This document shows, one piece after another, positions 1-64,000 of a DNA stretch of 64,000 nucleotides (its first letter is position 1; every line of letters starts with the position of its first letter). The notes under the pieces are model-generated. The model was not told the DNA's origin. It worked only from the letters and a program-made list of their open reading frames with translations, and did not search any database. The stretch lies in NCBI GenBank assembly GCA_019638675.1, contig JAHBTE010000001.1, positions 2,698,605 to 2,762,604 of the forward strand, written 5' to 3'. Source of the DNA: Fimbriimonadaceae bacterium. Lineage in GTDB: Bacteria; Armatimonadota; Fimbriimonadia; Fimbriimonadales; Fimbriimonadaceae. The translations under genes and the position numbers were made by a program.

Positions 1-2
1 TT

Positions 3-608
3 CCCGAGATGCTTCCGGGCAAGTTTCCAGAGCCAATCTATCTGTTCTGGGTTCCCTGGGCATTGTTATCGGTTCTGCCAATGGGAATCACTCAATCCAC
101 GGGCAAGGGCCACGCCAAGTTCACCAACGGTCAATTTGTTGTCTGGAAGGCTAACCGCTACTTTGAAGTAAATCCTCACGAATCTTGTAAAGGCGAAGTT
201 CTAGAGGATATTCAGATTGGAAGACTCCTTGCACGGGAGAAAATCCCGGTTCTTGTCGCCAATTTGTCCTCAGTCCTCCATGTCGCGATGTATCACGATC
301 TCGGCGAAGCGTGGCGCGGGATGAACAAAAACGCCTTTTGGGTCACTGGATCGCGGTTCGGTGCCCTGTTAACAGGCGTAATTTTGGTGTGCTTAACGCT
401 TGCCCCGGTGCTGAGTATGGGAACATCTTTAGCCGCTGCTATTGGCTTTATGATGCTTGCTTCTGCCTTAGCGACCCAACTCGTTGTAAAGGCTCCGATT
501 TATACGATTCTCACTGTTCCGCTCAGCATTCTTTCCGCCGCTATAACGCAGTTCTCAGCGGCAGTTCGCGGCGGTAAATCGGCCGAGTGGAAGGGGCGAA
601 CCTATTAG
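3..608 (+). CDS. Glycosyltransferase family 2, C-terminal part (partial)
   Basis: The reading frame is open back to the window edge, so the gene is truncated at its 5' end and the first ATG at 9 is probably internal. What remains (about 200 residues) has the look of the C-terminal half of membrane GT2 enzymes of the CrtQ/HpnI type: a segment MYHDLGEAWRGMNKNAF resembling the acceptor-loop region, then three or four hydrophobic segments (roughly residues 115-185). Family members transfer sugars to lipid or carotenoid acceptors at the cytoplasmic membrane. The catalytic DxD region is not in the window, so the substrate cannot be inferred. The end overlaps the convergent M61 peptidase by 4 bp. 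Confidence 0.6.
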   Translation, partial: PEMLPGKFPEPIYLFWVPWALLSVLPMGITQSTGKGHAKFTNGQFVVWKANRYFEVNPHESCKGEVLEDIQIGRLLAREKIPVLVANLSSVLHVAMYHDLGEAWRGMNKNAFWVTGSRFGALLTGVILVCLTLAPVLSMGTSLAAAIGFMMLASALATQLVVKAPIYTILTVPLSILSAAITQFSAAVRGGKSAEWKGRTY

Positions 609-2089
609 TTTTCTTTTTGATCTGGGTAAGAACCTCTAATAATCCTTCCCATTGCATCTGAATTTTCAGCGTCAACGATTTCGGTGAGTTGTTCGCGGAA
701 GCCAGCTTTGAGCAGGATCTCTGTCCATGGCAATTGCCCAGGCGTGTTCACCATGAAGTCGTAGAGTGGGCCGAGTTCTTCTCCGCCGAACTCTACGCAG
801 AGTTCTCGAATCCGACCTTCATCGTAACCAGGATTCTTAAGCCCGGTTTCTTTGTAAAGCGAAATGAACACGTCGTCAAGTCTGTGCGCGTTATCTGAAC
901 CACGGCGAATCGCCAAATCTAACAGGAAGGAGACGACTTTGCCTTTGGTGTAATAACTCACCCCGCCGTAACCTTGGCTACCCCGCGTTTGCCAAACCTT
1001 TTCCGAGCTATCTTTTAGACTTATCGTGTTATAAGCCTGACCTCCCCGTCGAATCATTGAGTTGTAGGTGCTGGACATTTCACGGAGGAGTTCCTTTTTG
1101 CTGAGTAAGCCGGCGCGGTAGCGAAACACGTCTGCCAAGTAGTCGGTGCCGCCTTCCAGCCACCAAAGCGTTGACACCGTTGGGATATTCAAGGCGTTGA
1201 TCGGTCGCAGTTGCTTAGGTCGGATGTGCTTGACGTTATAGGCATGAATATATTCGTGAAAAATTAGCCCTGCCGCATCATTTGCGTTCTTGCCCCAGAG
1301 ACCAAGCCGGCAACCTTGCGCGTGTTCTAAACCAGCCGGGAATCCTCCGAAATGACCCCAAAACGTATAGTTTTTATACGGAAAAGTGCCAAACATCTTG
1401 AATCCTTCTTCTGCGGCTTTATTCCCGACAGCACCAAACTCATCAATATTCACACCCGCGATGTTGCCAAAGCCAAGAAACTGGTGATCGACTTTGTGCA
1501 AGGTTGATTCGTGCTTGAGCATCGAGCTAGAGAAGAAAAACGGAGTGTCTCCAATCAATTCCAAAGTATCTGATTTCAGCACCTGATTCGCAACGGGTTT
1601 TCCTGCATTCGAGATGTCAAATTCTTTTGGATCGGGAGCAACGGCTTCTAGCTCAGAGGATTGCGAGTAGGTGTCGTCAATCCACCCGAGCAGTCCGGCC
1701 CCGTTTACAAAAATGAGGTTCGGCTGAATAAGCAGGTTATCGCTAAAATTCCCCCGACTTGGGGTTACCGTGTATTCCACCGTATCAAATGATTCGTTCG
1801 CGTAAAACTCATTGACCGATCGGCCCCGATTCATCGTGACGTCTTCGTCGTACCGGGTGAACTTAACTGACTTCACGGTATTGCCGAAATTCCAAGCAAA
1901 GTAGTCGCCAGGAATCCATGCAGGCATCGTAAAGCGAGTTCCCTTTTCGCCGTCCGGCAACTTGATAGTGATGATCGCAAGCGGCGGGTCTTTTTGGAAT
2001 TTCATCGTGTACTTAACGGTCTTATCCGCCGCATTCGCGAACACCGCCGCCAACGCGAATACTCCTAATCCGACTAACCTTAAATTCAT
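605..2089 (-). CDS. M61-family metallopeptidase, exported, lacking a PDZ domain
   Basis: Predicted zinc aminopeptidase of family M61 (glycyl aminopeptidase-like). A signal peptide is seen at residues 1-21 (hydrophobic LVGLGVFALAAVFANA, cut after ANA). A beta-rich N-terminal domain follows (about 25-190), then the catalytic domain with HEYIHAYNVKHIRP at about 278-291 (HExxH zinc ligands plus the NVKxIRP extension typical of M61) and WWLEGGTDYLADVFRYRAG at about 310-328, which contains the third-ligand Glu. Most M61 proteins carry a C-terminal PDZ domain; this one ends at 494 residues without a recognisable one. The ATG at 2089 was chosen because it forms an ATGA overlap with the stop of the upstream epimerase and starts directly before the signal peptide; an ATG four codons upstream would extend it by MVSK. 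Confidence 0.82.
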   Translation of the reverse strand: MNLRLVGLGVFALAAVFANAADKTVKYTMKFQKDPPLAIITIKLPDGEKGTRFTMPAWIPGDYFAWNFGNTVKSVKFTRYDEDVTMNRGRSVNEFYANESFDTVEYTVTPSRGNFSDNLLIQPNLIFVNGAGLLGWIDDTYSQSSELEAVAPDPKEFDISNAGKPVANQVLKSDTLELIGDTPFFFSSSMLKHESTLHKVDHQFLGFGNIAGVNIDEFGAVGNKAAEEGFKMFGTFPYKNYTFWGHFGGFPAGLEHAQGCRLGLWGKNANDAAGLIFHEYIHAYNVKHIRPKQLRPINALNIPTVSTLWWLEGGTDYLADVFRYRAGLLSKKELLREMSSTYNSMIRRGGQAYNTISLKDSSEKVWQTRGSQGYGGVSYYTKGKVVSFLLDLAIRRGSDNAHRLDDVFISLYKETGLKNPGYDEGRIRELCVEFGGEELGPLYDFMVNTPGQLPWTEILLKAGFREQLTEIVDAENSDAMGRIIRGSYPDQKEN

Positions 2090-3063
2090 CTTGCTAACCA
2101 CTCTTTAATCGCCTCTTCTTCTTGTTCGACGCCTATCCCACTCTTTAAGGGTCGTTTGAGTCCCACAGATTGCGTCCAATCGTAGGTGTCTCGAATGGTT
2201 TCGAGCATCGTTCTTTCCTTTAATCCAACCGCAATAGCCGCCGTGCAGTCACCAGTTGATGCGCCGACTGGCAGCAAACTTGGGAAGTTCCGCCAAGGGA
2301 TGAGGTCACGTTCTCCGAGCCAATCGAGTGGAGCGGTGACTTCCTCAAAATCAACCCCGTGTTCAACTGCGAATGCTCTGAGTCCGCTTAGCAAGTCATC
2401 CCAAACTGCGGTTGCGCGATCGCAGTTGAAAACCCCAGAGATGTTTCGATCAATTACAAGCCGCGTGAACTCGGCAAAATCGCGTACATCAAGGGCAGTG
2501 ATCGTCATGCCAGAAGCCTGAGGCAGCAGGATTTTGCCTCCATCGGCAAACCGAATCGGCCAATAAGGGAACCGCTCTGTGTGATCCCAAGGTCCAATAA
2601 TGACTCCCGGACGGAGGATCGTTGCTTTGTCGCCCCAGTGTTCTTTGACGAGGCTTTCGCAGATCACTTTGTAGGCGCCGTAAGTTTCGTTGTTGACTAC
2701 GCCAGTGTCTTCTTTTAGCTCTTGGAGCGCGGCTGATTCTGGCAGTCTCGATTGCTCGCCGTCCGCATAAACAGAAATCGTGGAAACAAATACGAACCTC
2801 CGCACTGAATCTTTCAAAGCTTCGTTAAGGCGTTTGGTTTGGTGAGGCAAATAGGCGTTGACATCCACCACCACATCCCACTCCAGGTTAGCAATGGCAG
2901 ATAAATCTTCGTTCCTGTCTCCGACAATGGTTTTAACCGAAGGAAACAAGTCGGGATTCGTTTTGCCTCGATTAAAGTGGGTGACCTCCCATCCGGCCTT
3001 TAAGAATTCCTCGGTAAATGTGCGGCCCACAAATTGGGTTCCTCCCATCATCAAAACACGCAT
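2086..3063 (-). CDS. NAD(P)-dependent epimerase/dehydratase (extended SDR)
   Basis: Extended short-chain dehydrogenase/reductase fold. The N-terminal Rossmann motif reads MMGGTQFVGR (a GGTxFxGR variant of GxxGxxG), followed by the acidic NRGKT region, FVFVSTISVYADG (the active-site Ser strand) and a YxxxK catalytic pair in the segment YGAYKVICE. RPGVIIGPWDHTERF matches the substrate-loop region of NAD-dependent epimerases related to plant CSP41-type and sugar-nucleotide enzymes. The substrate is not identifiable. It is the first gene of a two-gene operon with the M61 peptidase (ATGA overlap). The start codon lacks a Shine-Dalgarno but has TAAAGT six bases upstream. Confidence 0.8.
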   Translation of the reverse strand: MRVLMMGGTQFVGRTFTEEFLKAGWEVTHFNRGKTNPDLFPSVKTIVGDRNEDLSAIANLEWDVVVDVNAYLPHQTKRLNEALKDSVRRFVFVSTISVYADGEQSRLPESAALQELKEDTGVVNNETYGAYKVICESLVKEHWGDKATILRPGVIIGPWDHTERFPYWPIRFADGGKILLPQASGMTITALDVRDFAEFTRLVIDRNISGVFNCDRATAVWDDLLSGLRAFAVEHGVDFEEVTAPLDWLGERDLIPWRNFPSLLPVGASTGDCTAAIAVGLKERTMLETIRDTYDWTQSVGLKRPLKSGIGVEQEEEAIKEWLAR

Positions 3064-3069
3064 GCAGTG

Positions 3070-3075
3070 ACTTTA
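3070..3075 (-). promoter_or_regulatory. Putative leaderless -10 box (TAAAGT) for the epimerase gene
   Basis: On the minus strand TAAAGT ends six bases before the ATG at 3063 and there is no purine-rich ribosome-binding site between them. That spacing places the transcription start at or beside the A of the ATG. No clear -35 hexamer is visible at the usual distance. Confidence 0.4.
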
Positions 3076-3122
3076 CTTGACCTAGGGGATTCTGAGTTCC
3101 AACCGGTACTCTTCATGTTGCG

Positions 3123-4472
3123 ATGAATTTCCCCCGTGCACCGTTCGACCAAGTGCGCGAAGATCGCAGAACTTTTAGAAAATCAACGAATAAATCTATT
3201 TGGCAAGTGTATTGGCCGCTTGCGCTGAGTTGGATTTTCATGGCCTTTGAAGGCCAAATCGCGCTGTGGATGATTGGTCAAATGCCGAACAGCAAGCTCA
3301 ATGCCGCCGGGCTTGGGCTGATCATGCCGATCGCTATTTTTATCGAAAGCCCAGTGATTGATCTGCTCAGTACCGGAACAACTTTGGGAACGAACAAGCA
3401 AAGGTTTGCCGCCTTGACCAGGTTCACCCTGATCTTGATGGCTTGGGTGACATTTGCTCACTGCCTGATCGTTTACACCCCGCTGTATCCTATATTTGCC
3501 GCTCAAGTATTAGAAGCTCCCGCTAACGTTGCTTACGCCGCGTGGACAGGTTTAGCGTGGATGCCTGTGTGGAGTGCGTGCGTTGGCTGGCGGCGGTACC
3601 TACAAGGATTGATGATCCGAGCCGGCAAGACAAAGCCGATCAGTTGGGGAACACTGGTTCGTATCTTGGCGATGTCCGGGGTTGGATTTGGCCTCTATTT
3701 GACCAACGTTCTTTCGGGCCTTGCTCTGATCGGAGCGGCAATGCTCGCGGCCGTATTTGCTGAAGCCCTCTACATTCACATTGTTTCGCGCCCAGTTGTG
3801 GCGGCGCTTCCTGATGAACCAGAAACTGAGCCGCTTTCCCTTTCCCGCCTGTTCAAGTTCCATCTGCCGCTCACCGGGTCAACGATTCTCATGTTGACCA
3901 CGCCGATCTTTTTGACAAAGGCGATTAACCAGTCGGCTGATCCTGTTCTTTCGCTCGCTGCGTGGACAACCGCCGGAACTTTAGGATGGCTGTTCCGAAC
4001 AGTTACGTTTGCTCTACCGGAGGCCGTGATTTCGCTTTACCAAGCAGGGCGAGAAAAAGTTATCCTTGTTTTCTGCACAAACATCGGCTTGGCACTCACG
4101 GTAGCCATGGTTGCGATGCACCTTACTGGCTTCGATGTGATCGCCTTCCGAGAGTTCTTCAAAGCCGACCCAGGAATTCCCGAGCGGGCGGCATTTGCGT
4201 TACTCATAATGGCCCCTCTACCGCTACTTAACGCTGTGATGGGTTACTACCGTGGCTTGCTGACCTCGCACCATGTGACAAGCGCTCGAATGATCGCTTT
4301 AGCTATTGCCATCGCGGGGATTCTGGTGAGTCTGCCGGTGACCATTTCGTTAAAACTCGGCGGGATAGCGGTCGCGGGAATCGCGCTGATCGTCGCCCAC
4401 GTTTTGGAACTCAGCACCCTCGCCACTTGCTGGAATATCTGGCGCAAGCGCAACCCTGCTCCTCTCGCGTAG
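3123..4472 (+). CDS. MATE/ANK-like multi-pass membrane transporter
   Basis: 449-residue polytopic membrane protein with about 12 hydrophobic segments starting near residue 27. The segment GWRRYLQGLMIRAGKTKPISWGT resembles the conserved loop of MATE-fold proteins related to the progressive ankylosis (ANK) family, in which one half carries WxR-xxQGxLI. A charged cytoplasmic loop (about residues 220-240) separates two halves, as in the MATE fold. The substrate is unknown; efflux or polyphosphate/nucleotide export are family possibilities only. It stands alone, divergent from the epimerase operon and 53 bp before the GH26-like gene, which may share its transcript. No Shine-Dalgarno is evident before the ATG. 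Confidence 0.62.
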   Translation: MNFPRAPFDQVREDRRTFRKSTNKSIWQVYWPLALSWIFMAFEGQIALWMIGQMPNSKLNAAGLGLIMPIAIFIESPVIDLLSTGTTLGTNKQRFAALTRFTLILMAWVTFAHCLIVYTPLYPIFAAQVLEAPANVAYAAWTGLAWMPVWSACVGWRRYLQGLMIRAGKTKPISWGTLVRILAMSGVGFGLYLTNVLSGLALIGAAMLAAVFAEALYIHIVSRPVVAALPDEPETEPLSLSRLFKFHLPLTGSTILMLTTPIFLTKAINQSADPVLSLAAWTTAGTLGWLFRTVTFALPEAVISLYQAGREKVILVFCTNIGLALTVAMVAMHLTGFDVIAFREFFKADPGIPERAAFALLIMAPLPLLNAVMGYYRGLLTSHHVTSARMIALAIAIAGILVSLPVTISLKLGGIAVAGIALIVAHVLELSTLATCWNIWRKRNPAPLA

Positions 4473-4484
4473 GGGCCCCGGACT

Positions 4485-4500
4485 TGGTTCATTTGAACCA
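4485..4500. promoter_or_regulatory. Inverted repeat TGGTTCA-tt-TGAACCA, possible operator
   Basis: A perfect 7-bp inverted repeat with a 2-bp centre lies in the 53-bp gap between the transporter stop and the chosen GH26 start. TATACA at 4511-4516 could be the -10 element of that gene, which would place the repeat over the -35 zone. Read as an operator; a small RNA hairpin is less likely because the loop is only two bases. Confidence 0.35.
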
Positions 4501-4525
4501 GAAATCGGGGTATACATCGCGGACG

Positions 4526-5911
4526 ATGGTCGGTCGATTGCTCAAATTAACACCTCTCTTTATTGCGACCGCCGCACCTTTATTTTCGTATGCATCTGCT
4601 GATGGATTCGCCTTGTATGCCGACCGAGTTCCGACCGCAGCAGAAGCTGCAAAAAACTATACGAACGCTAAATTTGAACCACGGATCGGCTGCTACGCGG
4701 GGGCATTTATTGATCTGGACAGCACGATTTTGGAGACCTTTCAAGACAAAACGGGCAAAGTTCGTCGAATGCCATGGGCGTTTGAATCAGTAGTCGGTAA
4801 AGAACACGCCACTTATTTTTATTACATGGGTTATGGTTCGCGACCAGCATTCGATTGGATTTCTAAGCTCGGAGACAGCAACAAGATCGTTCACATCGCG
4901 CTGGAGCCAAATAACGGCTTAGACCCCATTAAGGAAGATCAGTACCTTCTCGATTTTGCAAAAGGGTTAGGAGAAACTAAAACCAAGATTTTCCTCCGGT
5001 TTGCTAGCGAGATGAACGGCCCCTGGGTGAATTATCACGGAAGCCCGAGCAAGTACATCGAAAAATTCCGGCTCATGGCGAACGTCATGAAACGATTTGC
5101 CCCAAACGTCGCCATGGTTTGGTGCCCCTACGCGACTCCGACTAACCCCATTCCGAACTACTACCCCGGCGACGAATATGTGGATTGGGTGGGCGTGAAC
5201 ATCTACAGCGTCACCTATTACGATCAAGACCCCAAGAAACCAGCATCTCGAGTGCATCCGGTTCAGCTTTTAGATTACATTTACAGCCGCTACGCAAAGA
5301 AAAAGCCGATCATGGTCGGCGAATATGGAGCCACCCACTTTTCGGCATTAGAGAACAAACCAACTACCGATTTTGCAAAGCGTTCGATCATCGCGATGTA
5401 CGAATCTCTCCCCCGCGCTTACCCACGAGTGAAGTGCATCAACTACTTCAATGCCAACAATTTAGAACTGGCCCACCGCAAGAATAACAACTATGCGGTA
5501 ACGCAAAACGCCGAAGTTCTTAACCTTTATCGAAGCCTGATCTCGCAACCTTACTTCCTGAGCGCGGCGACTGACTCTAATGGCTACATTGATCAGTCTG
5601 CAGTGATTACTCCGGTGAGTGGCGACCAGGTGACGACTCTATTCCCCGTCCAGCCATTGCCCGTCATGCAAAAGCAAAAGCTCTCAGGGGTTGTGAAGCT
5701 TTCTGGTTGGATTGAAGACCTTTCCGGCTCAGTCAAGATGCGGTTCATGGTCAACGGAAAAACTGTTCACATCGGAGAAAGCAAAGATGATTGGAGTTAT
5801 CCGCTTGATACGGTGAATTATCAAAATGGGCAACTCAAGCTAGAACTCCGGGCTGAGAAATCGGGCAAGGTTTTGAAGAAGTACCCCATAACCGTTACTA
5901 TCAGTAATTGA
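4526..5911 (+). CDS. GH26-like glycoside hydrolase (beta-mannanase-like), secreted
   Basis: Predicted exported (alpha/beta)8-barrel hydrolase. The ATG at 4526 was selected because it directly precedes a signal peptide (MVGRLLKLTPLFIATAAPLF...SYASA); the open frame extends 33 codons further upstream into the transporter gene without signal character. Barrel motifs include IFLRFASEMNGPWVNYHG (candidate acid/base Glu in the FxxEMNG context, about residues 155-172), MVWCPYATPT, VGVNIYSVTYYD, and IMVGEYGATH (candidate nucleophile Glu, about residue 270). These correspond to the clan-A pattern of GH26 mannanases. The last 90 residues look like a beta-sandwich module. Natural substrate unproven; mannan or another beta-glycan is the family expectation. 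Confidence 0.65.
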   Translation: MVGRLLKLTPLFIATAAPLFSYASADGFALYADRVPTAAEAAKNYTNAKFEPRIGCYAGAFIDLDSTILETFQDKTGKVRRMPWAFESVVGKEHATYFYYMGYGSRPAFDWISKLGDSNKIVHIALEPNNGLDPIKEDQYLLDFAKGLGETKTKIFLRFASEMNGPWVNYHGSPSKYIEKFRLMANVMKRFAPNVAMVWCPYATPTNPIPNYYPGDEYVDWVGVNIYSVTYYDQDPKKPASRVHPVQLLDYIYSRYAKKKPIMVGEYGATHFSALENKPTTDFAKRSIIAMYESLPRAYPRVKCINYFNANNLELAHRKNNNYAVTQNAEVLNLYRSLISQPYFLSAATDSNGYIDQSAVITPVSGDQVTTLFPVQPLPVMQKQKLSGVVKLSGWIEDLSGSVKMRFMVNGKTVHIGESKDDWSYPLDTVNYQNGQLKLELRAEKSGKVLKKYPITVTISN

Positions 5912-5925
5912 ATTTGGATTGAACT

Positions 5926-7038
5926 TTAGAGTTCTACAATTGTGAGTCCAAGGAATTTTAATTCATTATCCTCAACAAAATAAAACTCAACTCCTACCTC
6001 TTTTCCATCCTTAGTTGTTTTTGCCCGCATTGCAATACTGCCCTGATGACTAACAGCAAACTGAATTGGCTGGATTTCTCCATGTTTTTCAATCAGGCTC
6101 TTTATAGCTGCCCATCTTTGGTCCGGTGTTCTGCGTGCCAAGGCTTCTACTGATCGCCACTTTGTATCGAACTGCTCCATCATTTGACGATCATTTGAAT
6201 TAAATGCTGAGATGAATTCTTCGACAAGGTGCTTCCTTGGCGAATCCTCGAGGGTATTAATTGGCTCGCCCCAGCCCCAGTTAGGCTCCACCTCGCCTTT
6301 CATGACCTGGAGAATCCACGCCCTCTGCGTGCTCACGCGCGCATAGAATTCTTGCGTTCCGTAAAGGCAGTGACCATCTCCGGGGTTCTTACTGTTTGAA
6401 TTTGAAACTCCCAAAACAAATAGTTTCTTGCCTTCTTTAAGTAAAGCTGGCCCGCCACTATCGCCAGGCCCACTAATTCCCTCTCTAGGCAAAGCAGATG
6501 ATCCTTCATTAAAAGTAAAAACTAACTGCCTCTCATTTACATCCTCAATTTTATTCTCCGCCAAGCGGGTTTTATTGTCGGCGGTTGCAGGCTCAAATTT
6601 ACCATTGCCTGTCATTCCTGCTCCCACAAATGAAACGATCTTTCCTACTTCATCGCTTTTTACGTAGAGCTCTGCTGGTGTTACTCCGATAACTGGTTCA
6701 GCCAAATAAAGTAGAGCCATATCAATAAATTCTCTCTCTTTTTCAAAATCGCCTTTTGGATGAAACACTACTTTTTTGACCCGATACCGCTTGCCTGCGA
6801 TTTCCGCATATCCATTGAATGGATTTAAGCCCATGGCAACGTGCGCGGCCGTCAAAACCCATCTGTCTCCAACCAGAGTTCCTTCTGCAAAACCAGAAAT
6901 ACGAGCCACACAAGGATACTTATTTCGCTCAATCACGTAATCACTGTCAGGCTTATCATGTCGTACAACAATTGCTTGAACTGTTAGTGGCATGATAGCC
7001 AAAGTGGTCATCAAAGCCAAGCCAGAAAAGAACTTCAT
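5926..7038 (-). CDS. Secreted trypsin-like serine protease with C-terminal NTF2-like domain
   Basis: Family S1 protease with signal peptide MKFFSGLALMTTLAIMPLTVQA. The catalytic triad is visible: His66 in VLTAAHVA, Asp106 in FIDMALL, Ser194 in GPGDSGGPALL. Residues about 265-370 form a separate domain beginning FISAFNSNDRQMMEQFD, which resembles the small NTF2/SnoaL-type domains attached to several exported hydrolases. The ATG at 7038 was preferred to an upstream TTG (7053) because it starts the signal peptide and sits six bases after TATTAT on the minus strand. It is divergent from an ArsR-like regulator, and a 15-bp inverted repeat covers its start codon. The gene is visibly more A+T rich than its neighbours. 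Confidence 0.85.
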   Translation of the reverse strand: MKFFSGLALMTTLAIMPLTVQAIVVRHDKPDSDYVIERNKYPCVARISGFAEGTLVGDRWVLTAAHVAMGLNPFNGYAEIAGKRYRVKKVVFHPKGDFEKEREFIDMALLYLAEPVIGVTPAELYVKSDEVGKIVSFVGAGMTGNGKFEPATADNKTRLAENKIEDVNERQLVFTFNEGSSALPREGISGPGDSGGPALLKEGKKLFVLGVSNSNSKNPGDGHCLYGTQEFYARVSTQRAWILQVMKGEVEPNWGWGEPINTLEDSPRKHLVEEFISAFNSNDRQMMEQFDTKWRSVEALARRTPDQRWAAIKSLIEKHGEIQPIQFAVSHQGSIAMRAKTTKDGKEVGVEFYFVEDNELKFLGLTIVEL

Positions 7039-7072
7039 GGTAAAATAATACAATATTTTTTACCATGAAGTT
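7031..7072. promoter_or_regulatory. 15-bp perfect inverted repeat over the protease start codon
   Basis: Arms AACTTCATGGTAAAA (7031-7045) and TTTTACCATGAAGTT (7058-7072) are perfect reverse complements separated by 12 bases. The left arm contains the protease start codon (minus strand, 7036-7038) and abuts its putative -10 TATTAT (7045-7050). The right arm lies 13 bp before the divergent regulator ATG (7085). Likely an operator of that regulator; in RNA it could also hide the start codon. Confidence 0.6.
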
Positions 7073-7084
7073 CCAGGATCAGCA

Positions 7085-7606
7085 ATGCACAAAAAAAGAT
7101 TCGTTTTGAACGACGAGCAGATTGCCGTCTTGAACTCACCAGCCCGTCAAGAAATCCTGTTTGGTCTGATTCAACTGGAAAGAGCGACCGTGAATAGCCT
7201 GGCTGCACACATTGGGCGGACTCCAAAATCGCTCTATCACCACATCAGGCAACTAGAGGAAGCTCATCTCATTTTAAGAGTAGCAACACAGCGCTCCGTT
7301 GCAAGAGAAGAAGCAATCTATGCACCAGTTTCGACCAGCGTTAGAATTCCAAGGAATAAGCAGTCGATTGAGGGAGTGAATTCAATCATGCGTCAAGCGG
7401 CGCGCGAGCAGATTAATGCATTTGAAAGAAATCCTAGTGATGATAGTTTGCTAATGAGAATTAGCCTGAAGCTGGACAAGAATGACCAGGATGCTTTAAG
7501 AAACAAATTGAGAGATATCTCTGAGTGGATAGAATCTCGCGCGAATAGCCAAGGCGACAGAATTTCTTTGACAATTGCATTCGCACCTTTGGAAGGAGAA
7601 AACTAA
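7085..7606 (+). CDS. ArsR-like winged-helix transcriptional regulator
   Basis: 173 residues. The N-terminal 80 residues form a winged helix: LNSPARQEILFGLIQLERATVNSLAAHIGRTPKSLYHHIRQLEEAHLI is the helix-turn-helix arrangement of ArsR-type proteins, with recognition helix around TPKSLYHHIRQL. The C-terminal half is helical and charged with no metal-binding Cys cluster, so it is probably not a metal sensor. It is divergent from the serine protease across an inverted-repeat operator and overlaps the next gene by one base (TAATG), so the three genes likely form one regulated unit. What it senses cannot be read from the sequence. Confidence 0.75.
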   Translation: MHKKRFVLNDEQIAVLNSPARQEILFGLIQLERATVNSLAAHIGRTPKSLYHHIRQLEEAHLILRVATQRSVAREEAIYAPVSTSVRIPRNKQSIEGVNSIMRQAAREQINAFERNPSDDSLLMRISLKLDKNDQDALRNKLRDISEWIESRANSQGDRISLTIAFAPLEGEN

Positions 7607-8100
7607 TGCACATGATCACTTCCTCGCTTATTCTCGCCGCCTTACTAGGGCAAACCGCGCCTCCCAAAGAACCTCTCAAAGCCAATTTAGATTCACTTAC
7701 GTTTATGGCGGGGACTTGGGAAGGAACCCGCGGCGCAACTTGGATTGAAGAAGTTTGGACGGCTCCGCGAGATGGGTTAATGCATGGCTCGTTCAGGTTA
7801 CACGAAAACGGGAAGCTCGTCCGCAGTGAATCTGAGCGACTGACCCAAGAAGGTGAAAATGTGTTCTTACACGTTCGGCATTTTGATGCGGAGTTCAAGC
7901 CGTTCCCGGGAGAAAGTGGTTCGGCGACTTTTGTTCTTGTTTCCGTGGGTGAAAACGCGGCGAGCTTTTACCAAAAAGATGATCGCGGTGGGTTCTGGCT
8001 AAGCTACGAACGTAACGGAGATATCAGTCAAGCGTGGCTCCATCGCGATGGAAAGAAGCCGAGAGAAGAGTTGATTTTTAAGTTCAAACGGAAGGGTTAG
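7606..8100 (+). CDS. Exported DUF6265/lipocalin-like protein
   Basis: 164 residues with a short N-terminal signal-like stretch (MITSSLILAALLGQTA). The segment SLTFMAGTWEGTRGATWIEEVW matches the start of small beta-barrel domains of the DUF6265/DUF1579 type (FxxGxWxG...EExW), which are calycin-like and of unknown function. Translationally coupled to the regulator by TAATG. Biological role unknown; it may bind a small hydrophobic ligand, but this is inference from the fold only. Confidence 0.65.
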   Translation: MHMITSSLILAALLGQTAPPKEPLKANLDSLTFMAGTWEGTRGATWIEEVWTAPRDGLMHGSFRLHENGKLVRSESERLTQEGENVFLHVRHFDAEFKPFPGESGSATFVLVSVGENAASFYQKDDRGGFWLSYERNGDISQAWLHRDGKKPREELIFKFKRKG

Positions 8101-8147
8101 AATTCGTTGTCCTAATCTTTGAAGGTGATTCTTTCAACCCCGCACTG

Positions 8148-8169
8148 CCCTCCCCAGACTTGGGGAGGG
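8148..8169. repeat. REP-like palindrome, family A, copy 1
   Basis: Perfect 9-bp arms CCCTCCCCA / TGGGGAGGG around a GACT centre. The same sequence with centre AACT recurs about 50 kb away at 58018-58039. Confidence 0.75.
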
Positions 8170-8219
8170 AAACTCTTAAGCCAACTTTGCGGTTAAGTCA
8201 GCGACTTTGGGATTGAGTT

Positions 8220-8241
8220 CTCCTCCCAAGATTGGGAGGAG
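8220..8241. repeat. REP-like palindrome, family A variant, copy 2
   Basis: Perfect 10-bp arms CTCCTCCCAA / TTGGGAGGAG with a 2-bp centre. It differs from copy 1 by paired changes that keep the stem intact. Confidence 0.7.
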
Positions 8242-8265
8242 ATTAAGAGTAGGGTTGCTGGTAAT

Positions 8266-8292
8266 CCCTACCTTTGCGCTGCAAAGGCAGGG
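8266..8292. repeat. Intergenic palindrome CCTTTGC-gct-GCAAAGG
   Basis: A 7-bp perfect stem extended by CCCT/AGGG with one mismatch. It lies 24 bp from copy 2 of family A, so three palindromes occupy 145 bp of this spacer. Confidence 0.6.
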
Positions 8293-8309
8293 GCACAAGT
8301 TCGTAAGGG

Positions 8310-8738
8310 TTAGTCTATTTTGATCCGTTGACCGATCGATTCTTCTACTTCGGCGAGGATCGCCTTTTTGAGTTTCTCTGGATGTATTTTCCAATAATTC
8401 CAAAAGGCTTCAACAAAACCAAAAGGCTGGCACTGCCCTGGGCTTTCTTCTCCTAAATGGATCAAAACGTGCCGATCACCGTCATCCTGCAACATCCACC
8501 AGTAATCACTATCCACAACAATAACAATCAATCTCTCGTCGTTTTCTAATTGAGAACAGAGTTCTTCATATTGTTTGGTCGTCGCAATGTGTGGGATATT
8601 TGAATGAAAAGAACTTTTTACTTGTTCAGCATAAAAAGAGTCATCTGAAGCGACAACACACATTTTCCATTTCAATGTAATCACTGGCTCAGAATCCTCC
8701 ACTATAATTTCCTGATAAATGAAATTATAGATTCCCAT
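8310..8738 (-). CDS. Hypothetical protein (142 aa)
   Basis: I do not recognise this family. The protein is soluble, acidic and rich in aromatic residues (LIVIVVDSDYWWMLQDDG, FVEAFWNYWKIHPEKLKKA). The N-terminal part (WKMCVVASDDSFYAEQVKSSF) has a beta-alpha character that could be a small Rossmann-like domain. It stands alone between two clusters of palindromic repeats, reads toward the first of them, and is A+T richer than proS next to it, which suggests an accessory gene. No Shine-Dalgarno is visible before the ATG at 8738. Confidence 0.5.
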   Translation of the reverse strand: MGIYNFIYQEIIVEDSEPVITLKWKMCVVASDDSFYAEQVKSSFHSNIPHIATTKQYEELCSQLENDERLIVIVVDSDYWWMLQDDGDRHVLIHLGEESPGQCQPFGFVEAFWNYWKIHPEKLKKAILAEVEESIGQRIKID

Positions 8739-8810
8739 TCAATTTCTACTAATCAAATTCTATAGGCATCTGGTGGCTCTCCTACTATCCTCTGCTAACG
8801 CCCCCCTATT

Positions 8811-8830
8811 CTCCCAGACTTGGTGAGGGA
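8811..8830. repeat. REP-like palindrome, family A, degenerate copy 3
   Basis: CTCCCA-gact-TGGtgAG: the same centre and inner stem as copy 1 but with mismatched outer arm. Located 13 bp from the family B element, just upstream of proS. Confidence 0.5.
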
Positions 8831-8841
8831 ATAAAGAGGTG

Positions 8842-8863
8842 GGTGCTACTGATGAAACCAGTG
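8842..8863. repeat. REP-like palindrome, family B, copy 1
   Basis: Imperfect hairpin with ACTG/CAGT arms and core ATGAAACC. It aligns with the element at 58084-58105 at about 17 of 22 positions, and one change on each arm is compensatory. It overlaps the longest open extension of proS, so that extension is not coding. Confidence 0.5.
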
Positions 8864-8928
8864 CCTCTATGCACGACTCACTCCATGCCCCAGCCCGATT
8901 CAACCGAACCTGTCAAAATCTCCGAACC

Positions 8929-10440
8929 ATGGCTAAGGATTTAGGAGTCACCAGCAGAGAAGACAACTATGCCGAGTGGTACAACGACGTCGTCAAAAAA
9001 GCCGACCTCGCGGACAACTCGGTGGTACGTGGGTGCATGGTCATCAAGCCGCACGGATACGCGGTTTGGGAACACATGCAACAAGCCCTCGACCGGATGT
9101 TCAAAGAAACCGGTCATGTCAACGCCTACTTCCCTCTGCTGATCCCGAAATCCTTTTTGAGCAAAGAAGCCGAACACGTTGACGGCTTCGCCAAAGAATG
9201 CGCCGTTGTTACCCACCACCGTTTGATGAACGATCCGAATGGCAAAGGCGTAGTCGTTGACCCAGAAGCGAGGCTTGAAGAAGAACTGATTATCCGCCCA
9301 ACCAGCGAAACAATTATTTGGCACAGCTACAAAAACTGGATTCAAAGCTACCGCGATTTACCTTTGCTCATCAATCAGTGGGCGAACGTGATGCGGTGGG
9401 AATTGCGCCCTCGCTTGTTCTTGCGCACGGCAGAGTTTTTGTGGCAAGAAGGCCACACAGCACACGCAACTTACGATGAAGCCGAGCAAGAAACACTGAC
9501 GATTCTGGGAATCTACAAGCGCTTTGCCGAAGAGTGGATGTGCGTGCCAGTTGTAGATGGAATTAAGTCGGAAGGAGAGAAGTTCGCCGGGGCTGACCAC
9601 ACCTACACGATCGAAGCGATGACGCAAGACCTGCGCGCGATTCAGGCGGGGACATCGCACCACTTAGGGCAAAACTTTGCCAAGGCGTTTGATGTGACAT
9701 TCCAATCGACCGAAGGAAAACCTGAGTACGTTTACGCAACAAGTTGGGGCGTTTCTACCCGTTTGATCGGAACGATGATCATGGCGCACTCCGACGACAA
9801 AGGTCTGGTTTGCCCACCAAAACTTGCACCAATCCAGGTCGTTATTGTTCCAATCGGTCGCGGCGATGAGAGAGCTGCCGTACTTGAGGCATCCGACAAA
9901 ATGGCGGCTGATCTCCGGGCAACCAACTGGGCGGGTGCTCCGATTCGTGTGAAGATTGACGACCGCGAAAAAGAATCGCCAGGGTTCAAATTCAATCACT
10001 GGGAAATGCGCGGCGTTTGTCTGCGGATCGAAATCGGGCCACGTGATCTTGCCGAAAACAAATGCTTACTCGCAAATCGAGTGGCGGACGAAAAGCAAGA
10101 AGTGAGCCTCCATCAAGTCGTCAATCAGGTCGTTGCCGGGCTGGATGGATTCCAATCCACGCTCTACAACCGAGCTTTGGAACTCCGCAATGCCAACACG
10201 AAACGGGTTGACACTTGGGACGAGTTCAAGGCTGTGTTCGCAAACGAAGGCGGCGCTGGGTTCGTGGTCGCCCATTGGGACGGCACTCAGCAAACCGAGG
10301 ATGCGATTTCGGAAGCCACAAAGGCAACGATTCGGTGCATTCCGCTCGTTGCGCTTGACCCGAAAGATGAAGAGCCTGGCGTTTGCGTTTATTCCGGTAA
10401 ACCGAGTAACAAGCGCGTGATTTTCGCTCGCGCTTACTAA
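8929..10440 (+). CDS. proS: Proline--tRNA ligase, archaeal/eukaryotic-type
   Basis: Class II aminoacyl-tRNA synthetase that charges tRNA-Pro in the cytoplasm. Sequence features: [21 protein letters not shown] (motif 1 region), RPTSETIIW (the TSE substrate motif), [25 protein letters not shown] (motif 2), [16 protein letters not shown] and [20 protein letters not shown] (motif 3), then an anticodon-binding domain ([10 protein letters not shown] onward) and the C-terminal zinc-type domain ending in a Tyr, typical of the shorter type-3 ProRS without the editing insertion. Length 503 residues fits. The ATG at 8929 ([22 protein letters not shown]) was chosen; the frame is open to 8839 but that part runs through a repeated palindrome. 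Confidence 0.95.
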
Positions 10441-10451
10441 GTACCGGGATT

Positions 10452-10485
10452 AACTCCTCTCAAGATTATTTGAGAGGAGTTTTTT
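10452..10485 (+). terminator. Rho-independent terminator after proS
   Basis: 12-bp perfect stem AACTCCTCTCAA / TTGAGAGGAGTT with a 6-nt loop, followed by T6. It starts 12 bp after the proS stop and overlaps the end of the opposing small gene. Confidence 0.9.
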
Positions 10486-10732
10486 GTATTTGCACCGCTG
10501 TTTCTTCAATCCAGTTCCCCATCCGATTCGACCGCCAACTCAGCCACATCCGCCGCTCTTTGGGCCACCAAGTGAGTTCCAGGGTTCCTTTTTCGATCGG
10601 CTTACGAATATGCCAATGCCTCCCGCCGGCGTACTGCTTGGTTCCCATTTCTTGCATCTGCAAGCCCAAAGATTCCACTAACTTTTCAATTTGAGAAGTG
10701 TCTTCGGTGAATGGCAGTTCAAGGCTTTGCAC
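10466..10732 (-). CDS. Small hypothetical protein (88 aa)
   Basis: Unrecognised. A compact alpha/beta protein rich in Trp (GGRHWHIRKPIEKGTLELTWWPKERRMWLSWRSNR), suggestive of a single small domain. GTG start at 10732. Its stop codon lies inside the loop of the proS terminator, and its first bases overlap the longest frame of the divergent gene, supporting a downstream start for the latter. Could be spurious, but the frame has coding character and the opposite-strand frames in this interval do not. Confidence 0.45.
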   Translation of the reverse strand: MQSLELPFTEDTSQIEKLVESLGLQMQEMGTKQYAGGRHWHIRKPIEKGTLELTWWPKERRMWLSWRSNRMGNWIEETAVQIQKTPLK

Positions 10733-10800
10733 GCTTCACAATTACCCGAGAGTTAAGTTTCCCGGTTCGAGATGCCGAAAATAGTTTTGGGAAGTTGAAA

Positions 10801-11493
10801 ATGAACTCACTGCGAGGAATGGTGCTGGGCTTGCTTCAGCAACAAAACGGACTGACTGACGAGGAAATCGCCTATCAGCTTCGGCAATTCGTGCCTTCCA
10901 CCCACGCGGTTTCATTGATCTGCCGCCAGTTTGAAGCAGAAGGATTGCTCAAACGCATCAAACGAATCGGCAAACCAAGCGGCAACTATCTCACCGAGGA
11001 AGCGGTTCAGCCAGAAACAATTGAGTTTGCACCGGAAGCAGTTGCCGAACCGGTTGACGATTCGATCCCGGTTGGCAAAGGGCAAGAGCACATAAACGAT
11101 CTCAAACAGATTGGATTCCGCTGGGTTGGTGACTTTTACAAAAATGAGAATCATGTTTCGTTTTCAATCGGCGAAAACGGCGACATGAACGATATTCTTG
11201 TCGCGTTTGTGGTGGACGGCGCAGTGGTATGTTTTATGCACTCTCTCCGCTCGCTGGGTCACTGCTTGGCATCGTTGACTTCAGGGTCGGCAGCGGGCAA
11301 TCATGCACGATATCAAGGCTACATCAAAGGATTGCTCCAACGAGATAGCAAGATTGAGATTTACGCGCTTTCTGATCCCGGTGGATTGCAGTACGCAGGA
11401 CACAAGCTGAGTTTGTGTACGGGAATCTTTCCGGCGCTCATCGAGCACTTTCATCCCGCTTGGAATAAAAATTCCAACGATGCTGCTGCTTAG
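10801..11493 (+). CDS. Winged-helix domain protein of unknown function
   Basis: 230 residues from the ATG at 10801, which has GGGAAG at a good distance upstream; the frame is open to 10711 but that part lies over the divergent gene. Residues 1-60 look like a small winged helix (GMVLGLLQQQNGLTDEEIAYQL...SLICRQFEAEGLLKRI), followed by an acidic Pro/Glu linker (about 70-95). The C-terminal domain (about 100-225) starts GQEHINDLKQIGFRWVGDF and ends ALIEHFHPAWNKNS. A faint similarity to GIY-YIG-like small domains was considered but the diagnostic residues are not clear. Function unknown; DNA binding is plausible. Confidence 0.55.
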   Translation: MNSLRGMVLGLLQQQNGLTDEEIAYQLRQFVPSTHAVSLICRQFEAEGLLKRIKRIGKPSGNYLTEEAVQPETIEFAPEAVAEPVDDSIPVGKGQEHINDLKQIGFRWVGDFYKNENHVSFSIGENGDMNDILVAFVVDGAVVCFMHSLRSLGHCLASLTSGSAAGNHARYQGYIKGLLQRDSKIEIYALSDPGGLQYAGHKLSLCTGIFPALIEHFHPAWNKNSNDAAA

Positions 11494-12068
11494 CCAGGCG
11501 TTAGCCAACCTGATTCGGCAAGGCCATCTGCGATCACTTGCGCGTACGATTTGCTTGGCGGATTAAGGTCTACTCGAGATTCGGCCCAAGTAAACGTCAC
11601 GACAGGAATTCCCTGAACGTCGCCTAAATACACCGCTTGCCGGTACCAACCGCGTTCTGCTACAAACATAGTTCCTTGCTTTTGGAGGGTGAGCCAGTCG
11701 AGTTGGATTTCTCCCGGTTGCAACCCGTTTTCCATCGCGCAGATATCTTCAAACTGCTCCCGCGTCACGCGCCAGAGCCGGAGTGGAGTTTGTGGATGAG
11801 AACCAGAGATTTCAAGGAAAGCTACTCCTCCCTCTCCCCAACTGCTGGTTGATCCGGCATAAACCACTGGATAGCCGCAGGTTACGATCATGTCATCGGT
11901 AGGATCACTATCGTCGCGACAACCTGGATGCGGAGCGTGGTTCTTGGTTGGAGCCGTACCTTTGATATAACACTGAAAACGAGACTTAAACAGGTTAGAG
12001 CCGTAAGCGGCATACCAAACGTAATCCGGGATTTGCGGATCGGGTTTTTGGGAAATAGTTAAGTTCAT
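11490..12068 (-). CDS. Gamma-glutamylcyclotransferase-like fold protein
   Basis: The N-terminus carries VWYAAYGSNLFKSRF, the YGSNL signature of the GGCT/AIG2-like fold, whose backbone amides bind the substrate. HPGCRDDSDPTDD and YPVVYAGSTSSWGEGGVAFLEI follow. Members often appear in databases as histone deacetylase, apparently an annotation artefact. A catalytic Glu may be in REQFEDICAMENG. GGCT enzymes release 5-oxoproline from gamma-glutamyl compounds, but related proteins act on other amides, so the activity is open. It is downstream of icd in the same direction and overlaps the convergent winged-helix gene by 4 bp. Confidence 0.7.
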   Translation of the reverse strand: MNLTISQKPDPQIPDYVWYAAYGSNLFKSRFQCYIKGTAPTKNHAPHPGCRDDSDPTDDMIVTCGYPVVYAGSTSSWGEGGVAFLEISGSHPQTPLRLWRVTREQFEDICAMENGLQPGEIQLDWLTLQKQGTMFVAERGWYRQAVYLGDVQGIPVVTFTWAESRVDLNPPSKSYAQVIADGLAESGWLTPG

Positions 12069-12081
12069 TTTTGGGATGAGA

Positions 12082-12112
12082 TTCCCCGCTCTGATTTAAC
12101 CAGAGCGGGGAA
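12082..12112 (-). terminator. Hairpin downstream of icd, weak terminator or processing site
   Basis: 12-bp perfect stem TTCCCCGCTCTG / CAGAGCGGGGAA with a 7-nt loop lies 8 bp after the icd stop. No T-run follows on the minus strand, so partial termination or mRNA end protection is as likely as full termination. Confidence 0.55.
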
Positions 12113-12119
12113 ATAGCAC

Positions 12120-13418
12120 TTACATATTCTTGATGATTTCTTCACCGAACCCGGAGCAGCTCACCAAAGTTGCGCCGTCCATCAGCCGTTCGAAGTCGTA
12201 AGTGACGGTTTTAGCGGAAATCGCGCCTTCAACTCCCTTGATGATCAAGTCAGCCGCTTCTGTCCAGCCCATGTAGCGGAACATCATTTCCCCGCTCAGA
12301 ATAACCGAGCTTGGGTTCACCTTATCTTGATCAGCGTATTTTGGAGCGGTTCCGTGAGTGGCTTCGAAGATCGCGTGACCGCTGATGTAGTTGATGTTTG
12401 CACCAGGGGCGATTCCGATTCCGCCAACTTGAGCGGCGAGTGCGTCACTCACGTAGTCGCCGTTGAGGTTGAGCGTAGCAACAACATCATATTCCGCGGG
12501 ACGCAGAAGGATTTGCTGGAGGAACGCATCGGCAATAACATCTTTGATGACCAGGCCAGCTCCTCGCTTACCTTCGGGAATCACGTGCCAAGGGCCGCCA
12601 TCAAGTGGAACCGCGCCAAAGAAATCTCGAGCAACCTGATATCCCCAGTCGGCAAATGCACCTTCGGTGAACTTCATAATATTGCCCTTGTGGACAAGCG
12701 TTACGCTCTTTCTGCCCTGAGAAATCGCCGATTCGATCGCGCTATGGACGAGCCGTTCAGTTCCGACATAACTCACTGGCTTGATGCCGATTCCCACTTG
12801 AACGGGGAGATCGCGAGCGGGTGCGCCGATCTTTACTAGTTCACTGCTCCACTCATCAATCTTAGCCTTCGTGCCGAAGCGAATTTTCTTATGCAGCGCA
12901 GGAAATTCTTTTTCTAAGAATCCCAGCAGTTTGTTGGAGTCTTCACTGCCACCGATAAATTCGATACCGGCATAGATGTCTTCCGTGTTTTCCCGGAAGA
13001 TAATCATATCCACCAGGTTTGGTTCTTTGACTGGACTTGGAACGCCAGTGAACCATCGAACTGGGCGAAGACACACAAACAGGTCGAGCATCTGGCGGAG
13101 AGCTACGTTGATGGATCGGATTCCACCGCCAACCGGAGTGGTAAGTGGGCCTTTGATTCCGACGAGATATTTGTTGAATTGATCAAGGGTTTCTTGTGGG
13201 AGCCAATCGCCAGTGGTGTCGAACGCTTTTTGGCCAGCGAGAACTTCTGTCCATTCGATTTTTCGTTCTCCACCGTACGCCTTTTCAACTGCGGCATCCA
13301 AAACTCGTTTACTTGCACGCCAGATATCAGGGCCAGTGCCGTCTCCTTCGATAAACGGAATGATCGGATCGTTCGGCACGTTGAGGCCGGTTGGCAACTT
13401 AGTAATTGGGGTTCCCAT
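12120..13418 (-). CDS. icd: Isocitrate dehydrogenase (NADP+)
   Basis: TCA-cycle enzyme that oxidatively decarboxylates isocitrate to 2-oxoglutarate. Visible features: [33 protein letters not shown] with the conserved substrate-binding Ser at about residue 102 (the phosphorylated position in E. coli Icd), Arg-rich [35 protein letters not shown] and [17 protein letters not shown] near the cofactor site. Length 432 is typical for the bacterial NADP type. The gene is monocistronic or leads the GGCT-like gene. Confidence 0.95.
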
Positions 13419-13516
13419 AATGACAAAGCGAGGTTACCCGTGGCTTTTTGTTGAGTCAGTGACCATTTAGCCTCATGGCGATTAAGAGAACCTTAGGCAC
13501 TAGCCTGCGAATCCTG

Positions 13517-13522
13517 TAAAAT
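13517..13522 (+). promoter_or_regulatory. Putative leaderless -10 box (TAAAAT) for the AlkD-like gene
   Basis: TAAAAT ends six bases before the ATG at 13529, with no Shine-Dalgarno between. Confidence 0.4.
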
Positions 13523-13528
13523 TCAAGC

Positions 13529-14200
13529 ATGAAGTTTGAGGAAATGATGGAGGAACTAGAGCGATCTGGCACTGAACAGAATCGCGTTGTATATGCTAAA
13601 CACGGCATTCGGATGCCGATGTTTGGTGTGAGTTTTGCCAACCTCAAACGAATCGCGCGGGAATACAGAAACTGTTCTCGCCAAGCGATGCTTTTGTGGA
13701 ATACCGAAAACCATGACGCACGCATGTTGGCAACGATGATCGCCGACCCAGCGGTGCTTGGTCAGGATGAGCTTTGCCTGTGGGCCGAAGAAGCCGATAA
13801 CTACGTACTCTGCGGCAACGTTGCGATGCTAACCGTTCGGTATCCGAACCACTGGATGATAGCTCAGGGTTGGATTGAACATCCGTCTGAGTGGATGTCA
13901 ACAATTGGCTGGAATACTATTTCGATCCTAGCGGCGAAACAAATGAAGCGACCGGATTCGGATTTTCGCCCGTTGATTGATTTCATCGTAAAGAACATCC
14001 ATAAAGCTCCGAATCGCACGAAATACGCGATGAATTCCGCGTTGATTGCCATTGGCCGAAGCCGAAAATCACTTACCCCAGTTGCCATTAAGGCAGGTGA
14101 AGTGATTGGCGAAATCAGCGTGAATCATGGTGAAAGCGGCAACAACACTCCGTTTGCACCAAACGCGATTAAAGAAGCGGTTGCTGTCGCCGCTGAGTAG
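13529..14200 (+). CDS. DNA alkylation repair protein, AlkD-like HEAT-repeat family
   Basis: 223 residues, all-helical, resembling AlkC/AlkD-type DNA glycosylase-fold proteins made of HEAT-like repeats. The start (RVVYAKHGIRMPMFGVSFANLKRIAREY) matches the first helices, in which a short peptide-like GVxxxxLRxIA motif is conserved. The C-terminal VNHGESGNNTPFAPNAIKEA matches the V-HGxTxCxTPxA tail of the subgroup annotated as DNA alkylation repair protein. AlkD excises bulky cationic alkylpurines, but this subgroup often lacks activity, so function is family-level only. trhO follows after 9 bp. Confidence 0.72.
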   Translation: MKFEEMMEELERSGTEQNRVVYAKHGIRMPMFGVSFANLKRIAREYRNCSRQAMLLWNTENHDARMLATMIADPAVLGQDELCLWAEEADNYVLCGNVAMLTVRYPNHWMIAQGWIEHPSEWMSTIGWNTISILAAKQMKRPDSDFRPLIDFIVKNIHKAPNRTKYAMNSALIAIGRSRKSLTPVAIKAGEVIGEISVNHGESGNNTPFAPNAIKEAVAVAAE

Positions 14201-14209
14201 GTTCTAACC

Positions 14210-14974
14210 GTGAAAACCGTTGTCGCATTTTACAAATTCGTTGAATTGGCGGATTTTGCAGAAATGCGGCAATGGGTTAAGGATCACGGTCTACGCAATA
14301 ACCTACGAGGAACCATCCTCTTAGCTCCGGAAGGCATCAACGGTGGGCTTTCGGGCGAACCGGAGGAAGTTGAAGCCTTTTTTGCCGGGCTCGCTGAAGA
14401 TTCGCGATTTGCCGAGATCGAACGCAAGTATTCGCAACATGAAGACCATCCTTTCAAGCGATGGCTGGTGCGACTGAAAAAGGAAATCGTACGGATGAAA
14501 ATCCCGAATATTGATCCTAACCAAACGGTTGGAGAATACGTTTCGGCTCGCGATTGGAACGACCTCATTTCTGATCCAGAAGTAACGGTAATTGACTGCC
14601 GAAACGAATACGAAATCGACTTTGGAACCTTCAAAAATGCGATCAATCCGAAAACAATTGAATTCCACGAATTTCCTGAATACGTAGAAAAGAAACTGCC
14701 GCAGAAGGACGCGAAAATTGCGATGTTCTGCACAGGTGGAATACGGTGCGAAAAAGCTACGGCTTACATGAAGCAAATCGGCTACGAGCACATCTACCAC
14801 CTTCAAGGCGGGATTCTTAAATACCTTGAGGAAGTGCCAGAAGAAGATAGTTTATTTGAGGGATCATGTTTTGTGTTCGATCACCGCATCGCCCTTGATC
14901 ACAACCTGCAGCCGGTTCCTGGTGCAACCCGTGAATCAGCATTCGGGGACGATCACGGGTATTCGGAGAGCTAA
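14210..14974 (+). CDS. trhO: tRNA uridine(34) hydroxylase (rhodanese-domain), TrhO
   Basis: TrhO (YceA) uses O2 to convert U34 to 5-hydroxyuridine in a subset of tRNAs. Sequence: N-terminal acylphosphatase-like domain FYKFVELADFAEMRQWV...GTILLAPEGINGGLSG (about 6-50), then a rhodanese domain with VIDCRNEYEIDFGTFKNAINP and the active-site loop CTGGIRCEKAT, catalytic Cys at about 174. The length, 254, is shorter than E. coli TrhO but ends after the domain. GTG start, nine bases after the AlkD-like stop. The last 39 bp overlap the convergent sdaA coding region. Confidence 0.9.
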   Translation: MKTVVAFYKFVELADFAEMRQWVKDHGLRNNLRGTILLAPEGINGGLSGEPEEVEAFFAGLAEDSRFAEIERKYSQHEDHPFKRWLVRLKKEIVRMKIPNIDPNQTVGEYVSARDWNDLISDPEVTVIDCRNEYEIDFGTFKNAINPKTIEFHEFPEYVEKKLPQKDAKIAMFCTGGIRCEKATAYMKQIGYEHIYHLQGGILKYLEEVPEEDSLFEGSCFVFDHRIALDHNLQPVPGATRESAFGDDHGYSES

Positions 14975-16348
14975 ACCGCCTTCGCTGGTTTCTTTGTAGC
15001 GGCTGTTCATATCCAGCGCGGTTTCCCACATCGTCACGATCACATCGTCAAGGCTGATTTTCGCGAGAGTGGGATCGCTGGCAAGGGCAATATTCGCCGC
15101 TGTGATCGCCTTCATCGCGCCCATTGTGTTGCGTTCAATACACGGCACCTGAACTAATCCGCCAACCGGATCGCAGGTGAGGCCCAGATGGTGTTCCATT
15201 GCAATTTCCGCCGCCATCAGAATTCGGGCCGTGTCGCATCCGAGCATATAAGCATGACCCGCCGCCGCCATTGCCGAGCTCACGCCGATCTCTGCCATAC
15301 ATCCACCCATCGCCGCGCTGATAGTTGCTCCTTTTTTGAATAGACATCCGATTTCTGATGCCACGAGGATGAATTCTCTTAGTTGCTCGTGGGTGAACCC
15401 AAGGAAAGTATGCCCGTACATCATAACAGCGGGGATCACGCCCGCCGCCCCGTTTGTTGGAGCGGTAACGACCCGACCAAATGCCGCATTTTCTTCGTTC
15501 ACCGCGAGGGCGAAAATACTAATCCATCGGAGCGTTTGCTGAAAATTAGGGCTAGAATAGCGCATATTTTCCACCCATTGGTCGAAGCCTTTGTAGCTTC
15601 GCCCGCTCATGAGGTCAGCGTTGAGTTTCTTTGCGCGACGAGTGACATTTAAGCCACCGGGGAGCACACCTTCCGAATGGCAGCCACGATAGATGCACTC
15701 GCGCATAGTGGCCCAAATTTCGTCTAAGCCTGCGTCGGTTTCTTCCTTTGGTCGCCAGCACCGTTCGTTGGCACGAACCATATCTGGAATGGTTAATCCC
15801 TTCAGCTCGGCATACCGCACAATATCCGACGCATGCTGAATGGGATGTGGGAGAAGAACGCATCGGTTTTCACCAAGTTCTTCATCTTCTGTGACAACGA
15901 ACCCGCCACCAACTGAATAGTATGTGCGTGAACGGATTTCCGAGTTCTTCAACCAAAAGGTGTATTTGATTCCATTAGGGTGGAACGGAAGTGTTTCATC
16001 CATGTGGAACACAATGTCGCTTTCCGGATTGAAAGTTATCTGATGTTTGCCCGCTAACAACATCACACGATCTGACTTCAATGAAGCGATCGTTTGATTG
16101 ATCTCATCAACCGGGCACGTTTTGGGATCCCAGTCCATTAAGCCAAGCTGAACGGCGATATCGGTTCCGTGTCCTTTTCCCGTTTTTGCCAAGCTTCCGT
16201 ATAGATCGACTTGCACTCGTTCTATATCGTCCGAATAGAAATCGCGTAGAAACAGTCGCCCAGCACGCCAAGGGCCGAGAGTGTGCGAACTCGATGGGCC
16301 AACCCCGATCTTGAAAATATCAAACGTGCTGATCGACTCTCGAGACAT
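14936..16348 (-). CDS. sdaA: L-serine ammonia-lyase, iron-sulfur dependent, single chain
   Basis: Deaminates L-serine to pyruvate using a [4Fe-4S] cluster. Begins [27 protein letters not shown], the serine-binding SSSHT motif of the beta-like domain. The alpha-like catalytic domain has [22 protein letters not shown] and [18 protein letters not shown], whose three Cys match cluster ligands, and ends [15 protein letters not shown]. The open frame runs 54 codons further upstream without family similarity; the ATG at 16348 was chosen because it begins the domain and has TATACT six bases upstream. Convergent with trhO (39 bp overlap) and divergent from a membrane-anchored gene across a 48-bp spacer. 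Confidence 0.93.
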
Positions 16349-16349
16349 G

Positions 16350-16389
16350 ATTTGAGTATACGACCACTTGGTCAAGCGAATTTGAGTAT
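16350..16389. promoter_or_regulatory. Divergent regulatory spacer with direct and inverted repeats
   Basis: Between sdaA and the divergent gene, ATTTGAGTAT occurs twice (16350-16359 and 16380-16389), 30 bp apart start to start, flanking an inverted repeat GACCA-ct-TGGTC (16362-16373). TATACT (minus strand, 16355-16360) serves sdaA, and TATCCT (plus strand, 16387-16392) could serve the other gene. Confidence 0.5.
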
Positions 16390-16396
16390 CCTCAGC

Positions 16397-17089
16397 ATGA
16401 TGGTGGAAGCGATCAAGTGGATTCTGGTTGGCCTCGGAATCGGGGTTGCAGTCGAATACGCCCGCCACATCGCTTCGCTCAAGGAGTTGCTCAAACTCCC
16501 AGATTTCCAAACTGAAGCAGAAGAAGCACAGAAGAAGGCATCTTCCCTTGAATCACTCGTTCCGAGCCTCAAAGCGGACGTCGAAGCACACCTCAAAACA
16601 ATCGCCAAGTTAGAAGCCGATCTGAAATCAAAACCTGCGGTCGCTGAGGCAATGGTTGAAGTTCAAGCTCCGGTAGAGACAGCAAATCTCGATCAAATCA
16701 CTTCCCTGTCGCCACAATTCCGAGCCTTGCTCATTGAATCCGGAGTGACTTCTCCCGATCAGCTCGCGGCTAAATCCGAAACCGAACTTTTGGATATCGT
16801 TCAAGCCCAGCCTTGGGATTTAGTGAATCCAGCGGATTGGATTGCAGAAGCACGATCGCTGTCAACGGGAACAGTTCCCGTAGTTTCTCCAAGCACAGAG
16901 CAGGATGATCTCCATGCTCTACCCAGCATCACTAAGCAACAAGCAACTGCGCTGCAGAAATCAAATTTTGCAACGTTCGCCGCCATCAGCCAAGCAACCG
17001 AATCACAGTTGCTAGAAGCGGTAGAAGCAATGCCGTGGGACATTGTGAACGCAGAGGAGTGGATCAGTTATGCCAAATCCCAAGCCTAA
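16397..17089 (+). CDS. Membrane-anchored coiled-coil protein with two HhH-like repeats
   Basis: 230 residues from the first of two adjacent ATGs. One transmembrane helix (about 5-25, IKWILVGLGIGVAVEYA), a coiled-coil stretch (about 30-80), a linker, then two tandem repeats of about 50 residues: LSPQFRALLIESGVTSPDQL...PWDLVNPADWI (about 110-155) and LPSITKQQATALQKSNFATF...PWDIVNAEEWI (about 178-225). Each resembles a helix-hairpin-helix/DUF4332-like unit ending in PWD[LI]VNxx[DE]WI. Such units often bind DNA or other proteins. Overlaps a small membrane-protein gene by 20 bp. Function unknown. Confidence 0.65.
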   Translation: MMVEAIKWILVGLGIGVAVEYARHIASLKELLKLPDFQTEAEEAQKKASSLESLVPSLKADVEAHLKTIAKLEADLKSKPAVAEAMVEVQAPVETANLDQITSLSPQFRALLIESGVTSPDQLAAKSETELLDIVQAQPWDLVNPADWIAEARSLSTGTVPVVSPSTEQDDLHALPSITKQQATALQKSNFATFAAISQATESQLLEAVEAMPWDIVNAEEWISYAKSQA

Positions 17090-17207
17090 ACCACGCCCGA
17101 CCAACGTTCAGGAAATGATTGAGCGCACTAAGCGATTCGCGGTCGAAAAGGTGTTCATCCTCGCGATGATCGTGATGCTCAGTCTGTGGTTCTGGAACGC
17201 GCACTAA
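17070..17207 (+). CDS. Small single-pass membrane protein (45 aa)
   Basis: An ATG at 17070 opens a 45-codon frame overlapping the upstream gene by 20 bp. The product has a basic Pro-rich start (MPNPKPKPRPTNVQEMIER), then a predicted transmembrane helix (VFILAMIVMLSLWFW) and a two- to three-residue tail. The pairing with the preceding membrane-anchored protein suggests the two are co-translated and may interact. Its stop overlaps the stop of the convergent PLP enzyme by 4 bp. Unknown family; length is short, so comparison with relatives is needed to confirm it. Confidence 0.55.
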   Translation: MPNPKPKPRPTNVQEMIERTKRFAVEKVFILAMIVMLSLWFWNAH

Positions 17208-18358
17208 CGCAGGTGCGCAAAGCCTTGATCCAAATCAGCTTTCAAGTCTTCTATGTCTTCTAAGCCAAGATACAAGCGTACGACCCACTGCTCCTCGGGC
17301 CAATCCATGGGTTTGCCGTAGATCGGCACGGCAAGGCTTTCGAATCCACCCCAGCTCACGCCCATCTGGAAAATGTCCAGCGATTCAGCAAATTTAGCGA
17401 GCGCTTCATCGGCTTGGACTTTGGGTTTGAAAGTAATCAAGCTGTTATGCCCGGTTTGCTGAGACTCAATCAGTTCTCGTTGCGGATGATTCGGGTCTCC
17501 GGAGTAATAGATTTCCTCTACTTCTGGGCGTGTCTTCAGAAAGTCAAACATCAGAGCCCCCATCCGTTTGGCTTCATCCATCCGCAATCGCAGAGTTCGC
17601 ATCCCCCGGAGCATCAACCAGCTATCGAACGGCGCGAGTCTCCCGCCAAACCACTGGCCTTCACGCATAGCGATTTCTTCGCAGATTGCCTTGCTCGCGC
17701 AGAGTGCCCCGGCAACCACATCGCTGTGTCCGCAAAGGTATTTGGTTGCGCTATGAACTACGATATCCACCCCCATAGCGGCAGGATTCTGGAATAGCGG
17801 CGAACAGTTGCTGTTATCTGTGATCGTTTTGATTCCCTTCGCTTTCGCAATCGCGGTGATCGCTCGGAAGTCCTGGATTCTAAACAGAACACTACTGGGA
17901 GATTCGAGATAAATGAGCTTGGTATTGGGTTGGATTGCGGCCTCAATTTCGTCGGTATGGCCAACGACATAGGTTGTTTCCACTCCATAACCCGGCAGAT
18001 AGTCGGTCATGAACGAGCGGGTGGGGCCGTACGAAGTATCCACGCAAACAATGTGGTCACCAGCGCGGACACTATGCATGACCGCCGCGGTGATGGCGGC
18101 CATTCCGCTGGCAAAAACCATCGCGGATTCCGTTCCTTCAAGCATCGCCAGTTTCTTTTCGACGATGGTCATGTTGGGATTGCCGACGCGGGAGTAAACG
18201 TATCGTTCCTCCACGTTGGGGTCGGCGATCATCCCTTTGAGACTTGCGAGCGTATCGTGAACGAAAAGCGAGGTTTGGAAAATCGGCGGAGTCACAGCTC
18301 CCGCGTAGTGTTTTTCTTCGCCCAAATGTTGGAGGTGGGTTTCTTTGCCCCAAGTCAT
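17204..18358 (-). CDS. Cys/Met metabolism PLP-dependent enzyme (cystathionine beta-lyase-like)
   Basis: Fold-type I PLP enzyme of the trans-sulfuration family. Visible: YSRVGNPNMTIVEKKLAMLE (the YSRxxNPT phosphate-binding loop from the partner subunit), FASGMAAITAAV, TITDNSNCSPLFQNP (Asp binding the pyridine ring), and VVHSATKYLCGHSDVVAGAL with the Schiff-base Lys at about 206. Sequence alone does not separate cystathionine beta-lyase, gamma-synthase and methionine gamma-lyase; the DNSNCSPLFQ variant of DNTWAxP resembles MetC-like enzymes. 384 residues. Monocistronic; TAAAGT lies six bases upstream of the ATG. Confidence 0.85.
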   Translation of the reverse strand: MTWGKETHLQHLGEEKHYAGAVTPPIFQTSLFVHDTLASLKGMIADPNVEERYVYSRVGNPNMTIVEKKLAMLEGTESAMVFASGMAAITAAVMHSVRAGDHIVCVDTSYGPTRSFMTDYLPGYGVETTYVVGHTDEIEAAIQPNTKLIYLESPSSVLFRIQDFRAITAIAKAKGIKTITDNSNCSPLFQNPAAMGVDIVVHSATKYLCGHSDVVAGALCASKAICEEIAMREGQWFGGRLAPFDSWLMLRGMRTLRLRMDEAKRMGALMFDFLKTRPEVEEIYYSGDPNHPQRELIESQQTGHNSLITFKPKVQADEALAKFAESLDIFQMGVSWGGFESLAVPIYGKPMDWPEEQWVVRLYLGLEDIEDLKADLDQGFAHLR

Positions 18359-18364
18359 TCGCAG

Positions 18365-18370
18365 ACTTTA
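18365..18370 (-). promoter_or_regulatory. Putative leaderless -10 box (TAAAGT) for the PLP enzyme
   Basis: TAAAGT on the minus strand, six bases from the ATG at 18358, no Shine-Dalgarno. Identical hexamer and spacing to the epimerase gene at 3063. Confidence 0.4.
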
Positions 18371-18429
18371 CCGAAACCAGCAACGGGTCGCGCCTCGTCT
18401 ATGGAATTAATAGGGAGAGAGACAGATTT

Positions 18430-19653
18430 ATGATCAGCGCAATCTTAGCTACACTTGTCGGTCAGAGCTCGGCACCAGAAAAACTGGATTGGCAGACTTT
18501 CCCGCAAATCAAAGCTCACGCTTCGCTCAAAGCGAGCGATTTGGTTTTTCAAAGTCTAGATTGGCGCACAAGAATTTTTGACGGAGTCGTGGACGGTCAG
18601 AAGCAAGATAAGCCGATTTTGATGTGGCTCTATTTCGGTGATCCCCGCGGGCATTGCTGACAAAACGGAGCTAAAACCAGACAGTTTGTCTGGACTCGCC
18701 CCGACATCGCCCAATACGTCAGCCAGAACTTGATTCCCATCGCCGCGAACGACGTGGATTACCGAGAAAACCCGGACACGCAAAACTGGGAGCATCGGCT
18801 GGTTACCAAAATGTTCTCGGTATCCAGCGAAGGGATTTTCCAAGGCATATACGTGGGTACACCGTCTGGCAAACTTCTCGCACGATGCAACGCAGGCTGG
18901 CCCGATCCCGATGCTAGCGAGACGCTCAACAACATCAAAAAAGCGGTTGCTAAGTATTACGCGATGCCTAAATCCGAGCGACTGCTGTCGAATCTGCCCA
19001 ACCCGGCGACTGACCGGCTGAAGTTCAAAGAGGATCAGTTCACCAAACCCAAAGGCACGCTTGACTTGAGGGTGACAAAACGTGGTTACGCTTACCCAGG
19101 CATGACAACATTTGACGAACGGCACCCAATGTTTTTTGGCATCGACCGACTGTGGTTCAAACCATCCGAACTCCAAACTTTGTTGCCTGGTTCGCTGACG
19201 GTTGGCTCATCGAAGCAAGTCACCGGGCCGATGCGCACGCGCTGGGTGTTGCACAACCACATGCAAAAAGCGGCAAGTGCGTGGGATGAACCTCATATCC
19301 AAGTCGGAAACTTCACGAGCACAATCACAGAAGTGAGCGGCTCAAAAGTCAATTTGGAAATCAAAGCACACTACGAACTCAAAGCAAACACGCAATGGAA
19401 CACAGGTTCTTATCGCGGCGATCTGCTGGGCAAGCTGACTATTGATTCGCGAACATTGGAATGCTCTGCGTTTGAAGCAACGATGTTTGGTCGTTCTACG
19501 CTCGGCAAATTGCTTCCGAACGCCCATGCAGGTGACCCATCGCAAATGGTGGCGAGCTATATCACCATCAATCCGCAAACCGATGCCGACGACAACATGG
19601 TTCCCAGCAACTGGATGTGGGGATACGGATTAAATTGGTGCCAGACGCGGTAA
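18430..19653 (+). CDS. Candidate selenoprotein: thioredoxin-like protein with in-frame TGA (Cys-Sec)
   Basis: One reading frame of 408 codons is broken only by TGA at 18658-18660 (codon 77). Before it lies a short hydrophobic start (MISAILATLVGQSSA) and a thioredoxin-like strand, ILMWLYFGDPRGHC; after it the frame continues QNGAKTRQFVWTRPDIAQYV...LIPIAANDVDY, the order expected around a thioredoxin active site. The TGA directly follows TGC, giving Cys-Sec at the redox position. A 7-bp hairpin with a GTT loop begins 16 nt after the TGA. Residues about 190-407 form a beta-rich domain of unknown family. The start has AGGGAGAG upstream. If the host lacks selABD machinery, this is instead a recent nonsense mutation or a two-part gene with restart near 18730. 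Confidence 0.65.
18677..18693 (+). other. Candidate bacterial SECIS hairpin
   Basis: CCAGACA-gtt-TGTCTGG: a perfect 7-bp stem whose 3-nt loop begins with G, located 16 nt (stem) and 23 nt (loop) after the in-frame TGA. An outer GAG/CTC pairing (18668-18670 with 18695-18697) could extend it. Known bacterial SECIS hairpins lie immediately 3' of the UGA inside the coding sequence, with a G at the start of the apical loop. Confidence 0.6.
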
Positions 19654-19658
19654 GCAAC

Positions 19659-20564
19659 TTAACGGTTTAGATCGCTGAGAGCCAGGTGAAGTTTAGGATA
19701 GAGGAAATTGAATCCGTTTGCCTGCGCGATCACCGGATGCACCCGTTGCCCTTGCAGAATCAGCGCGCCTTCTTTGCCAATGGCACTGGTTGCTAAGTTG
19801 ATCAGGAACGGTGGGGCGGGTGGAACAGGCGGGCGGCCTAAGTCTTCGCGCATCGCTTCCATGAGGTCGCCGTTGGTGACTGGGTTCGGTGCGGTCGCAT
19901 TGATCGGCCCTTCTAACCCGGAGTTTAATGACCAGACCATCATGCGAACCAGATCATCTACATGAATCCAGCTGACCCATTGTTTGCCATTGCCCGCCGC
20001 GCCCCCAAGAAACTTCTCAGTGATTGACTTGAGAACCGGGTACATCCCGCTCTCTTTGCCGAGCACGATGCCCGTACGAATTGCAACCTTTCGGGTTTTG
20101 GGCAAGAAGTGTTCAAAAATAGAGGATTCCCATTTCAGGCAAGTTTCAGGCAGAAAACCAGTGCCGGCGGCAGAACTTTCAGAAAGCATCTCGTCGCCTC
20201 GGTCGCCGTAGAAACCGATCGCGCTTGAATTCACCCACACGCGGGGAGGAGTTTTGCTGGCCTTGATTGCTTCGGCGAATACGCAGGTCGAATCCACCCG
20301 CGACTGAACGATGACTTTTTTGTAGTCGTCCGTCCATTTTTTTTCAATGGGTGCTCCAGTCAAGTTGAATACGGCATCGGCGCCCTCAAACTCTTTCACC
20401 CAGTCGCCTAACGATTTAGCGTCCCACTTAACCTCACGGTACTTGGCCCCCGCATCTGGCGAACGAGTTAGAACCGCTACTTCGTATCCAGACTTTTCAA
20501 GTTCGTTTGCTAAATGATTTCCAATAAACCCAGAGCCGCCCCCAATGACCGCCTTCTTACTCAT
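19659..20564 (-). CDS. TIGR01777-family SDR epimerase-like protein (YfcH-like)
   Basis: 301-residue extended-SDR-like protein of the TIGR01777/SDR39U1 group. N-terminal VIGGGSGFIGNHLANELEKSGYEV is the NAD(P)-binding motif; FNLTGAPIEKKWTDDYKKVIVQSRVDST and VNSSAIGFYGDRGDEMLSE are the two best signatures of this family, followed by RTGIVLGKESG and QWVSWIHVDD. Its substrate is unknown; some relatives sit near cell-division or envelope genes. It overlaps ubiX by 8 bp, so the two are probably co-transcribed, ubiX first. Confidence 0.88.
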   Translation of the reverse strand: MSKKAVIGGGSGFIGNHLANELEKSGYEVAVLTRSPDAGAKYREVKWDAKSLGDWVKEFEGADAVFNLTGAPIEKKWTDDYKKVIVQSRVDSTCVFAEAIKASKTPPRVWVNSSAIGFYGDRGDEMLSESSAAGTGFLPETCLKWESSIFEHFLPKTRKVAIRTGIVLGKESGMYPVLKSITEKFLGGAAGNGKQWVSWIHVDDLVRMMVWSLNSGLEGPINATAPNPVTNGDLMEAMREDLGRPPVPPAPPFLINLATSAIGKEGALILQGQRVHPVIAQANGFNFLYPKLHLALSDLNR

Positions 20565-21159
20565 CTTCTTGCATCCACTGCCCTACTATTTTTTGTTCTA
20601 CGCCAAGTTGCTGCAGAATTCTTGCGACAACTGTGTCGGCTAAATCCTCCAAACATTTTGGGTTTTGATACCAGGCAGGGCTAGCGGGGAGAATGGTTGC
20701 TCCTGCTTCGGCCAGTTGGGTCATGTTGCGGAGGTGGATCAGGTTCCACGGCATTTCGCGTGGAACGACAATCAGTGGCCGTTTTTCTTTGAGGCAAACG
20801 TCGGCACTGCGAGTGAGAAGGTCGTTACTAACTCCGTTAGCAATCCGCCCAACCGTGCCCATACTGCAAGGCACAATGACCATCCCATCGTGGCGAAAAC
20901 TTCCGCTCGCTGGAGGTGTAAAGTAGTTTTTTTCGTCTAAAAGTTTAATATTTCCAAACGATTCACCGAGCCAAAGTTTGGTGTCGAAATTTGTGCGGTT
21001 GATTGTGACGCCGAGTTCTGTGATGGCAACGTCAATGGCCTGATTACTGAGCATCAGGAACACTTCGTCCCAATGCTTTGCCGCGTGCACCAAGAACCGC
21101 TGGGCGTAGATTGCCCCACTCGCTCCCGTCACGCCCACTACTATCCGCCCTGTGCTCAT
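20557..21159 (-). CDS. ubiX: Flavin prenyltransferase UbiX
   Basis: Makes prenylated FMN from FMN and dimethylallyl phosphate, the cofactor of UbiD-type decarboxylases. GRIVVGVTGASGAIYAQRFL (FMN-binding GASGA) starts the protein, with VIVPCSMGTVGRIANGVSNDLLTRSADV (the conserved PCSM and the NLLxRAADV-like region) and PLIVVPREMPWNLIHLRNM (the PREMP motif) further on. 200 residues, usual length. A UbiD partner is not in the window. Menaquinone or ubiquinone biosynthesis is the likeliest user; the amidohydrolase at 35068-36225 may belong to the futalosine route, which would be consistent. Confidence 0.93.
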   Translation of the reverse strand: MSTGRIVVGVTGASGAIYAQRFLVHAAKHWDEVFLMLSNQAIDVAITELGVTINRTNFDTKLWLGESFGNIKLLDEKNYFTPPASGSFRHDGMVIVPCSMGTVGRIANGVSNDLLTRSADVCLKEKRPLIVVPREMPWNLIHLRNMTQLAEAGATILPASPAWYQNPKCLEDLADTVVARILQQLGVEQKIVGQWMQEDE

Positions 21160-21212
21160 CGCTGATCTATTCTACGCGAACTGAATTGAATGTAAATCAC
21201 TTGCCTAATGTT

Positions 21213-21686
21213 CTATCTACTTGTACGGTTTTCGAACAACCCGCCAGTGAGTAGTACCTTAGCAATGGAATCAATTTCGTCGAACAATTTTCTGGCATTT
21301 TCTTCGGACATTTCTTTAAACAGAGCCTGTACTGTGGGAACCCCCGTTAAATTTGATATTCCAAACTTAAGAGAAGGAAGTCTTGCGATAATGATTTCTC
21401 TTCGAGTCTGATCGTCATTCGCAAATATTCGCGCTTCTTGGTCTAGCTTAGCGACCCGCTTTTGAGTTCCCCACTTCTCGTTATACAGAATCACTATTGC
21501 CCAGGGCATCAGGTAGGCAAGCATGACTACAATGAAATAGGGACTCCCCTGCATGAATATGCCTAGGATCACGACCCCAAAGCTCCCAGCATAGCTAGAG
21601 AACCTTGTGAACTTCCTCTCAGACATGGCTCTTGACACTATGGATTTATAAACTGCCACCTGAAAAGGCTCAGTTTGGTTGCTCAT
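21213..21686 (-). CDS. Two-TM membrane protein of unknown function, paralogue B
   Basis: 157 residues from the ATG at 21686, which forms an ATGA overlap with the upstream gene's stop. Two transmembrane helices (about 35-75, GVVILGIFMQGSPYFIVVMLAYLMPWAIVIL) are followed by a soluble helical C-terminal domain RREIIIARLPSLKFGISNLTGVPTVQALF ... ARKLFDEIDS. The domain layout and spacing match the gene immediately upstream, suggesting tandem duplication. A+T rich compared with ubiX. No recognised family. Confidence 0.55.
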   Translation of the reverse strand: MSNQTEPFQVAVYKSIVSRAMSERKFTRFSSYAGSFGVVILGIFMQGSPYFIVVMLAYLMPWAIVILYNEKWGTQKRVAKLDQEARIFANDDQTRREIIIARLPSLKFGISNLTGVPTVQALFKEMSEENARKLFDEIDSIAKVLLTGGLFENRTSR

Positions 21687-22162
21687 TCCGTGTTCTCTTC
21701 CATTTGATTTGCCAATATCCATTTGCGATCAGAAGTATTTAGAGTTTCAAAAAGCAACTTTGAGGAATCATCATTTAGCCGCGAATAAAGCTCAGTGACA
21801 ACTTTGCTCCCCGAAGGTATTGATACTTCGCTATTGAGAAACTGTATTCGCAGACTAATCATCTTGACGGCCTCTTCGTCAGTCCAAACTTTCGTTAACA
21901 AATCCATTTCAAAATTCGTCAAATCCTTTTTTGACAACGCGCGGATGAAGAATCCCATAGATCCCAACCAAAGTCCGACACCCATAAATATGAAAATTTT
22001 AGTAACCGATTCAGGAACTGGCTTTAAGGACGCTAATCCAACACTAATCAACACAAAGGTCATGAGAATTGCAAATGGAACCCAGCGGCTTAGCGCTAGT
22101 GTTCTTTTTGATCGGTTTAGTAACTGCTTATACTCTTGATTTACTTTTTCAAAATTATTCAT
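21683..22162 (-). CDS. Two-TM membrane protein of unknown function, paralogue A
   Basis: 159 residues, two transmembrane helices (about 25-70, WVPFAILMTFVLISVGLAS and IFIFMGVGLWLGSMGFFI), then a soluble part VKMISLRIQFLNSEVSIPSGSKVVTELYSRL...SKLLFETLNTSDRK. Positions of the helices, an I-x-R-x-x-F/L-x stretch and a terminal LFxxx[NL]xS resemble the downstream protein. Coupled to it by ATGA. First gene of the pair, divergent from the GH20 enzyme with a 50-bp spacer. Unknown function. Confidence 0.55.
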   Translation of the reverse strand: MNNFEKVNQEYKQLLNRSKRTLALSRWVPFAILMTFVLISVGLASLKPVPESVTKIFIFMGVGLWLGSMGFFIRALSKKDLTNFEMDLLTKVWTDEEAVKMISLRIQFLNSEVSIPSGSKVVTELYSRLNDDSSKLLFETLNTSDRKWILANQMEENTE

Positions 22163-22202
22163 TAGATTCTAATGGTGCCCGACTGGTTTGAGTTTAACCC
22201 AG

Positions 22203-22208
22203 TATCCT
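22203..22208 (+). promoter_or_regulatory. Putative leaderless -10 box (TATCCT) for the GH20 gene
   Basis: TATCCT ends six bases before the ATG at 22215. No Shine-Dalgarno. Supports the ATG over the TTG at 22188. Confidence 0.35.
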
Positions 22209-22214
22209 TCGACC

Positions 22215-23717
22215 ATGCTCAAAATATGGATGGTTGACTTTGCACGAGAGCAGTCCCCGACTCTCGATCACCTGTACCATTACGCAACCATCGCCCAACG
22301 TTCAGGATACGATGCGCTTGGACTTTATTTAGAGCATCGGTTCGCATTTGCCGCGACTCCATGGAGCCATGGCAAGGGGGCGATCACTCCCTCTCAGATT
22401 GAGCACTTGCAGGCCGAATTTCCTTCTCTGCAAATCATTCCGTTCATCAATCTGCTCGGGCACTTTGAAGGATTCCTTTACACAGAAGAAGGCCGCGAGT
22501 ATCGCGAAGAAACCTTTTCAGGGTTGCAGGCTTGCCCCAGCAATCCACAATTCGTTTCGCTCTGCGAACAGATTATTGACGAGACGATTGCAATTTTCAA
22601 ATCAAATATTATTCATATCGGCGGAGACGAAACCGCCCAACTCGGAAAATGCCCGCGATGCCAAGAGCGTATGAAAGGCCAAGCTGAGGACGAGAAAGGC
22701 TGGCTTTACCGAGAACATTTTTCGCCGTTGCTCCAGCGTGTAATTGACTCGGGTCGGCGACCAGCTATCTGGGGAGATATGTTTCTGGAGCGTCCGGACG
22801 CTCTCAAAAACATTCCAACAAATACTTTGATTTTCGATTGGCAATACGAAAATGGGGTCAAAGAAACGGCAACCAAGTTCGCGGGATTCGATGTAATCGC
22901 CTGCCCCACTACCGCCGTTTACAATGCGGCTTGGATGCACATCGAGCGCACCGAAAATAATGTCCGTCAGTGCGCCCAAGATGCCCACGACATGGAACAT
23001 GCCGGGTTCTGCTTGACCACTTGGGAGCAGACCCTACTAAACCCGTACGATTCGATCTTCCCCGCCGTGGAGTGGGCCAGCGCGGTCGCAGATAATCCGG
23101 CTTGGGAGACTTCGTTAGTTGATTCGTTTGGAGAAGCCAAAGAGTGGGCAATGGCGCTCGGAATTGAACTCGAAAAAATGGGCGGAGTCTGGGCAGCAAG
23201 TGGTCACCGCCACAAGCTCAAGTGCCGACTACTCCTGGCAGGAAACCCCTTTCTGGCTTGGTTACACCATCGCGACGAGGTGCAGAACGGGCGAGATAAG
23301 GAACTGCTTCTCATCATAGAAAAATCTATTCATCACGCACCAAACGAAGAGTGCAAAAATGTTTCACTTGCTCTGCGGGCAATGGTTGAAGCTTTGATGA
23401 TCATGTACGAAGCGCACAAGCACTATGCGGCTCGTCAGCCAGATGCCGCCATTAGCAAACTCGCTCCGATGCGCTACTTGTTTGAATCTCTCGCCAAACT
23501 GGCGAAACAAAACCATGAGCGAATTGGCGGATCACTTGCCGATATTGAACGTTGCAAAATCGCCAAGCGACACGTTGAAATCTGCATCCAGCGCATCCGC
23601 GATTATGGAAACGGCGAACTCGGCTATCTGCCGGCTTTCGAGGTTTTGACTAACCACCGCTTTACTCCGCACGATCAGGCGTGCTGGTGGCTGGTAAACA
23701 AATGGGCTAACGAATAA
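22215..23717 (+). CDS. GH20 beta-N-acetylhexosaminidase-like enzyme
   Basis: 500-residue protein without signal peptide, so probably cytoplasmic. It is built on a TIM barrel: LQIIPFINLLGHFEGFLY, then NIIHIGGDETAQLGKC with the GH20 catalytic Asp-Glu pair (HIGGDE, about residues 137-138), RPAIWGDMFL, and FCLTTWEQTLLNPYD. GH20 enzymes remove terminal N-acetylhexosamine by substrate-assisted catalysis. The N-terminal GH20b domain usual in the family is absent, and a long helical C-terminus (about 310-500) follows the barrel. Convergent with the MocR-like regulator (11-bp overlap). A role in amino-sugar recycling is plausible. Confidence 0.8.
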   Translation: MLKIWMVDFAREQSPTLDHLYHYATIAQRSGYDALGLYLEHRFAFAATPWSHGKGAITPSQIEHLQAEFPSLQIIPFINLLGHFEGFLYTEEGREYREETFSGLQACPSNPQFVSLCEQIIDETIAIFKSNIIHIGGDETAQLGKCPRCQERMKGQAEDEKGWLYREHFSPLLQRVIDSGRRPAIWGDMFLERPDALKNIPTNTLIFDWQYENGVKETATKFAGFDVIACPTTAVYNAAWMHIERTENNVRQCAQDAHDMEHAGFCLTTWEQTLLNPYDSIFPAVEWASAVADNPAWETSLVDSFGEAKEWAMALGIELEKMGGVWAASGHRHKLKCRLLLAGNPFLAWLHHRDEVQNGRDKELLLIIEKSIHHAPNEECKNVSLALRAMVEALMIMYEAHKHYAARQPDAAISKLAPMRYLFESLAKLAKQNHERIGGSLADIERCKIAKRHVEICIQRIRDYGNGELGYLPAFEVLTNHRFTPHDQACWWLVNKWANE

Positions 23718-25113
23718 CTGACTTGTTAATTGCCCTCGCAAGCCGTTCAGCCGCATCTTCGATTTCGCCCAACTTGATGTTGTTGAATAGCAATCGTAGG
23801 TTGACGAAATTTTCGGGATTAAAGCAAATATATTCGTTCGGAACAACCGCGACGTTCTCCGCTAAAGCATTCCTAAATAGCTCGGGGGCATCCGGCTTGC
23901 GCGGGAAACGAATTGTCATCCCGTGGCCTCCCTCGGCACGAAACACATTTACTTCTGAATGAACGTGTGCGCGGAGCGCGTGATACAAGCGTTGGGAGCG
24001 TTGACCAAATTCGGCTCTGCACTTTTCAAGGTGTCGCTGAAAATTCTTATTCAGGTATCGGGCCAATGCCAACTGGCTAATCCGCGACATTCCTTCCTGT
24101 CCGATCTGAGGACGACGCAACAAATCGTTGATTTCGGGCGGAACCGAAAGGGCCGTGCACTGAACTGTGTCGGCGGTTAAAACGGGCAAAGAAATCGTAA
24201 ACCACGCATTGACGCCTTTTGGCAGTGGAGGCAGTACCTTTCTAGTCGTGTGGTGCATTAGCCCGATTCCTACCGACAAGAGCAACGAAATACCCTTAGC
24301 CTTTGCAACCTCGTAGAGTCGAGTCAACAATGCGTCGGGCCAGCCAACCCCGGTCATAAATCCGTAATGGGGGCAAGCTAAAACTCCATGCACGTTTTCT
24401 TTTTCTATGAGTTCTGTCAGCTGATCAGGATTCATCCGACTTGGATCAATGCCAATGGCTCTAATTCCTTCCTGCTTTAGAACTTGCTTAAGCAAAATCC
24501 CCCAAGGCTCATCGACGAGGATTGTTTCTCCCGGATCAACCGCAAAGTGCAAAAACGTATCTAGCGTTCTGCTGCCGGTGTTGATTACGATCTCATCTGG
24601 ATCAAGATCCGCACCGAGTTCTTTGAACCAAGGAACGAACGCTTTTCGAAGTTCAAGCTCTCCGCCCCATTCGGCCATATACAAATTCCAATTGCTTTCT
24701 TGAGCAAGCATCATTTGATAGGCGAAATAGTCCTGTAAATCAATCAAAGAGCCATCGGGCATAGGCGTTGCAAACGATCTGATTTGTGCTTGGCGGCAGA
24801 TTTGCTCAAACCCAATGATCGGCCCATGATCGGCAAACTTTCCAAGATATTGCCGAGCTACGTCTCGATTGTTCAGCTCTGCGACAAAGGTGCCCGATCC
24901 AGGGTGGCTGGTGACGATGCCTTCATCACAAAGAATTGAATACGCTCGGTGAACAGTAAGCCGAGAAACACCGAGTGACTCTGCATATTTGCGAATCGGG
25001 GGCAGTCGGTCACCACTTTTGAGCCGTCCAGATACAATCTCGTTCCTTATATGAGTTGCAGCCTGCTCATATAAAGGATCCGTTGCAGAGATGAGTGGTT
25101 CGTAGCTCAACAC
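23707..25113 (-). CDS. MocR-type GntR/aminotransferase-like regulator with degenerate PLP site
   Basis: N-terminal GntR winged helix (about 10-80: PLYEQAATHIRNEIVSGRLKSGDRLPPIRKYAESLGVSRLTVHRAYSIL with pieces matching the family), then a fold-type I aminotransferase-like domain. IVINTGSRTLDTFLHFAVDPGETILVDEPWG is intact, but where MocR proteins have the EDDYD strand this one reads LLLSVGIG, and where TFSKTL carries the Schiff-base Lys it reads TISLPVL. The Asp, Tyr and Lys of the PLP site are therefore all missing. It probably binds a ligand without PLP chemistry. GTG start. Target genes unknown; it faces the GH20 gene. Confidence 0.8.
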   Translation of the reverse strand: MLSYEPLISATDPLYEQAATHIRNEIVSGRLKSGDRLPPIRKYAESLGVSRLTVHRAYSILCDEGIVTSHPGSGTFVAELNNRDVARQYLGKFADHGPIIGFEQICRQAQIRSFATPMPDGSLIDLQDYFAYQMMLAQESNWNLYMAEWGGELELRKAFVPWFKELGADLDPDEIVINTGSRTLDTFLHFAVDPGETILVDEPWGILLKQVLKQEGIRAIGIDPSRMNPDQLTELIEKENVHGVLACPHYGFMTGVGWPDALLTRLYEVAKAKGISLLLSVGIGLMHHTTRKVLPPLPKGVNAWFTISLPVLTADTVQCTALSVPPEINDLLRRPQIGQEGMSRISQLALARYLNKNFQRHLEKCRAEFGQRSQRLYHALRAHVHSEVNVFRAEGGHGMTIRFPRKPDAPELFRNALAENVAVVPNEYICFNPENFVNLRLLFNNIKLGEIEDAAERLARAINKSVIR

Positions 25114-25136
25114 TCATCTCTACTGGAAATCAATAA

Positions 25137-26099
25137 TTATTTGTTACTTCGTTTTCTTTTGAGCAAGGCCACGAATCCAACTGCGGCAATTGCCATCGTC
25201 GCTGGTTCTGGAACCGCTTCCGGGGAGAAAACGAAGTTATTTGGTCTCACCAAACCGCCCCCAAGGGTAAATGCAGAAATGAATGCTCCCGTATTCGCAT
25301 TGTATTTATTGATAACGTTGCTACTGTAACCGCCGACGAGCAATGATCCATCGAGTGCGATTTCTTGCCCTTGCGAGGTGGCAAGACCGCTAACAAATGC
25401 ACCCATATTCGCGCCAGTTGTTCCGTTGACCTGTACAACTTGTCCTGGTTGATAAACGTTGACAAATAGGTTTCCGTTGCTTCCTTGGCGGAGATCAAGA
25501 AGTAAGCCTCCTACGGTTGCGAAGTTGGAAATAAATGCTCCGGTCGTTCCATTGAATTTTTTAATGACTCCCTGTTGACTCGCGACCGCATAGAATGCCC
25601 CATCTGAGCCGAATATATGCCCGTCACTTCCTCCTCCGGTAGCGGCGAATAATCCTAAATGGTTTCCATTGATATCAAAGCGGTGGATTCCGCCATTGAC
25701 GGGATCGTTGTTAAATTCCGCCGCGTACAGAATCCCATCTTTCCAGGTGAGGTCACCCGCAAAAGAGAACGAATATCCAGTATTGAAATTCCCCATGTAG
25801 GCTCCGGTCGTTCCGTTATATTTCTTTATCGACGATATGCCGATTGAAGAAAGACTGGATACATAGAGGTTTCCATCTGGTCCAAAAGTTATGCCTTGGG
25901 GATTACCGAGGCCACCGAGCCCCGCAGTGACAAAATCGCTTATATAGGCGCCTGTCACACCATCATATCGTTTGATTGAGCCGGTTCCTTCTGAACTCAC
26001 ATACAGGTCTCGACTTGCCGAATACGCCAAATTTGAGCCTAGCAATCCAAGGATTACTAACGCCGACTTTGTTCCATTCCAATTTAATTTCATCATCAC
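25137..26099 (-). CDS. PEP-CTERM exported beta-propeller protein
   Basis: 320 residues: signal peptide (about 1-28), then six imperfect repeats with the core IKKYNGTTGAY[IM]xxF, each preceded by DGxLYVxS-type strands, forming an NHL/SMP-30-like beta-propeller. The C-terminus is VPEPATMAIAAVGFVALL followed by KRKR, a PEP-CTERM sorting signal recognised by an exosortase. The AAGGAA eight bases before the run of three ATG codons is a good Shine-Dalgarno. It is divergent from an ECF sigma factor, as PEP-CTERM genes often are near regulators of exopolysaccharide or stress. Confidence 0.85.
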   Translation of the reverse strand: MMMKLNWNGTKSALVILGLLGSNLAYSASRDLYVSSEGTGSIKRYDGVTGAYISDFVTAGLGGLGNPQGITFGPDGNLYVSSLSSIGISSIKKYNGTTGAYMGNFNTGYSFSFAGDLTWKDGILYAAEFNNDPVNGGIHRFDINGNHLGLFAATGGGSDGHIFGSDGAFYAVASQQGVIKKFNGTTGAFISNFATVGGLLLDLRQGSNGNLFVNVYQPGQVVQVNGTTGANMGAFVSGLATSQGQEIALDGSLLVGGYSSNVINKYNANTGAFISAFTLGGGLVRPNNFVFSPEAVPEPATMAIAAVGFVALLKRKRSNK

Positions 26100-26329
26100 A
26101 GCAGTTCCTTATCGGGGCAACACTATTACCCATCTGCAGTACATCGCATGGATGCGGAAAACGAGTTGAACAACCTCATTTTTTGTGGATGACAATTGCT
26201 GGATTGATGAGTCCCAGCATAACGGCATATCAGGGAACCAAAAGCAAGTTACAATCATTAACATGCCTGATGCTCGCCCTTACATCGGCTACCCCCAGTA
26301 TCCAAAAGAGCCACGACCAGAGGTTGGGA

Positions 26330-26854
26330 ATGTTCGCTAAAAAGAATTCCTTGAATTTTGAGCGTGAGGTTTCCCCTGAACTTCCGGTGCTCTACCGCGT
26401 GGCAAAACGGCTGGGATGCAAGCACGAAGAGGCAGAAGATCTAGTTCAAACTTGCCTGATTAAGGCGTATAAGGCCTGGGATAGATTTGATGGGCAGCAT
26501 TTGCGATCCTGGCTGATCCGTATTCTGCGAAACGAACGACTCATGGTGATTCGTTCGCAAAAAGACGTTCTTTCGCTTGATGAGCACGAAGATTTAGACA
26601 TTCCGGTGGAAGGGTTCTGGACTGCCTTGAGCGGAAAACTGGATGCAGAACGAATCTTGGCGGCTATTGAACAGCTTTCGCCAAACTACCGCCTGACAAT
26701 TCACCTTTGCGATGTTGAAGAAATGAGCTACGAAGAAGCGGCTCAGATTATGGATATTCCCATCGGCACAGTTCGGTCGCGGCTTTCTCGAGCGCGGCAG
26801 ATTGTGCGAGATACCCTCATCGCCGAACAATCCTCTGTGGAGGCAACACTTTAA
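26330..26854 (+). CDS. ECF RNA polymerase sigma factor
   Basis: 174 residues from the ATG at 26330 (preceded by GAGG); the open frame upstream to 25976 lies over the divergent gene and its promoter. Region 2 is LYRVAKRLGCKHEEAEDLVQTCLIKAYKAWDRFDG and LRSWLIRILRNERL; region 4 is IEQLSPNYRLTIHLCDVEEMSYEEAAQIMDIPIGTVRSRLSRARQIV. Both cover the usual ECF layout. It overlaps the next gene, a putative anti-sigma factor, by TAATG. Its regulon may include the divergent PEP-CTERM gene. Confidence 0.9.
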   Translation: MFAKKNSLNFEREVSPELPVLYRVAKRLGCKHEEAEDLVQTCLIKAYKAWDRFDGQHLRSWLIRILRNERLMVIRSQKDVLSLDEHEDLDIPVEGFWTALSGKLDAERILAAIEQLSPNYRLTIHLCDVEEMSYEEAAQIMDIPIGTVRSRLSRARQIVRDTLIAEQSSVEATL

Positions 26855-27585
26855 TGGACAGAATGATTCAATCCTATGTAGACGGCCGAATGGAAGCGGC
26901 AGAACGAGCTGAGTTTGAGGCTCAATTAGCAGAAAATCCTCAGTTAAGGGCCGAAGTTGATGCTTGCCTGCAACTTAAGGAATCAGTCAAAAACGCTGGC
27001 TTGAGCGAAACAGTTCCGAACCTTCAGCCCATACTGGCCGACATTTGCCGAGCTAAGCAACCGTTCTGGCGATCCCGTGCTTTGGGATGGTCAATTGCAG
27101 GTGCAGCTTGCTTTGCAGTTGTTTTTTCAGTTGCACGTTCACCAATTGTAAACCCGGCAGTTGAAGTTCAATATGCTTCTGCGGCAACTATTGACTTGGT
27201 GAAATCACCGCTACAAAATCACTGGCACGAATCTGATCCTCAGAAAGCAGCTGAACTCGTCAGGAATTCGATGCACTGCCCTACGCCAGTCATTTCATTA
27301 GAAGGAATGGGAGCCAGCATGAAGTCAGCGGAATGCGGAAGTTGCTGGATGGCCTTTGATATTGAATACAAAGACGCACTTTACACGCTTTACGGACGGA
27401 AAGAATCTGGCGGACTCGACGCTGGCAAACCAGAAGCTTACGGTAACAAAACGCTTTACTGGATGAAAGATGCTATTGGATGGTACTGCGAAGGTGGAAT
27501 GACCTATGTTCTAAAAGGTGGAACCCCCGATGGCCGCCATGCGATAGCCAAGCATGCCTGCAAAGAAACACCTAAGCTCTTTTAA
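26854..27585 (+). CDS. Anti-sigma factor-like transmembrane protein
   Basis: 243 residues. N-terminus MDRMIQSYVDGRMEAAERAEFEAQLAENPQLRAEVDAC is the helical anti-sigma start (DGxLxxxExxxxExxLxxxPxxxxE), without the zinc HxxxCxxC motif. One transmembrane helix (about 77-95) and a periplasmic domain with several Cys (MHCPTPVI, AECGSCW, WYCEGG, HACK) that could be disulfide-bonded or redox-sensing. Translation is coupled to the ECF sigma gene. The last 14 bp overlap the convergent glucoamylase gene. Confidence 0.8.
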   Translation: MDRMIQSYVDGRMEAAERAEFEAQLAENPQLRAEVDACLQLKESVKNAGLSETVPNLQPILADICRAKQPFWRSRALGWSIAGAACFAVVFSVARSPIVNPAVEVQYASAATIDLVKSPLQNHWHESDPQKAAELVRNSMHCPTPVISLEGMGASMKSAECGSCWMAFDIEYKDALYTLYGRKESGGLDAGKPEAYGNKTLYWMKDAIGWYCEGGMTYVLKGGTPDGRHAIAKHACKETPKLF

Positions 27586-29323
27586 TTTCATTCGCAAACC
27601 GAATGGTTTCTAAGTACTCAGCATGACTCCATGTGAGCGGGCTGACACTCAAGGGTTCACCCGTATCCGGGTGGTATTGCTCAGCCAGCATGAAGCTTTG
27701 TGAGCACCGTTGCTCTGCCCACTGAATCAGCTTCTGATATTCCGTGACTCTTCCCTGAAGCAAATAAGCCCTGGCTAACCACATGGTGCAAATCACCCAA
27801 GGATTGCCAGGATATCCCTCACGAACTCGGCAGTAATAATCGCCTTCGTATCGAGCGACCCCGCCGGCCTCAGTTTGATCAGTAAGATATTTCTCAACCA
27901 TCTCTACCGCTGGTGCAAGGAATTGCTCTTGCAGTTCAGGGCATTCTAACACTCCGGCGAGAACGGCAGAATCCACCGTGTAATCGGGAATCCATTCGCC
28001 GTTTTCTTTGTACAGCCTTCGAGGAATCCTGCCATTTTCAATTAAGAACTGAGATTGAATAGCCTCGACCATTTGGTCAGCCGCCGATTGGCATTGCCCT
28101 CCTAATAATTCAACCCCTGCTTTGAAGGCTTTGATCACAGTGGCGACCGTCCAAAAATGAATACCGAACCGCTCTTCCCACAAATCCCAGCTTTGACAAG
28201 GCAAGCCGTTTGGGCCAACCGATTTTAATAAGAGTTTCAGCCACTGAGTAAGTCGGGCTTCGTCTTTTTCGTGGCTTGGGCTTTTATCGAGATTATTGAT
28301 TCCATAAGTCACGAGCAAGGCAGTTTCATCCATTTGGTAAGGGAATGCGTTATCCCCCGTCCATGGGTGCCAACTGCTTCCGCGATAGCCTGCTGGGTGG
28401 TATTTCTGCCACAGAAATTTCCCATCATCGCACCTCGGAATGAATGCCAGCAAATCGTCATTGCCGCCCATGGTTCGGGCAGTTAGCACCGCATCACGCA
28501 TCCATACGTAGGCGTAGTTGGATCGATTCGATCCCATAATGTCACTATCAATCGCGGCGATAACTGCTCCACCATTTCCCGTATTGGCGCTCACCACAAG
28601 TTCACTGATTCGAGCCAACGGGCTATCTGCACTGTGTTCCGAAACCGCTGGCACTGCCCCCCCATGCTTGTGGGTTTCCAGCACATCTTCGGCAGTTTCA
28701 CCGCAGATAATCGGGAGGCTGAAATCACCCCGCCCACCTTCGATTTCTACTTTTATTCCAAAGACGGAATCCACGCTCCCCTGTTCAACGGGCTTTCCTG
28801 CCAGGTGACCATCTTCTGCATCAAGCCAAGTGCCTTCCATTCCACATGTGTACTGATCCAACCAACCGGTTGATCCTTCGCCAAAGAAACCTACCGTAAC
28901 ACCTAACTTATAGTGCAAAATACATTCGGGTTCCGAATGATAGTAACAAGCGTCACCGATATCAGTTTCGCCGATTCTTAAATCGTGTGCTTGGTAAATC
29001 AACACTTCCCCATCCGGGCCAGTGATCTCAAACTTCTGCTCAAAGTAAGGAGTTTCGTAATCTAGGCAAGCCTTTCTACGAATGACGTATCCAAACCCCG
29101 CCCACTGAGTGATGCCGTAGCTGGATTCGTACCATTGGTTCACTGTCCAGCCATCGCCCTCCAACCAGCTGAACCACCCATCGCGCCAAATCCCGAGTCG
29201 AATTTTTCGACCAGCAAGGTGATTAGGTGCTCCAACTGTGGGCCAGCACAACTCTCGAATCAGCCCTCGGCGATCCATCGCCACATACATAGAACCGTTT
29301 CCGAAAACTAGATCGCGTGGCAT
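27572..29323 (-). CDS. GH15 glucoamylase-like glycoside hydrolase
   Basis: 583 residues, no signal peptide. An N-terminal beta-sandwich (about 1-230) precedes an (alpha/alpha)6 barrel. The motifs YAYVWMRDAVLTARTM (substrate-binding WxRDA) and PCQSWDLWEERFGIHFWTVATV (general acid Glu in the WExR context) are those of bacterial GH15 glucoamylases and glucodextranases, and the second catalytic Glu is expected in the ESPLTWSHAEY-type tail (here VSPLTWSHAEYLETIR). Likely hydrolyses alpha-glucans such as internal glycogen. Coupled by TAATG to the upstream beta-CASP gene. Confidence 0.85.
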   Translation of the reverse strand: MPRDLVFGNGSMYVAMDRRGLIRELCWPTVGAPNHLAGRKIRLGIWRDGWFSWLEGDGWTVNQWYESSYGITQWAGFGYVIRRKACLDYETPYFEQKFEITGPDGEVLIYQAHDLRIGETDIGDACYYHSEPECILHYKLGVTVGFFGEGSTGWLDQYTCGMEGTWLDAEDGHLAGKPVEQGSVDSVFGIKVEIEGGRGDFSLPIICGETAEDVLETHKHGGAVPAVSEHSADSPLARISELVVSANTGNGGAVIAAIDSDIMGSNRSNYAYVWMRDAVLTARTMGGNDDLLAFIPRCDDGKFLWQKYHPAGYRGSSWHPWTGDNAFPYQMDETALLVTYGINNLDKSPSHEKDEARLTQWLKLLLKSVGPNGLPCQSWDLWEERFGIHFWTVATVIKAFKAGVELLGGQCQSAADQMVEAIQSQFLIENGRIPRRLYKENGEWIPDYTVDSAVLAGVLECPELQEQFLAPAVEMVEKYLTDQTEAGGVARYEGDYYCRVREGYPGNPWVICTMWLARAYLLQGRVTEYQKLIQWAEQRCSQSFMLAEQYHPDTGEPLSVSPLTWSHAEYLETIRFANEIKRA

Positions 29324-30705
29324 TAGCTCAGTTCAAATTTGTCGCCCTGTGCGGGAATGATTGTGTTCCAGCCGAGCATTTCCTGAATGTGTTTTTGCTG
29401 AGCTAGCGCGGCATCAGGTTCGCCGTGGACGATAAATGTCTTCTTGGGAGCTTCTTTAAAATGGCCCAGCCATCGGAGCATTTCTCCGTAATCTGCATGC
29501 GCCGAGAGCATATCGAGCCTTTGTACTTCTGCTCGCACCGGAATCTCGGCACCGAGGATTCGCACCTCATCTTGTCCATCCAGTATTCGACGGCCCAGCG
29601 TTCCATCGGCTTGATAACCGGTAAACAAAATCAAAGTGCTCGGGTCGCTTGCCCGAGCCTTAAGGTGGTGCAGAATCCGACCGCCATTACACATTCCACT
29701 TCCGGCAATAACAATAAACGGCCCGTTTGCATGGTTGAGTTCTTTGCTCATGTTTCGATCACGAATAAGGTGAACCATGTCGTCGCGGAATGGAGAGTGA
29801 CCCTCGCGCATATCAATTTTCATATCCGCGTCATGATCCTCTTCCGATTCTGTGTAGAGGAGAGTGGCTTTATTAGCCATAGGAGAATCGACGTAAACAC
29901 GCAAATTGGGCCAGCGACCTTCCTTTTCCAAAAGGTGGAAATACCAAAGAATCTCTTGCGTGCGCCCAATAGCGAAACTCGGAATGAGGATTACTCGGCG
30001 ATTTCGTTCGGCTTCCGAAACTATTTCCGCAATGCGCTCTTTGGCATCTTCATCGTTATGCAATCGGTTGCCATAGGTGCTTTCAATCACCAAATACTCG
30101 GCAAAATCCATAGCGGTGGGGTCTTTAATAATCGGTGTATCGTAACGCCCCAGGTCTCCTCCCATCAGAATTCTCTCTCCGTTGGCGAAATAGAACTCAA
30201 TAAAAGCTGAACCTAAAATATGCCCCGCTGGCACCATGCGAAACTGCGCTCCGCCCGGAAGTTCTTGCCACTGGTGGTAATGCAGTGTTTTCATTAGCTT
30301 GAGCGCATCGTATGCATCACCTTCCGTAAACAGAGGTTCCGCTGGTTGATGGCGGCTCGTCTGGTGGCGATTGTGATAACGGGCTTCTTCTTCCTGTAAT
30401 CGGCCTCCATCGGGCAAACTTACCCGGCAGAGCCCGACCGTGCCACTGGTTGCATAAACTGGCCCCTTGTAGCCGTTTCGCACGAATCGAGGCAGAAACC
30501 CGATGTGATCCGTATGAGCGTGGGTCAGTAAAACTGCATCCACTTCATCGGGATCAACCGGGAACGGCTCCCAGTTTTTTGCCTTGAGTTCACGCCCGCC
30601 CTGAAATAAACCGCAATCGACTAAAACTTTATGACCATCGTATTCGAGTAGGTGTCGTGAGCCAGTAACCGTGCCGGCGGCACCGTGAAACGTGATTGAA
30701 GGCAT
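29323..30705 (-). CDS. Beta-CASP metallo-beta-lactamase-fold RNA nuclease
   Basis: 460 residues. N-terminal LxFHGAAGTVTGSRHLLE, then HAHTDHIGF (His62-xHxDH zinc ligands), PAGHILGSAF, GGDLGRYD, ESTYGNR and, in the beta-CASP insert, IPSFAIGRTQEIL. The end has AGSGMCNGGRILHHL and LSAHADYGEM, the motifs A-C of the archaeal/bacterial CPSF-like RNA endonucleases. It acts in mRNA or stable-RNA processing. First gene before the glucoamylase; its ATG overlaps the ATG of an opposite-strand frame in a shared CATG. Confidence 0.9.
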   Translation of the reverse strand: MPSITFHGAAGTVTGSRHLLEYDGHKVLVDCGLFQGGRELKAKNWEPFPVDPDEVDAVLLTHAHTDHIGFLPRFVRNGYKGPVYATSGTVGLCRVSLPDGGRLQEEEARYHNRHQTSRHQPAEPLFTEGDAYDALKLMKTLHYHQWQELPGGAQFRMVPAGHILGSAFIEFYFANGERILMGGDLGRYDTPIIKDPTAMDFAEYLVIESTYGNRLHNDEDAKERIAEIVSEAERNRRVILIPSFAIGRTQEILWYFHLLEKEGRWPNLRVYVDSPMANKATLLYTESEEDHDADMKIDMREGHSPFRDDMVHLIRDRNMSKELNHANGPFIVIAGSGMCNGGRILHHLKARASDPSTLILFTGYQADGTLGRRILDGQDEVRILGAEIPVRAEVQRLDMLSAHADYGEMLRWLGHFKEAPKKTFIVHGEPDAALAQQKHIQEMLGWNTIIPAQGDKFELS

Positions 30706-30715
30706 GGCTGTTAGT

Positions 30716-31477
30716 ATGGCGCGGTATTCTCACTCCGTGCACAAAACTGCGGCTCTACGGATTGATTACGCTTTGATAGGGGGAACGGGAATCGGCTCTC
30801 GATTGGCGGAAATTCCTGGTTCTGCGGTTGCCGTTCCTACACCGTACGGAATGCTTCGGGGCAAGCTGATTGACAATCACGGTAAGCGCGTTTTGCTCGT
30901 TCAACGGCATTCCGCCGGACATAAAAGCCCACCGCATTTGGTGAACTACCGGGCAATTGTCACGGGAATCAAACAACTCGGTGCACAGTTCTGTATTTCG
31001 TCCGCGGCTGTCGGTTGCTTGCGAGCCGAGTGGCCAGTGGGATCGCTAGCCGTGTGTTCAGATTTCTTGGATTTATCCGCTAGGAACTTGACCTTATTTG
31101 ACCATTCGGTTGAGCACCGAGATTTTTCAAAACCGTTTCCACTATCTGATTCCCTGTTGGAACTTGCAAGAAAAAAAGGGGTTACCGCCCATCATCCCGC
31201 CGTGTATGTTACGGCCAACGGCCCGCGTTATGAAACTCCGACTGAAATCCAAATTGTGGACAAATTGGGTGGCGATGTAGTTGGCATGACAGCTTCGACC
31301 GAAGCGATTTTAATGCGGGAAGCAGAAATCCCTTACGGTTGCTTGGCTATCATCACCAACCAAGCGGCAGGAATGTCGGATGAGATTCTTGACCACACAG
31401 ATGTGGTTGACGTGATGAATCGGGCTGGGCAACAAGTGGTTGACCTAATGCTTGATGCCCACCAATTGGTGAAGTAA
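30716..31477 (+). CDS. Purine nucleoside phosphorylase / MTAP-family protein
   Basis: Phosphorolyses purine nucleosides or 5'-methylthioadenosine. Key segments: IDYALIGGTGIGSRL (phosphate-binding GGTG), VQRHSAGHKSPPHLVNYRA (the RHGxGHxxPPHxVNYRAN signature), GPRYETPTEIQIV, and VGMTASTEAILMREAEIPYGCLAIITNQAAG (the MTxxxEAxLAREA purine site). 253 residues from the ATG at 30716, slightly shorter than typical MTAP. The frame is open to 30692, and ATGs at 30704 and 30716 are both possible. Divergent from the beta-CASP gene with almost no spacer, so its promoter must lie inside that coding sequence. Confidence 0.88.
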   Translation: MARYSHSVHKTAALRIDYALIGGTGIGSRLAEIPGSAVAVPTPYGMLRGKLIDNHGKRVLLVQRHSAGHKSPPHLVNYRAIVTGIKQLGAQFCISSAAVGCLRAEWPVGSLAVCSDFLDLSARNLTLFDHSVEHRDFSKPFPLSDSLLELARKKGVTAHHPAVYVTANGPRYETPTEIQIVDKLGGDVVGMTASTEAILMREAEIPYGCLAIITNQAAGMSDEILDHTDVVDVMNRAGQQVVDLMLDAHQLVK

Positions 31478-31480
31478 CCC

Positions 31481-32365
31481 ATGCCGGTTTCCCGTAGAAT
31501 TCTGACTCTGGCGCTAGCCAACTGCCCGGGAATAGGGGCAAAAACTATCACCAGAATTCTAACCAGAAACGACCTTCTTGGGCGGTCGCCAGATGACTTC
31601 CTGGCTCTAGGTTCCGAGGCGTTAAGGGAAGAGTATCGGCTTGCCCAGTCAAAAGCCGAACAGTTCAATGTTCACAAATCTCGGCTAGTGGCAGAAGCAA
31701 CCCAATTAGAAGCAAATCTTGCGCAGATGGGAGTCACTGCCGTAACTGCGGCTGATGCACACTATCCGCGGCAGATTGAACTCTACGACCCTCATCCACC
31801 CGAACTTCTCTACCTCTACGGTAACTCACGGCTCCTTACCGCGAAAACGTTTTGTGTGCTGGCCAGCAGAAATTCTTCTGAGCAAGCACTCATTGAAATC
31901 GAAAAGTCCACCGAGAATCGAATCCTGCGGGGCAACACGTTGGTCACCGGACACGACACAACGGAATATCAACGGAGTGCTGTGACTGCGTTGCGATGGG
32001 GCGCGCCGCGAATCATGGTACTCGACACTGGTTTTTACAACGCCCTAGGCGATGATCTCCGTCAGGAACCGTTCGCAGCGGCTCGGCTTTGGCGGTACAA
32101 GTTTGATCCCAAAACCGACCTTGCCATTTCAGCGGTCAGTCCATTTGGTGGATACCATCGCAATAGCAACCGAGTACGCGACCGCCTGATCGGTGGGCTG
32201 AGCATGATCTTTGAAGGAATCAACATTAAAGCAGGCGGAAATATGGAACGGTTACTCAAACTTGGGCTCAAAGCAGGTCGGCAAGTTTCGATTAGCGAAA
32301 TCTCTCCTGGCTACGAATCCCTCATTGACCTCGGGGCAGAATTCCTGCCATTACAAGCTCGCTAA
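31481..32365 (+). CDS. DprA/Smf-like protein, divergent
   Basis: 294 residues. The start LTLALANCPGIGAKTITRIL is the helix-hairpin-helix-like domain of DprA; YPRQIELYDPHPPELLYLYGN matches the DprA segment YPxxLxxxxxPPxxLYxxGN, and CVLASRNSSEQAL replaces the usual VGSRxxSxYG loop. The Rossmann SLOG-like domain continues (GAPRIMVLDTGFYNALG). DprA loads RecA on incoming ssDNA during transformation. The departures from the signature suggest a paralogue with a changed ligand or partner. Follows the phosphorylase by 3 bp. Overlaps convergent rsgA by 4 bp. Confidence 0.72.
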   Translation: MPVSRRILTLALANCPGIGAKTITRILTRNDLLGRSPDDFLALGSEALREEYRLAQSKAEQFNVHKSRLVAEATQLEANLAQMGVTAVTAADAHYPRQIELYDPHPPELLYLYGNSRLLTAKTFCVLASRNSSEQALIEIEKSTENRILRGNTLVTGHDTTEYQRSAVTALRWGAPRIMVLDTGFYNALGDDLRQEPFAAARLWRYKFDPKTDLAISAVSPFGGYHRNSNRVRDRLIGGLSMIFEGINIKAGGNMERLLKLGLKAGRQVSISEISPGYESLIDLGAEFLPLQAR

Positions 32366-33444
32366 CTCTCCAGTTCGTCCACCAGTCGGCGATAACTCTC
32401 GTAACGAACTCTTGCAATGTCCCCTTTTTCGACCGCTTCTTGAACTGCACAGCCAGGTTCTTCCAGGTGCAGGCAGTCGCTGAATTTGCATCTGGCCACT
32501 TGGTTGAATTCCGCAAAGCACTCGGCGATTTCTTCAACTGAATCGAACTCCACCGCGAACTCACGGATGCCCGGTGTATCAACTATCCGCAAATCACCTG
32601 CTTCGACAAGATTCGCCCGAGTGGTTGTATGCTTTCCCCGCCCGTAACCTTCCGAAATATCGCCTGCAAGAGCAGAACCAGGAACAAGCGAGTTCAACAA
32701 CGAAGATTTACCTACGCCACTGTGACCGACAAATACGGCTGTTCTTCCCGCGAGCTCGGCCCGAACGGCTTCGATTCCGTTATCGGTTTTATTGGAAACA
32801 GGAAAAACGCCGACTCCCATTTCTGCATAAGGTGCGAGTTGGGCCAAATCTTCTTGTAAAGCGGAATCCGATTCATGCAAATCCGTTTTGTTGACCACGA
32901 TGATTCCTCTCGCGCCGCCTTTGTGGATCGCGGCAAGGTAGCGGTCGATAATCCGCACATGAAGCGGGGGAGCGACTACCGAGACAACTATCGCCACCAC
33001 ATCCACGTTGGCAACAATCGCGCGTTCTCGGTTTTTGAAGTGTGGGTCGCGGCGAGTTAGCACGGTTCGGCGGTCAAGCACGCTGATAATCCGCTGACCA
33101 TCGCCATGAGACTCTAATCTCACTTGATCTCCCGGAGCCAGGGATGCCTGTTGCTTCTCTAAAACTTCCTTAATGAGTTCGCAGACGATGTCTTCATCGT
33201 TTACTCGTACGACTGCCTTTGCTTTGGCAACTGAGATTACAGTTCCGATTGCGTCTTCTTCGTGATTGGCATCTTGAAGCAGTTGCAGGCTCCAGCGGTC
33301 AACATCCCACCGAGACCGGGGATGCTTGGGGTCACGCTGACACTCGGCTCGTGAGGCGGCGGCACGGCGAGTGAGGTCTTTCCGCTCTTTGCTTGTAAGG
33401 TTGGCAAGCAGGGTACGAAGTTCTTCTTTTTGTTGTGGGTTCAA
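32362..33444 (-). CDS. rsgA: Ribosome small subunit-dependent GTPase A
   Basis: Circularly permuted GTPase assisting 30S maturation. Order of motifs: OB-fold N-terminal part (AIGTVISVAKAKAVVRVNDEDI), G4 VVNKTDLHE, G1 GHSGVGKSSLLNSL (about 236), switch-type GKHTTTRANLV, G3 DTPGIREF, and a zinc knuckle CKFSDCLHLEEPGCAV (about 316-331). The N-terminal 70 residues before the OB domain are longer than usual and rich in Arg/Lys. TTG start at 33444. Convergent overlap of 4 bp with the DprA-like gene. Confidence 0.92.
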   Translation of the reverse strand: MNPQQKEELRTLLANLTSKERKDLTRRAAASRAECQRDPKHPRSRWDVDRWSLQLLQDANHEEDAIGTVISVAKAKAVVRVNDEDIVCELIKEVLEKQQASLAPGDQVRLESHGDGQRIISVLDRRTVLTRRDPHFKNRERAIVANVDVVAIVVSVVAPPLHVRIIDRYLAAIHKGGARGIIVVNKTDLHESDSALQEDLAQLAPYAEMGVGVFPVSNKTDNGIEAVRAELAGRTAVFVGHSGVGKSSLLNSLVPGSALAGDISEGYGRGKHTTTRANLVEAGDLRIVDTPGIREFAVEFDSVEEIAECFAEFNQVARCKFSDCLHLEEPGCAVQEAVEKGDIARVRYESYRRLVDELES

Positions 33445-33709
33445 TGGTTCTCTGTTTTGATGCTAATTTTAGCTTGGTTGAGGCATCCGAAAACGATGCG
33501 GGCAGAAATTCTAATGCCGTTGCCTTCAACCGGAACCGGAGATATTTACTTCAGATTCAGATGAATTCGCGTCGGCATGTTTTGGATAGTTGTGATCAAG
33601 CTCATATTTGTTTTGCCTCCGCTAGTGATTTGCCTTTCGGGCAGGACTTGATTCTACCTGCTGATTAGGCCGCGAATTGGATTCGATCTTGCAAGGCATA
33701 ATGATTGAT
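33445..33709. other. Intergenic spacer without recognised gene
   Basis: 265 bp between the divergent rsgA and aroC genes. Short frames on both strands lack coding character or family similarity. No hairpin or repeat of note was seen; it should hold the two promoters. Confidence 0.5.
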
Positions 33710-34807
33710 ATGTCCAGCCAATTCGGCGAACTGTTCCGCATCAGCACATTTGGTGAATCGCACGGCCCTGCCGTGGGAGTTGTTGTGGATGGCTGTCCGC
33801 CGAGACTGGAAATTTCCCAAGTCGAAATCCAGGCAGAATTAGATCGCCGCCGCCCAGGACAATCCAAAATCGTCACTCAGCGTCAAGAGGCCGATGCAGT
33901 CGAAATCCTTTCTGGGGTTGAGGGCGGGCTGACCACCGGAACACCTATCGCTCTCCTGGTGAGAAATACCGATCAGCGGAGCCGCGATTACGATGAAATG
34001 CGAGAGAAGTACCGTCCCTCGCATGCAGATTTCACCTACGACGCCAAGTACGGCATCCGGTCTTGGTCAGGCGGCGGTCGGGCATCGGCAAGAGAAACCA
34101 TTGGTCGCGTCGCCGCCGGAGCGATCGCCAAAAAGCTACTAAGCACCAGATATGGTGTCGAGGTTCTGGCTTGGGTGGCAAGTGTGCAACATATTCAAGC
34201 GAATGTTGACTATGAAACAGTGACACTAGATCGAATTGAATCTAATATCGTTCGATGCCCTGACCCGATTGCTGCGGAGCAAATGCTCGGATTGATTGAA
34301 GAAACTCGCAAACGGGGGGATTCTGTTGGCGGTGTTGTTCGAGTTGTGGCGCGAGGCGTTCCTGTCGGTTGGGGAGAACCAGTATTCGATAAATTAGAAG
34401 CTGACCTCGCAAAAGCCTTACTGTCATTGCCAGCAAGTAAAGGATTTGAAGTTGGGTCAGGTTATGCGGGAACCTTGCTCACCGGGTCGGAACATAACGA
34501 CGCTTACCGTAGCGACGACCAGCAATCGGTTTATACAACGAGTAACCATAGTGGCGGCATTCAAGGCGGGATTTCTAACGGAATGCCGATTAATCTAAGC
34601 GTTGCATTCAAACCGGTGGCAACTATTCTCGCCGAACAAGATACGGTAACAACTGATTACGAAAACACAACCCTCAAGGGCAAAGGCCGCCATGACCCGT
34701 GTGTTCTGCCGCGAGCAGTGCCGATGGTTGAGGCAATGATCGCGCTTGTTCTTGCCGACCATGCCTTAAGGCAACAAGCATTAAAGAGTGTGGAAGAATC
34801 TCGCTAA
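33710..34807 (+). CDS. aroC: Chorismate synthase
   Basis: Last shikimate-pathway step: EPSP to chorismate with reduced FMN. Signature regions: [27 protein letters not shown] (start), [66 protein letters not shown] (signature 2), and [17 protein letters not shown]. 365 residues. The ATG at 33710 ([10 protein letters not shown]) was chosen by family; an in-frame ATG at 33701 has AAGG four bases upstream and is also possible. The last 27 bp overlap the convergent ATL gene. Confidence 0.95.
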
Positions 34808-35089
34808 CACGCGAGATTCTTCGTCAAACTCCACACCTTCCGATTCCAGCATCTGCCGCTGAGTGACCGCCAAGCTTGGGTCGCGGCGACCGACGAGCAG
34901 ATCACCTTTTGCGCCAACCACCCGCCACCACGGGAGTTGGTCACCAAAGTTCGCCATCCACCGCCCAACCACTAACCCGCTCGGGCGATTTGTCATACAT
35001 TGACCAACTGCCCCGTAACTGACCACGGCTCCATACGGAATTCGTGAGCAGACTTCAATGAGTTCAGTTATGCGTTTGTTTCTATCCAT
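34781..35089 (-). CDS. Alkyltransferase-like protein (MGMT family, PWWRVV variant)
   Basis: 102 residues with the MGMT C-terminal fold. [16 protein letters not shown] is the Tyr/Arg-finger helix region; the active-site motif PCHRV reads [10 protein letters not shown], so the alkyl-accepting Cys is replaced by Trp. Alkyltransferase-like proteins (ATL, usually PWHRV) bind O6-alkylguanine lesions and pass them to nucleotide excision repair instead of repairing them. The second Trp in place of His is a known-looking variant. It overlaps the upstream amidohydrolase by 22 bp in the same direction and aroC by 27 bp convergently. Confidence 0.82.
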
Positions 35090-36225
35090 TCCACTAGCTC
35101 AGGCGATCCCCGCTCGATCACTTCCTCGGCACTATGGGCTCCGCTCACGTGAATTTTAATCAACGGAACAGTAGAACCAACCTGGATTGCCCAATTGTTA
35201 AGCCTCAGGGTGATTGCTCCCATTGTCGTCGCCATATTCATAACTTGCTCACCTTCTAAGCCTTCCCCTCGCTGGTGAGAGACTTCTAACGCACAACGCA
35301 TTTCCGCGAAAATATCAATCGGCCCGCCGCTTGCTGGCGAATCCATGCCTAAACCAACTTGAACTCCCGCATCCAGCATTCTACGCACTGGTGCAATCGG
35401 GCACCCGAGATTCTGATTGGAGCGGGGACAGTGAGCCACAACAGTTTTGCTTTGCTTGATACGGGAGATATCGTGTTCATCCACGTCACAGCAATGGACG
35501 AGTTGAGTGCCGATTCGTAAGAACCCAAGCATATTGAGATAGGCAACAGGGGACAATCCGCGTATTGGAGGATTCCAGCCGGACTTCCGCTGAAATTCTG
35601 CGAACGGGCCTTCTGCTTTCTCTGTGAGCATCCGCTCGTAAATTGATTCCGCACAGTGGATGCTGAATGGGCCAGCCCGGTTCACTACTCTCCGTAAACT
35701 CGCCTCATCAACTGTGTAGATCGCATGAGGATTGGCGTAAGCGCTCAGGCCGCTTTCGAGTTCTTGGAGATGCCGCTTTTCTTCAACTGCTACGAATTTT
35801 TCGTCAGGGTTTTTGTGCTCAAGAAAGGTGATCAACTCCTGAAAAATCACTCCGTCTAACCCAGCTTCAAGAATCGCCATCGCCGCGCCGACTCGATCGG
35901 AATGTTCGGCGATATAGCCAACGCCGGTTGCGCGGTTTTCCATAGCGGCGGTTCGGCAAGCCGCGATGACATCGCTCGCAGATTCTTCAGTTTTCAGAGC
36001 CGTGATTTCTCGAATGAAACCAAAGAAATCGTTCGATTCAATTTTGCCGAGCATTCCCCGGTATTCAAGATGGCTATGGGCATTCACAAACGCCGGAGAA
36101 AGCACGTAATCGTCCGGTATGCCAGTTTGAGGCCGGATCGCAACGATCCTGTTCCCCTCAAGTTCGAATTCTTGACCCCAGATCAGTTCGCCGTTGACTA
36201 CACAGGCGTACGGTCTAAGAATCAA
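35068..36225 (-). CDS. Amidohydrolase, possible aminodeoxyfutalosine/adenosine-type deaminase
   Basis: 385-residue amidohydrolase-superfamily enzyme. LSPAFVNAHSHLEYRGML (first HxH metal pair), FSIHCAE and LVHCCDVDEHDI (later His ligands), AHCPRSNQNLGCPIAPVRRML, and GLGMDSPASGGPID (the final Asp in DSxxS) give the subtype III layout shared by S-adenosylhomocysteine deaminase, chlorohydrolases and the MqnX aminofutalosine deaminase of menaquinone synthesis. CPRSN and the LG-xP-xxxML spacing favour a nucleoside-type deaminase. TTG start with GGGGAAG at good spacing. Co-transcribed with the ATL gene. Confidence 0.78.
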   Translation of the reverse strand: MILRPYACVVNGELIWGQEFELEGNRIVAIRPQTGIPDDYVLSPAFVNAHSHLEYRGMLGKIESNDFFGFIREITALKTEESASDVIAACRTAAMENRATGVGYIAEHSDRVGAAMAILEAGLDGVIFQELITFLEHKNPDEKFVAVEEKRHLQELESGLSAYANPHAIYTVDEASLRRVVNRAGPFSIHCAESIYERMLTEKAEGPFAEFQRKSGWNPPIRGLSPVAYLNMLGFLRIGTQLVHCCDVDEHDISRIKQSKTVVAHCPRSNQNLGCPIAPVRRMLDAGVQVGLGMDSPASGGPIDIFAEMRCALEVSHQRGEGLEGEQVMNMATTMGAITLRLNNWAIQVGSTVPLIKIHVSGAHSAEEVIERGSPELVEWIETNA

Positions 36226-36259
36226 CTTGCTTCCCCATGATTCTCAGATAGTAGCGTAC

Positions 36260-36931
36260 TCAGAGATCGGTATTCCAAGCCTGCTGGAGTTGATCATGAT
36301 TCAGGCTCTTCACGTGCATATCCCCGAATAAGCAGTTATATCGAAACTTTCTCAAGTTTGTTGAGAACTGCGGTTCTCCAGTGGTTGATTGCATCGCCGG
36401 AGCCGCTCCGTGCCAATGACCCGCCGCATCAAATAGGAAGTTTGTTTCTGATGGATTCTGAAGTCCAGTTTGCGAAAGCTGCTTGAAGGCGATTTCAGTT
36501 CGGAAGAAATAGCTCGTTTTATAAACCGTATGCATCGTCGGATGGTTATCAAATGGAATAAACGGGCGGTCATCCAATACGTTTGTGCCGTCATCGCTTG
36601 GGCAGCGGAACAAATCCAAGCTTTTGATATACGGCTGAACTGCTTCGTGCAAAAACGGCATGTACGGAATCAACGCTTGGAACTGTGGGTAAGCGTTCCA
36701 AATCTGAGGCTGCGCCGCATCTATTGGGTCAACTGCAAACGGGAACAAATCATCGTAATCACTCATATACATCAGGTTGCCCTTGCCAATTTGCGAAAGG
36801 TTACTGATGCATACAGTTTTCTTTGCCGCCGCCTTGGCTTGAGCGAACACTGGGAACAAAATTGCCGCGAGAATCGCGATGATGGCGATCACAACCAATA
36901 ATTCAATGAGGGTAAATCCAACTCGTTTCAT
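36260..36931 (-). CDS. Type IV prepilin-like protein (pseudopilin)
   Basis: Begins [33 protein letters not shown]. The cut by prepilin peptidase is predicted between Gly and Phe (RVG/FTLIE), leaving a hydrophobic alpha1 helix with the conserved Glu at +5. [22 protein letters not shown] is the start of the soluble head found in the large armatimonadete and planctomycete DUF1559-like families. 223 residues. The start was set at 36931, but GTG/ATG codons four to five positions upstream follow AAGGAG more closely. Single gene, 34 bp after the amidohydrolase start region and divergent from the LCP gene. Confidence 0.85.
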
Positions 36932-37056
36932 GCGATTCATCACTCCTTAACATCCATCATACGGCCTATGGGATGTAAAACGTGCCCTAATCCGGGGAAC
37001 TTCTGCCCGAATACGGACGCTATAATGAGAGACTAGGTTCGGGCCACCCATTTATC

Positions 37057-38067
37057 ATGAGTCAGGCAAAGAAAAAGAAATCAGTTAAGAAGACAAACGC
37101 CCGAAAGATTCTGGGCGGAATTTTTTATATCTTTTTCTTAAGTGGGCTTGTTTTTGCTGGTGGCATCGCTGGCTGGCTGAACGGTAGCGAGGTCATCCGC
37201 CAAACCATGATTCAGGGGTTAACTAATAAAACCCCGCAAAAGGTGTTTTCTGATTCTAACGATGGTGGAGATAGCCTCACGGTTCTAATTCTTGGTTGCG
37301 ACAAAGACCTTTATTACGGCGGTAAGCAAGTGATCCATTCTCACGCCCGTAGCGATATGATGATGGTTGCTCGTGTGGATTTTAATCGCAAAATGGTAGG
37401 CGCGATTTCCATCCCGCGCGATACGCTTTGCGAGATTCCCGGTTACCGTCGGCAAAAAATCAATGCTTATCATGCTATCGGCGGGCCAGAGCTTTCTAAA
37501 AAAGCAGTTGAAAAACTATTGCCCGGAGTCAACATAGACCGAGTTGCTGTCCTCAACTTTGATGCCTTTGTTGAAATCGTTGACATGCTCGGCGGAGTTG
37601 AACTTTACGTCCCCAAAGACATGAAGTACAACGACAATGCAGGCAACCTTCACATTAACCTCAAAAAAGGCCGACAACATCTGAACGGTACAGACGCCCT
37701 CGGATTTGTTAGATTTCGCAAAGGAAGCAACGGGGGAGATTCGGACTTTGAACGCCAAAAACGCCAAAAAGATTTGATGCTTGCGCTGAAAGAAAGAATG
37801 ATCAAAAACTGGACGCAAGCGACAAACGTTTTAGACAAAACAGTTGACCTTTCAGGAAACGCATTTGACAACGAAGAGATGGCTTCCCTTGTACTGTTCA
37901 TGAAGTCAGTTGAAACTGAAAAAATCCGTATGGGGCAGGTTCCGGTTGTTGATATTCCTGGCACCTACGACCTTTCGGTGGATGGAACGAAACTCGATAA
38001 AGCCTTGCGGGAATTCCGCGTCGTTCCAATGTCGGATAGTGAATACGCTCAGCTGAGTACAAAATAA
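37057..38067 (+). CDS. LytR-CpsA-Psr (LCP) family glycopolymer ligase
   Basis: 336 residues. Basic N-terminus, one transmembrane helix (about 19-40), then the LCP domain: TVLILGCDKDLYYGG...HARSDMMMVARVDFNRKMVGAISIPRDTLCEIPG, with the conserved Asp and Arg residues that bind the polyprenyl pyrophosphate, HAIGGPELSKKAVEKLL, and LNGTDALGFVRFRKG...DFERQKRQKDLM (second Arg cluster). LCP proteins attach glycopolymers to the cell wall or proteins. TATAAT at 37021-37026 is a good -10 candidate. Coupled by TAATG to the next gene. Confidence 0.9.
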   Translation: MSQAKKKKSVKKTNARKILGGIFYIFFLSGLVFAGGIAGWLNGSEVIRQTMIQGLTNKTPQKVFSDSNDGGDSLTVLILGCDKDLYYGGKQVIHSHARSDMMMVARVDFNRKMVGAISIPRDTLCEIPGYRRQKINAYHAIGGPELSKKAVEKLLPGVNIDRVAVLNFDAFVEIVDMLGGVELYVPKDMKYNDNAGNLHINLKKGRQHLNGTDALGFVRFRKGSNGGDSDFERQKRQKDLMLALKERMIKNWTQATNVLDKTVDLSGNAFDNEEMASLVLFMKSVETEKIRMGQVPVVDIPGTYDLSVDGTKLDKALREFRVVPMSDSEYAQLSTK

Positions 38068-38897
38068 TGAGCGGCCAGTACGATGCGGATGCCCCAGAGG
38101 GCGAGAAGTCTTTAGGCACGCAGTACGTCGGCAAAAAAGATATTAAGTGGATTTTTTTGATTGCGGTTGTGCTTGCGGCAATGCTGGTTCCGCTTTACAA
38201 GATCATGAAAGTGCAAAGCGATGAAGCATCTTGCACTCGCAATATGAAGTCCATAGCCGCTTCGATTCAGCAATATGCGGAGATCAACGATAAGCGATTT
38301 CCTCCAATCTACGAACCAGGTGAAAATGGAGCGCCGGTTCTTTTCAATGGCAAACCGATCACTTGGGCTGGGTTGTTGACCCTTTCCTCGGGAACATCTT
38401 TCAAATGCCCGGCAGCAGAGCCAGACGAGATTGTTAGAGTAAACGGATCTTCATTTGAAGCAACGATGTGGACAAAACAAGCTAAAAAACTTGATCATAT
38501 CGAGCTAACATACGGGATGCTCGCCGCACTCAATGTTCGTGCAGTTTCTGATGTCGCGAACGAGGACGAGACCATCCTTATCAGCGAAACCTCGAATAAT
38601 GGCGCGCAAAATGTTTATAACCCGCTTCCGTTCAAATTGAGCAATGGTGAAGTCGTGCCTTATGATGGATTTTCCATCGGTTACGACACAAGCGAGTTTC
38701 TGTATGATGATTCGACGAAGTACGTCACACGGCTAGCGTTTAGAAATTCAGCCGGGGGCAATTTTAGCGGAAGCTCTGTAAAGGGACGGCACAAAGAAGG
38801 ATCGCTCCACGTTATCTTTGTCGACGGTCACCGTGGAAGAATCTCGCCAGAACGAGCGGCAGTTATCCCTGGTCGCCATGAATGGATCGTCCGCTAA
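38067..38897 (+). CDS. Membrane-anchored pseudopilin-like protein
   Basis: 276 residues. A short cytoplasmic N-terminus, one transmembrane helix (about 28-48, WIFLIAVVLAAMLVPLYKIM), then SCTRNMKSIAASIQQYAEINDKRFPP, which resembles the region after alpha1 in DUF1559-like pseudopilins (CxxNLxxIxxAxxxYxxDxxxxxP). The C-terminus HKEGSLHVIFVDGHRGRISPE matches the terminal HxGxxNxxFxDGHV motif of that family. The FTLIE cleavage motif is absent, so it is probably a fixed membrane protein. Translationally coupled to the LCP gene and followed by a 30-bp terminator palindrome. Confidence 0.75.
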   Translation: MSGQYDADAPEGEKSLGTQYVGKKDIKWIFLIAVVLAAMLVPLYKIMKVQSDEASCTRNMKSIAASIQQYAEINDKRFPPIYEPGENGAPVLFNGKPITWAGLLTLSSGTSFKCPAAEPDEIVRVNGSSFEATMWTKQAKKLDHIELTYGMLAALNVRAVSDVANEDETILISETSNNGAQNVYNPLPFKLSNGEVVPYDGFSIGYDTSEFLYDDSTKYVTRLAFRNSAGGNFSGSSVKGRHKEGSLHVIFVDGHRGRISPERAAVIPGRHEWIVR

Positions 38898-38959
38898 GGC
38901 TAAGAACAAAAAGACCCCAAGCGATAATTGCTTGGGGTCTTTTTGTTCTTAGCCTTAGC
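38893..38959. terminator. Bidirectional terminator, 30-bp perfect inverted repeat
   Basis: Arms 38893-38922 and 38930-38959 are perfect reverse complements with a 7-nt loop (gataatt). The inner part GACCCCAAGC / GCTTGGGGTC is followed by T5GTT on either strand, giving a rho-independent terminator in both directions. The outer ends of the arms contain the stop codons of the two convergent genes (TAA at 38895-38897 on plus; TAA at 38955-38957 on minus). Confidence 0.92.
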
Positions 38960-40493
38960 TTGTGAACTTCTTGAAGTTCGCTTCGAACATATCTCGAAGT
39001 TCGGTCGCCTTTGCATCGTATGCCGCTTTATCGGCCCATGTTTCGCGTGGGGTGAGAACTTCGGTCGGAACGCCAGGGCATGAGGTAGGAATGTTCAGTC
39101 CGAAGACAGGATCCTTTTGGTATTCCACATTGTCGAGTTCGCCCGCCAGAGCCGCGGTGATCATGGCTCGAGTGTAAGAAAGCTTCATGCGGTTACCGAC
39201 TCCGTAGCCACCGCCGGTCCAACCTGTGTTGACCAACCAGACCCGAACGTTGTGCTGTTCAATTTTTTTCTTAAGCTGTTCTGCGTAGACCTTTGGAGGC
39301 AATGGCAAGAACGGCTGACCAAAGCATGAACTAAACGTTGCTTGCGGTTCAGTTACACCAGCTTCTGTTCCCGCAACCTTGGCAGTGTAGCCATTCAGGA
39401 AGTGGTACATAGTTTGGTCTGCATCCAATCGGCTGAGCGGAGGCAAAACACCAAACGCGTCGGCGGTCAAGAACACGACGTTTTGCGGATGTCCACCCAC
39501 ACTTGGAATCACCGCACCATCTACGTTTTGCAGAGGATAGGCGCAACGAGTGTTTTCGGTGTAAGTCGTATCGTCGTAATCTGGTCGGCGGCGGTCATCC
39601 AGAACAACGTTTTCGAGAACGCTTTGGAACTTGATCGCATTCCAGATTTGAGGTTCGCCTTCTTCGCTCAGCTTGATGCATTTTGCGTAGCATCCGCCCT
39701 CAAAGTTGAACACACCAGTGTCACTCCAACCGTGCTCGTCATCACCGATCAGGTTGCGGTTTGGGTCAGCGGAGAGAGTGGTTTTCCCAGTTCCGCTCAA
39801 TCCAAAGAACAGAGCCGTGTCGCCATCTTTACCGATGTTTGCCGAGCAGTGCATGCTCAAAACGTTCTTGAGCGGCAAGAGGTAGTTAAGGATGGTGAAG
39901 ACTGACTTCTTCATTTCACCCGCATATTGGGTGCCCATGATGAGGACTTCTTTTTCTGAGAAGTTCAGCGCGATAACCGCATCGCCTTTGGTGTTGTCCT
40001 TTTCCGGATCCATCGAAATGGTGCAGAGGTCAACAACTGTCCAATCTGGCTCAAATGTCGCGAATTCTTCGATTTCTGGGCGAATCAGCAGAGTTCGGAT
40101 GAACAGCGCGTGCCATGCCTTTTCAACAATAAATCGAACCTTGATTCGGTGAGTTGGATCGGCTCCGCCGTAGGTATCAACAATGTAAAGAGTTCGACCT
40201 GCGATTCCATCTTGGGCCCGCTTGCGGAGGTGCGCAAACTGCTCGGTGGAGATTTCTGCATTGTTATCCCACCAAATATTGTTTTCGGTTTCTGAATCTC
40301 GAACGACGCACTTATCTTTTGGGGTGCGGCCGGTGTACTTTCCGGTTCGAGCGACAAAGGCTCCGTTGGCGGCCAGTTCACCTTCGCCATTGCGAATTGC
40401 TTGTTCAACTAGTTCAGCAGGCGAAAGGTTGCGATAAACGCGAGTGGCATCAGAAAGGTCAAAGGAGCTGTGTGTCGGCATCGTTAATCCCAT
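38955..40493 (-). CDS. pckA: Phosphoenolpyruvate carboxykinase (ATP)
   Basis: Converts oxaloacetate and ATP to phosphoenolpyruvate for gluconeogenesis. Motifs: FVARTGKYTGRTPKDKCVV, MHCSANIGKDGDTALFFGLSGTGKTTLSADP (kinase P-loop GLSGTGKT, about 229-237), LIGDDEHGW (metal-binding), NFEGGCYAKCIKLS, and TRCAYPLQNVDGAVIPSVGGHPQNVVFLTADAFGVLPP. 512 residues. The start MGLTMPTHSSF has GAGG about 10 bases upstream; a second in-frame ATG is four codons in. Shares the terminator with the LCP operon. Confidence 0.95.
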   Translation of the reverse strand: MGLTMPTHSSFDLSDATRVYRNLSPAELVEQAIRNGEGELAANGAFVARTGKYTGRTPKDKCVVRDSETENNIWWDNNAEISTEQFAHLRKRAQDGIAGRTLYIVDTYGGADPTHRIKVRFIVEKAWHALFIRTLLIRPEIEEFATFEPDWTVVDLCTISMDPEKDNTKGDAVIALNFSEKEVLIMGTQYAGEMKKSVFTILNYLLPLKNVLSMHCSANIGKDGDTALFFGLSGTGKTTLSADPNRNLIGDDEHGWSDTGVFNFEGGCYAKCIKLSEEGEPQIWNAIKFQSVLENVVLDDRRRPDYDDTTYTENTRCAYPLQNVDGAVIPSVGGHPQNVVFLTADAFGVLPPLSRLDADQTMYHFLNGYTAKVAGTEAGVTEPQATFSSCFGQPFLPLPPKVYAEQLKKKIEQHNVRVWLVNTGWTGGGYGVGNRMKLSYTRAMITAALAGELDNVEYQKDPVFGLNIPTSCPGVPTEVLTPRETWADKAAYDAKATELRDMFEANFKKFTS

Positions 40494-40593
40494 ATTGCGA
40501 ATCCTCGTCGAGTCGGTGGGAACCGAAGTTGGAGTCGTTCAAGTGTAACCAACTCTAAAACCATCCTTTGGGACGGGCCATAATGCCCTATCC

Positions 40594-41283
40594 ATGATTA
40601 TTGAAGTGAGTTGCGGAACCGTAGAAGAAGCTCTTCTTGCCGCAGAATTTGGGGCTGACCGAATCGAAATCTGCGCAGCCTTATCTACCGGAGGAGTCAC
40701 CCCTAGCCCATCAACTTTTCTCACGATCAAACGCTCGGTGCCGATTCCAGTCTTTGTGATGGTTTTGCAACCAGAGGCAGATTTCACCCCTAATGAACCT
40801 GATTTTCAGGCGATGCTGGATGATGTCGAGTGGTTTGCCGAGAATGGAGCCGATGGATTCTGTTTCGGATGTTTAGATTCCGCAGGCAAAATAGATGAAT
40901 TTCGGAACCGTGAACTCATTGTCAGGACAAACGGAAAACCGGCAACGTTTCATCGGGTTTTCGATGAATCACCGAGGTCTCAAGAAGATTTGAAATTACT
41001 CAAAACCTTAGGATTTGCCCGCATCCTCACATCTGGTTGTAAAACAAATGTGGAAAACGGGATGGACGGGCTCAAAGAACTTCTGGCGACTTCTCCTATT
41101 CCAATTCTCGCGGGGGGTGGAGTTCGCGAAACCAATGCCAAAGCTCTGCAAGAACTGGGGATTGCAGAAATCCATTTTTCACTTAGAGCTGGACAAATAG
41201 AACGAACGGGTTATCAGGGGGCGGCGTTGCCAAAGATTGACCCAGAACGCATAACGCGGGTCAGACAGGCGCTAGTCATCTAG
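40594..41283 (+). CDS. cutC: CutC-family protein
   Basis: 229 residues, TIM-barrel CutC family: MIIEVSCGTVEEALLAAEFGADRIEICAALSTGGVTPS is the diagnostic start, followed by FVMVLQPEADFT, DGFCFGCLDSAGKID, ATFHRVFDESPRSQEDL, FARILTSGC and ILAGGGVRETNAKAL. Historically linked to copper homeostasis, though the biochemical role is unresolved and some data question the copper link. Standalone gene, divergent from pckA; the last 12 bp overlap the convergent PAS gene. Confidence 0.92.
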   Translation: MIIEVSCGTVEEALLAAEFGADRIEICAALSTGGVTPSPSTFLTIKRSVPIPVFVMVLQPEADFTPNEPDFQAMLDDVEWFAENGADGFCFGCLDSAGKIDEFRNRELIVRTNGKPATFHRVFDESPRSQEDLKLLKTLGFARILTSGCKTNVENGMDGLKELLATSPIPILAGGGVRETNAKALQELGIAEIHFSLRAGQIERTGYQGAALPKIDPERITRVRQALVI

Positions 41284-42147
41284 CTTGTCAACAAATCGTT
41301 GAAGCGCGATCGGAATTGTAGGCAATAGCCGATTAACCATTGGTTGTTTACCTTGCCACACGACCAAACCAATCACCTGACCGTTCACGATCAGAGGTTC
41401 GATGTTAGCTCCTTCTACGCGTGCAGGTTCGGTTTGGGAGTTGGTTTTTCCGCCCTTCCCAGTTCGGAAAGCCATGCTGATTTCAGCGTTAAATCGCAAT
41501 GGAAGGATCGGCACTTCAGTGGCTGGCCAAGATGTCCAAAGAGCCATTGAAGAACCTTGCTTGAGGGCGATTGCGCCAAGTTGATGGTTTGAATGGCGAT
41601 CAAAGAGTTCTCCAAGCCATGACATGAGTTCATCCTGACTTGGCCGACTCAGCAAAGGTTCAAGGAGGTCAATTTCGTTGGAGGATTCTTCGGCAGGTTG
41701 CGTCGCGGGTTCCGATTCTGCGGAGTTCAACCAAATGCCGACTGCAAGCTTATCGCCGATTTCAATCTTGGCGATTGAATAGGGAGTACCGTCAGTTTTG
41801 AATTGAGAAATTAGGACAGCCGCCGGTAGATGGTGGAGGTCTTCAGATATTTTTTTTAGCTTCTGTCCCAGGGCTTCCATCGGCTCCAAGCCGAGGACTT
41901 GGCAGACTGAAGCATCGAGCGCAACAACCCGATCATTTTTTTCCACCAGTAATGCGCCGTCGGGCGCACTCCCCATGAAGTCACTCAGCGCATGCCGAGC
42001 GGCTTCTAAATGCTTGTCAATACTCACTATGAATGCCTGAAAACCCGTACGGCTCCAACCCGTACAATCTATTGCACCGTCATATATTGATCCGTCACGG
42101 GCCATATCAGGCAATTCGGGCGTAATTACCTGGCAAAACTGTAACAT
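41272..42147 (-). CDS. PAS/GAF-like signalling protein downstream of pstB
   Basis: Up to 291 residues. The middle part SDFMGSAPDGALLVEKNDRVVALDASVCQVLGLEP...ALGQKLKKISED reads as a PAS domain; an acidic linker (about 140-160) leads to a GAF-like end (HQLGAIALKQGSSMALW...IVNGQVIGLVVWQGKQPM). No kinase or output domain. The first 40 residues (MLQFCQVITPELPDMARDG) look non-domain, and a GTG at 42027 (MSIDKHLEAARH) is a plausible alternative start. It follows pstB by 24 bp in the same direction, so a link with phosphate sensing is possible but unproven. Confidence 0.55.
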   Translation of the reverse strand: MLQFCQVITPELPDMARDGSIYDGAIDCTGWSRTGFQAFIVSIDKHLEAARHALSDFMGSAPDGALLVEKNDRVVALDASVCQVLGLEPMEALGQKLKKISEDLHHLPAAVLISQFKTDGTPYSIAKIEIGDKLAVGIWLNSAESEPATQPAEESSNEIDLLEPLLSRPSQDELMSWLGELFDRHSNHQLGAIALKQGSSMALWTSWPATEVPILPLRFNAEISMAFRTGKGGKTNSQTEPARVEGANIEPLIVNGQVIGLVVWQGKQPMVNRLLPTIPIALQRFVDKLDD

Positions 42148-42171
42148 TTGCCAGGATCGTAGAACTAGAAA

Positions 42172-42996
42172 TCAACCGAATCGGCCCGAGATGTAGTCTT
42201 CAGTTCTAGGGTCTTTCGGTCGCAAGAATATATCCCTTGTTGGAGCGAACTCTACAAGTTCTCCATGCATAAAGAATGCCGTAACTTCGCTGGCCCGTTG
42301 AGCTTGTTGCATGTTGTGGGTGACGATAACGATGGTGTACTGCTTTTTCAGTTCCAGCATCAAGTCTTCGATTTTCGCAGTTGCTACCGGGTCAAGTGCC
42401 GAGCAAGGTTCATCCATGAGGATGATTTCTGGGTTCACGGCAATGGTTCGCGCAATGCAAAGTCGTTGTTGCTGACCGCCGGAAATTCCTAACGCGCTCT
42501 GATTCAACTTATCTTTAACTTCGTCCCATAGGGCCGCTCGGACAAGGCAACGCTCGACGATTTCTTCGAGCTCGGATTTCTTTTTGATACCGTGAATTTT
42601 TGGGCCGTAAGCGATGTTATCGAAAATTGACATGGGGAACGGATTAGGCTTTTGGAAAACCATTCCCACTGTTTTGCGGAGTTCGACTACATCCACCTGA
42701 GGAGCATAAATGTCGTGCCCATCTATTGTGACTTTCCCTTCCAAACGGGTGCCATCAATGAGGTCATTCATCCGGTTGAGGCATCGCAAGAAGGTAGATT
42801 TTCCGCAACCTGAAGGGCCAATGAGAGCAGTCACGCGTTGGGGCCTCATTTCCAGGGAAACTTTTTTTAATGCTTGGAAAGAACCGTAGAAAAAGTCCAC
42901 TTCTTTGGCTTCTATCAAGCCAGTGGCATCAGTGATCGCTTCTTCAGGCTGCATTTCGACAACCGCCTGAACTGAAGTGGAAAGCGCAGTCTCCAT
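42172..42996 (-). CDS. pstB: Phosphate ABC transporter ATP-binding protein
   Basis: ATPase of the high-affinity phosphate importer PstSCAB. Walker [10 protein letters not shown] (about 60-68), Q-loop [22 protein letters not shown] (the PstB signature QKPNPFP-SI-dNi-yG), ABC signature [16 protein letters not shown], Walker [15 protein letters not shown], and H-loop VTHNM. 274 residues, with a 25-residue N-terminal extension. pstS, pstC and pstA are not next to it in the window, so the gene is an orphan of the usual operon. TATTCT lies 10 bases before the ATG. Confidence 0.95.
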
Positions 42997-43105
42997 GGGA
43001 CAGCCTAGAATAACACACTTTTGTTAAGAGTTCATAACAGTCCGGCTGGGGAAACATCTGCTCTATTATTCCCACAGAAAGATTTTCGAATACGTCCAAA
43101 TAGGT

Positions 43106-43141
43106 AGTGAGTACGCTGAACTTCGATTCAGCGTACTCACT
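43106..43141. terminator. 15-bp perfect hairpin between the secreted-protein gene and pstB
   Basis: Arms AGTGAGTACGCTGAA / TTCAGCGTACTCACT with a cttcga loop (a UUCG-like tetraloop context). It lies 6 bp past the stop of the minus-strand gene ending at 43147. No T-run follows on either strand, so it may act as an mRNA-stabilising 3' hairpin or a Rho-assisted terminator. Confidence 0.6.
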
Positions 43142-43146
43142 CATTA

Positions 43147-45360
43147 TCAAGGCTTTATTGTCCCGCCGCCGTTACCAAATCCACCGTCGCCCATCATCTG
43201 CATCATCTTGCCAAACGGGGAGGCCTCGAGCTCGGTGATGTCTCCAGCTACTTGTTGCTTCAAGCCGTCCGGTAGGTCGTAGATCGAATACTTTCGATTC
43301 ATATCCGGCTCTTCGATATCCAACAGCTCACCACTAAACCCAAGTGAAGGAGTCAAGAACATAGCAAACTTGAGTTCATTCCGGTAGCCAGCCCGCATAT
43401 TGCGGAAGTAACTGTCCATGTTCCCCATTTCTGCCATGAACGATGGATTTTTGGAGAGCAATCCCCACACAGCAAGTTCCATTCTTCCGAATGGCATATT
43501 CATTTTCATTGCCGAACCGTCTGCACTCACCGCAACCAAATATTGGGTTTTATGAGCCTTCATTGCCAAGCGACCAGCTGGCGGCAAACCGTTGGGAAAT
43601 AGCTCTGTTGGCTCCTCTGTTCCCACTCCGCCGCCTGCTCCCATTGACATCCCCATGCCCATCATGTCTTGCATCATTTTTGAAACTGACATTGGCTCAA
43701 GCGCGGTTTCTGGGTTGACGGCACTAATTTTCCCGTCAGCACCAAAAACAAGCTGCTCTACAACCGTACGAGTGGCTGGCGGCATTTGATTGACCTGCAA
43801 GGGAGTTCCCGTCTTTAGGGAATTGCGATGAGCGCGACTCATTGAGCCGTACAACCTCAAATGGTCAGTTGAAGATGTTTCTCCAAAAATCGACATGAAA
43901 ATCTGAGGGGCAAACATTCGCATGACATTGCTTGCCACAGAATTCTCCGACGCTTTGGGATACTGGTATACGAAATCGGCGATGGGATCAAGTGGCAAAA
44001 ACATCCGGTTTTGGCCCAAAGCCAACATTTGCGTGAGTGCAATTCGGCTGACTCGCTCACTGCGTGTTTTTGCCGGATCCTTAGGAGCGAATACTAACCA
44101 ACCGCCTTCTTCCAATTCAACGACATCGTGAGCCTGCAAAGATTCTCGGAATGCTCCAATTGTTTCGGGGAGTTCTTCTGAAAATTGAAAAATCTCATCT
44201 GGAACAACCGCGACAAGCGGCTTCTTAAGAAGCTTTGCTGTCGCGATCAATCCATCACCCAATTCATACTTCATGGGTTCGTAAAGATCGGGCCGCAGGA
44301 GAATCTCGCGTACTTTTTTCGGCATTGAGAGATTGGCGGCAGAAGGATCAAAGTCTATTCGGAGAGCATCTTTCACCTGTTTCGTTTCTTCTGGCCAATC
44401 AATTTTCAAATCGTCGCCTGGCTTCTCAACTTTCTTAGGCTCTTGTTCTTGGTCGGATGTAGAAGACATAGCTTCAGCCGAAACTGCTACCAACTCGCCG
44501 TAATAACCACCACCGAGATTGGTTGATGTTTGGAGAAGCGTTTTGCCTGTTCTGCCAATAACTTTGGCCGTACAAGTAATTCCTCCGCCGCCAAACATTC
44601 CACGTCGCGAACGGGAAATAACAAGTAACATTTTTGCTGGCGGCTCTTTAATTTCCTCCTGCTTTGGCATCATCCCCATGATCATGTTCATGTATTCGGG
44701 ATCGATACCCATTCCCTCAACATCTCCGCCAAGGGAAGGATCGTTCATAAGCTTTACAGATTCGTTGTGTTGCTTAATCCACTCGGTAACATCTTGCGCG
44801 TTGAAGCGACCTAACGCAACTTGTATCCGGTTTGGGTTACTGCTGAGTACAACTCTTCCGCCAGGTTGCAAACTAGTAAATGTCTGAACTGGGGCGTTTG
44901 CGATTAGTTCGGCAAGGATTTTTTGTTCAAGTTCTGGCTCGTATTCGTACTCTTCGCCATCGTCATCTTTGATAGTGCGTTTTTTGACCGAGTTGAGATA
45001 CGTCTGTCGTGCTTTGATGACTTGCTGGTTATACGCTTGCTGTGAGGTTTGCCACTGCTGATTCCGCATTGTCACATCAGGCAAAATCTGCATTTCGTCG
45101 CCGTTTAGCGCCCAAGTGCTCGCGGTTGCTTTGGCAAGTTGCTTAATAATGTTCTCTGTGCTTTCGCCATTAGAATAGACGACCACAATATCATTTGCCA
45201 CTTCGGGGTGAACGTTGAGCTTCCAGCCAGTTTGAGCCTCTATATCTTTGGCGAGCGTGCTGAGCGTTCCACCATGAAATTCCAAGTTAAGGGCGGGGGT
45301 CTGGAGTGAGCTTAAAGCGGCTGGCCCAAGCGTTGCGAAAACAAAAAGAGATGCTGCCAT
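43147..45360 (-). CDS. Large exported protein with STN-like N-terminus, unknown function
   Basis: 737 residues. Signal peptide (about 1-20). Residues about 24-90 (LNLEFHGGTLSTLAKDIEAQTGWKLNVHPEVANDIVVVYSNG) resemble a secretin/TonB short N-terminal (STN) domain, followed by IIKQLAKATASTWALNGDEMQILP. The remainder is low in known motifs, with an alpha-rich, charged region and very Met/Gly-rich segments (MMQDMMGMGMSMGAGGGVG, FGKMMQMMGDGGFGNGGG). AGAGGAAC at good spacing supports the ATG at 45360. No secretin domain is present, so it may be a periplasmic partner of an envelope machine. Function unknown. Confidence 0.6.
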   Translation of the reverse strand: MAASLFVFATLGPAALSSLQTPALNLEFHGGTLSTLAKDIEAQTGWKLNVHPEVANDIVVVYSNGESTENIIKQLAKATASTWALNGDEMQILPDVTMRNQQWQTSQQAYNQQVIKARQTYLNSVKKRTIKDDDGEEYEYEPELEQKILAELIANAPVQTFTSLQPGGRVVLSSNPNRIQVALGRFNAQDVTEWIKQHNESVKLMNDPSLGGDVEGMGIDPEYMNMIMGMMPKQEEIKEPPAKMLLVISRSRRGMFGGGGITCTAKVIGRTGKTLLQTSTNLGGGYYGELVAVSAEAMSSTSDQEQEPKKVEKPGDDLKIDWPEETKQVKDALRIDFDPSAANLSMPKKVREILLRPDLYEPMKYELGDGLIATAKLLKKPLVAVVPDEIFQFSEELPETIGAFRESLQAHDVVELEEGGWLVFAPKDPAKTRSERVSRIALTQMLALGQNRMFLPLDPIADFVYQYPKASENSVASNVMRMFAPQIFMSIFGETSSTDHLRLYGSMSRAHRNSLKTGTPLQVNQMPPATRTVVEQLVFGADGKISAVNPETALEPMSVSKMMQDMMGMGMSMGAGGGVGTEEPTELFPNGLPPAGRLAMKAHKTQYLVAVSADGSAMKMNMPFGRMELAVWGLLSKNPSFMAEMGNMDSYFRNMRAGYRNELKFAMFLTPSLGFSGELLDIEEPDMNRKYSIYDLPDGLKQQVAGDITELEASPFGKMMQMMGDGGFGNGGGTIKP

Positions 45361-45461
45361 CAGAGTTCCTCTGACTTTACAACGGAATTGGTGCGCAATA
45401 GGTTCTCGTTTCGGGATTTTGTTTCAAAATAGATGTCAATAGGCCACCGCATTTAAGGGTC

Positions 45462-45467
45462 TAAACT
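45462..45467 (+). promoter_or_regulatory. Putative leaderless -10 box (TAAACT) for the ABM gene
   Basis: TAAACT, seven bases before the ATG at 45475, no Shine-Dalgarno. Same hexamer and spacing as for lgt and hsp20. Confidence 0.45.
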
Positions 45468-45474
45468 TGCTGGC

Positions 45475-45771
45475 ATGGTCGTTTTGGTTGCCCATGTCCA
45501 CGCGAAATCCGAATTCTTGAACGAGTATCTCACTGAGTGCAATGCCATGCTGGCGCCTTCGCGAGCCGAAGAAGCGTGTATCACTTACGATTTTTTCAGC
45601 AAGCCCGATGATCCAAATTACATTGTATTTGTCGAAGAGTGGACAACCGCAAAAGGATTAGAGGATCACTTTGCTATGCCCCACTTCAAACGGTTTGTTG
45701 AAGTGACTGGCCCATACGTTGAAGAAGTGAAAATTCGCACATACGAAGTCTCGTCATTCAACGACTTATAG
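45475..45771 (+). CDS. Antibiotic biosynthesis monooxygenase (ABM) domain protein
   Basis: 98 residues, a single ferredoxin-like ABM domain: VVLVAHVHAKSEFLNEYLTECNAMLAPSRAEEACITYDFFSKPDDPNYIVFVEEWTTAKGLEDHFAMPHFKRF shows the strand, helix and EEW...H...PHF pattern of YgiN-type putative quinol monooxygenases. These dimeric cofactor-free enzymes act on quinols or related aromatics. The true substrate is unknown. It stands alone. A weak inverted repeat follows the stop at 45776-45799. Confidence 0.82.
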   Translation: MVVLVAHVHAKSEFLNEYLTECNAMLAPSRAEEACITYDFFSKPDDPNYIVFVEEWTTAKGLEDHFAMPHFKRFVEVTGPYVEEVKIRTYEVSSFNDL

Positions 45772-45991
45772 GCATATTCCCTCGCAGAACTGCGGGAATC
45801 AGACCAGAAATCTACCGGGATTGCGACCAAAAACAAACTTTGGCACGCGCACCTGTTGTACAGTATCAATCAACCCAGGCCGGGGGATGAGCAACGTAAT
45901 CCAAGTTCATGTTGCTTTTAGGAGAGGACACAAATTGCTCAGATCCCGGCAAACTAAATTTCTTAGTCTGCAAAAACCGTGCCAATCCTAA

Positions 45992-46222
45992 TTAAGCTGG
46001 TTGCTGACGGCTCACAACAACGTAAACATCATTGCCCATCACACTAGATTTGCGGATAAAAAACGCCGCTTTTTCTCCAACTGTATTGGCGTAATGCGCA
46101 TCTGCGTCGTCAAAAATAAGAGTTCCTAATCCTGGAAGCTTGATTGAACCTTGAACCGTAGGCTTGCCGAGTTCAGCCCAAGTAAAGAAATATTTATCGC
46201 CCACCACTGGTTCAATCGCCAT
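45992..46222 (-). CDS. Small hypothetical protein (76 aa)
   Basis: Unrecognised. From the ATG at 46222 (MAIEPVVGDKYFFTWAELGKPTVQGSIKLPGLGTLIFDD) it is a small beta-rich domain; the frame is open 12 codons further upstream. It reads in the same direction as the DUF5684-like gene and lies 47 bp downstream of it, so the two may be co-transcribed. The 220 bp that follow its stop, up to the ABM gene, hold no recognised gene. Confidence 0.45.
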   Translation of the reverse strand: MAIEPVVGDKYFFTWAELGKPTVQGSIKLPGLGTLIFDDADAHYANTVGEKAAFFIRKSSVMGNDVYVVVSRQQPA

Positions 46223-46269
46223 GCCCAGCAGAATACCTGCCAGGCATGGCAGTGTCACAAGGCCTTTAC

Positions 46270-46626
46270 TTAATCAGTAAAGGCGATGATCAACGGGGAA
46301 ATGAGCCACATACATGGGATTACCATGAGGGCACCCCAGATTTCTTTGCCGCCCCTTTCTTTACCGACATGGAACCACATGTATGGCAAGATCAGCCAAC
46401 CTACACATGGAACCAACGAAATCAGCCAGAGCCAGGGGTTCTGTTTCGCAATCTTAGCCGTGAGAATCAGGTTTAAAATTGGTATGAATCCCCACCAGCC
46501 ATCGGGGATATTTTCCTTCTTGGCAATGGTCATCAGGGCAAAGCCCATGATGAGATAACTGATTAGACTTCCGAACTGAACAAACATCATGTTCTGCGAA
46601 AGTTGCTGAGCGAGTTGTTGATCCAT
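46270..46626 (-). CDS. DUF5684-like small membrane protein
   Basis: 118 residues from the ATG at 46626 with three or four hydrophobic segments. WWGFIPILNLILTAKIAKQNPWLWLISLVPCVGWLILPYMWF is the pattern of DUF5684 (WxxxIPxYNxxxxxxIxxxPxWxxxxxxIPxxxxx), a family of small multi-pass proteins of unknown role. A short N-terminal soluble part (MDQQLAQQLSQNM) precedes the first helix. Located between a small hypothetical gene and the histidine kinase, all in the same direction. Confidence 0.7.
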   Translation of the reverse strand: MDQQLAQQLSQNMMFVQFGSLISYLIMGFALMTIAKKENIPDGWWGFIPILNLILTAKIAKQNPWLWLISLVPCVGWLILPYMWFHVGKERGGKEIWGALMVIPCMWLISPLIIAFTD

Positions 46627-46673
46627 TAATCCCAATACGGATAGGGATCAAAAATGGATTCTCATTTCCGAAA

Positions 46674-48014
46674 TTACTTCCGGGCATTTGCCAGCTTTGG
46701 CTCAACACCAGCTGAATCCTTCGCCGGTTCCTCTGGGAAATCGACCTCAAACGTAGAACCCTCGCCAAGCCGGCTGTTGATAGAAAGTTTCGCCCCGTGT
46801 GCGGAAGCTAGTTCCACAATAACCTTGGTGCCAAGGCCACTGCCGCCGCTTGTATCCCAGTTGGACTTCGCGCTACCACCCAGAATTTGGCGGATCGTAC
46901 CGGGCGACATTCCTGGGCCAGAATCTATGATCTGCATCACATGGTGCCCCGCCGCGTAGCGGTATTTCACAGTCACGCTTCCAAAGGTTGCATCTTGCTT
47001 GCCGGAATTTTCGGCGAGCCATTCATCTGGGATGGTTTCGTGAACTGCCTTAATCGCGTTCCCGACAAGGTTTTCGACAATTCGGATGACGTAGAGATCA
47101 TCAAAAGCGAACTGGGGAGCGCCCGACTGAAGGTCGTAAATGATGCGGGTGTAGTTCCGTCGTGCGTTTGTCTCCATGTATTCGGCAGCTTCACGAACGA
47201 CAGTTCCAAAATCCCGAACCTTTTTGACGGGAACAAGGGGCTTCCCTGCGGCAAGATCGTTAATCAGTTTTGCGTAGCGGTAAACCCGTTCGCTGTAAGG
47301 TGCAAAAACGTCTTGGTAGGTGCCTTCCAGCATTTCCAAGTAGAAGCATGCGTCGCTTTTCACGCCAGCTTCGTTGAGAGTTTCGCGCAAGCCTCTCAGG
47401 TTGCGTTCAAAGTCGGGAAGAAATGTAACAAGCACACCAGCCTTGTTGGCAAGGTCGTGAGCGGCGCGGCCCATCCCCTCAAGTGCTGCAACTTTGGTGC
47501 TGCGCTCAAGCATTCGGGAATTACTGATCGCAAGCGTGGCAACGTCGCTGATCGTGTCCAAAACTGCCTCGTCCGTATCATCAAACGGCCCGTGAATCTT
47601 GTTGACGAGTTGAACAACCCCGATTGGTTTGAGACCAGAAATCTGGAGAGGAACAGTGATCATGTTGTTCACCGTTAATCCGGTTCGGCGGACAATCGCT
47701 CGGCGGTGAGGGTCTCCTTCTGTGCCGTACTCGTTGATCATGGATTTACCAGTCTGGAAAACTTCCCCGGCAACTCCGTAATCATCAGGAATATCAAGCC
47801 GCTCTAGCTTTCGCTCGATTTCTTCCGGCAAAACATGAAGAAACTTCAGAGTCTTCGTTGATGGCTCGTGAATATAGATTGATCCGCCCGACGAACCGAC
47901 CGCTTCGACGCAAATTCGTAGCACCTCGCGTAACACCACATTGGTGTCCGCGGTCGATGCTAGTTTTTGGGTTGCCATGTGGACGGCATCCAGGAGTCGA
48001 GCTAGTTCGGCCAT
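46674..48014 (-). CDS. GAF-domain histidine kinase
   Basis: 446 residues, soluble. Residues about 20-170 are a GAF domain (DTNVVLREVLRICVEAVGSSGGSIYIHEPSTKTL...PLQISGLKPIGVVQLVNK); about 185-215 contain the candidate phospho-acceptor His in ALEGMGRAAHDLANKAGVL; about 300-430 form the HATPase domain with NLVGNAIKAVH (N box), IIDSGPGMSP (G1) and GGSGLGTKVIVELA (G2). The H-box resembles that of HDLxN-type kinases. No receiver partner is adjacent. ATG at 48014 chosen; a TTG four codons upstream is possible. Confidence 0.85.
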   Translation of the reverse strand: MAELARLLDAVHMATQKLASTADTNVVLREVLRICVEAVGSSGGSIYIHEPSTKTLKFLHVLPEEIERKLERLDIPDDYGVAGEVFQTGKSMINEYGTEGDPHRRAIVRRTGLTVNNMITVPLQISGLKPIGVVQLVNKIHGPFDDTDEAVLDTISDVATLAISNSRMLERSTKVAALEGMGRAAHDLANKAGVLVTFLPDFERNLRGLRETLNEAGVKSDACFYLEMLEGTYQDVFAPYSERVYRYAKLINDLAAGKPLVPVKKVRDFGTVVREAAEYMETNARRNYTRIIYDLQSGAPQFAFDDLYVIRIVENLVGNAIKAVHETIPDEWLAENSGKQDATFGSVTVKYRYAAGHHVMQIIDSGPGMSPGTIRQILGGSAKSNWDTSGGSGLGTKVIVELASAHGAKLSINSRLGEGSTFEVDFPEEPAKDSAGVEPKLANARK

Positions 48015-48106
48015 GCGTGCATACAACGGTTTTTAGTCCAGAGGGGACTTTAGTCCTTTATTTTAACGTATTTTTTGGCGGGAGAGTTTCCTTCAAAACC
48101 CAAAAA

Positions 48107-48952
48107 TCACTGGTTTTCTTGAAAATTCTCGATTTTTTCTGAATCTTCTTGCGGTGCTTCCTCAATAGGTGCAGGTTTTCGCAAAATAACTAACAGGGCA
48201 ATGCCTCCGCCAATAGCAATCAACAGGCTCGCCACTTGACCATTAGTTAGCGGCCCGACGAACGTATCTGCCTGGCGGAACGGCTCCGTGATCACTCTCA
48301 AAAGCCCGTATACCGTTACGAATAATGCGGATAAGACACCTTTGCGTTCGGCCCAAGATTTTTGCCCGGCCCAGACTAGGAATCCCGCTAGCGCAAAGTG
48401 CGTGATCATTTCGTAGATGGTGCTGGGATGACGCGGCACTCCATCCCGGGCATCTGGGAAGATCACTCCCCAATTCGCGTTGGTCGGCACTCCCCAAAGC
48501 TCTCCGTTGATGAAGTTGGCAATCCTACCAATGCCAAGCCCTAGCGCAGCAGGGACTGTGACGACATCCCCCAACTTGGCAAACGACATTTGTTTTCGCT
48601 TGGAATAAATCAAGAGAACCAAAATCACTCCGGCAAGTCCGCCGAAAAACGCCATTCCCCCTTGGTTGAATTTAAAATAATAAAGGGGATCTTTCATCCA
48701 GATTGAAAGATTCTGTAAACAGTAACCCAAGCGACCACCCAAAACAACTCCGGCGATCAGCCACATCATCAAGCCTTCGAGGTCGTTTTCTTTTAGCTCC
48801 CCCAACTTGCCCGCGCGAATTGCTTTTTTGAGAGTTTGGAAGCCGAGGATAAAACCGATCACATAAGCAAGCCCGTACCATCGCGGGCCGATATCTGTTC
48901 CGAACAAATGGACTCGAAAAATATAAGGCGACAAGTTGTGAGTCCAGATCAT
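48107..48952 (-). CDS. lgt: Prolipoprotein diacylglyceryl transferase
   Basis: Attaches diacylglycerol to the lipobox Cys of prolipoproteins in the inner membrane. Seven hydrophobic segments. IGPRWYGLAYVIGFILGF (start), GGRLGYCLQN, NQGGMAFFGGLAG, GIGRIANFINGELWGVPT (the Lgt signature GRIxNFINGELxG) and HPSTIYEMITHF are conserved. 281 residues. The C-terminal tail after about 260 is acidic. TAAACT lies seven bases upstream of the ATG. Divergent from hsp20-lon across 74 bp. Confidence 0.95.
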   Translation of the reverse strand: MIWTHNLSPYIFRVHLFGTDIGPRWYGLAYVIGFILGFQTLKKAIRAGKLGELKENDLEGLMMWLIAGVVLGGRLGYCLQNLSIWMKDPLYYFKFNQGGMAFFGGLAGVILVLLIYSKRKQMSFAKLGDVVTVPAALGLGIGRIANFINGELWGVPTNANWGVIFPDARDGVPRHPSTIYEMITHFALAGFLVWAGQKSWAERKGVLSALFVTVYGLLRVITEPFRQADTFVGPLTNGQVASLLIAIGGGIALLVILRKPAPIEEAPQEDSEKIENFQENQ

Positions 48953-48959
48953 CGTTGCT

Positions 48960-48965
48960 AGTTTA
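48960..48965 (-). promoter_or_regulatory. Putative leaderless -10 box (TAAACT) for lgt
   Basis: TAAACT on the minus strand, seven bases before the lgt ATG at 48952, with no Shine-Dalgarno. Confidence 0.5.
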
Positions 48966-49013
48966 GCTACTTGTTAAGTCCTGATTACGGCCCAACCTAC
49001 TCGCGACCACCAG

Positions 49014-49019
49014 TAAACT
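49014..49019 (+). promoter_or_regulatory. Putative leaderless -10 box (TAAACT) for hsp20-lon
   Basis: TAAACT, seven bases before the ATG at 49027. The spacer to lgt is thus bounded by the same hexamer on both strands. No CIRCE-like inverted repeat was seen. Confidence 0.5.
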
Positions 49020-49026
49020 AAAATCT

Positions 49027-49476
49027 ATGCCCCGTCGCGAAGTTGACGAATGGATTCTGGAACTTGATACATCTTTTTCCAGCCGAGAGGTTGGTCTGCC
49101 TAAAATCGCGCGTCAGCGAGGATGGATGCCACATATTGACCTGCTGGAAGCCCCTACCCATTTGCTCATCCGCGCAGAACTCGCGGGAGTTGTGGCAAAC
49201 CAGATTCATTTGACGCTGAATCAAAGTCGTCATTCATTGGTTCTCCGCGGGGAACGACCTGACGACCTTTCTTCGCGACCAGAAAGGTATCAGGCGCACC
49301 TTTTAGAGATAGACGAAGGGGCGTTTTTCCGCGAAGTAGTGCTTCCACAAGGTTCGTATAACTTTAAACAAATGTCCGCCGGATTCAAAAACGGGATTCT
49401 AACAATCATCATCCCTAAACAAGATCAAGACGACGTAGTTCTTGTCGTAGAACAAATCACTCTTAAACGACTCTAA
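49027..49476 (+). CDS. Small heat-shock protein, Hsp20/alpha-crystallin family
   Basis: 149 residues with the alpha-crystallin domain at about 35-140: GWMPHIDLLEAPTHLLIRAELAGV (the PxxDxxExxxxxxIxxxLPGV start), LVLRGERPDD, and FFREVVLPQGSYNFKQMSAGFKNGILTIIIPK (FxRxxxLPxxVxxxxxxAxxxNGxLxIxxPK). Holdase chaperone for misfolded proteins. Coupled by TAATG to lon, which places a holdase and an unfolding protease in one operon; a heat or proteotoxic-stress role is a reasonable inference. Confidence 0.92.
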   Translation: MPRREVDEWILELDTSFSSREVGLPKIARQRGWMPHIDLLEAPTHLLIRAELAGVVANQIHLTLNQSRHSLVLRGERPDDLSSRPERYQAHLLEIDEGAFFREVVLPQGSYNFKQMSAGFKNGILTIIIPKQDQDDVVLVVEQITLKRL

Positions 49477-51908
49477 TGCCAGATTCTCAGCTTACTAATG
49501 AAGACGAAATGATTGATGCGGTGATTGAAACCGTAACGATTCACGACCAGGCTGGTGATCCAGAAGAAAAACCCGAAATTCCTTCGGAGCTCAATATTCT
49601 CCCCTTACGTGACAGCGTCATTTTTCCGATGCTGATTGCTCCGCTGAGTGTTGGCAGACCAAATTCGATCAAGCTTATTGACGACAGCGTTGTGAGTTCA
49701 CAGCGGATTATTGGGATGGTTGCCCAGCGCGATCCTGAGGTGGACGATCCGAACTTTGAGCAAGTTTACGACATCGGTTGCGCGGTGATCGTTCGCACTT
49801 TGATGAAAGGTACCGATGCTGTGCGGATGATCGTGCAAGGGTCGGCTCGATTCCGAATTACAAGTGCGATCACCACCGAGCCTTATCTTCGCGCGAACGT
49901 TGAAGTTCTGGCAGATGAACCAGTTCCAGATGAATTAGCTGAAGAAGCAGAAGCCCTGCGGCGATCCGTCGCCGCACTTTTTGAGCAGGCGGTTCGGCTT
50001 TCTCCCAACATGCCAGAAGACTTGGCGTCTCTCACTCAATCAGTGACCGAACCCAACGTAATGGCCGACTTGATTGCTGCTCATATCCCTTTTTCTGTTC
50101 AAGATAAGCAGTCAATCTTAGAAACTACTGACGTCATTGAGCGATTACGAAAGCTGTTGCAAATGCTCGGTCGAGAGGTCAGGGTGCTTGAACTCACATC
50201 CAAAGTTCACGGCGAAGTGACGGCCGAACTCTCACGCAACCAGCGCGAATATTATCTGCGCGAACAACTTAAAGCTATCCAGCGAGAGCTTGGTGAAACG
50301 GACGATTACAGTGAGGATCTAGAAGAACTCCGGGATTCGATTGAAGAGGCCGATATGCCAGAAGAAGCCCAAAAAGCGGCTTACAAAGAAATGGATCGGC
50401 TCCAGCGCATCAGCCCTGGCTCTCCCGAGTACACGGTCGCCCGCACCTATATCGAAACGATGGCGGCAATCCCTTGGTCGAAATCAACCGAAGACCGACT
50501 TGACCTAGATGAAGTCCGGGCTGTGCTTGACCGCGAACATTCTGGGCTAGATAAGATCAAAGATCGGATTCTTGAATTCCTTGCTGTTCGGATTGTCAAA
50601 ACCGATAGCCCGCCTCGCCAGCCGATCCTCTGCTTTTATGGCCCGCCGGGGGTTGGAAAAACTTCGCTGGGGAAATCTATTGCCGATGCGATGGGACGCA
50701 ACTTTGTCCGGCTATCGCTAGGTGGGGTTCGCGACGAAGCGGAAATCCGTGGTCACAGGCGCACATACATTGGCTCACTGCCCGGGCAGATCGTACAGAG
50801 TCTCAAACGAGCTGGTTCTAACAACCCGCTATTCGTGCTTGACGAAATTGACAAACTCGGCAACGACTTCCGGGGCGACCCGGCTTCGGCAATGCTTGAG
50901 GTTCTTGACCCACAGCAGAACAACGCTTTTCGCGACCATTACTTAGATGTTCCGATTGATCTGAGCAAGGTGTTCTTCATCACCACGGCAAACCGGCTTG
51001 ATACGATTCCGCCAGCTCTCCGCGACCGAATGGAAATCATCGAGCTAGGCGGCTACACCGAGGATGAAAAGTTTGATATCGCCACTCATCACCTCGTGAA
51101 TCGGCAACTGGAAGAACACGGCCTTAAGTTAAGTAAGTTGGAGTTCAAACCCGAAGCACTACGTTATCTGATTCGGCATTACACGCGCGAAGCGGGCGTG
51201 CGAAATCTTGAACGCGAAATTGGCTCGGTCGTTCGCAAAGCTACGGTTGAGTTTGCTAAGGGGCGAAAAGCCAAGATTACAGTCACCAAAGCTTGGGTTC
51301 AAAAAGCACTGGGCGCACCACGTTACACCACCGATATCGTTGCGGAACGCAAACTCGTCCCCGGGGTTGCGGTTGGACTCGCCTGGACACCGGTTGGAGG
51401 CGAAATCCTGTTTATTGAATCCAGCCTTTATCTCGGTAAGGGCTTAACCGTCACCGGGCAACTGGGTGATGTGATGAAGGAATCGGTCACAGCCGCGCTT
51501 TCCTATATCCGAGCCCACGCAAAGCAACTTCATATAGAGTCAAGTGTGTTTGAAAATAACCAAATACACGTTCATGTTCCGGCGGGGGCAGTTCCCAAAG
51601 ATGGCCCATCGGCTGGGATCACAATGCTCACGGCCCTGGTCAGTCTGCTGACTGGTCGCCCGTGCGTCGAGCGTTTAGCGATGACGGGAGAGTTAACTCT
51701 GACGGGCCAGGTCCTTCCGATTGGTGGCGTGAAAGAGAAAATCTTGGCGGCGTTCCGTAGCGGAGTCAACACTGTGATTCTGCCGATGGAAAACAAAAAG
51801 GACTACATGGAAGATGTGCCAGAGGACATCCGTTCTCAACTTTCAGCGCACTTTGTGACTCAGGCGGGCCAGGTTCTCAAGCTTGCGTTACAGCCGGTTG
51901 TAAAATAA
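49476..51908 (+). CDS. lon: ATP-dependent protease Lon (type LonA)
   Basis: 810 residues. N-terminal substrate domain (about 40-235, beginning LNILPLRDSVIFPMLIAPLSVGR), coiled-coil region, AAA+ module with Walker A GPPGVGKTSLGKSIA (about 389), Walker B FVLDEIDK and the sensor region, and C-terminal serine protease with catalytic Ser in PKDGPSAGI (about 711) and Lys in GGVKEKILAA (about 753). A sheddable N-terminal Glu/Asp-rich stretch precedes the LON domain. Hexameric, cytoplasmic; degrades misfolded and regulatory proteins. One-base overlap with the Hsp20 stop. Confidence 0.96.
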   Translation: MPDSQLTNEDEMIDAVIETVTIHDQAGDPEEKPEIPSELNILPLRDSVIFPMLIAPLSVGRPNSIKLIDDSVVSSQRIIGMVAQRDPEVDDPNFEQVYDIGCAVIVRTLMKGTDAVRMIVQGSARFRITSAITTEPYLRANVEVLADEPVPDELAEEAEALRRSVAALFEQAVRLSPNMPEDLASLTQSVTEPNVMADLIAAHIPFSVQDKQSILETTDVIERLRKLLQMLGREVRVLELTSKVHGEVTAELSRNQREYYLREQLKAIQRELGETDDYSEDLEELRDSIEEADMPEEAQKAAYKEMDRLQRISPGSPEYTVARTYIETMAAIPWSKSTEDRLDLDEVRAVLDREHSGLDKIKDRILEFLAVRIVKTDSPPRQPILCFYGPPGVGKTSLGKSIADAMGRNFVRLSLGGVRDEAEIRGHRRTYIGSLPGQIVQSLKRAGSNNPLFVLDEIDKLGNDFRGDPASAMLEVLDPQQNNAFRDHYLDVPIDLSKVFFITTANRLDTIPPALRDRMEIIELGGYTEDEKFDIATHHLVNRQLEEHGLKLSKLEFKPEALRYLIRHYTREAGVRNLEREIGSVVRKATVEFAKGRKAKITVTKAWVQKALGAPRYTTDIVAERKLVPGVAVGLAWTPVGGEILFIESSLYLGKGLTVTGQLGDVMKESVTAALSYIRAHAKQLHIESSVFENNQIHVHVPAGAVPKDGPSAGITMLTALVSLLTGRPCVERLAMTGELTLTGQVLPIGGVKEKILAAFRSGVNTVILPMENKKDYMEDVPEDIRSQLSAHFVTQAGQVLKLALQPVVK

Positions 51909-51920
51909 GAAGTCTCAGAA

Positions 51921-51955
51921 GCTACGTCTACTCATTCGTGCCCAGCTGACGTAGC
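51921..51955. terminator. Possible terminator hairpin between lon and the convergent gene
   Basis: GCTACGTC / GACGTAGC, a perfect 8-bp stem with a 19-nt loop, overlapping the end of the convergent gene. A T-rich stretch follows at about 51958-51975 on the plus strand, but the long loop makes it a weak terminator. Confidence 0.35.
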
Positions 51956-52533
51956 AACTTTAATGCCTTTTTATATGTCTTGCTTCCGACTTTTCCGTCA
52001 AATAATTCGGCCCGAAGCACCTCGGTGGGTTTAACTTGGCCTTGCAGGACAGCTAGGGTTTTTAACTCGTCCTCCGATATTTCAAAGGGTGTAGATAGGT
52101 TTAAATAACTCTCAATAACATCAATTGCTATTTCCTGAATCTGCAATATGTTACTTTGGAGCTTTTTTCTTTCTAAGTATTTCTCTACTCTGAGCAAACC
52201 TGCAAAAAGTGCATCGGAGTATGCCTTCATAAACTCCCTATCCGATAACTCAAACATATCCTTCCCGATATTTACAGTCACTCCAACGATCTTTGAATTC
52301 TGATAGTGAATTGAGCGTCCGACACCGGTTTGAATTGACTCCTGTTCAAGAGATCCGCCAACCTCCAAAAACAGACTCAATTTGTAGTTTCCACAAGTGA
52401 AATCATTTACTGCATGACGTAAAAGCGATTGCAATACACGCTGATATGGTGATTTAATTTTATTTTCTGTACCCCAGTAACGACCTGGAAAGGATAACTC
52501 GCCAATATCTAAACGTTGAACTTCTTGTCCCAA
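51928..52533 (-). CDS. Hypothetical protein with non-ATG start
   Basis: About 201 residues from a TTG at 52533 (GAGAGG about 10 bases upstream); the frame is open to another TTG at 52578, but that part crosses the hairpin after pilT. There is no ATG in the N-terminal third. The protein shows LSLFLEVGGSLEQESIQTG, IVGVTVNIGKDMFELSDREFMKAYSDALFAGLLRVEKYLERK and a helical end; no family is recognised. A+T richer than lon and pilT on either side, which points to an acquired accessory gene. Reads out of the pilB-HDOD-pilT operon. Confidence 0.5.
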   Translation of the reverse strand: MGQEVQRLDIGELSFPGRYWGTENKIKSPYQRVLQSLLRHAVNDFTCGNYKLSLFLEVGGSLEQESIQTGVGRSIHYQNSKIVGVTVNIGKDMFELSDREFMKAYSDALFAGLLRVEKYLERKKLQSNILQIQEIAIDVIESYLNLSTPFEISEDELKTLAVLQGQVKPTEVLRAELFDGKVGSKTYKKALKLLRQLGTNE

Positions 52534-52542
52534 AATAAAATG

Positions 52543-52576
52543 GCCTCTCAGATGGCAATACTGACATGTGAGAGGC
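52543..52576 (-). terminator. Hairpin with T-rich tail after pilT
   Basis: GCCTCTCA / TGAGAGGC arms (8 bp) with an 18-nt loop; on the minus strand the stem is followed by CATTTTATTTTGG. It is 12 bp past the pilT stop, so it should reduce readthrough into the next gene. Confidence 0.55.
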
Positions 52577-52587
52577 AAAGAATTTTT

Positions 52588-53979
52588 CTACGCTACGCCC
52601 TTTGCCAATCGGGCAAAGCTATCGCGATCAACTGCTCGCATCGCGCATTCGTCGTAAGAAACAGCACCGGACTTGAAGTGGTCGGCCAGGCTACGATCCA
52701 TGGTAACCATTCCTTGACTTGAGTTCGTTTCGATAACCGAATACATTTGGTGAGTTTTTCCTTCACGAATCAAGTTGCGAACCGCCGCGATACCCAACAT
52801 AATTTCAAGAGCTGCGGTTCGACCGCCACCCAGCTTCGGCAGGAGTTGCTGACTGATAACGCCTTCCAGCGTGTTCGCCAAGAGAACCCGAATCTGTTCT
52901 TGCTGATCGCTTGGGAAAACGTCAACGATACGGTCAATCGTGCTCGGTGCGTTGCGGGTGTGCAACGTTCCGAAGACAAGGTGACCAGTTTCTGCAAGCG
53001 TGAGCGCGGCTTCGATAGTTTCAAGGTCGCGAAGTTCACCAACCAGGATGATATCTGGGTCTTCCCGAAGAACCGCCCGCAAGGAGTTGTGGAAGCTGTA
53101 AGTATCCTCGTGCATTTCCCGTTGGTTCACCATGCACTTCTTGTGTTTGTGCAGATATTCAATCGGGTCTTCGATTGTGAGAATATGGCCGTGGCGATTC
53201 TCGTTGATGTCGTCAATCATCGCCGCGATGGTGGTTGATTTACCGCTACCGGTTGGTCCGGTAACCAAAACAAGGCCACTTGTTCGTTTAGAGATATCTC
53301 GGATAATCGAAGGCAATCCAAGCTCATCGAACGTTGGAATTCGGTTAGGAATGATCCGCAATGCAGAGGCAGTTGCTTGCCGCTGTTGGTAGACGTTCAC
53401 ACGGAACCGCGCCAATCCCTTGACTGTGTAACCGCAGTCAAGTTCTTTGGTTTGCTCAAATTTCGTGATTTGGTCGTCGGTCAGGATTTCGTACAGAAGT
53501 CGTTGAGTGTCTTCTGGCTTTAGTACTTCGTACGGCAAATTCGTGACTTCACCGTCTAAACGAATCATCGGCGGCAATCCTGCGGTGATGTGGATGTCAC
53601 TGGCTTTTCGTTCGTAAGCGATCCGCAAGATTTCGTCGAGGTGGATTCCGGTTACGCTTGCCGCTTGAGCATCAGCATGATAAGCCACTTGTTGCGCATC
53701 ATCGCCGACAAAGAACTTGCCGGAAAACTTCTCGGGTGTCCGCACTTCCAGTGGCACCGAAGCGGGCATATGGGGATTAACCGGCTCGGGAGCGATCTCA
53801 GAAGATTGGAAAGAGATCGGTGCCATGTCTTCTGGCATATCAGGCATGACAGGTTTTGGTTGTTCTCCAAATACGTTATCTGGTTTGGCTTCTTCGCCTT
53901 GTACCGGCGGCACATTATCTTCGTTTGGCGGAGGCGTACTTCCGCTCAAGTGCTTTTCCCAACTAAATTCTTCCGACAT
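52588..53979 (-). CDS. pilT: Type IV pilus retraction ATPase PilT
   Basis: Hexameric ATPase driving pilus retraction. Core (about 115-463): KASDIHITAGLPPMIRLDG, ARFRVNVYQQRQATASALRIIP, Walker A GPTGSGKSTTIAAM (about 238), ILTIEDPIEYLHKHKKCMVNQRE (Asp box), LREDPDIILVGELRDLETIEAALTLAETGHLVFGTLHT (Walker B and His box). The first 110 residues are a Pro/Glu-rich, disordered extension not present in standard PilT. Last gene of the pilB-HDOD-pilT operon, 9 bp after the HDOD gene; GGAGA precedes its ATG. Confidence 0.93.
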   Translation of the reverse strand: MSEEFSWEKHLSGSTPPPNEDNVPPVQGEEAKPDNVFGEQPKPVMPDMPEDMAPISFQSSEIAPEPVNPHMPASVPLEVRTPEKFSGKFFVGDDAQQVAYHADAQAASVTGIHLDEILRIAYERKASDIHITAGLPPMIRLDGEVTNLPYEVLKPEDTQRLLYEILTDDQITKFEQTKELDCGYTVKGLARFRVNVYQQRQATASALRIIPNRIPTFDELGLPSIIRDISKRTSGLVLVTGPTGSGKSTTIAAMIDDINENRHGHILTIEDPIEYLHKHKKCMVNQREMHEDTYSFHNSLRAVLREDPDIILVGELRDLETIEAALTLAETGHLVFGTLHTRNAPSTIDRIVDVFPSDQQEQIRVLLANTLEGVISQQLLPKLGGGRTAALEIMLGIAAVRNLIREGKTHQMYSVIETNSSQGMVTMDRSLADHFKSGAVSYDECAMRAVDRDSFARLAKGVA

Positions 53980-53987
53980 TCTCCGCC

Positions 53988-54857
53988 TCAGATATGCAGG
54001 TGAGCGCCTTCCGCAATCACGGAGACTCCCCTACTAATTATCTTTTCGGCACTTTCTGATGAAATCCCCAACATTTCGTTGGCCCACAGTTCCCAAACGT
54101 ATCCTTCGCTCTCTTCGCGGGTGCGTCCAGACCGGGCTAATGCGGCGACGGAAGACGAAATTGCGGTTACACCACAGAGTTTTCCGGCATCTCCACCGTG
54201 GTCGCCAGGCTTTACGTAATACGAGAGGCCTTTGACCAAACTATCGGGGAATCCCCACTTTTCGGCGCAAGCTACGGCAATGTCACGGTGGTCACAGCCG
54301 AAGACAACTGTTTCAGCTTGCCACGGCGGAACCCCGCGATCCATCAGAGCCATGACTTTTTCATAACTTGTGGGATTGCTACGATCCAAAATTGTTTTTC
54401 CGATGAGGTGAAGCAAACCACATGTATACGCTTCGTTTTCATCAACATTAAACATGCTTGCAATCCCACGTGCAACCATTGCGGTATCTACGGAGTGCCG
54501 CCACCACGTTCGTCTTCGGATTGACTCTTTATCAGTTTTTCCTAAAAACATATCGAAAACACCCACTGCCATGGCGGTTTGGCGAACCTGCCGAAGTCCA
54601 ATAAACATAACTGCCTCGCGTATAGAACTCACCTTTTTTGGCAAAGCGAAGTGGGCGGAATTTGCCATGGCCAAGACCTTGGCTGAAAACGCAGGGTCAA
54701 CGATAATCGCTTTTTCTAATTCCCCAGCACCAGCAGCTTCAGAAGCAGTCATTTCCATAATTCGGAAAATGACCTGAGGCAAGGCGGCGAGTTCTTGACT
54801 CTCCGCAAGTGCCTTGGCATTTGCTTCGGATGACGCCTGGGTGGGTTGTACTGACAT
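53988..54857 (-). CDS. HDOD domain protein in the pilus operon
   Basis: 289 residues. HDOD domain at about 25-230: LAALPQVIFRIMEMT...LEKAIIVDPAFSAKVLAMANSAHFALPKKVSSIREAVMFIGLRQVR, which is the HDOD fold (HD-related, usually non-catalytic), then VDENEAYTCGLLHLIGKTIL in place of a metal-binding HD site. These domains often act as signal-output or scaffold modules in motility and cyclic-di-GMP networks. Sandwiched between pilB and pilT, so a regulatory role in pilus extension/retraction is likely. Confidence 0.85.
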   Translation of the reverse strand: MSVQPTQASSEANAKALAESQELAALPQVIFRIMEMTASEAAGAGELEKAIIVDPAFSAKVLAMANSAHFALPKKVSSIREAVMFIGLRQVRQTAMAVGVFDMFLGKTDKESIRRRTWWRHSVDTAMVARGIASMFNVDENEAYTCGLLHLIGKTILDRSNPTSYEKVMALMDRGVPPWQAETVVFGCDHRDIAVACAEKWGFPDSLVKGLSYYVKPGDHGGDAGKLCGVTAISSSVAALARSGRTREESEGYVWELWANEMLGISSESAEKIISRGVSVIAEGAHLHI

Positions 54858-54875
54858 GCTCTTGAATTATTCCCT

Positions 54876-56630
54876 TTACGAGTAGATTACGCGGATAACC
54901 TCATCCACACTTGTAACCCCGTTTAAGATTTTAGCCATTGCGTCTTGCTGAAGTGTACGCATTCCGTTATCAATTGCTAGTTTTCTTAATTCGTGGGCCG
55001 CGCCGTTGTTTAAAATGAGGTCGCGCATCTCATCATTCATGGTTAAAAGTTCATGAACGCCGGATCGGCCTTTGTATCCAGTGTTCTTACATTTGTCGCA
55101 TCCTTTTGCCCGGAACAAGGTTAATTCGCCATGAGTATCTGCCCCCAGTTCTTCGGGAACCGGGAATCCGTAGCGAAGTAGGCTCTCGCGAGTCGCCGTG
55201 TACTGCTCTTTGCAGTTCGGGCAAAGACAGCGGATCAATCGTTGGGCGAGAATACCGATGATTGATGAACTGATCAAAAAAGGTTCAACCCCCATGTCAA
55301 TCAAGCGACCAGGGGCAGAAGGTGCATCGTTAGTGTGGAGCGTGCTGAAAACAAGGTGACCTGTCATCGCCGCTTCCATGGCGATGGTCGCGGTTTCTTC
55401 GTCCCGCATTTCACCAACCATGATGACGTCAGGGTCTTGCCGGAGCATAGAGCGTAGACCAGCGGCGAATGTCATCCCCGCACGGTTATTAACCGCACAT
55501 TGGTTGATGCCATCAAGTTCATATTCAACTGGGTCTTCGATAGTGATGATGTTCTTCAGCCCATCGTTGGATTGGTTGAGCAACGAATAAAGCGTGGTGG
55601 ATTTACCCGAACCAGTTGGACCAGTTACCAGCACGATTCCGTAACTCCGGGTCGCCATATCTTCTAGTCCTTTGAGGTTGTGCGGCAAAAATCCGAGTTT
55701 GGCAAGACCGACGTTGATTCCGCCTTTATCCAAAACCCGCATAACGATTTTTTCACCGTAAACAACTGGCAGTGTGGAAACCCGGAAGTCGTAATCCTTA
55801 CCATTGACCGTTGCGCTGATGCGGTTATCTTGCGGGGCGCGTTTCTCGGCAATATCCATATTGGCGATGATCTTGAACCGGCTAGAAAGCGCATTGCTGA
55901 CCTTGCGCGGTAACTTCATCACGTCAACCATGATGCCGTCGATGCGGAAGCGAACCGCCACTTCGTTTTTGCGCGGCTCGATGTGGATGTCGCTGGCTTT
56001 ATCAGCAACCGCCTGACTGACGATCAGGTTTGCCAAACGGATGATTGGGGCGTCATCGGGTTCGTCTATGGATTCATCGTCATCAGATTTGGTCGCTGTG
56101 AGGTCAACCCCAGCATCAAAATCCTTCATCACGCCATCAAGTTCGTGCGTGACGCTGTGATCGCTCGCGTAGTATTCGGCGAGTCCTTGGTTGATCTCTT
56201 CTTCGACTGCAATAAACGGGTGGATTTCCAGCCCCGTGTTCATGCGAAGTTCATCAATAACAAAAACATCTAATGGGTTGCCCATCGCCACATCAAGGTG
56301 ACCATCTTCGATTGCTAAAGGCAAAACTTTGAACCGCTTTGCAAACTGCGGGGTCATCAGTTGCAGAGCTTCTTGCGACGGACCTCGTTCGGTGAGATCG
56401 GCAAACGGGATATCCCAGACCTTGCCTGTACAACGGACGCGATCTTTATCCGTTATTAAGCCAAGGTCAACCATAACCTTGGCAATAGGATCGTTACCAC
56501 CCAATTCAACTTGTTTATTTACTGCAAGTTGAAGCTGGTATGGGGTAATCAAACCCTCATCCACAAACATGTCACCCGTAAGCATCCCACGTAACTCTTT
56601 CCATATCTGCGGCGGGCGGCCAACTAGCAC
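54876..56630 (-). CDS. pilB: Type IV pilus assembly ATPase PilB (GspE family)
   Basis: 584 residues. N-terminal MshEN-type domain (about 15-150), which in relatives binds cyclic-di-GMP, then the GspE catalytic core: RFRIDGIMVDVMKLP, Walker A VTGPTGSGKSTTLYSLL (about 337), NIITIEDPVEYELDGINQ, LRQDPDVIMVGEMRDEETATIAMEAAMTGHLVFSTLHT, and a four-Cys zinc motif (CLCPNCKEQY ... CDKCKNTGYKGR, about 466-515). First gene of the operon pilB-HDOD-pilT. GTG start; A weak purine-rich stretch precedes it. Confidence 0.93.
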   Translation of the reverse strand: MLVGRPPQIWKELRGMLTGDMFVDEGLITPYQLQLAVNKQVELGGNDPIAKVMVDLGLITDKDRVRCTGKVWDIPFADLTERGPSQEALQLMTPQFAKRFKVLPLAIEDGHLDVAMGNPLDVFVIDELRMNTGLEIHPFIAVEEEINQGLAEYYASDHSVTHELDGVMKDFDAGVDLTATKSDDDESIDEPDDAPIIRLANLIVSQAVADKASDIHIEPRKNEVAVRFRIDGIMVDVMKLPRKVSNALSSRFKIIANMDIAEKRAPQDNRISATVNGKDYDFRVSTLPVVYGEKIVMRVLDKGGINVGLAKLGFLPHNLKGLEDMATRSYGIVLVTGPTGSGKSTTLYSLLNQSNDGLKNIITIEDPVEYELDGINQCAVNNRAGMTFAAGLRSMLRQDPDVIMVGEMRDEETATIAMEAAMTGHLVFSTLHTNDAPSAPGRLIDMGVEPFLISSSIIGILAQRLIRCLCPNCKEQYTATRESLLRYGFPVPEELGADTHGELTLFRAKGCDKCKNTGYKGRSGVHELLTMNDEMRDLILNNGAAHELRKLAIDNGMRTLQQDAMAKILNGVTSVDEVIRVIYS

Positions 56631-56708
56631 GATTACCAGGCCCTAAACATCATCAGCGCAGTCAAGTCACCGTCAGCCAAACCTCTCGGGACTCAGGTGG
56701 TTTGCCGT

Positions 56709-56714
56709 TAAAAT
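56709..56714 (+). promoter_or_regulatory. Putative leaderless -10 box (TAAAAT) for the PD40 gene
   Basis: TAAAAT, six bases before the ATG at 56721, no Shine-Dalgarno. Same hexamer and spacing as the AlkD-like gene. Confidence 0.4.
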
Positions 56715-56720
56715 TTAATT

Positions 56721-57833
56721 ATGATTCTCGCCACTGCAATGGCTATGTTGCCGATGTCGCATGCCCCTTTGACATCACACCTTGGATGCGCTTGTTCTGT
56801 TCTTACCGCCATGCCACTTCAAGCCCAGCCGATGAAGAACTGTCCCAACAACAAAGCGTGGGAATCAGAAGCGGGTGAAACTCACCTCAGGAACATCAAG
56901 CAACTTACATTTGGCGGGCAAAATGCGGAAGCGTATTTTGATCTCACCGGCAAGAAAATCACATACCAATCACGGCAGCCTGGCTATCCCGACGAGCAGA
57001 TTTTCACGATGAATGTGGACGGATCGGGCAAGAAATTGATCAGTACTGGAAAAGGGCGAACGACATGCTCGTACGTTTCGCCAGACGGAAAGTGGCTTTA
57101 TTTCAGTAGCACCCATGCCACCCAGCCTGAAGGTCAGCCGCCAGTTGACATGAGCAAAGGCTACGCCTGGATGGTGAACCCCAACTTCCGCCTCTACCGC
57201 TCTCGGCTCGACGGTTCTCAGTTGCAAACGGTTTTGAGCAAGCCAGGCTATGTTGCCGAAACCACAATCGCACCTAATGGCAAGTTCATGACTTGGACGG
57301 GCAATTTTGAAGGCGATGTTGATATCTATCGCAGTGACCTGGACGGCAAAAATATTAAGCGGCTGACCAACGAAGTTGGTTACGACGGCGGCCCATTTGT
57401 GAGTTACGACTCCAAAGTGATCGTTTACCGGCGCTCGGCTCCGTTTGCGAACCAAGATGAAGTCAAGGCGTATCAAGATCTCCTCAAGCAAAACCTGGTG
57501 CGGCCTAACAAGATGGATCTGTGGGTGATGGATGCGAACGGCAACTACAAACGTCCGATCACCAACTTAGGAGGAGCTTCTTTCGCCCCCTTCCTTCATC
57601 CAAATGGCAAGACGATTATCTTCAGTTCTAACCACCACGATCCACGAGGCCGCGAGTTCGATTTGTTTGTGATTAACAAAGATGGTACGGGTCTGCGACA
57701 GATCACCTTCTCGCCAGAGTTTGACGGCTTCCCGATGTTCTCGCGCGACGGTAAAAAGCTGATTTTCGCCAGCAACCGGCATGGGTCAGTGGAAGGCGAA
57801 ACGAACATATTTATCGCTGACTGGAAAGATTAG
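56721..57833 (+). CDS. Exported TolB-like beta-propeller (PD40/WD40-like repeats)
   Basis: 370 residues with an N-terminal hydrophobic stretch (about 1-35) probably serving as signal peptide, then a six-bladed TolB-like propeller. Repeats contain the PD40 pattern: AYFDLTGKKITYQSRQ...IFTMNVDGSGKKLI, SYVSPDGKWLYFSSTH, DIYRSDLDGKNIKRLT, PFLHPNGKTIIFSSNH...LFVINKDGTGLRQIT, MFSRDGKKLIFASNR. Typical for periplasmic or surface-attached scaffold proteins. The gene ends 25 bp before a palindrome that serves as its terminator. Confidence 0.85.
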   Translation: MILATAMAMLPMSHAPLTSHLGCACSVLTAMPLQAQPMKNCPNNKAWESEAGETHLRNIKQLTFGGQNAEAYFDLTGKKITYQSRQPGYPDEQIFTMNVDGSGKKLISTGKGRTTCSYVSPDGKWLYFSSTHATQPEGQPPVDMSKGYAWMVNPNFRLYRSRLDGSQLQTVLSKPGYVAETTIAPNGKFMTWTGNFEGDVDIYRSDLDGKNIKRLTNEVGYDGGPFVSYDSKVIVYRRSAPFANQDEVKAYQDLLKQNLVRPNKMDLWVMDANGNYKRPITNLGGASFAPFLHPNGKTIIFSSNHHDPRGREFDLFVINKDGTGLRQITFSPEFDGFPMFSRDGKKLIFASNRHGSVEGETNIFIADWKD

Positions 57834-57844
57834 ATTTTGAGGGA

Positions 57845-57975
57845 TAACCCCTCTCTAACCCTCCCTAGACTCGGGGAGGGATTTTTTGTTTCACTGAACA
57901 ACTACTTAGCATTTAAAGGCGACTTTGATTTTCGCCTCTCCCCCCAATGCTGGGGGGAGAACGAGAGAGGGGTTA
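57845..57975. repeat. Composite repeat element with nested palindromes
   Basis: Outer 12-bp inverted repeats TAACCCCTCTCT (57845-57856) and AGAGAGGGGTTA (57964-57975) enclose two hairpins: CCCTCCC/GGGAGGG (57859-57880) and TCTCCCCCCA/TGGGGGGAGA (57937-57960). The arrangement resembles BIME-like REP pairs. Confidence 0.65.
57859..57887 (+). terminator. Rho-independent terminator formed by a repeat palindrome
   Basis: CCCTCCC/GGGAGGG with an 8-nt loop followed by A and T6, 26 bp after the PD40 stop. A family A repeat here doubles as a terminator. Confidence 0.8.
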
Positions 57976-58017
57976 GGAGAACAATCATCTCTAGGATAAA
58001 TGGCAACCCCGCCCTAG

Positions 58018-58039
58018 CCCTCCCCAAACTTGGGGAGGG
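58018..58039. repeat. REP-like palindrome, family A, copy near purB
   Basis: Perfect 9-bp arms CCCTCCCCA / TGGGGAGGG with centre AACT; differs from the copy at 8148-8169 in one base. It lies downstream of purB. Confidence 0.75.
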
Positions 58040-58083
58040 AAATTCAAGCTGATATTAGAAAGCTAAAAAATTGATAGAACTTG

Positions 58084-58105
58084 GGTGGCACGGGTGAAAC
58101 CCGTG
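58084..58105. repeat. REP-like palindrome, family B, copy 2
   Basis: CACGGGT-gaa-ACCCGTG, perfect 7-bp arms, preceded by GGTGG. Related to 8842-8863 by sequence and by its position beside a family A copy. Confidence 0.55.
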
Positions 58106-58113
58106 AATTGAAC

Positions 58114-59391
58114 CTATGGCACGTTGTGGGATGCGTTTCGAAGATGGTGTTCTAAGCTGAACACTTCCTCAAGCTCTTGCTCGCTCAGTGCCGCAGTGAC
58201 TTCTGGATCTTCGTATACTGCAGTCTTGAAATCCACGCCATCCCATGCATTTGCCGCGTGTTTTTGAGCGATTTTATAGGCATCTTTTCTCATTAAACCT
58301 TTACGAATCAATGAGGTCATTAAATGCTCGCTGAACACCAAATCGCCCATGTGGCGGAGGTTGCGGTGCATATTGTCGGGCAACACTACCAGCCCTTCGA
58401 GAATGGATTTCATGCGGCGGAGCATGAAGTCCGCGAGGTGGCAACTGTCGGGCAGAATCACCCGCTCCATCGAACTATTAGTCAGGTCACGTTCGTGCCA
58501 GGTGGCGACGCTTTCGAGCATCGCGCCCGCGTTCCCACGGAGGATTCGGCTGAGTCCGACCACGGTTTCACTGTTCCAAGGATTGCGTTTGTGAGGCATC
58601 GCGCTACTGCCGGTTTGGCCTTTCTTGAACGCTTCCTGCACTTCCAGGATTTCCGTTCGCTGCAGGTTGCGGAGTTCGGTGGCAATTCGTTCCAGCCCTG
58701 CGCCAAGCAAAGCGAGCAAGTTGAGAAAGTCCGCATGGCGGTCACGGTTGATAATTTGCGTGCTGATTGGTTCAGCTTTTAGCCCCAATTTTTTACAAAT
58801 TGACTCTTCCATCGCCGGATCAACGTGAGCGTGGATTCCGACTGCGCCGCTGATTTTGCCGTAAGCAACGGTTTCGCGCATTGTGTGAAGTCGTTCGATA
58901 TTCCGTTCGAGTTCCCTGGCCCAACTCGCGCATTTGAATCCGAAAGTGATCGGCTCGGCGTGGATCGCGTGAGTGCGACCAATCATCGGAGTGTTTTTAT
59001 GTTCTTCGCCAAGCCTTTTGATTTCCGCGAGCAAAGCATTCGCCGAATCAATGAGCACCGAACAACTGTCGCGGAGCATCATGCCGAGAGCGGTATCAAT
59101 CACGTCGTAGCTGGTGACGCCAAAGTGAACCCACTTTCCGGCGGGGCCGATGTTCTCTTCCAGATTCCGCACAAACGCCGCAAGATCGTGCCGGGTTTCT
59201 AGTTCGATTTCGTCGCACCGGGCGATATCGAACGCCGCTTTTTCACGTATCTGCGCCATTTCATCGGCGGGAACCGTGCCTGCTTCGCAATGGGCTTCGC
59301 AGATGGCGACTTCCACTTCCATCCATCGCCGGTACTTGGCTTCGCGAGTCCAAATATCGTTCATGGCTGGGGTGGTATAGCGGTCAATCAC
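58114..59391 (-). CDS. purB: Adenylosuccinate lyase
   Basis: Catalyses two steps of purine biosynthesis: SAICAR to AICAR and adenylosuccinate to AMP. MIDRYTTPAMNDIWTREAKYRRWMEVE is the family start, HDLAAFVRNLEE and VHFGVTSYDVIDTALG carry the catalytic His/TS regions, MIGRTHAIHAEPITFG binds substrate, and GQTGSSAMPHKRNPWNSE is the flexible signature loop (SSxMPxKxNP). 425 residues. GTG start with TAAATT six bases upstream. Alone in its transcription unit; the phage-like module starts on the other side. Confidence 0.95.
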   Translation of the reverse strand: MIDRYTTPAMNDIWTREAKYRRWMEVEVAICEAHCEAGTVPADEMAQIREKAAFDIARCDEIELETRHDLAAFVRNLEENIGPAGKWVHFGVTSYDVIDTALGMMLRDSCSVLIDSANALLAEIKRLGEEHKNTPMIGRTHAIHAEPITFGFKCASWARELERNIERLHTMRETVAYGKISGAVGIHAHVDPAMEESICKKLGLKAEPISTQIINRDRHADFLNLLALLGAGLERIATELRNLQRTEILEVQEAFKKGQTGSSAMPHKRNPWNSETVVGLSRILRGNAGAMLESVATWHERDLTNSSMERVILPDSCHLADFMLRRMKSILEGLVVLPDNMHRNLRHMGDLVFSEHLMTSLIRKGLMRKDAYKIAQKHAANAWDGVDFKTAVYEDPEVTAALSEQELEEVFSLEHHLRNASHNVP

Positions 59392-59572
59392 GCAACCAAT
59401 TTACCAGCGGAATTATTCAAGGCCTAATTGCCTCGTGTGTTGCATCTTTTGGGTCGCAGTGGTCTTGGTAGTTTGCTGAGGCAATCAGCATTGCCCCCTC
59501 ACTACACCTACTGTTTTATTCTCCGGGAGTTCGTGCGAGGGGCGGACTCCCACTTAGTTTTTTGCAACCAAG
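59392..59572. other. Spacer between purB and the phage-like module
   Basis: 181 bp. ATTGCCTC (59427-59434) and GAGGCAAT (59478-59485) form an 8-bp inverted repeat, and TGCTGA-ggcaa-TCAGCA (59474-59490) a small hairpin overlapping it. GGGAGT...ACTCCC at about 59526-59552, followed by T6, may be a weak terminator-like hairpin. No tRNA or attachment-site core was recognised. Confidence 0.4.
59398..59403 (-). promoter_or_regulatory. Putative leaderless -10 box (TAAATT) for purB
   Basis: TAAATT on the minus strand, six bases before the GTG at 59391. Confidence 0.4.
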
Positions 59573-60115
59573 ATGAACGAAAAATCTCCAGTGAAGTGGC
59601 TAATCGATAAAGCCTACAACCTATTAGCTCTCAGCGGGCGAGCGATTGCCTGGGCGGATTCTCAGGTTGGGGTTCGAGAAACCGGGGTCAATAAAGGCAA
59701 AGCGGTTGAAGCGTATCAGGAAGTTGCCGGTTTAGGAACCGGCGGCGGATTTCCCTGGTGCGCTTCATTTGTTTATTGGTGCTTGGTTCAAGCTAAAGGC
59801 GACGCTCGGCGACTGCCCGAACGCGGTAAATGCGCCGCGGTTCGGAACTGGGTGGCTTGGAGCAACGCCCAACTTCGCACTTCTTCGATCGCTAAACGCG
59901 GACGACTGTTTTATTGGCTGAATGCTGATGGAACCGGTCACATTGGCTGGTGCTTGGGGCCGAGTGTGCTTGGAGTTTTCAGAACTATTGAAGGCAATAC
60001 AGATGGCGAATCTGGTTCTCGTGAGGGCGATGGCGTTTACAAGCGAACTCGCACTTTGCACGCCCTGCGCAAAAAACATAAGTTTGGATTTATCGATATG
60101 GAGGGATTGGAATAA
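59573..60115 (+). CDS. CHAP/NlpC-like cell-wall hydrolase (phage endolysin-like)
   Basis: 180 residues. After a helical N-terminus (about 1-30), AIAWADSQVGVRETGVNKGKAVEAYQEVAG and GGGFPWCASFVYWCLVQA place the catalytic Cys (PWCASF, about 63) in the TIGR02594/CHAP arrangement; GTGHIGWCLG holds the His and IEGNTDG follows, as in CHAP domains of phage lysins (C-H-N order). No signal peptide. First gene of the phage-like module, immediately before a small membrane protein, a lysis pair arrangement. Confidence 0.82.
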   Translation: MNEKSPVKWLIDKAYNLLALSGRAIAWADSQVGVRETGVNKGKAVEAYQEVAGLGTGGGFPWCASFVYWCLVQAKGDARRLPERGKCAAVRNWVAWSNAQLRTSSIAKRGRLFYWLNADGTGHIGWCLGPSVLGVFRTIEGNTDGESGSREGDGVYKRTRTLHALRKKHKFGFIDMEGLE

Positions 60116-60313
60116 ATGGATCAACTACTCAATAGCCTGGCGGCCAACGGGCCGTGGGCGATTATGGCGGGATGGCTTCTCACACGGGTCATCAAAGCAT
60201 GGACAGACGACCGGAATCAACTCGTGAACCTTCTCACGGAATTCAAGGATGCGCTCATGTCGCTCAAAGGCGCGGTCGAAGAACTCAAGAGCGAGATAAA
60301 AAGCAAGGAATAA
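60116..60313 (+). CDS. Small phage membrane protein, holin-like
   Basis: 65 residues beginning directly after the endolysin stop (TAA-ATG). One hydrophobic helix (about 11-27, GPWAIMAGWLLTRVIKAW) precedes a charged coiled-coil tail (DRNQLVNLLTEFKDALMSLKGAVEELKSEIKSKE). That plan is seen in small holin-like or lysis-accessory proteins. Proposed from position and topology, not from clear similarity. Confidence 0.5.
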   Translation: MDQLLNSLAANGPWAIMAGWLLTRVIKAWTDDRNQLVNLLTEFKDALMSLKGAVEELKSEIKSKE

Positions 60314-60316
60314 CAA

Positions 60317-60565
60317 ATGGAATTATTTTTGAAACGATTAGGATTGGATGCCGGAAGTCTCCGGCTGGCTTATCTACTCGGCCGCGAACAAGGTCGCAAG
60401 TTTGTGCGCGGGGCACTCATTTTCCCTGGAATTCGCGTAGTTGACCTTCAGCGGCAAGCGGCTAAAAATGGCGAGGAAGCTCAGCAACTGATTGATAAAC
60501 GGGACGCGATGCTCGAAGCAATGCTGAACTTCATCGAGGAATTTGTGAACCTGGACGAGGATTAG
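60317..60565 (+). CDS. Hypothetical phage protein (82 aa)
   Basis: Unrecognised, mostly helical (LRLAYLLGREQGRKFVRGALIFPGI ... EEAQQLIDKRDAMLEAMLNFIEEF). It sits between the holin-like and TerS genes with 3-bp gaps on both sides, so it is surely part of the same transcript. ATG at 60317 follows ggaataaca without strong Shine-Dalgarno; translation is probably coupled to the preceding gene. Confidence 0.6.
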   Translation: MELFLKRLGLDAGSLRLAYLLGREQGRKFVRGALIFPGIRVVDLQRQAAKNGEEAQQLIDKRDAMLEAMLNFIEEFVNLDED

Positions 60566-60567
60566 TG

Positions 60568-60933
60568 ATGGCTCAAGATCAAGTTGCGATTCAGCAGGAA
60601 ATCTGCAGTCGAATCGCCCAAGGCGAAAGTTTGCGGGAGATTTGCAAATCGCCGGATATGCCGAATCCCTGCGTAGTCTACAAATGGCTAGCCGACGATG
60701 CGAGTAAGGACTGCGAATTCCTGAACCAATACAGGGTTGCCCGCATGTGGCAAAGCGAATCTTTTATGGAGCGCATGCTCGAAGTTGCTCGGGACAAGTC
60801 TATCTCGCCAGAAAACCGCAAGTTGGAAATAGATGCGCTCAAAACCGCAGCGAGCAAGCTCGAATGCAAAAAGTATGGCGAGGACAATCCTGGCGGGATT
60901 GTCGTAAAGGTGGTTCGAGAGGTTGGAAGTTGA
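60568..60933 (+). CDS. Phage terminase small subunit (TerS)
   Basis: 121 residues. The N-terminal half IQQEICSRIAQGESLREICKSPDMPNPCVVYKWLADD is the helix-turn-helix of phage small terminases (ICxxIAxGxSLRxICxxxxxPxxxTVYxWL), and the second half (FMERMLEVARDKSISPENRKLEIDALKTAASKLECKKYG) is the coiled-coil oligomerisation part. Recognises the packaging site. ATG at 60568 chosen over a GTG at 60565. Overlaps terL by 11 bp. Confidence 0.82.
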   Translation: MAQDQVAIQQEICSRIAQGESLREICKSPDMPNPCVVYKWLADDASKDCEFLNQYRVARMWQSESFMERMLEVARDKSISPENRKLEIDALKTAASKLECKKYGEDNPGGIVVKVVREVGS

Positions 60934-62140
60934 GCTTAAGGTTCGGATTCCCGAACTTCATCCTGCCCAGCTGAAAGTCATCAGTGAGGCAAAGCGGCTC
61001 AATGTTCTGGCATGCGGGCGGCGATGGGGCAAGACGGTATTGGGGATGGAACTCGCGATTCAGGCGATGCTCGCCGGACAACCTGTGGCTTGGGGGGCTC
61101 CTCACTACAAGTATTTGGCTGAACCGTTCCGCAACATCCGTCAGACTTTGGGAAGTGTCGTGAAGCGAGCTAGTCAATCGAATTGGCGCTTGGAACTCGC
61201 AACTGGCGGGACTCTAGATTGCTGGACTTTGAACGATCCGAACGCAGGACGTGGACGCAAATATGGGCTATGGATTCTGGACGAAGCGGCATTTGTTCCG
61301 AACTTGCAACGAGTTTTCATTGAAGCGGTTCGACCAACCCTGATGGACTTAGCTGGCAACGCCTGGCTACTCAGCACTCCGCGCGGTCGCGGATTTTTTT
61401 GGGAATGCTTTCGGCGAGGTCAAGACATTGCCGAATCTGATTGGATGAGTTGGCAAATGCCTACCTCGGCCAATCCACATATCAACAAAAATGAAATCGA
61501 ATTCTCTCGGCGAACAATGAGCGAATCTACTTTTGCACAAGAGTTTCTCGCTGAGTTCGGTCGCGACGACGATTCGGTGTTTCGTGGAGTTGAAAAGTGC
61601 ATCGGCTCTTCGCATGCTTGTAAAGCTGAGCCAAAAAGGAGCTACGTTGCCGGAGTTGACCTCGCGCGAATTTCTGACTACTCAGTTGTTACAGTTTTCG
61701 ACGACCTGGGGCAACAAGTATTTTTTGACCGTTTTCGGCGCGTAGCATGGGAAACACAAATCGCCCGCGTCGCTAGTGTGTGCAAAGATTTCCGATGCTC
61801 GGCTGTGGTTGATGCTACTGGTGTCGGCGATGCAATCGTTGACCGGATGATTTCGGCGGGAATCGACGTTCTTCCTTTTCGATTTACGGGAGCGAGCAAA
61901 GAGCGCTTAATTGATAATCTCGTGATTCTGATAGAGGCAGAAGAAATCCGGCTATTGGATGAGAAGGTTCAAACAGATGAACTGCTTGCCTTCCGAGCGA
62001 TACGCCGCCCAGGGGGCGGCATTACTTATTCCGCCCCATCCGGAGGGCATGATGACTGTGTGATGGCGGTTGCATTAGCTTGTTCAAGACTGGGAATCAA
62101 AGGGTTTGAAATTTTTGTGGGGAACGATCCTCACAGTTAG
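60923..62140 (+). CDS. Phage terminase large subunit (TerL)
   Basis: 405 residues with both terminase domains. ATPase: VLACGRRWGKTVLGMELA (Walker A, about 31-37) and GLWILDEAAFVPN (Walker B, about 116-124). RNase H-like nuclease: YVAGVDLARISDYSVVTVFD, AVVDATGVGDAIVDRM and SGGHDDCVMAVALAC, the metal-binding Asp series. It packages DNA into the prohead. TTG start, inside the terS end. Followed by the portal gene 9 bp on. Confidence 0.9.
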   Translation: MEVELKVRIPELHPAQLKVISEAKRLNVLACGRRWGKTVLGMELAIQAMLAGQPVAWGAPHYKYLAEPFRNIRQTLGSVVKRASQSNWRLELATGGTLDCWTLNDPNAGRGRKYGLWILDEAAFVPNLQRVFIEAVRPTLMDLAGNAWLLSTPRGRGFFWECFRRGQDIAESDWMSWQMPTSANPHINKNEIEFSRRTMSESTFAQEFLAEFGRDDDSVFRGVEKCIGSSHACKAEPKRSYVAGVDLARISDYSVVTVFDDLGQQVFFDRFRRVAWETQIARVASVCKDFRCSAVVDATGVGDAIVDRMISAGIDVLPFRFTGASKERLIDNLVILIEAEEIRLLDEKVQTDELLAFRAIRRPGGGITYSAPSGGHDDCVMAVALACSRLGIKGFEIFVGNDPHS

Positions 62141-62149
62141 GAAATATTT

Positions 62150-63373
62150 ATGAATATATCAAAAACGAACTCACCAGGAGTTCTGACTAAAGCGTGGAGT
62201 TGGCTGACAGGCAACTCCACTTCTCGTTCTATTTTGTGGAATCCGCATGGCGTCGCTGTCCGCGAAACTGATGCGGCCAACAACAGTGCAGTTATGGCTT
62301 GCGTTTTTTGGGCCATGAGAAATGTGGGGCAAGCCACGCCCCTTGTTCAAAACATGGGTGCTCGCGGCTGGGAAGCAATCAATGACCACGCTCTCACAGA
62401 ATTACTGCGCCGCCCGCAGGGCGGAATCCATAGTTCCGACCAAAGCAGCCTGACAGGAAGAAAACTTTTAGCCGCGATGGTTTATTCACGGATGCTGGAT
62501 GGCAACGCTTATGCGCTCAAAGTGCGGAATAGTTCCGGGCAAATTATTGGTCTGGATTGGCTCCCGCATACCGCCGTCGATCCAATTGCAATCAAAGGGC
62601 GACCAGGCGTGGTTGATTATTACGAAGTCCGTTCTTCGACTGGAAACGAAAAAGTCGCGAAGGAAGATATCGTGCACGATATGGATGGCATTGACCCTGA
62701 ATGCTCTACTCGGGGAATAAGCCGGCTCAAAAGCGTGATGCGGCAAATCCAAACCGACAACCAGATCGCAGCCTATTCGCAGAGTTTGCTCTCAAACCCC
62801 ATTCCGAGCCTTCTTGTGAGCGCAAAAGGAGATAACGTTCGACTCTCTCAAGGCGACGCGGATTACGTTGCTCAAAAAATGCGAGAAGTCTCCAGTCGAG
62901 AAAAAGCGGGTGGCGTAGTCGTGCCTACCTTCCCGGCAGAAGTAACCCCGATTGGGTTCAAACCAGATGATTTAGCGGTTGGCCAACTCAACAAATTGCC
63001 CGAAGAACGAATCACGGCGGTGCTTGGCATTCCCGCTGTGGTAGTTGGCCTCGGCGCAGGTTTGGAGCGGTCTACTTACAGCAATATGAAGGAAGCACGT
63101 GAAGCCGCCACCGAGGAGTTTTTGGTTCCGCTTTGGCAGGATCTTGCGAGCACTTTCACGGAGCAGTTGTTGCCTGAATTTGGCTCAATGGAGAGCTTGC
63201 GAGTCTGGTTCGATACTTCGGCGGTAGGAACTCTGCAAGAAGATCAAGACGCGCTACATAAGCGAGTGAGGGAGGATTTCCGAGTTGGGCTTCTAGACCG
63301 AGCCTCCGCCAAAGTTGAGTTAGGAATCCCAGTAAATGATAGTGACTACGGTCAGTATTGGGTTCGCACATAG
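62150..63373 (+). CDS. HK97-type phage portal protein
   Basis: 407 residues. VMACVFWAMRNVGQATPLVQN, LLRRPQGGIHSSDQSSLTGRKLL and LDGNAYALKVRNSSGQIIGLDWLPHTAVDPI are the conserved start of HK97/SPP1-fold portals; IVHDMDGIDPECSTRGISRLKSVMRQI and ILGIPAVVVGLGAGLERSTYSNMKEAREA follow (the GVPxxxxG--------NxEe region). It forms the dodecameric ring for DNA passage. Position after terL is canonical; the prohead protease and capsid usually come next but a reversed gene follows here. Confidence 0.9.
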   Translation: MNISKTNSPGVLTKAWSWLTGNSTSRSILWNPHGVAVRETDAANNSAVMACVFWAMRNVGQATPLVQNMGARGWEAINDHALTELLRRPQGGIHSSDQSSLTGRKLLAAMVYSRMLDGNAYALKVRNSSGQIIGLDWLPHTAVDPIAIKGRPGVVDYYEVRSSTGNEKVAKEDIVHDMDGIDPECSTRGISRLKSVMRQIQTDNQIAAYSQSLLSNPIPSLLVSAKGDNVRLSQGDADYVAQKMREVSSREKAGGVVVPTFPAEVTPIGFKPDDLAVGQLNKLPEERITAVLGIPAVVVGLGAGLERSTYSNMKEAREAATEEFLVPLWQDLASTFTEQLLPEFGSMESLRVWFDTSAVGTLQEDQDALHKRVREDFRVGLLDRASAKVELGIPVNDSDYGQYWVRT

Positions 63374-63389
63374 TGCGAACCCTGCTTTT

Positions 63390-63920
63390 CTAAATTCGCT
63401 CAATCCGAAACAAATCGTAAAGCTCATCGCCGAACTGCTCCACCGCTTTTTTTACCATTCGTGAATAGCGCACCCGCAAGGTTCCGCAGGGGACGCCCAG
63501 ATTTTCGGCGATCAACTCCCACTCAAAGCCATCGGCTCTTGCGGATGCCAACATGACGAGTTCGGGCAATTGTCTTTCCAGTTCTTCTAATATCATTTTG
63601 TCAAGTGGATTTGACAAAATGCGAACTGAGAACTCATCGAGTTTGCAAGTTTCAATTCGCCCTTTCCTGGCTCTGAAATCGAGAACAGTATTCCGGGCAA
63701 GAAACCACAGCCCTTCTTTGTATCGAATCTTCCCGTTTTCACATCTTCCCCAAGCAGTAAGAACCGCATCTTGCTCTAAATCTTCGATGTCTGCCCCGCG
63801 AATTCCAAGCCGGTAGCACCACGTTCTGGTTGCCTTGCGAACGTACTTTTCGATGTCTGGGCTCCAACGAATAATTGATTCTGAGGAAATAGGATTTTGA
63901 ACGTATTGAGCGTTTACCAT
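63390..63920 (-). CDS. Sigma-70-like RNA polymerase sigma factor in the phage module
   Basis: 176 residues. Region 2-like DIEKYVRKATRTWCYRLGIRGADIEDLEQDAVLTAW and GLWFLARNTVLDFRARKGR, and region 4-like ELVMLASARADGFEWELIAENLGVPCGTLRVRYSRMVKKAVE give an ECF-type layout with an unusually short linker. It is transcribed against the structural genes, from a good TTGACA-16-TATACT promoter 8 bp before its ATG. It may control late phage or GTA genes or be a host regulator that recruited the module; no anti-sigma gene is seen. Confidence 0.72.
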   Translation of the reverse strand: MVNAQYVQNPISSESIIRWSPDIEKYVRKATRTWCYRLGIRGADIEDLEQDAVLTAWGRCENGKIRYKEGLWFLARNTVLDFRARKGRIETCKLDEFSVRILSNPLDKMILEELERQLPELVMLASARADGFEWELIAENLGVPCGTLRVRYSRMVKKAVEQFGDELYDLFRIERI

Positions 63921-63928
63921 ACTGATAT

Positions 63929-63967
63929 AGTATATTTTTGTCTACTATTTTGTCAAGCGTTGTCAAG
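63929..63967 (-). promoter_or_regulatory. Sigma-70 promoter with tandem TTGTCAAG boxes
   Basis: On the minus strand TTGACA (63951-63956) and TATACT (63929-63934) are separated by 16 bp, a near-consensus promoter; the ATG lies only 8 bases past the -10. On the plus strand TTGTCAAG occurs twice (63950-63957 and 63960-63967), exactly 10 bp apart, overlapping the -35: likely a repressor operator. Confidence 0.65.
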
Positions 63968-63990
63968 AATTTTATGGTAAACTTCTCCAC

Positions 63991-64000
63991 ATGTCAAATG
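63991..64000 (+). CDS. Predicted start of a divergent gene (truncated by window end)
   Basis: ATG at 63991 is preceded by TAAACT at 63978-63983 with a 7-base gap, the same arrangement as at lgt, hsp20 and the ABM gene, and faces the sigma-like gene across the tandem operator. Only three codons are visible, so the product is unknown; a phage repressor would fit the arrangement. Confidence 0.25.

Follow-up and report, generated by a model that had tools for sequence, protein, structure and literature searches.

The window analyzed here, a 64,000-nucleotide stretch of a Fimbriimonadaceae genome (Armatimonadota), contains a frame of 407 residues closed by TAA and crossed by a single in-frame TGA, raising the question of whether this codon is a stop or encodes selenocysteine (Sec) and, if the latter, in what kind of protein. 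The TGA lies exactly where the first-pass annotation had placed it (18658-18660, residue 77), directly after a TGC, in the local context GDPRGHC-U-QNGAKTRQFVWTRPDIAQYV. On the combined evidence of sequence comparison and structure modelling, the gene very probably encodes a selenoprotein of the thioredoxin-fold redox kind (Table 1). A reading in which TGA has been reassigned to a sense codon was considered and rejected: TGA closes 8 of the 49 long ORFs in the window and the selA and selB frames of the same genome contain no internal stops, indicating that the genetic code is not reassigned. Export of the protein is likely, since the N-termini of its homologues are mostly hydrophobic and one of them carries a lipobox-like LCAAC.

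Table 1. Features of the selenoprotein gene, in window coordinates.
Feature	Position	Strand	Basis
Selenoprotein gene, 407 aa with U77, two domains, predicted export	18430..19653	+	Frame reading, homologues, AlphaFold2 model
Probable signal peptide, short hydrophobic N-terminus MISAILATLVGQSSAP	18430..18477	+	Inference from sequence, homologue N-termini
Thioredoxin-fold domain, residues ~24-179	18499..18966	+	AlphaFold2; VIA-align Z 12.8 to 3f9u; profile match E 1.2e-4
TGC, Cys76 (Sec -1), probable resolving Cys	18655..18657	+	Cys at -1 or -2 in 76/79 Sec-containing homologues
TGA, Sec77, N-terminus of helix alpha-1 (78-86)	18658..18660	+	Conserved TGA column; AlphaFold2 model
Putative bSECIS apical hairpin CCAGACA GUU UGUCUGG, 7 bp; loop opens with G, 23 nt past the UGA	18677..18693	+	Sequence, synonymous constraint, covariation
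Q138-G139-I-Y141, invariant QG.Y; Gly at the cis-Pro-loop Pro of 3f9u	18841..18852	+	Profile alignment
C-terminal beta-rich domain, residues ~205-390, not placed	19042..19600	+	AlphaFold2 model

Conservation of the TGA codon

Searches with the window protein, with stops read through, returned matches in 51 of 291 Armatimonadota genomes, nearly all of them presenting exactly one internal TGA. This TGA occupied the same column in all 79 homologues extracted from the phylum, and neither Trp nor Arg, which the first-pass annotation had regarded as evidence against Sec, was aligned to it. The coding character described earlier on both sides of the codon was borne out by orthologues and paralogues, which, when read through, keep the TGA together with both of its flanks; its presence is hence not a chance occurrence.

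In the window clade (10 members) the motif reads GDPRGHCUQNG, and once GACUQNG, while outside this clade it is mostly NGHPxGCTUNNG. A partner Cys precedes Sec in 76 of the 79 Sec-bearing homologues, at position -1 in the window clade and at -2 in most others. Position +3 is occupied by Gly in 76 of the 79 and by Ala in the other three. The vicinal Cys-Sec pair originally proposed therefore describes the window clade and a few other sequences, but not most family members, which present Cys-Thr-Sec. The window's genome encodes three family members in total, the other two (L048:203-1390, minus strand; L049:664-1860, plus strand) carrying NGHPLGCTUNNG and NGHPTGCTUNNG, respectively. Several paralogues were also observed in some other genomes, and one planctomycete presents a tandem pair (L116).

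A DNA pattern scan of approximately 85,000 species genomes, in which TGA, TGC and TGT were equally allowed at the Sec codon, identified at least 117 loci, mostly from metagenome-assembled genomes. Among the matches listed, about 114 are true members, all of them with TGA; three TGC loci were discarded as chance matches. According to their record titles, these members belong to the Planctomycetota, Verrucomicrobiota, Kiritimatiellia, Poribacteria, Latescibacteria, Neomarinimicrobiota, Chloroflexota and Armatimonadota. The titles of two records, JADZEW010000008.1 (L170, Methanoregulaceae) and SYMT01000628.1 (L142, Actinomycetota), look mislabelled, as both agree in length with Armatimonadota contigs (G130:C8 and G211:C598). 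The scan loci overlap in part with the 79 extracted homologues, and approximately 170-190 distinct genes were read in all (168 distinct around the TGA). When prevalence was assessed with a family profile (E < 1e-40), the family was detected in 48 of 291 Armatimonadota genomes (16%), in 91 of 392 sampled Planctomycetota genomes (about 23%) and in 2 of the 289 genomes of a Verrucomicrobiota sample; 78 of the 81 Armatimonadota matches at this threshold contain the TGA. No relatives were found with a single-protein scan of genome contigs, where exact peptide patterns reach close relatives only, and no family match was found in plasmids.

A probable recoding hairpin downstream of the TGA

The perfect 7-bp hairpin with a GTT loop reported in the first-pass annotation is located precisely at its assigned coordinates, 16 nt after the TGA, and presents a constrained folding energy of -13.0 kcal/mol. 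It fits the model of a bacterial SECIS (bSECIS), the prediction of which had been put forward as a check on the Sec assignment, and two lines of evidence support this identification. In 1580 gene pairs whose proteins are 42-75% identical, synonymous codon identity, scaled to the average for the gene itself, peaked at codons +5, +6, +7, +8, +9, +10 and +12 after the TGA, with ratios of 1.5-2.0 against a mean of 0.97 (sd 0.18, 387 columns), the seven highest values in the gene. Furthermore, paired positions covary in two hairpin types. In the type found in the window, 30 sequences show 97% pairing and 10 double-change cells, versus 4.2 in shuffled controls (0/500). In a second type, the loop of which lies five nt earlier, 41 sequences show 91% pairing and 33 double-change cells, versus 11.1 (0/500). 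The two groups were selected by protein motif, near-duplicates in the second were thinned by hand, and kinship can inflate this shuffle control. Sliding the partner columns destroyed pairing. No significant extra stability relative to synonymous shuffles was detected in the minimum free energy of the region (a 57-nt stretch). Short hairpins probably shift the energy of such a stretch too little, and the analysis relied on codon constraint and covariation for this reason. The constrained codons and covarying hairpin after the TGA constitute strong evidence for a bacterial SECIS.

Selenocysteine machinery and gene neighbourhood

All four components of the Sec machinery whose presence had been set as a check are encoded in the window's 2.85-Mb genome: a tRNA-Sec with anticodon TCA (72.9 bits), selB (345 bits), selA (441 bits) and selD (342 bits). 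The selD match (L222, G000:C1:651775-652689, minus strand) presents one in-frame TGA, on account of which the SelD of this genome is probably itself a selenoprotein. Across the Armatimonadota, selA was detected in 43 of the 47 genomes with a TGA copy and in 105 of the 244 other genomes (Fisher p 1.7e-10, a value that overstates independence because the genomes are related). Two of the four selA-less genomes with a TGA copy have selB above the cut-off; among the four are G027 (78% complete), with neither selA nor selB above the cut-off, and G070 (73% complete). Conversely, selA is absent from three (G110, G144, G145) of the four genomes whose sole copy lacks the TGA. In addition, four planctomycete loci (L103, L113, L166 and L209) have selA only a few kb from the family gene, and three of them have selB there as well. 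These loci belong to Rhodopirellula-like planctomycetes, and an FAD-dependent dehydrogenase-like ORF, a suspected selD fusion, recurs in them.

The gene neighbours at 114 loci did not reveal any general conserved operon partner pointing to a substrate. In the window, a divergent gene for a PLP enzyme of Cys/Met metabolism (17204-18358, minus strand) lies 71 bp upstream of the selenoprotein gene, and genes for a rhodanese (14210-14974) and a serine dehydratase (14936-16510) are also nearby. This sulfur context was set aside as a clue to function, the PLP enzyme gene being kept beside 3 of 9 orthologues (with short flanks), which is too little.

Predicted structure and relationship to known families

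AlphaFold2 models were obtained for the window protein (pLDDT 84, pTM 0.86) and for a homologue (L176; pLDDT 93.5, pTM 0.92), with Sec given as Cys in both cases. Both consist of a thioredoxin-fold domain followed by a beta-rich domain, and in the window protein residue 77 immediately precedes the helix formed by residues 78-86. The thioredoxin fold recognized in the first-pass annotation is in agreement with solved structures, the best match being 3f9u (Z 12.8, rmsd 2.4 over 113 residues; Z 12.9, rmsd 1.9 over 105 residues), the C-terminal domain of a putative exported cytochrome c biogenesis-related protein from Bacteroides fragilis (DsbD-gamma-like). The two share the thioredoxin fold and probable export, but 3f9u contains no Sec, presents CVNC in place of UNNG or UQNG and Pro in place of Gly, and its match does not extend to the C-terminal beta domain. 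In the profile alignment with this protein, the first Cys of CVNC is matched by Sec and the second by the Gly at +3. The C-terminal domain, which the initial reading had described as beta-rich and could not place, is beta-rich in the model as well and has no clear PDB match; Foldseek, with this domain searched together with the rest of the model, returned only low-probability matches to beta-barrels (PsbO, OmpA).

In the printed results, none of the Pfam or NCBIfam (June 2026) models reached its cut-off, and the window protein itself had no match in Pfam, PF13899 included. Weak matches to PF13899 (Thioredoxin_7) and PF03190 (Thioredox_DsbH) were obtained in the same region of the domain for 11 and 3 of 56 members, respectively, but all printed scores are below the cut-off (15.4 for L176 and 19.8 for L054 against 27 bits), and the CxxC of canonical thioredoxins and PF13899 is replaced by U-x-x-G with Cys at -1 or -2. 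A recent catalogue comprises 119 prokaryotic selenoprotein families and subfamilies (2026, PMC13188914), and none of its entries has this motif. Several catalogued families (SaoL, SaoC, KCU-star, UshA-like and Thioredoxin-like Sec.1) also contain a Cys next to Sec or one residue away from it, but the 56 family members gave no match to the NCBIfam models among them, and the model for the Trx7/PDZ selenoprotein with CxxU (NF041199) had no match among the members searched. The main texts of openly accessible literature on the Armatimonadetes/Armatimonadota, Planctomycetes, Rhodopirellula and Verrucomicrobia yielded no description of the family. The protein had initially been assigned to a family that was not recognized, and its absence from Pfam, NCBIfam and the catalogue is in keeping with this. 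With no model at its cut-off and no catalogue entry presenting the motif, we designate these proteins a new thioredoxin-fold selenoprotein family.

Homologues lacking selenocysteine

Fourteen Sec-less homologues covering the site were identified (L069, L077, L092, L100, L102 and L228-L236). The first-pass annotation had looked for support to homologues with Cys aligned to the TGA, but such proteins barely exist: a single one (L102; E 1e-66 against the family profile) carries CDDC, with Cys in the Sec column. The other 13 have Ser, Asp, Gly or a similar residue in this column and have also lost the Cys at the partner site. In a planctomycete clade (L228, L229 and L231), GNPLGLPDxAPS or GNPLGLVDFPPS replaces the Sec motif, and from their sequences these proteins are probably non-catalytic paralogues that keep the fold. 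Simple replacement of Sec by Cys almost never happens in the family. Because loss of Sec usually takes the whole redox pair with it, Sec appears to be chemically irreplaceable in these proteins.

Proposed function and alternative interpretations

The data suggest a mechanism in which the UGA at codon 77 would be decoded as Sec by SelB and tRNA-Sec with the aid of the hairpin located 16-32 nt downstream. The protein, presumably exported, is predicted to fold into a thioredoxin-like and a beta-rich domain. Sec77 would occupy the nucleophilic position of the first Cys in the CxxC of DsbD-gamma/Thioredoxin_7-like proteins, with Gly replacing the second Cys, and Cys76 (or, in most family members, the Cys at -2) may resolve Sec as a selenenylsulfide. 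This role is not universal, since three of the 79 Sec-bearing homologues lack a partner Cys. The most likely activity would be selenol-dependent redox catalysis outside the cytoplasm, in which a disulfide, a peroxide or a similar oxidised substrate is reduced.

Within this framework, thiol/selenol redox chemistry is probable, and it is unlikely that the Sec site instead handles a metal or a selenium or sulfur compound. The cis-Pro and its role are a general feature of the thioredoxin fold, and loss of this residue permits metal binding in thioredoxins. The Gly aligned with the cis-Pro of 3f9u, within the invariant QG.Y, together with the loss of the second Cys, could open the site in this manner, and the lack of CxxC and near-absence of Cys versions suggest chemistry beyond that of thiols; the invariant columns, however, do not contain a conserved set of additional Cys or His ligands. 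Still less probable is that these redox selenoproteins are a distant offshoot of the known VPGUxxT thioredoxin-like selenoproteins (NF041382/NF041383; PMC13188914, Table 1) rather than a separate family. This is the nearest selenoprotein model, likewise thioredoxin-like and Sec-containing, and it shows weak profile similarity to 7 of the 56 members (best E 0.0018), but the one printed score (L054 against NF041383) is 11.3 bits for a cut-off of 275, most members, including the window protein, have no match, the model spans 287 residues against approximately 400 here, and the Sec motif is GCTUNNG or GHCUQNG in place of VPGU. Finally, it is scarcely credible that translation truly ends at the TGA, or that the codon marks a pseudogene lesion, with a relic or a separate gene following. 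Standard annotation would truncate the protein there, and TGA serves as an ordinary stop for other ORFs of the window, but the same TGA is present in about 190 genes from several phyla, which are conserved over their full length before and after it, and codon constraint and hairpin covariation come after it.

Implications

Taken as a selenoprotein family, these sequences very likely represent a large, uncatalogued and Sec-dependent group of exported thioredoxin-fold proteins, distributed over several phyla, in which Sec is apparently chemically irreplaceable. Such a family would have escaped notice because annotated frames end at the UGA and the Cys homologues on which discovery methods depend are nearly absent, and its example shows that methods built on Cys/Sec pairs can overlook large families. 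It adds a widespread selenoprotein to phyla with poorly described selenoproteomes, and its approximately 190 Sec forms, set against one CxxC form, provide a natural test of the reasons for keeping selenium.
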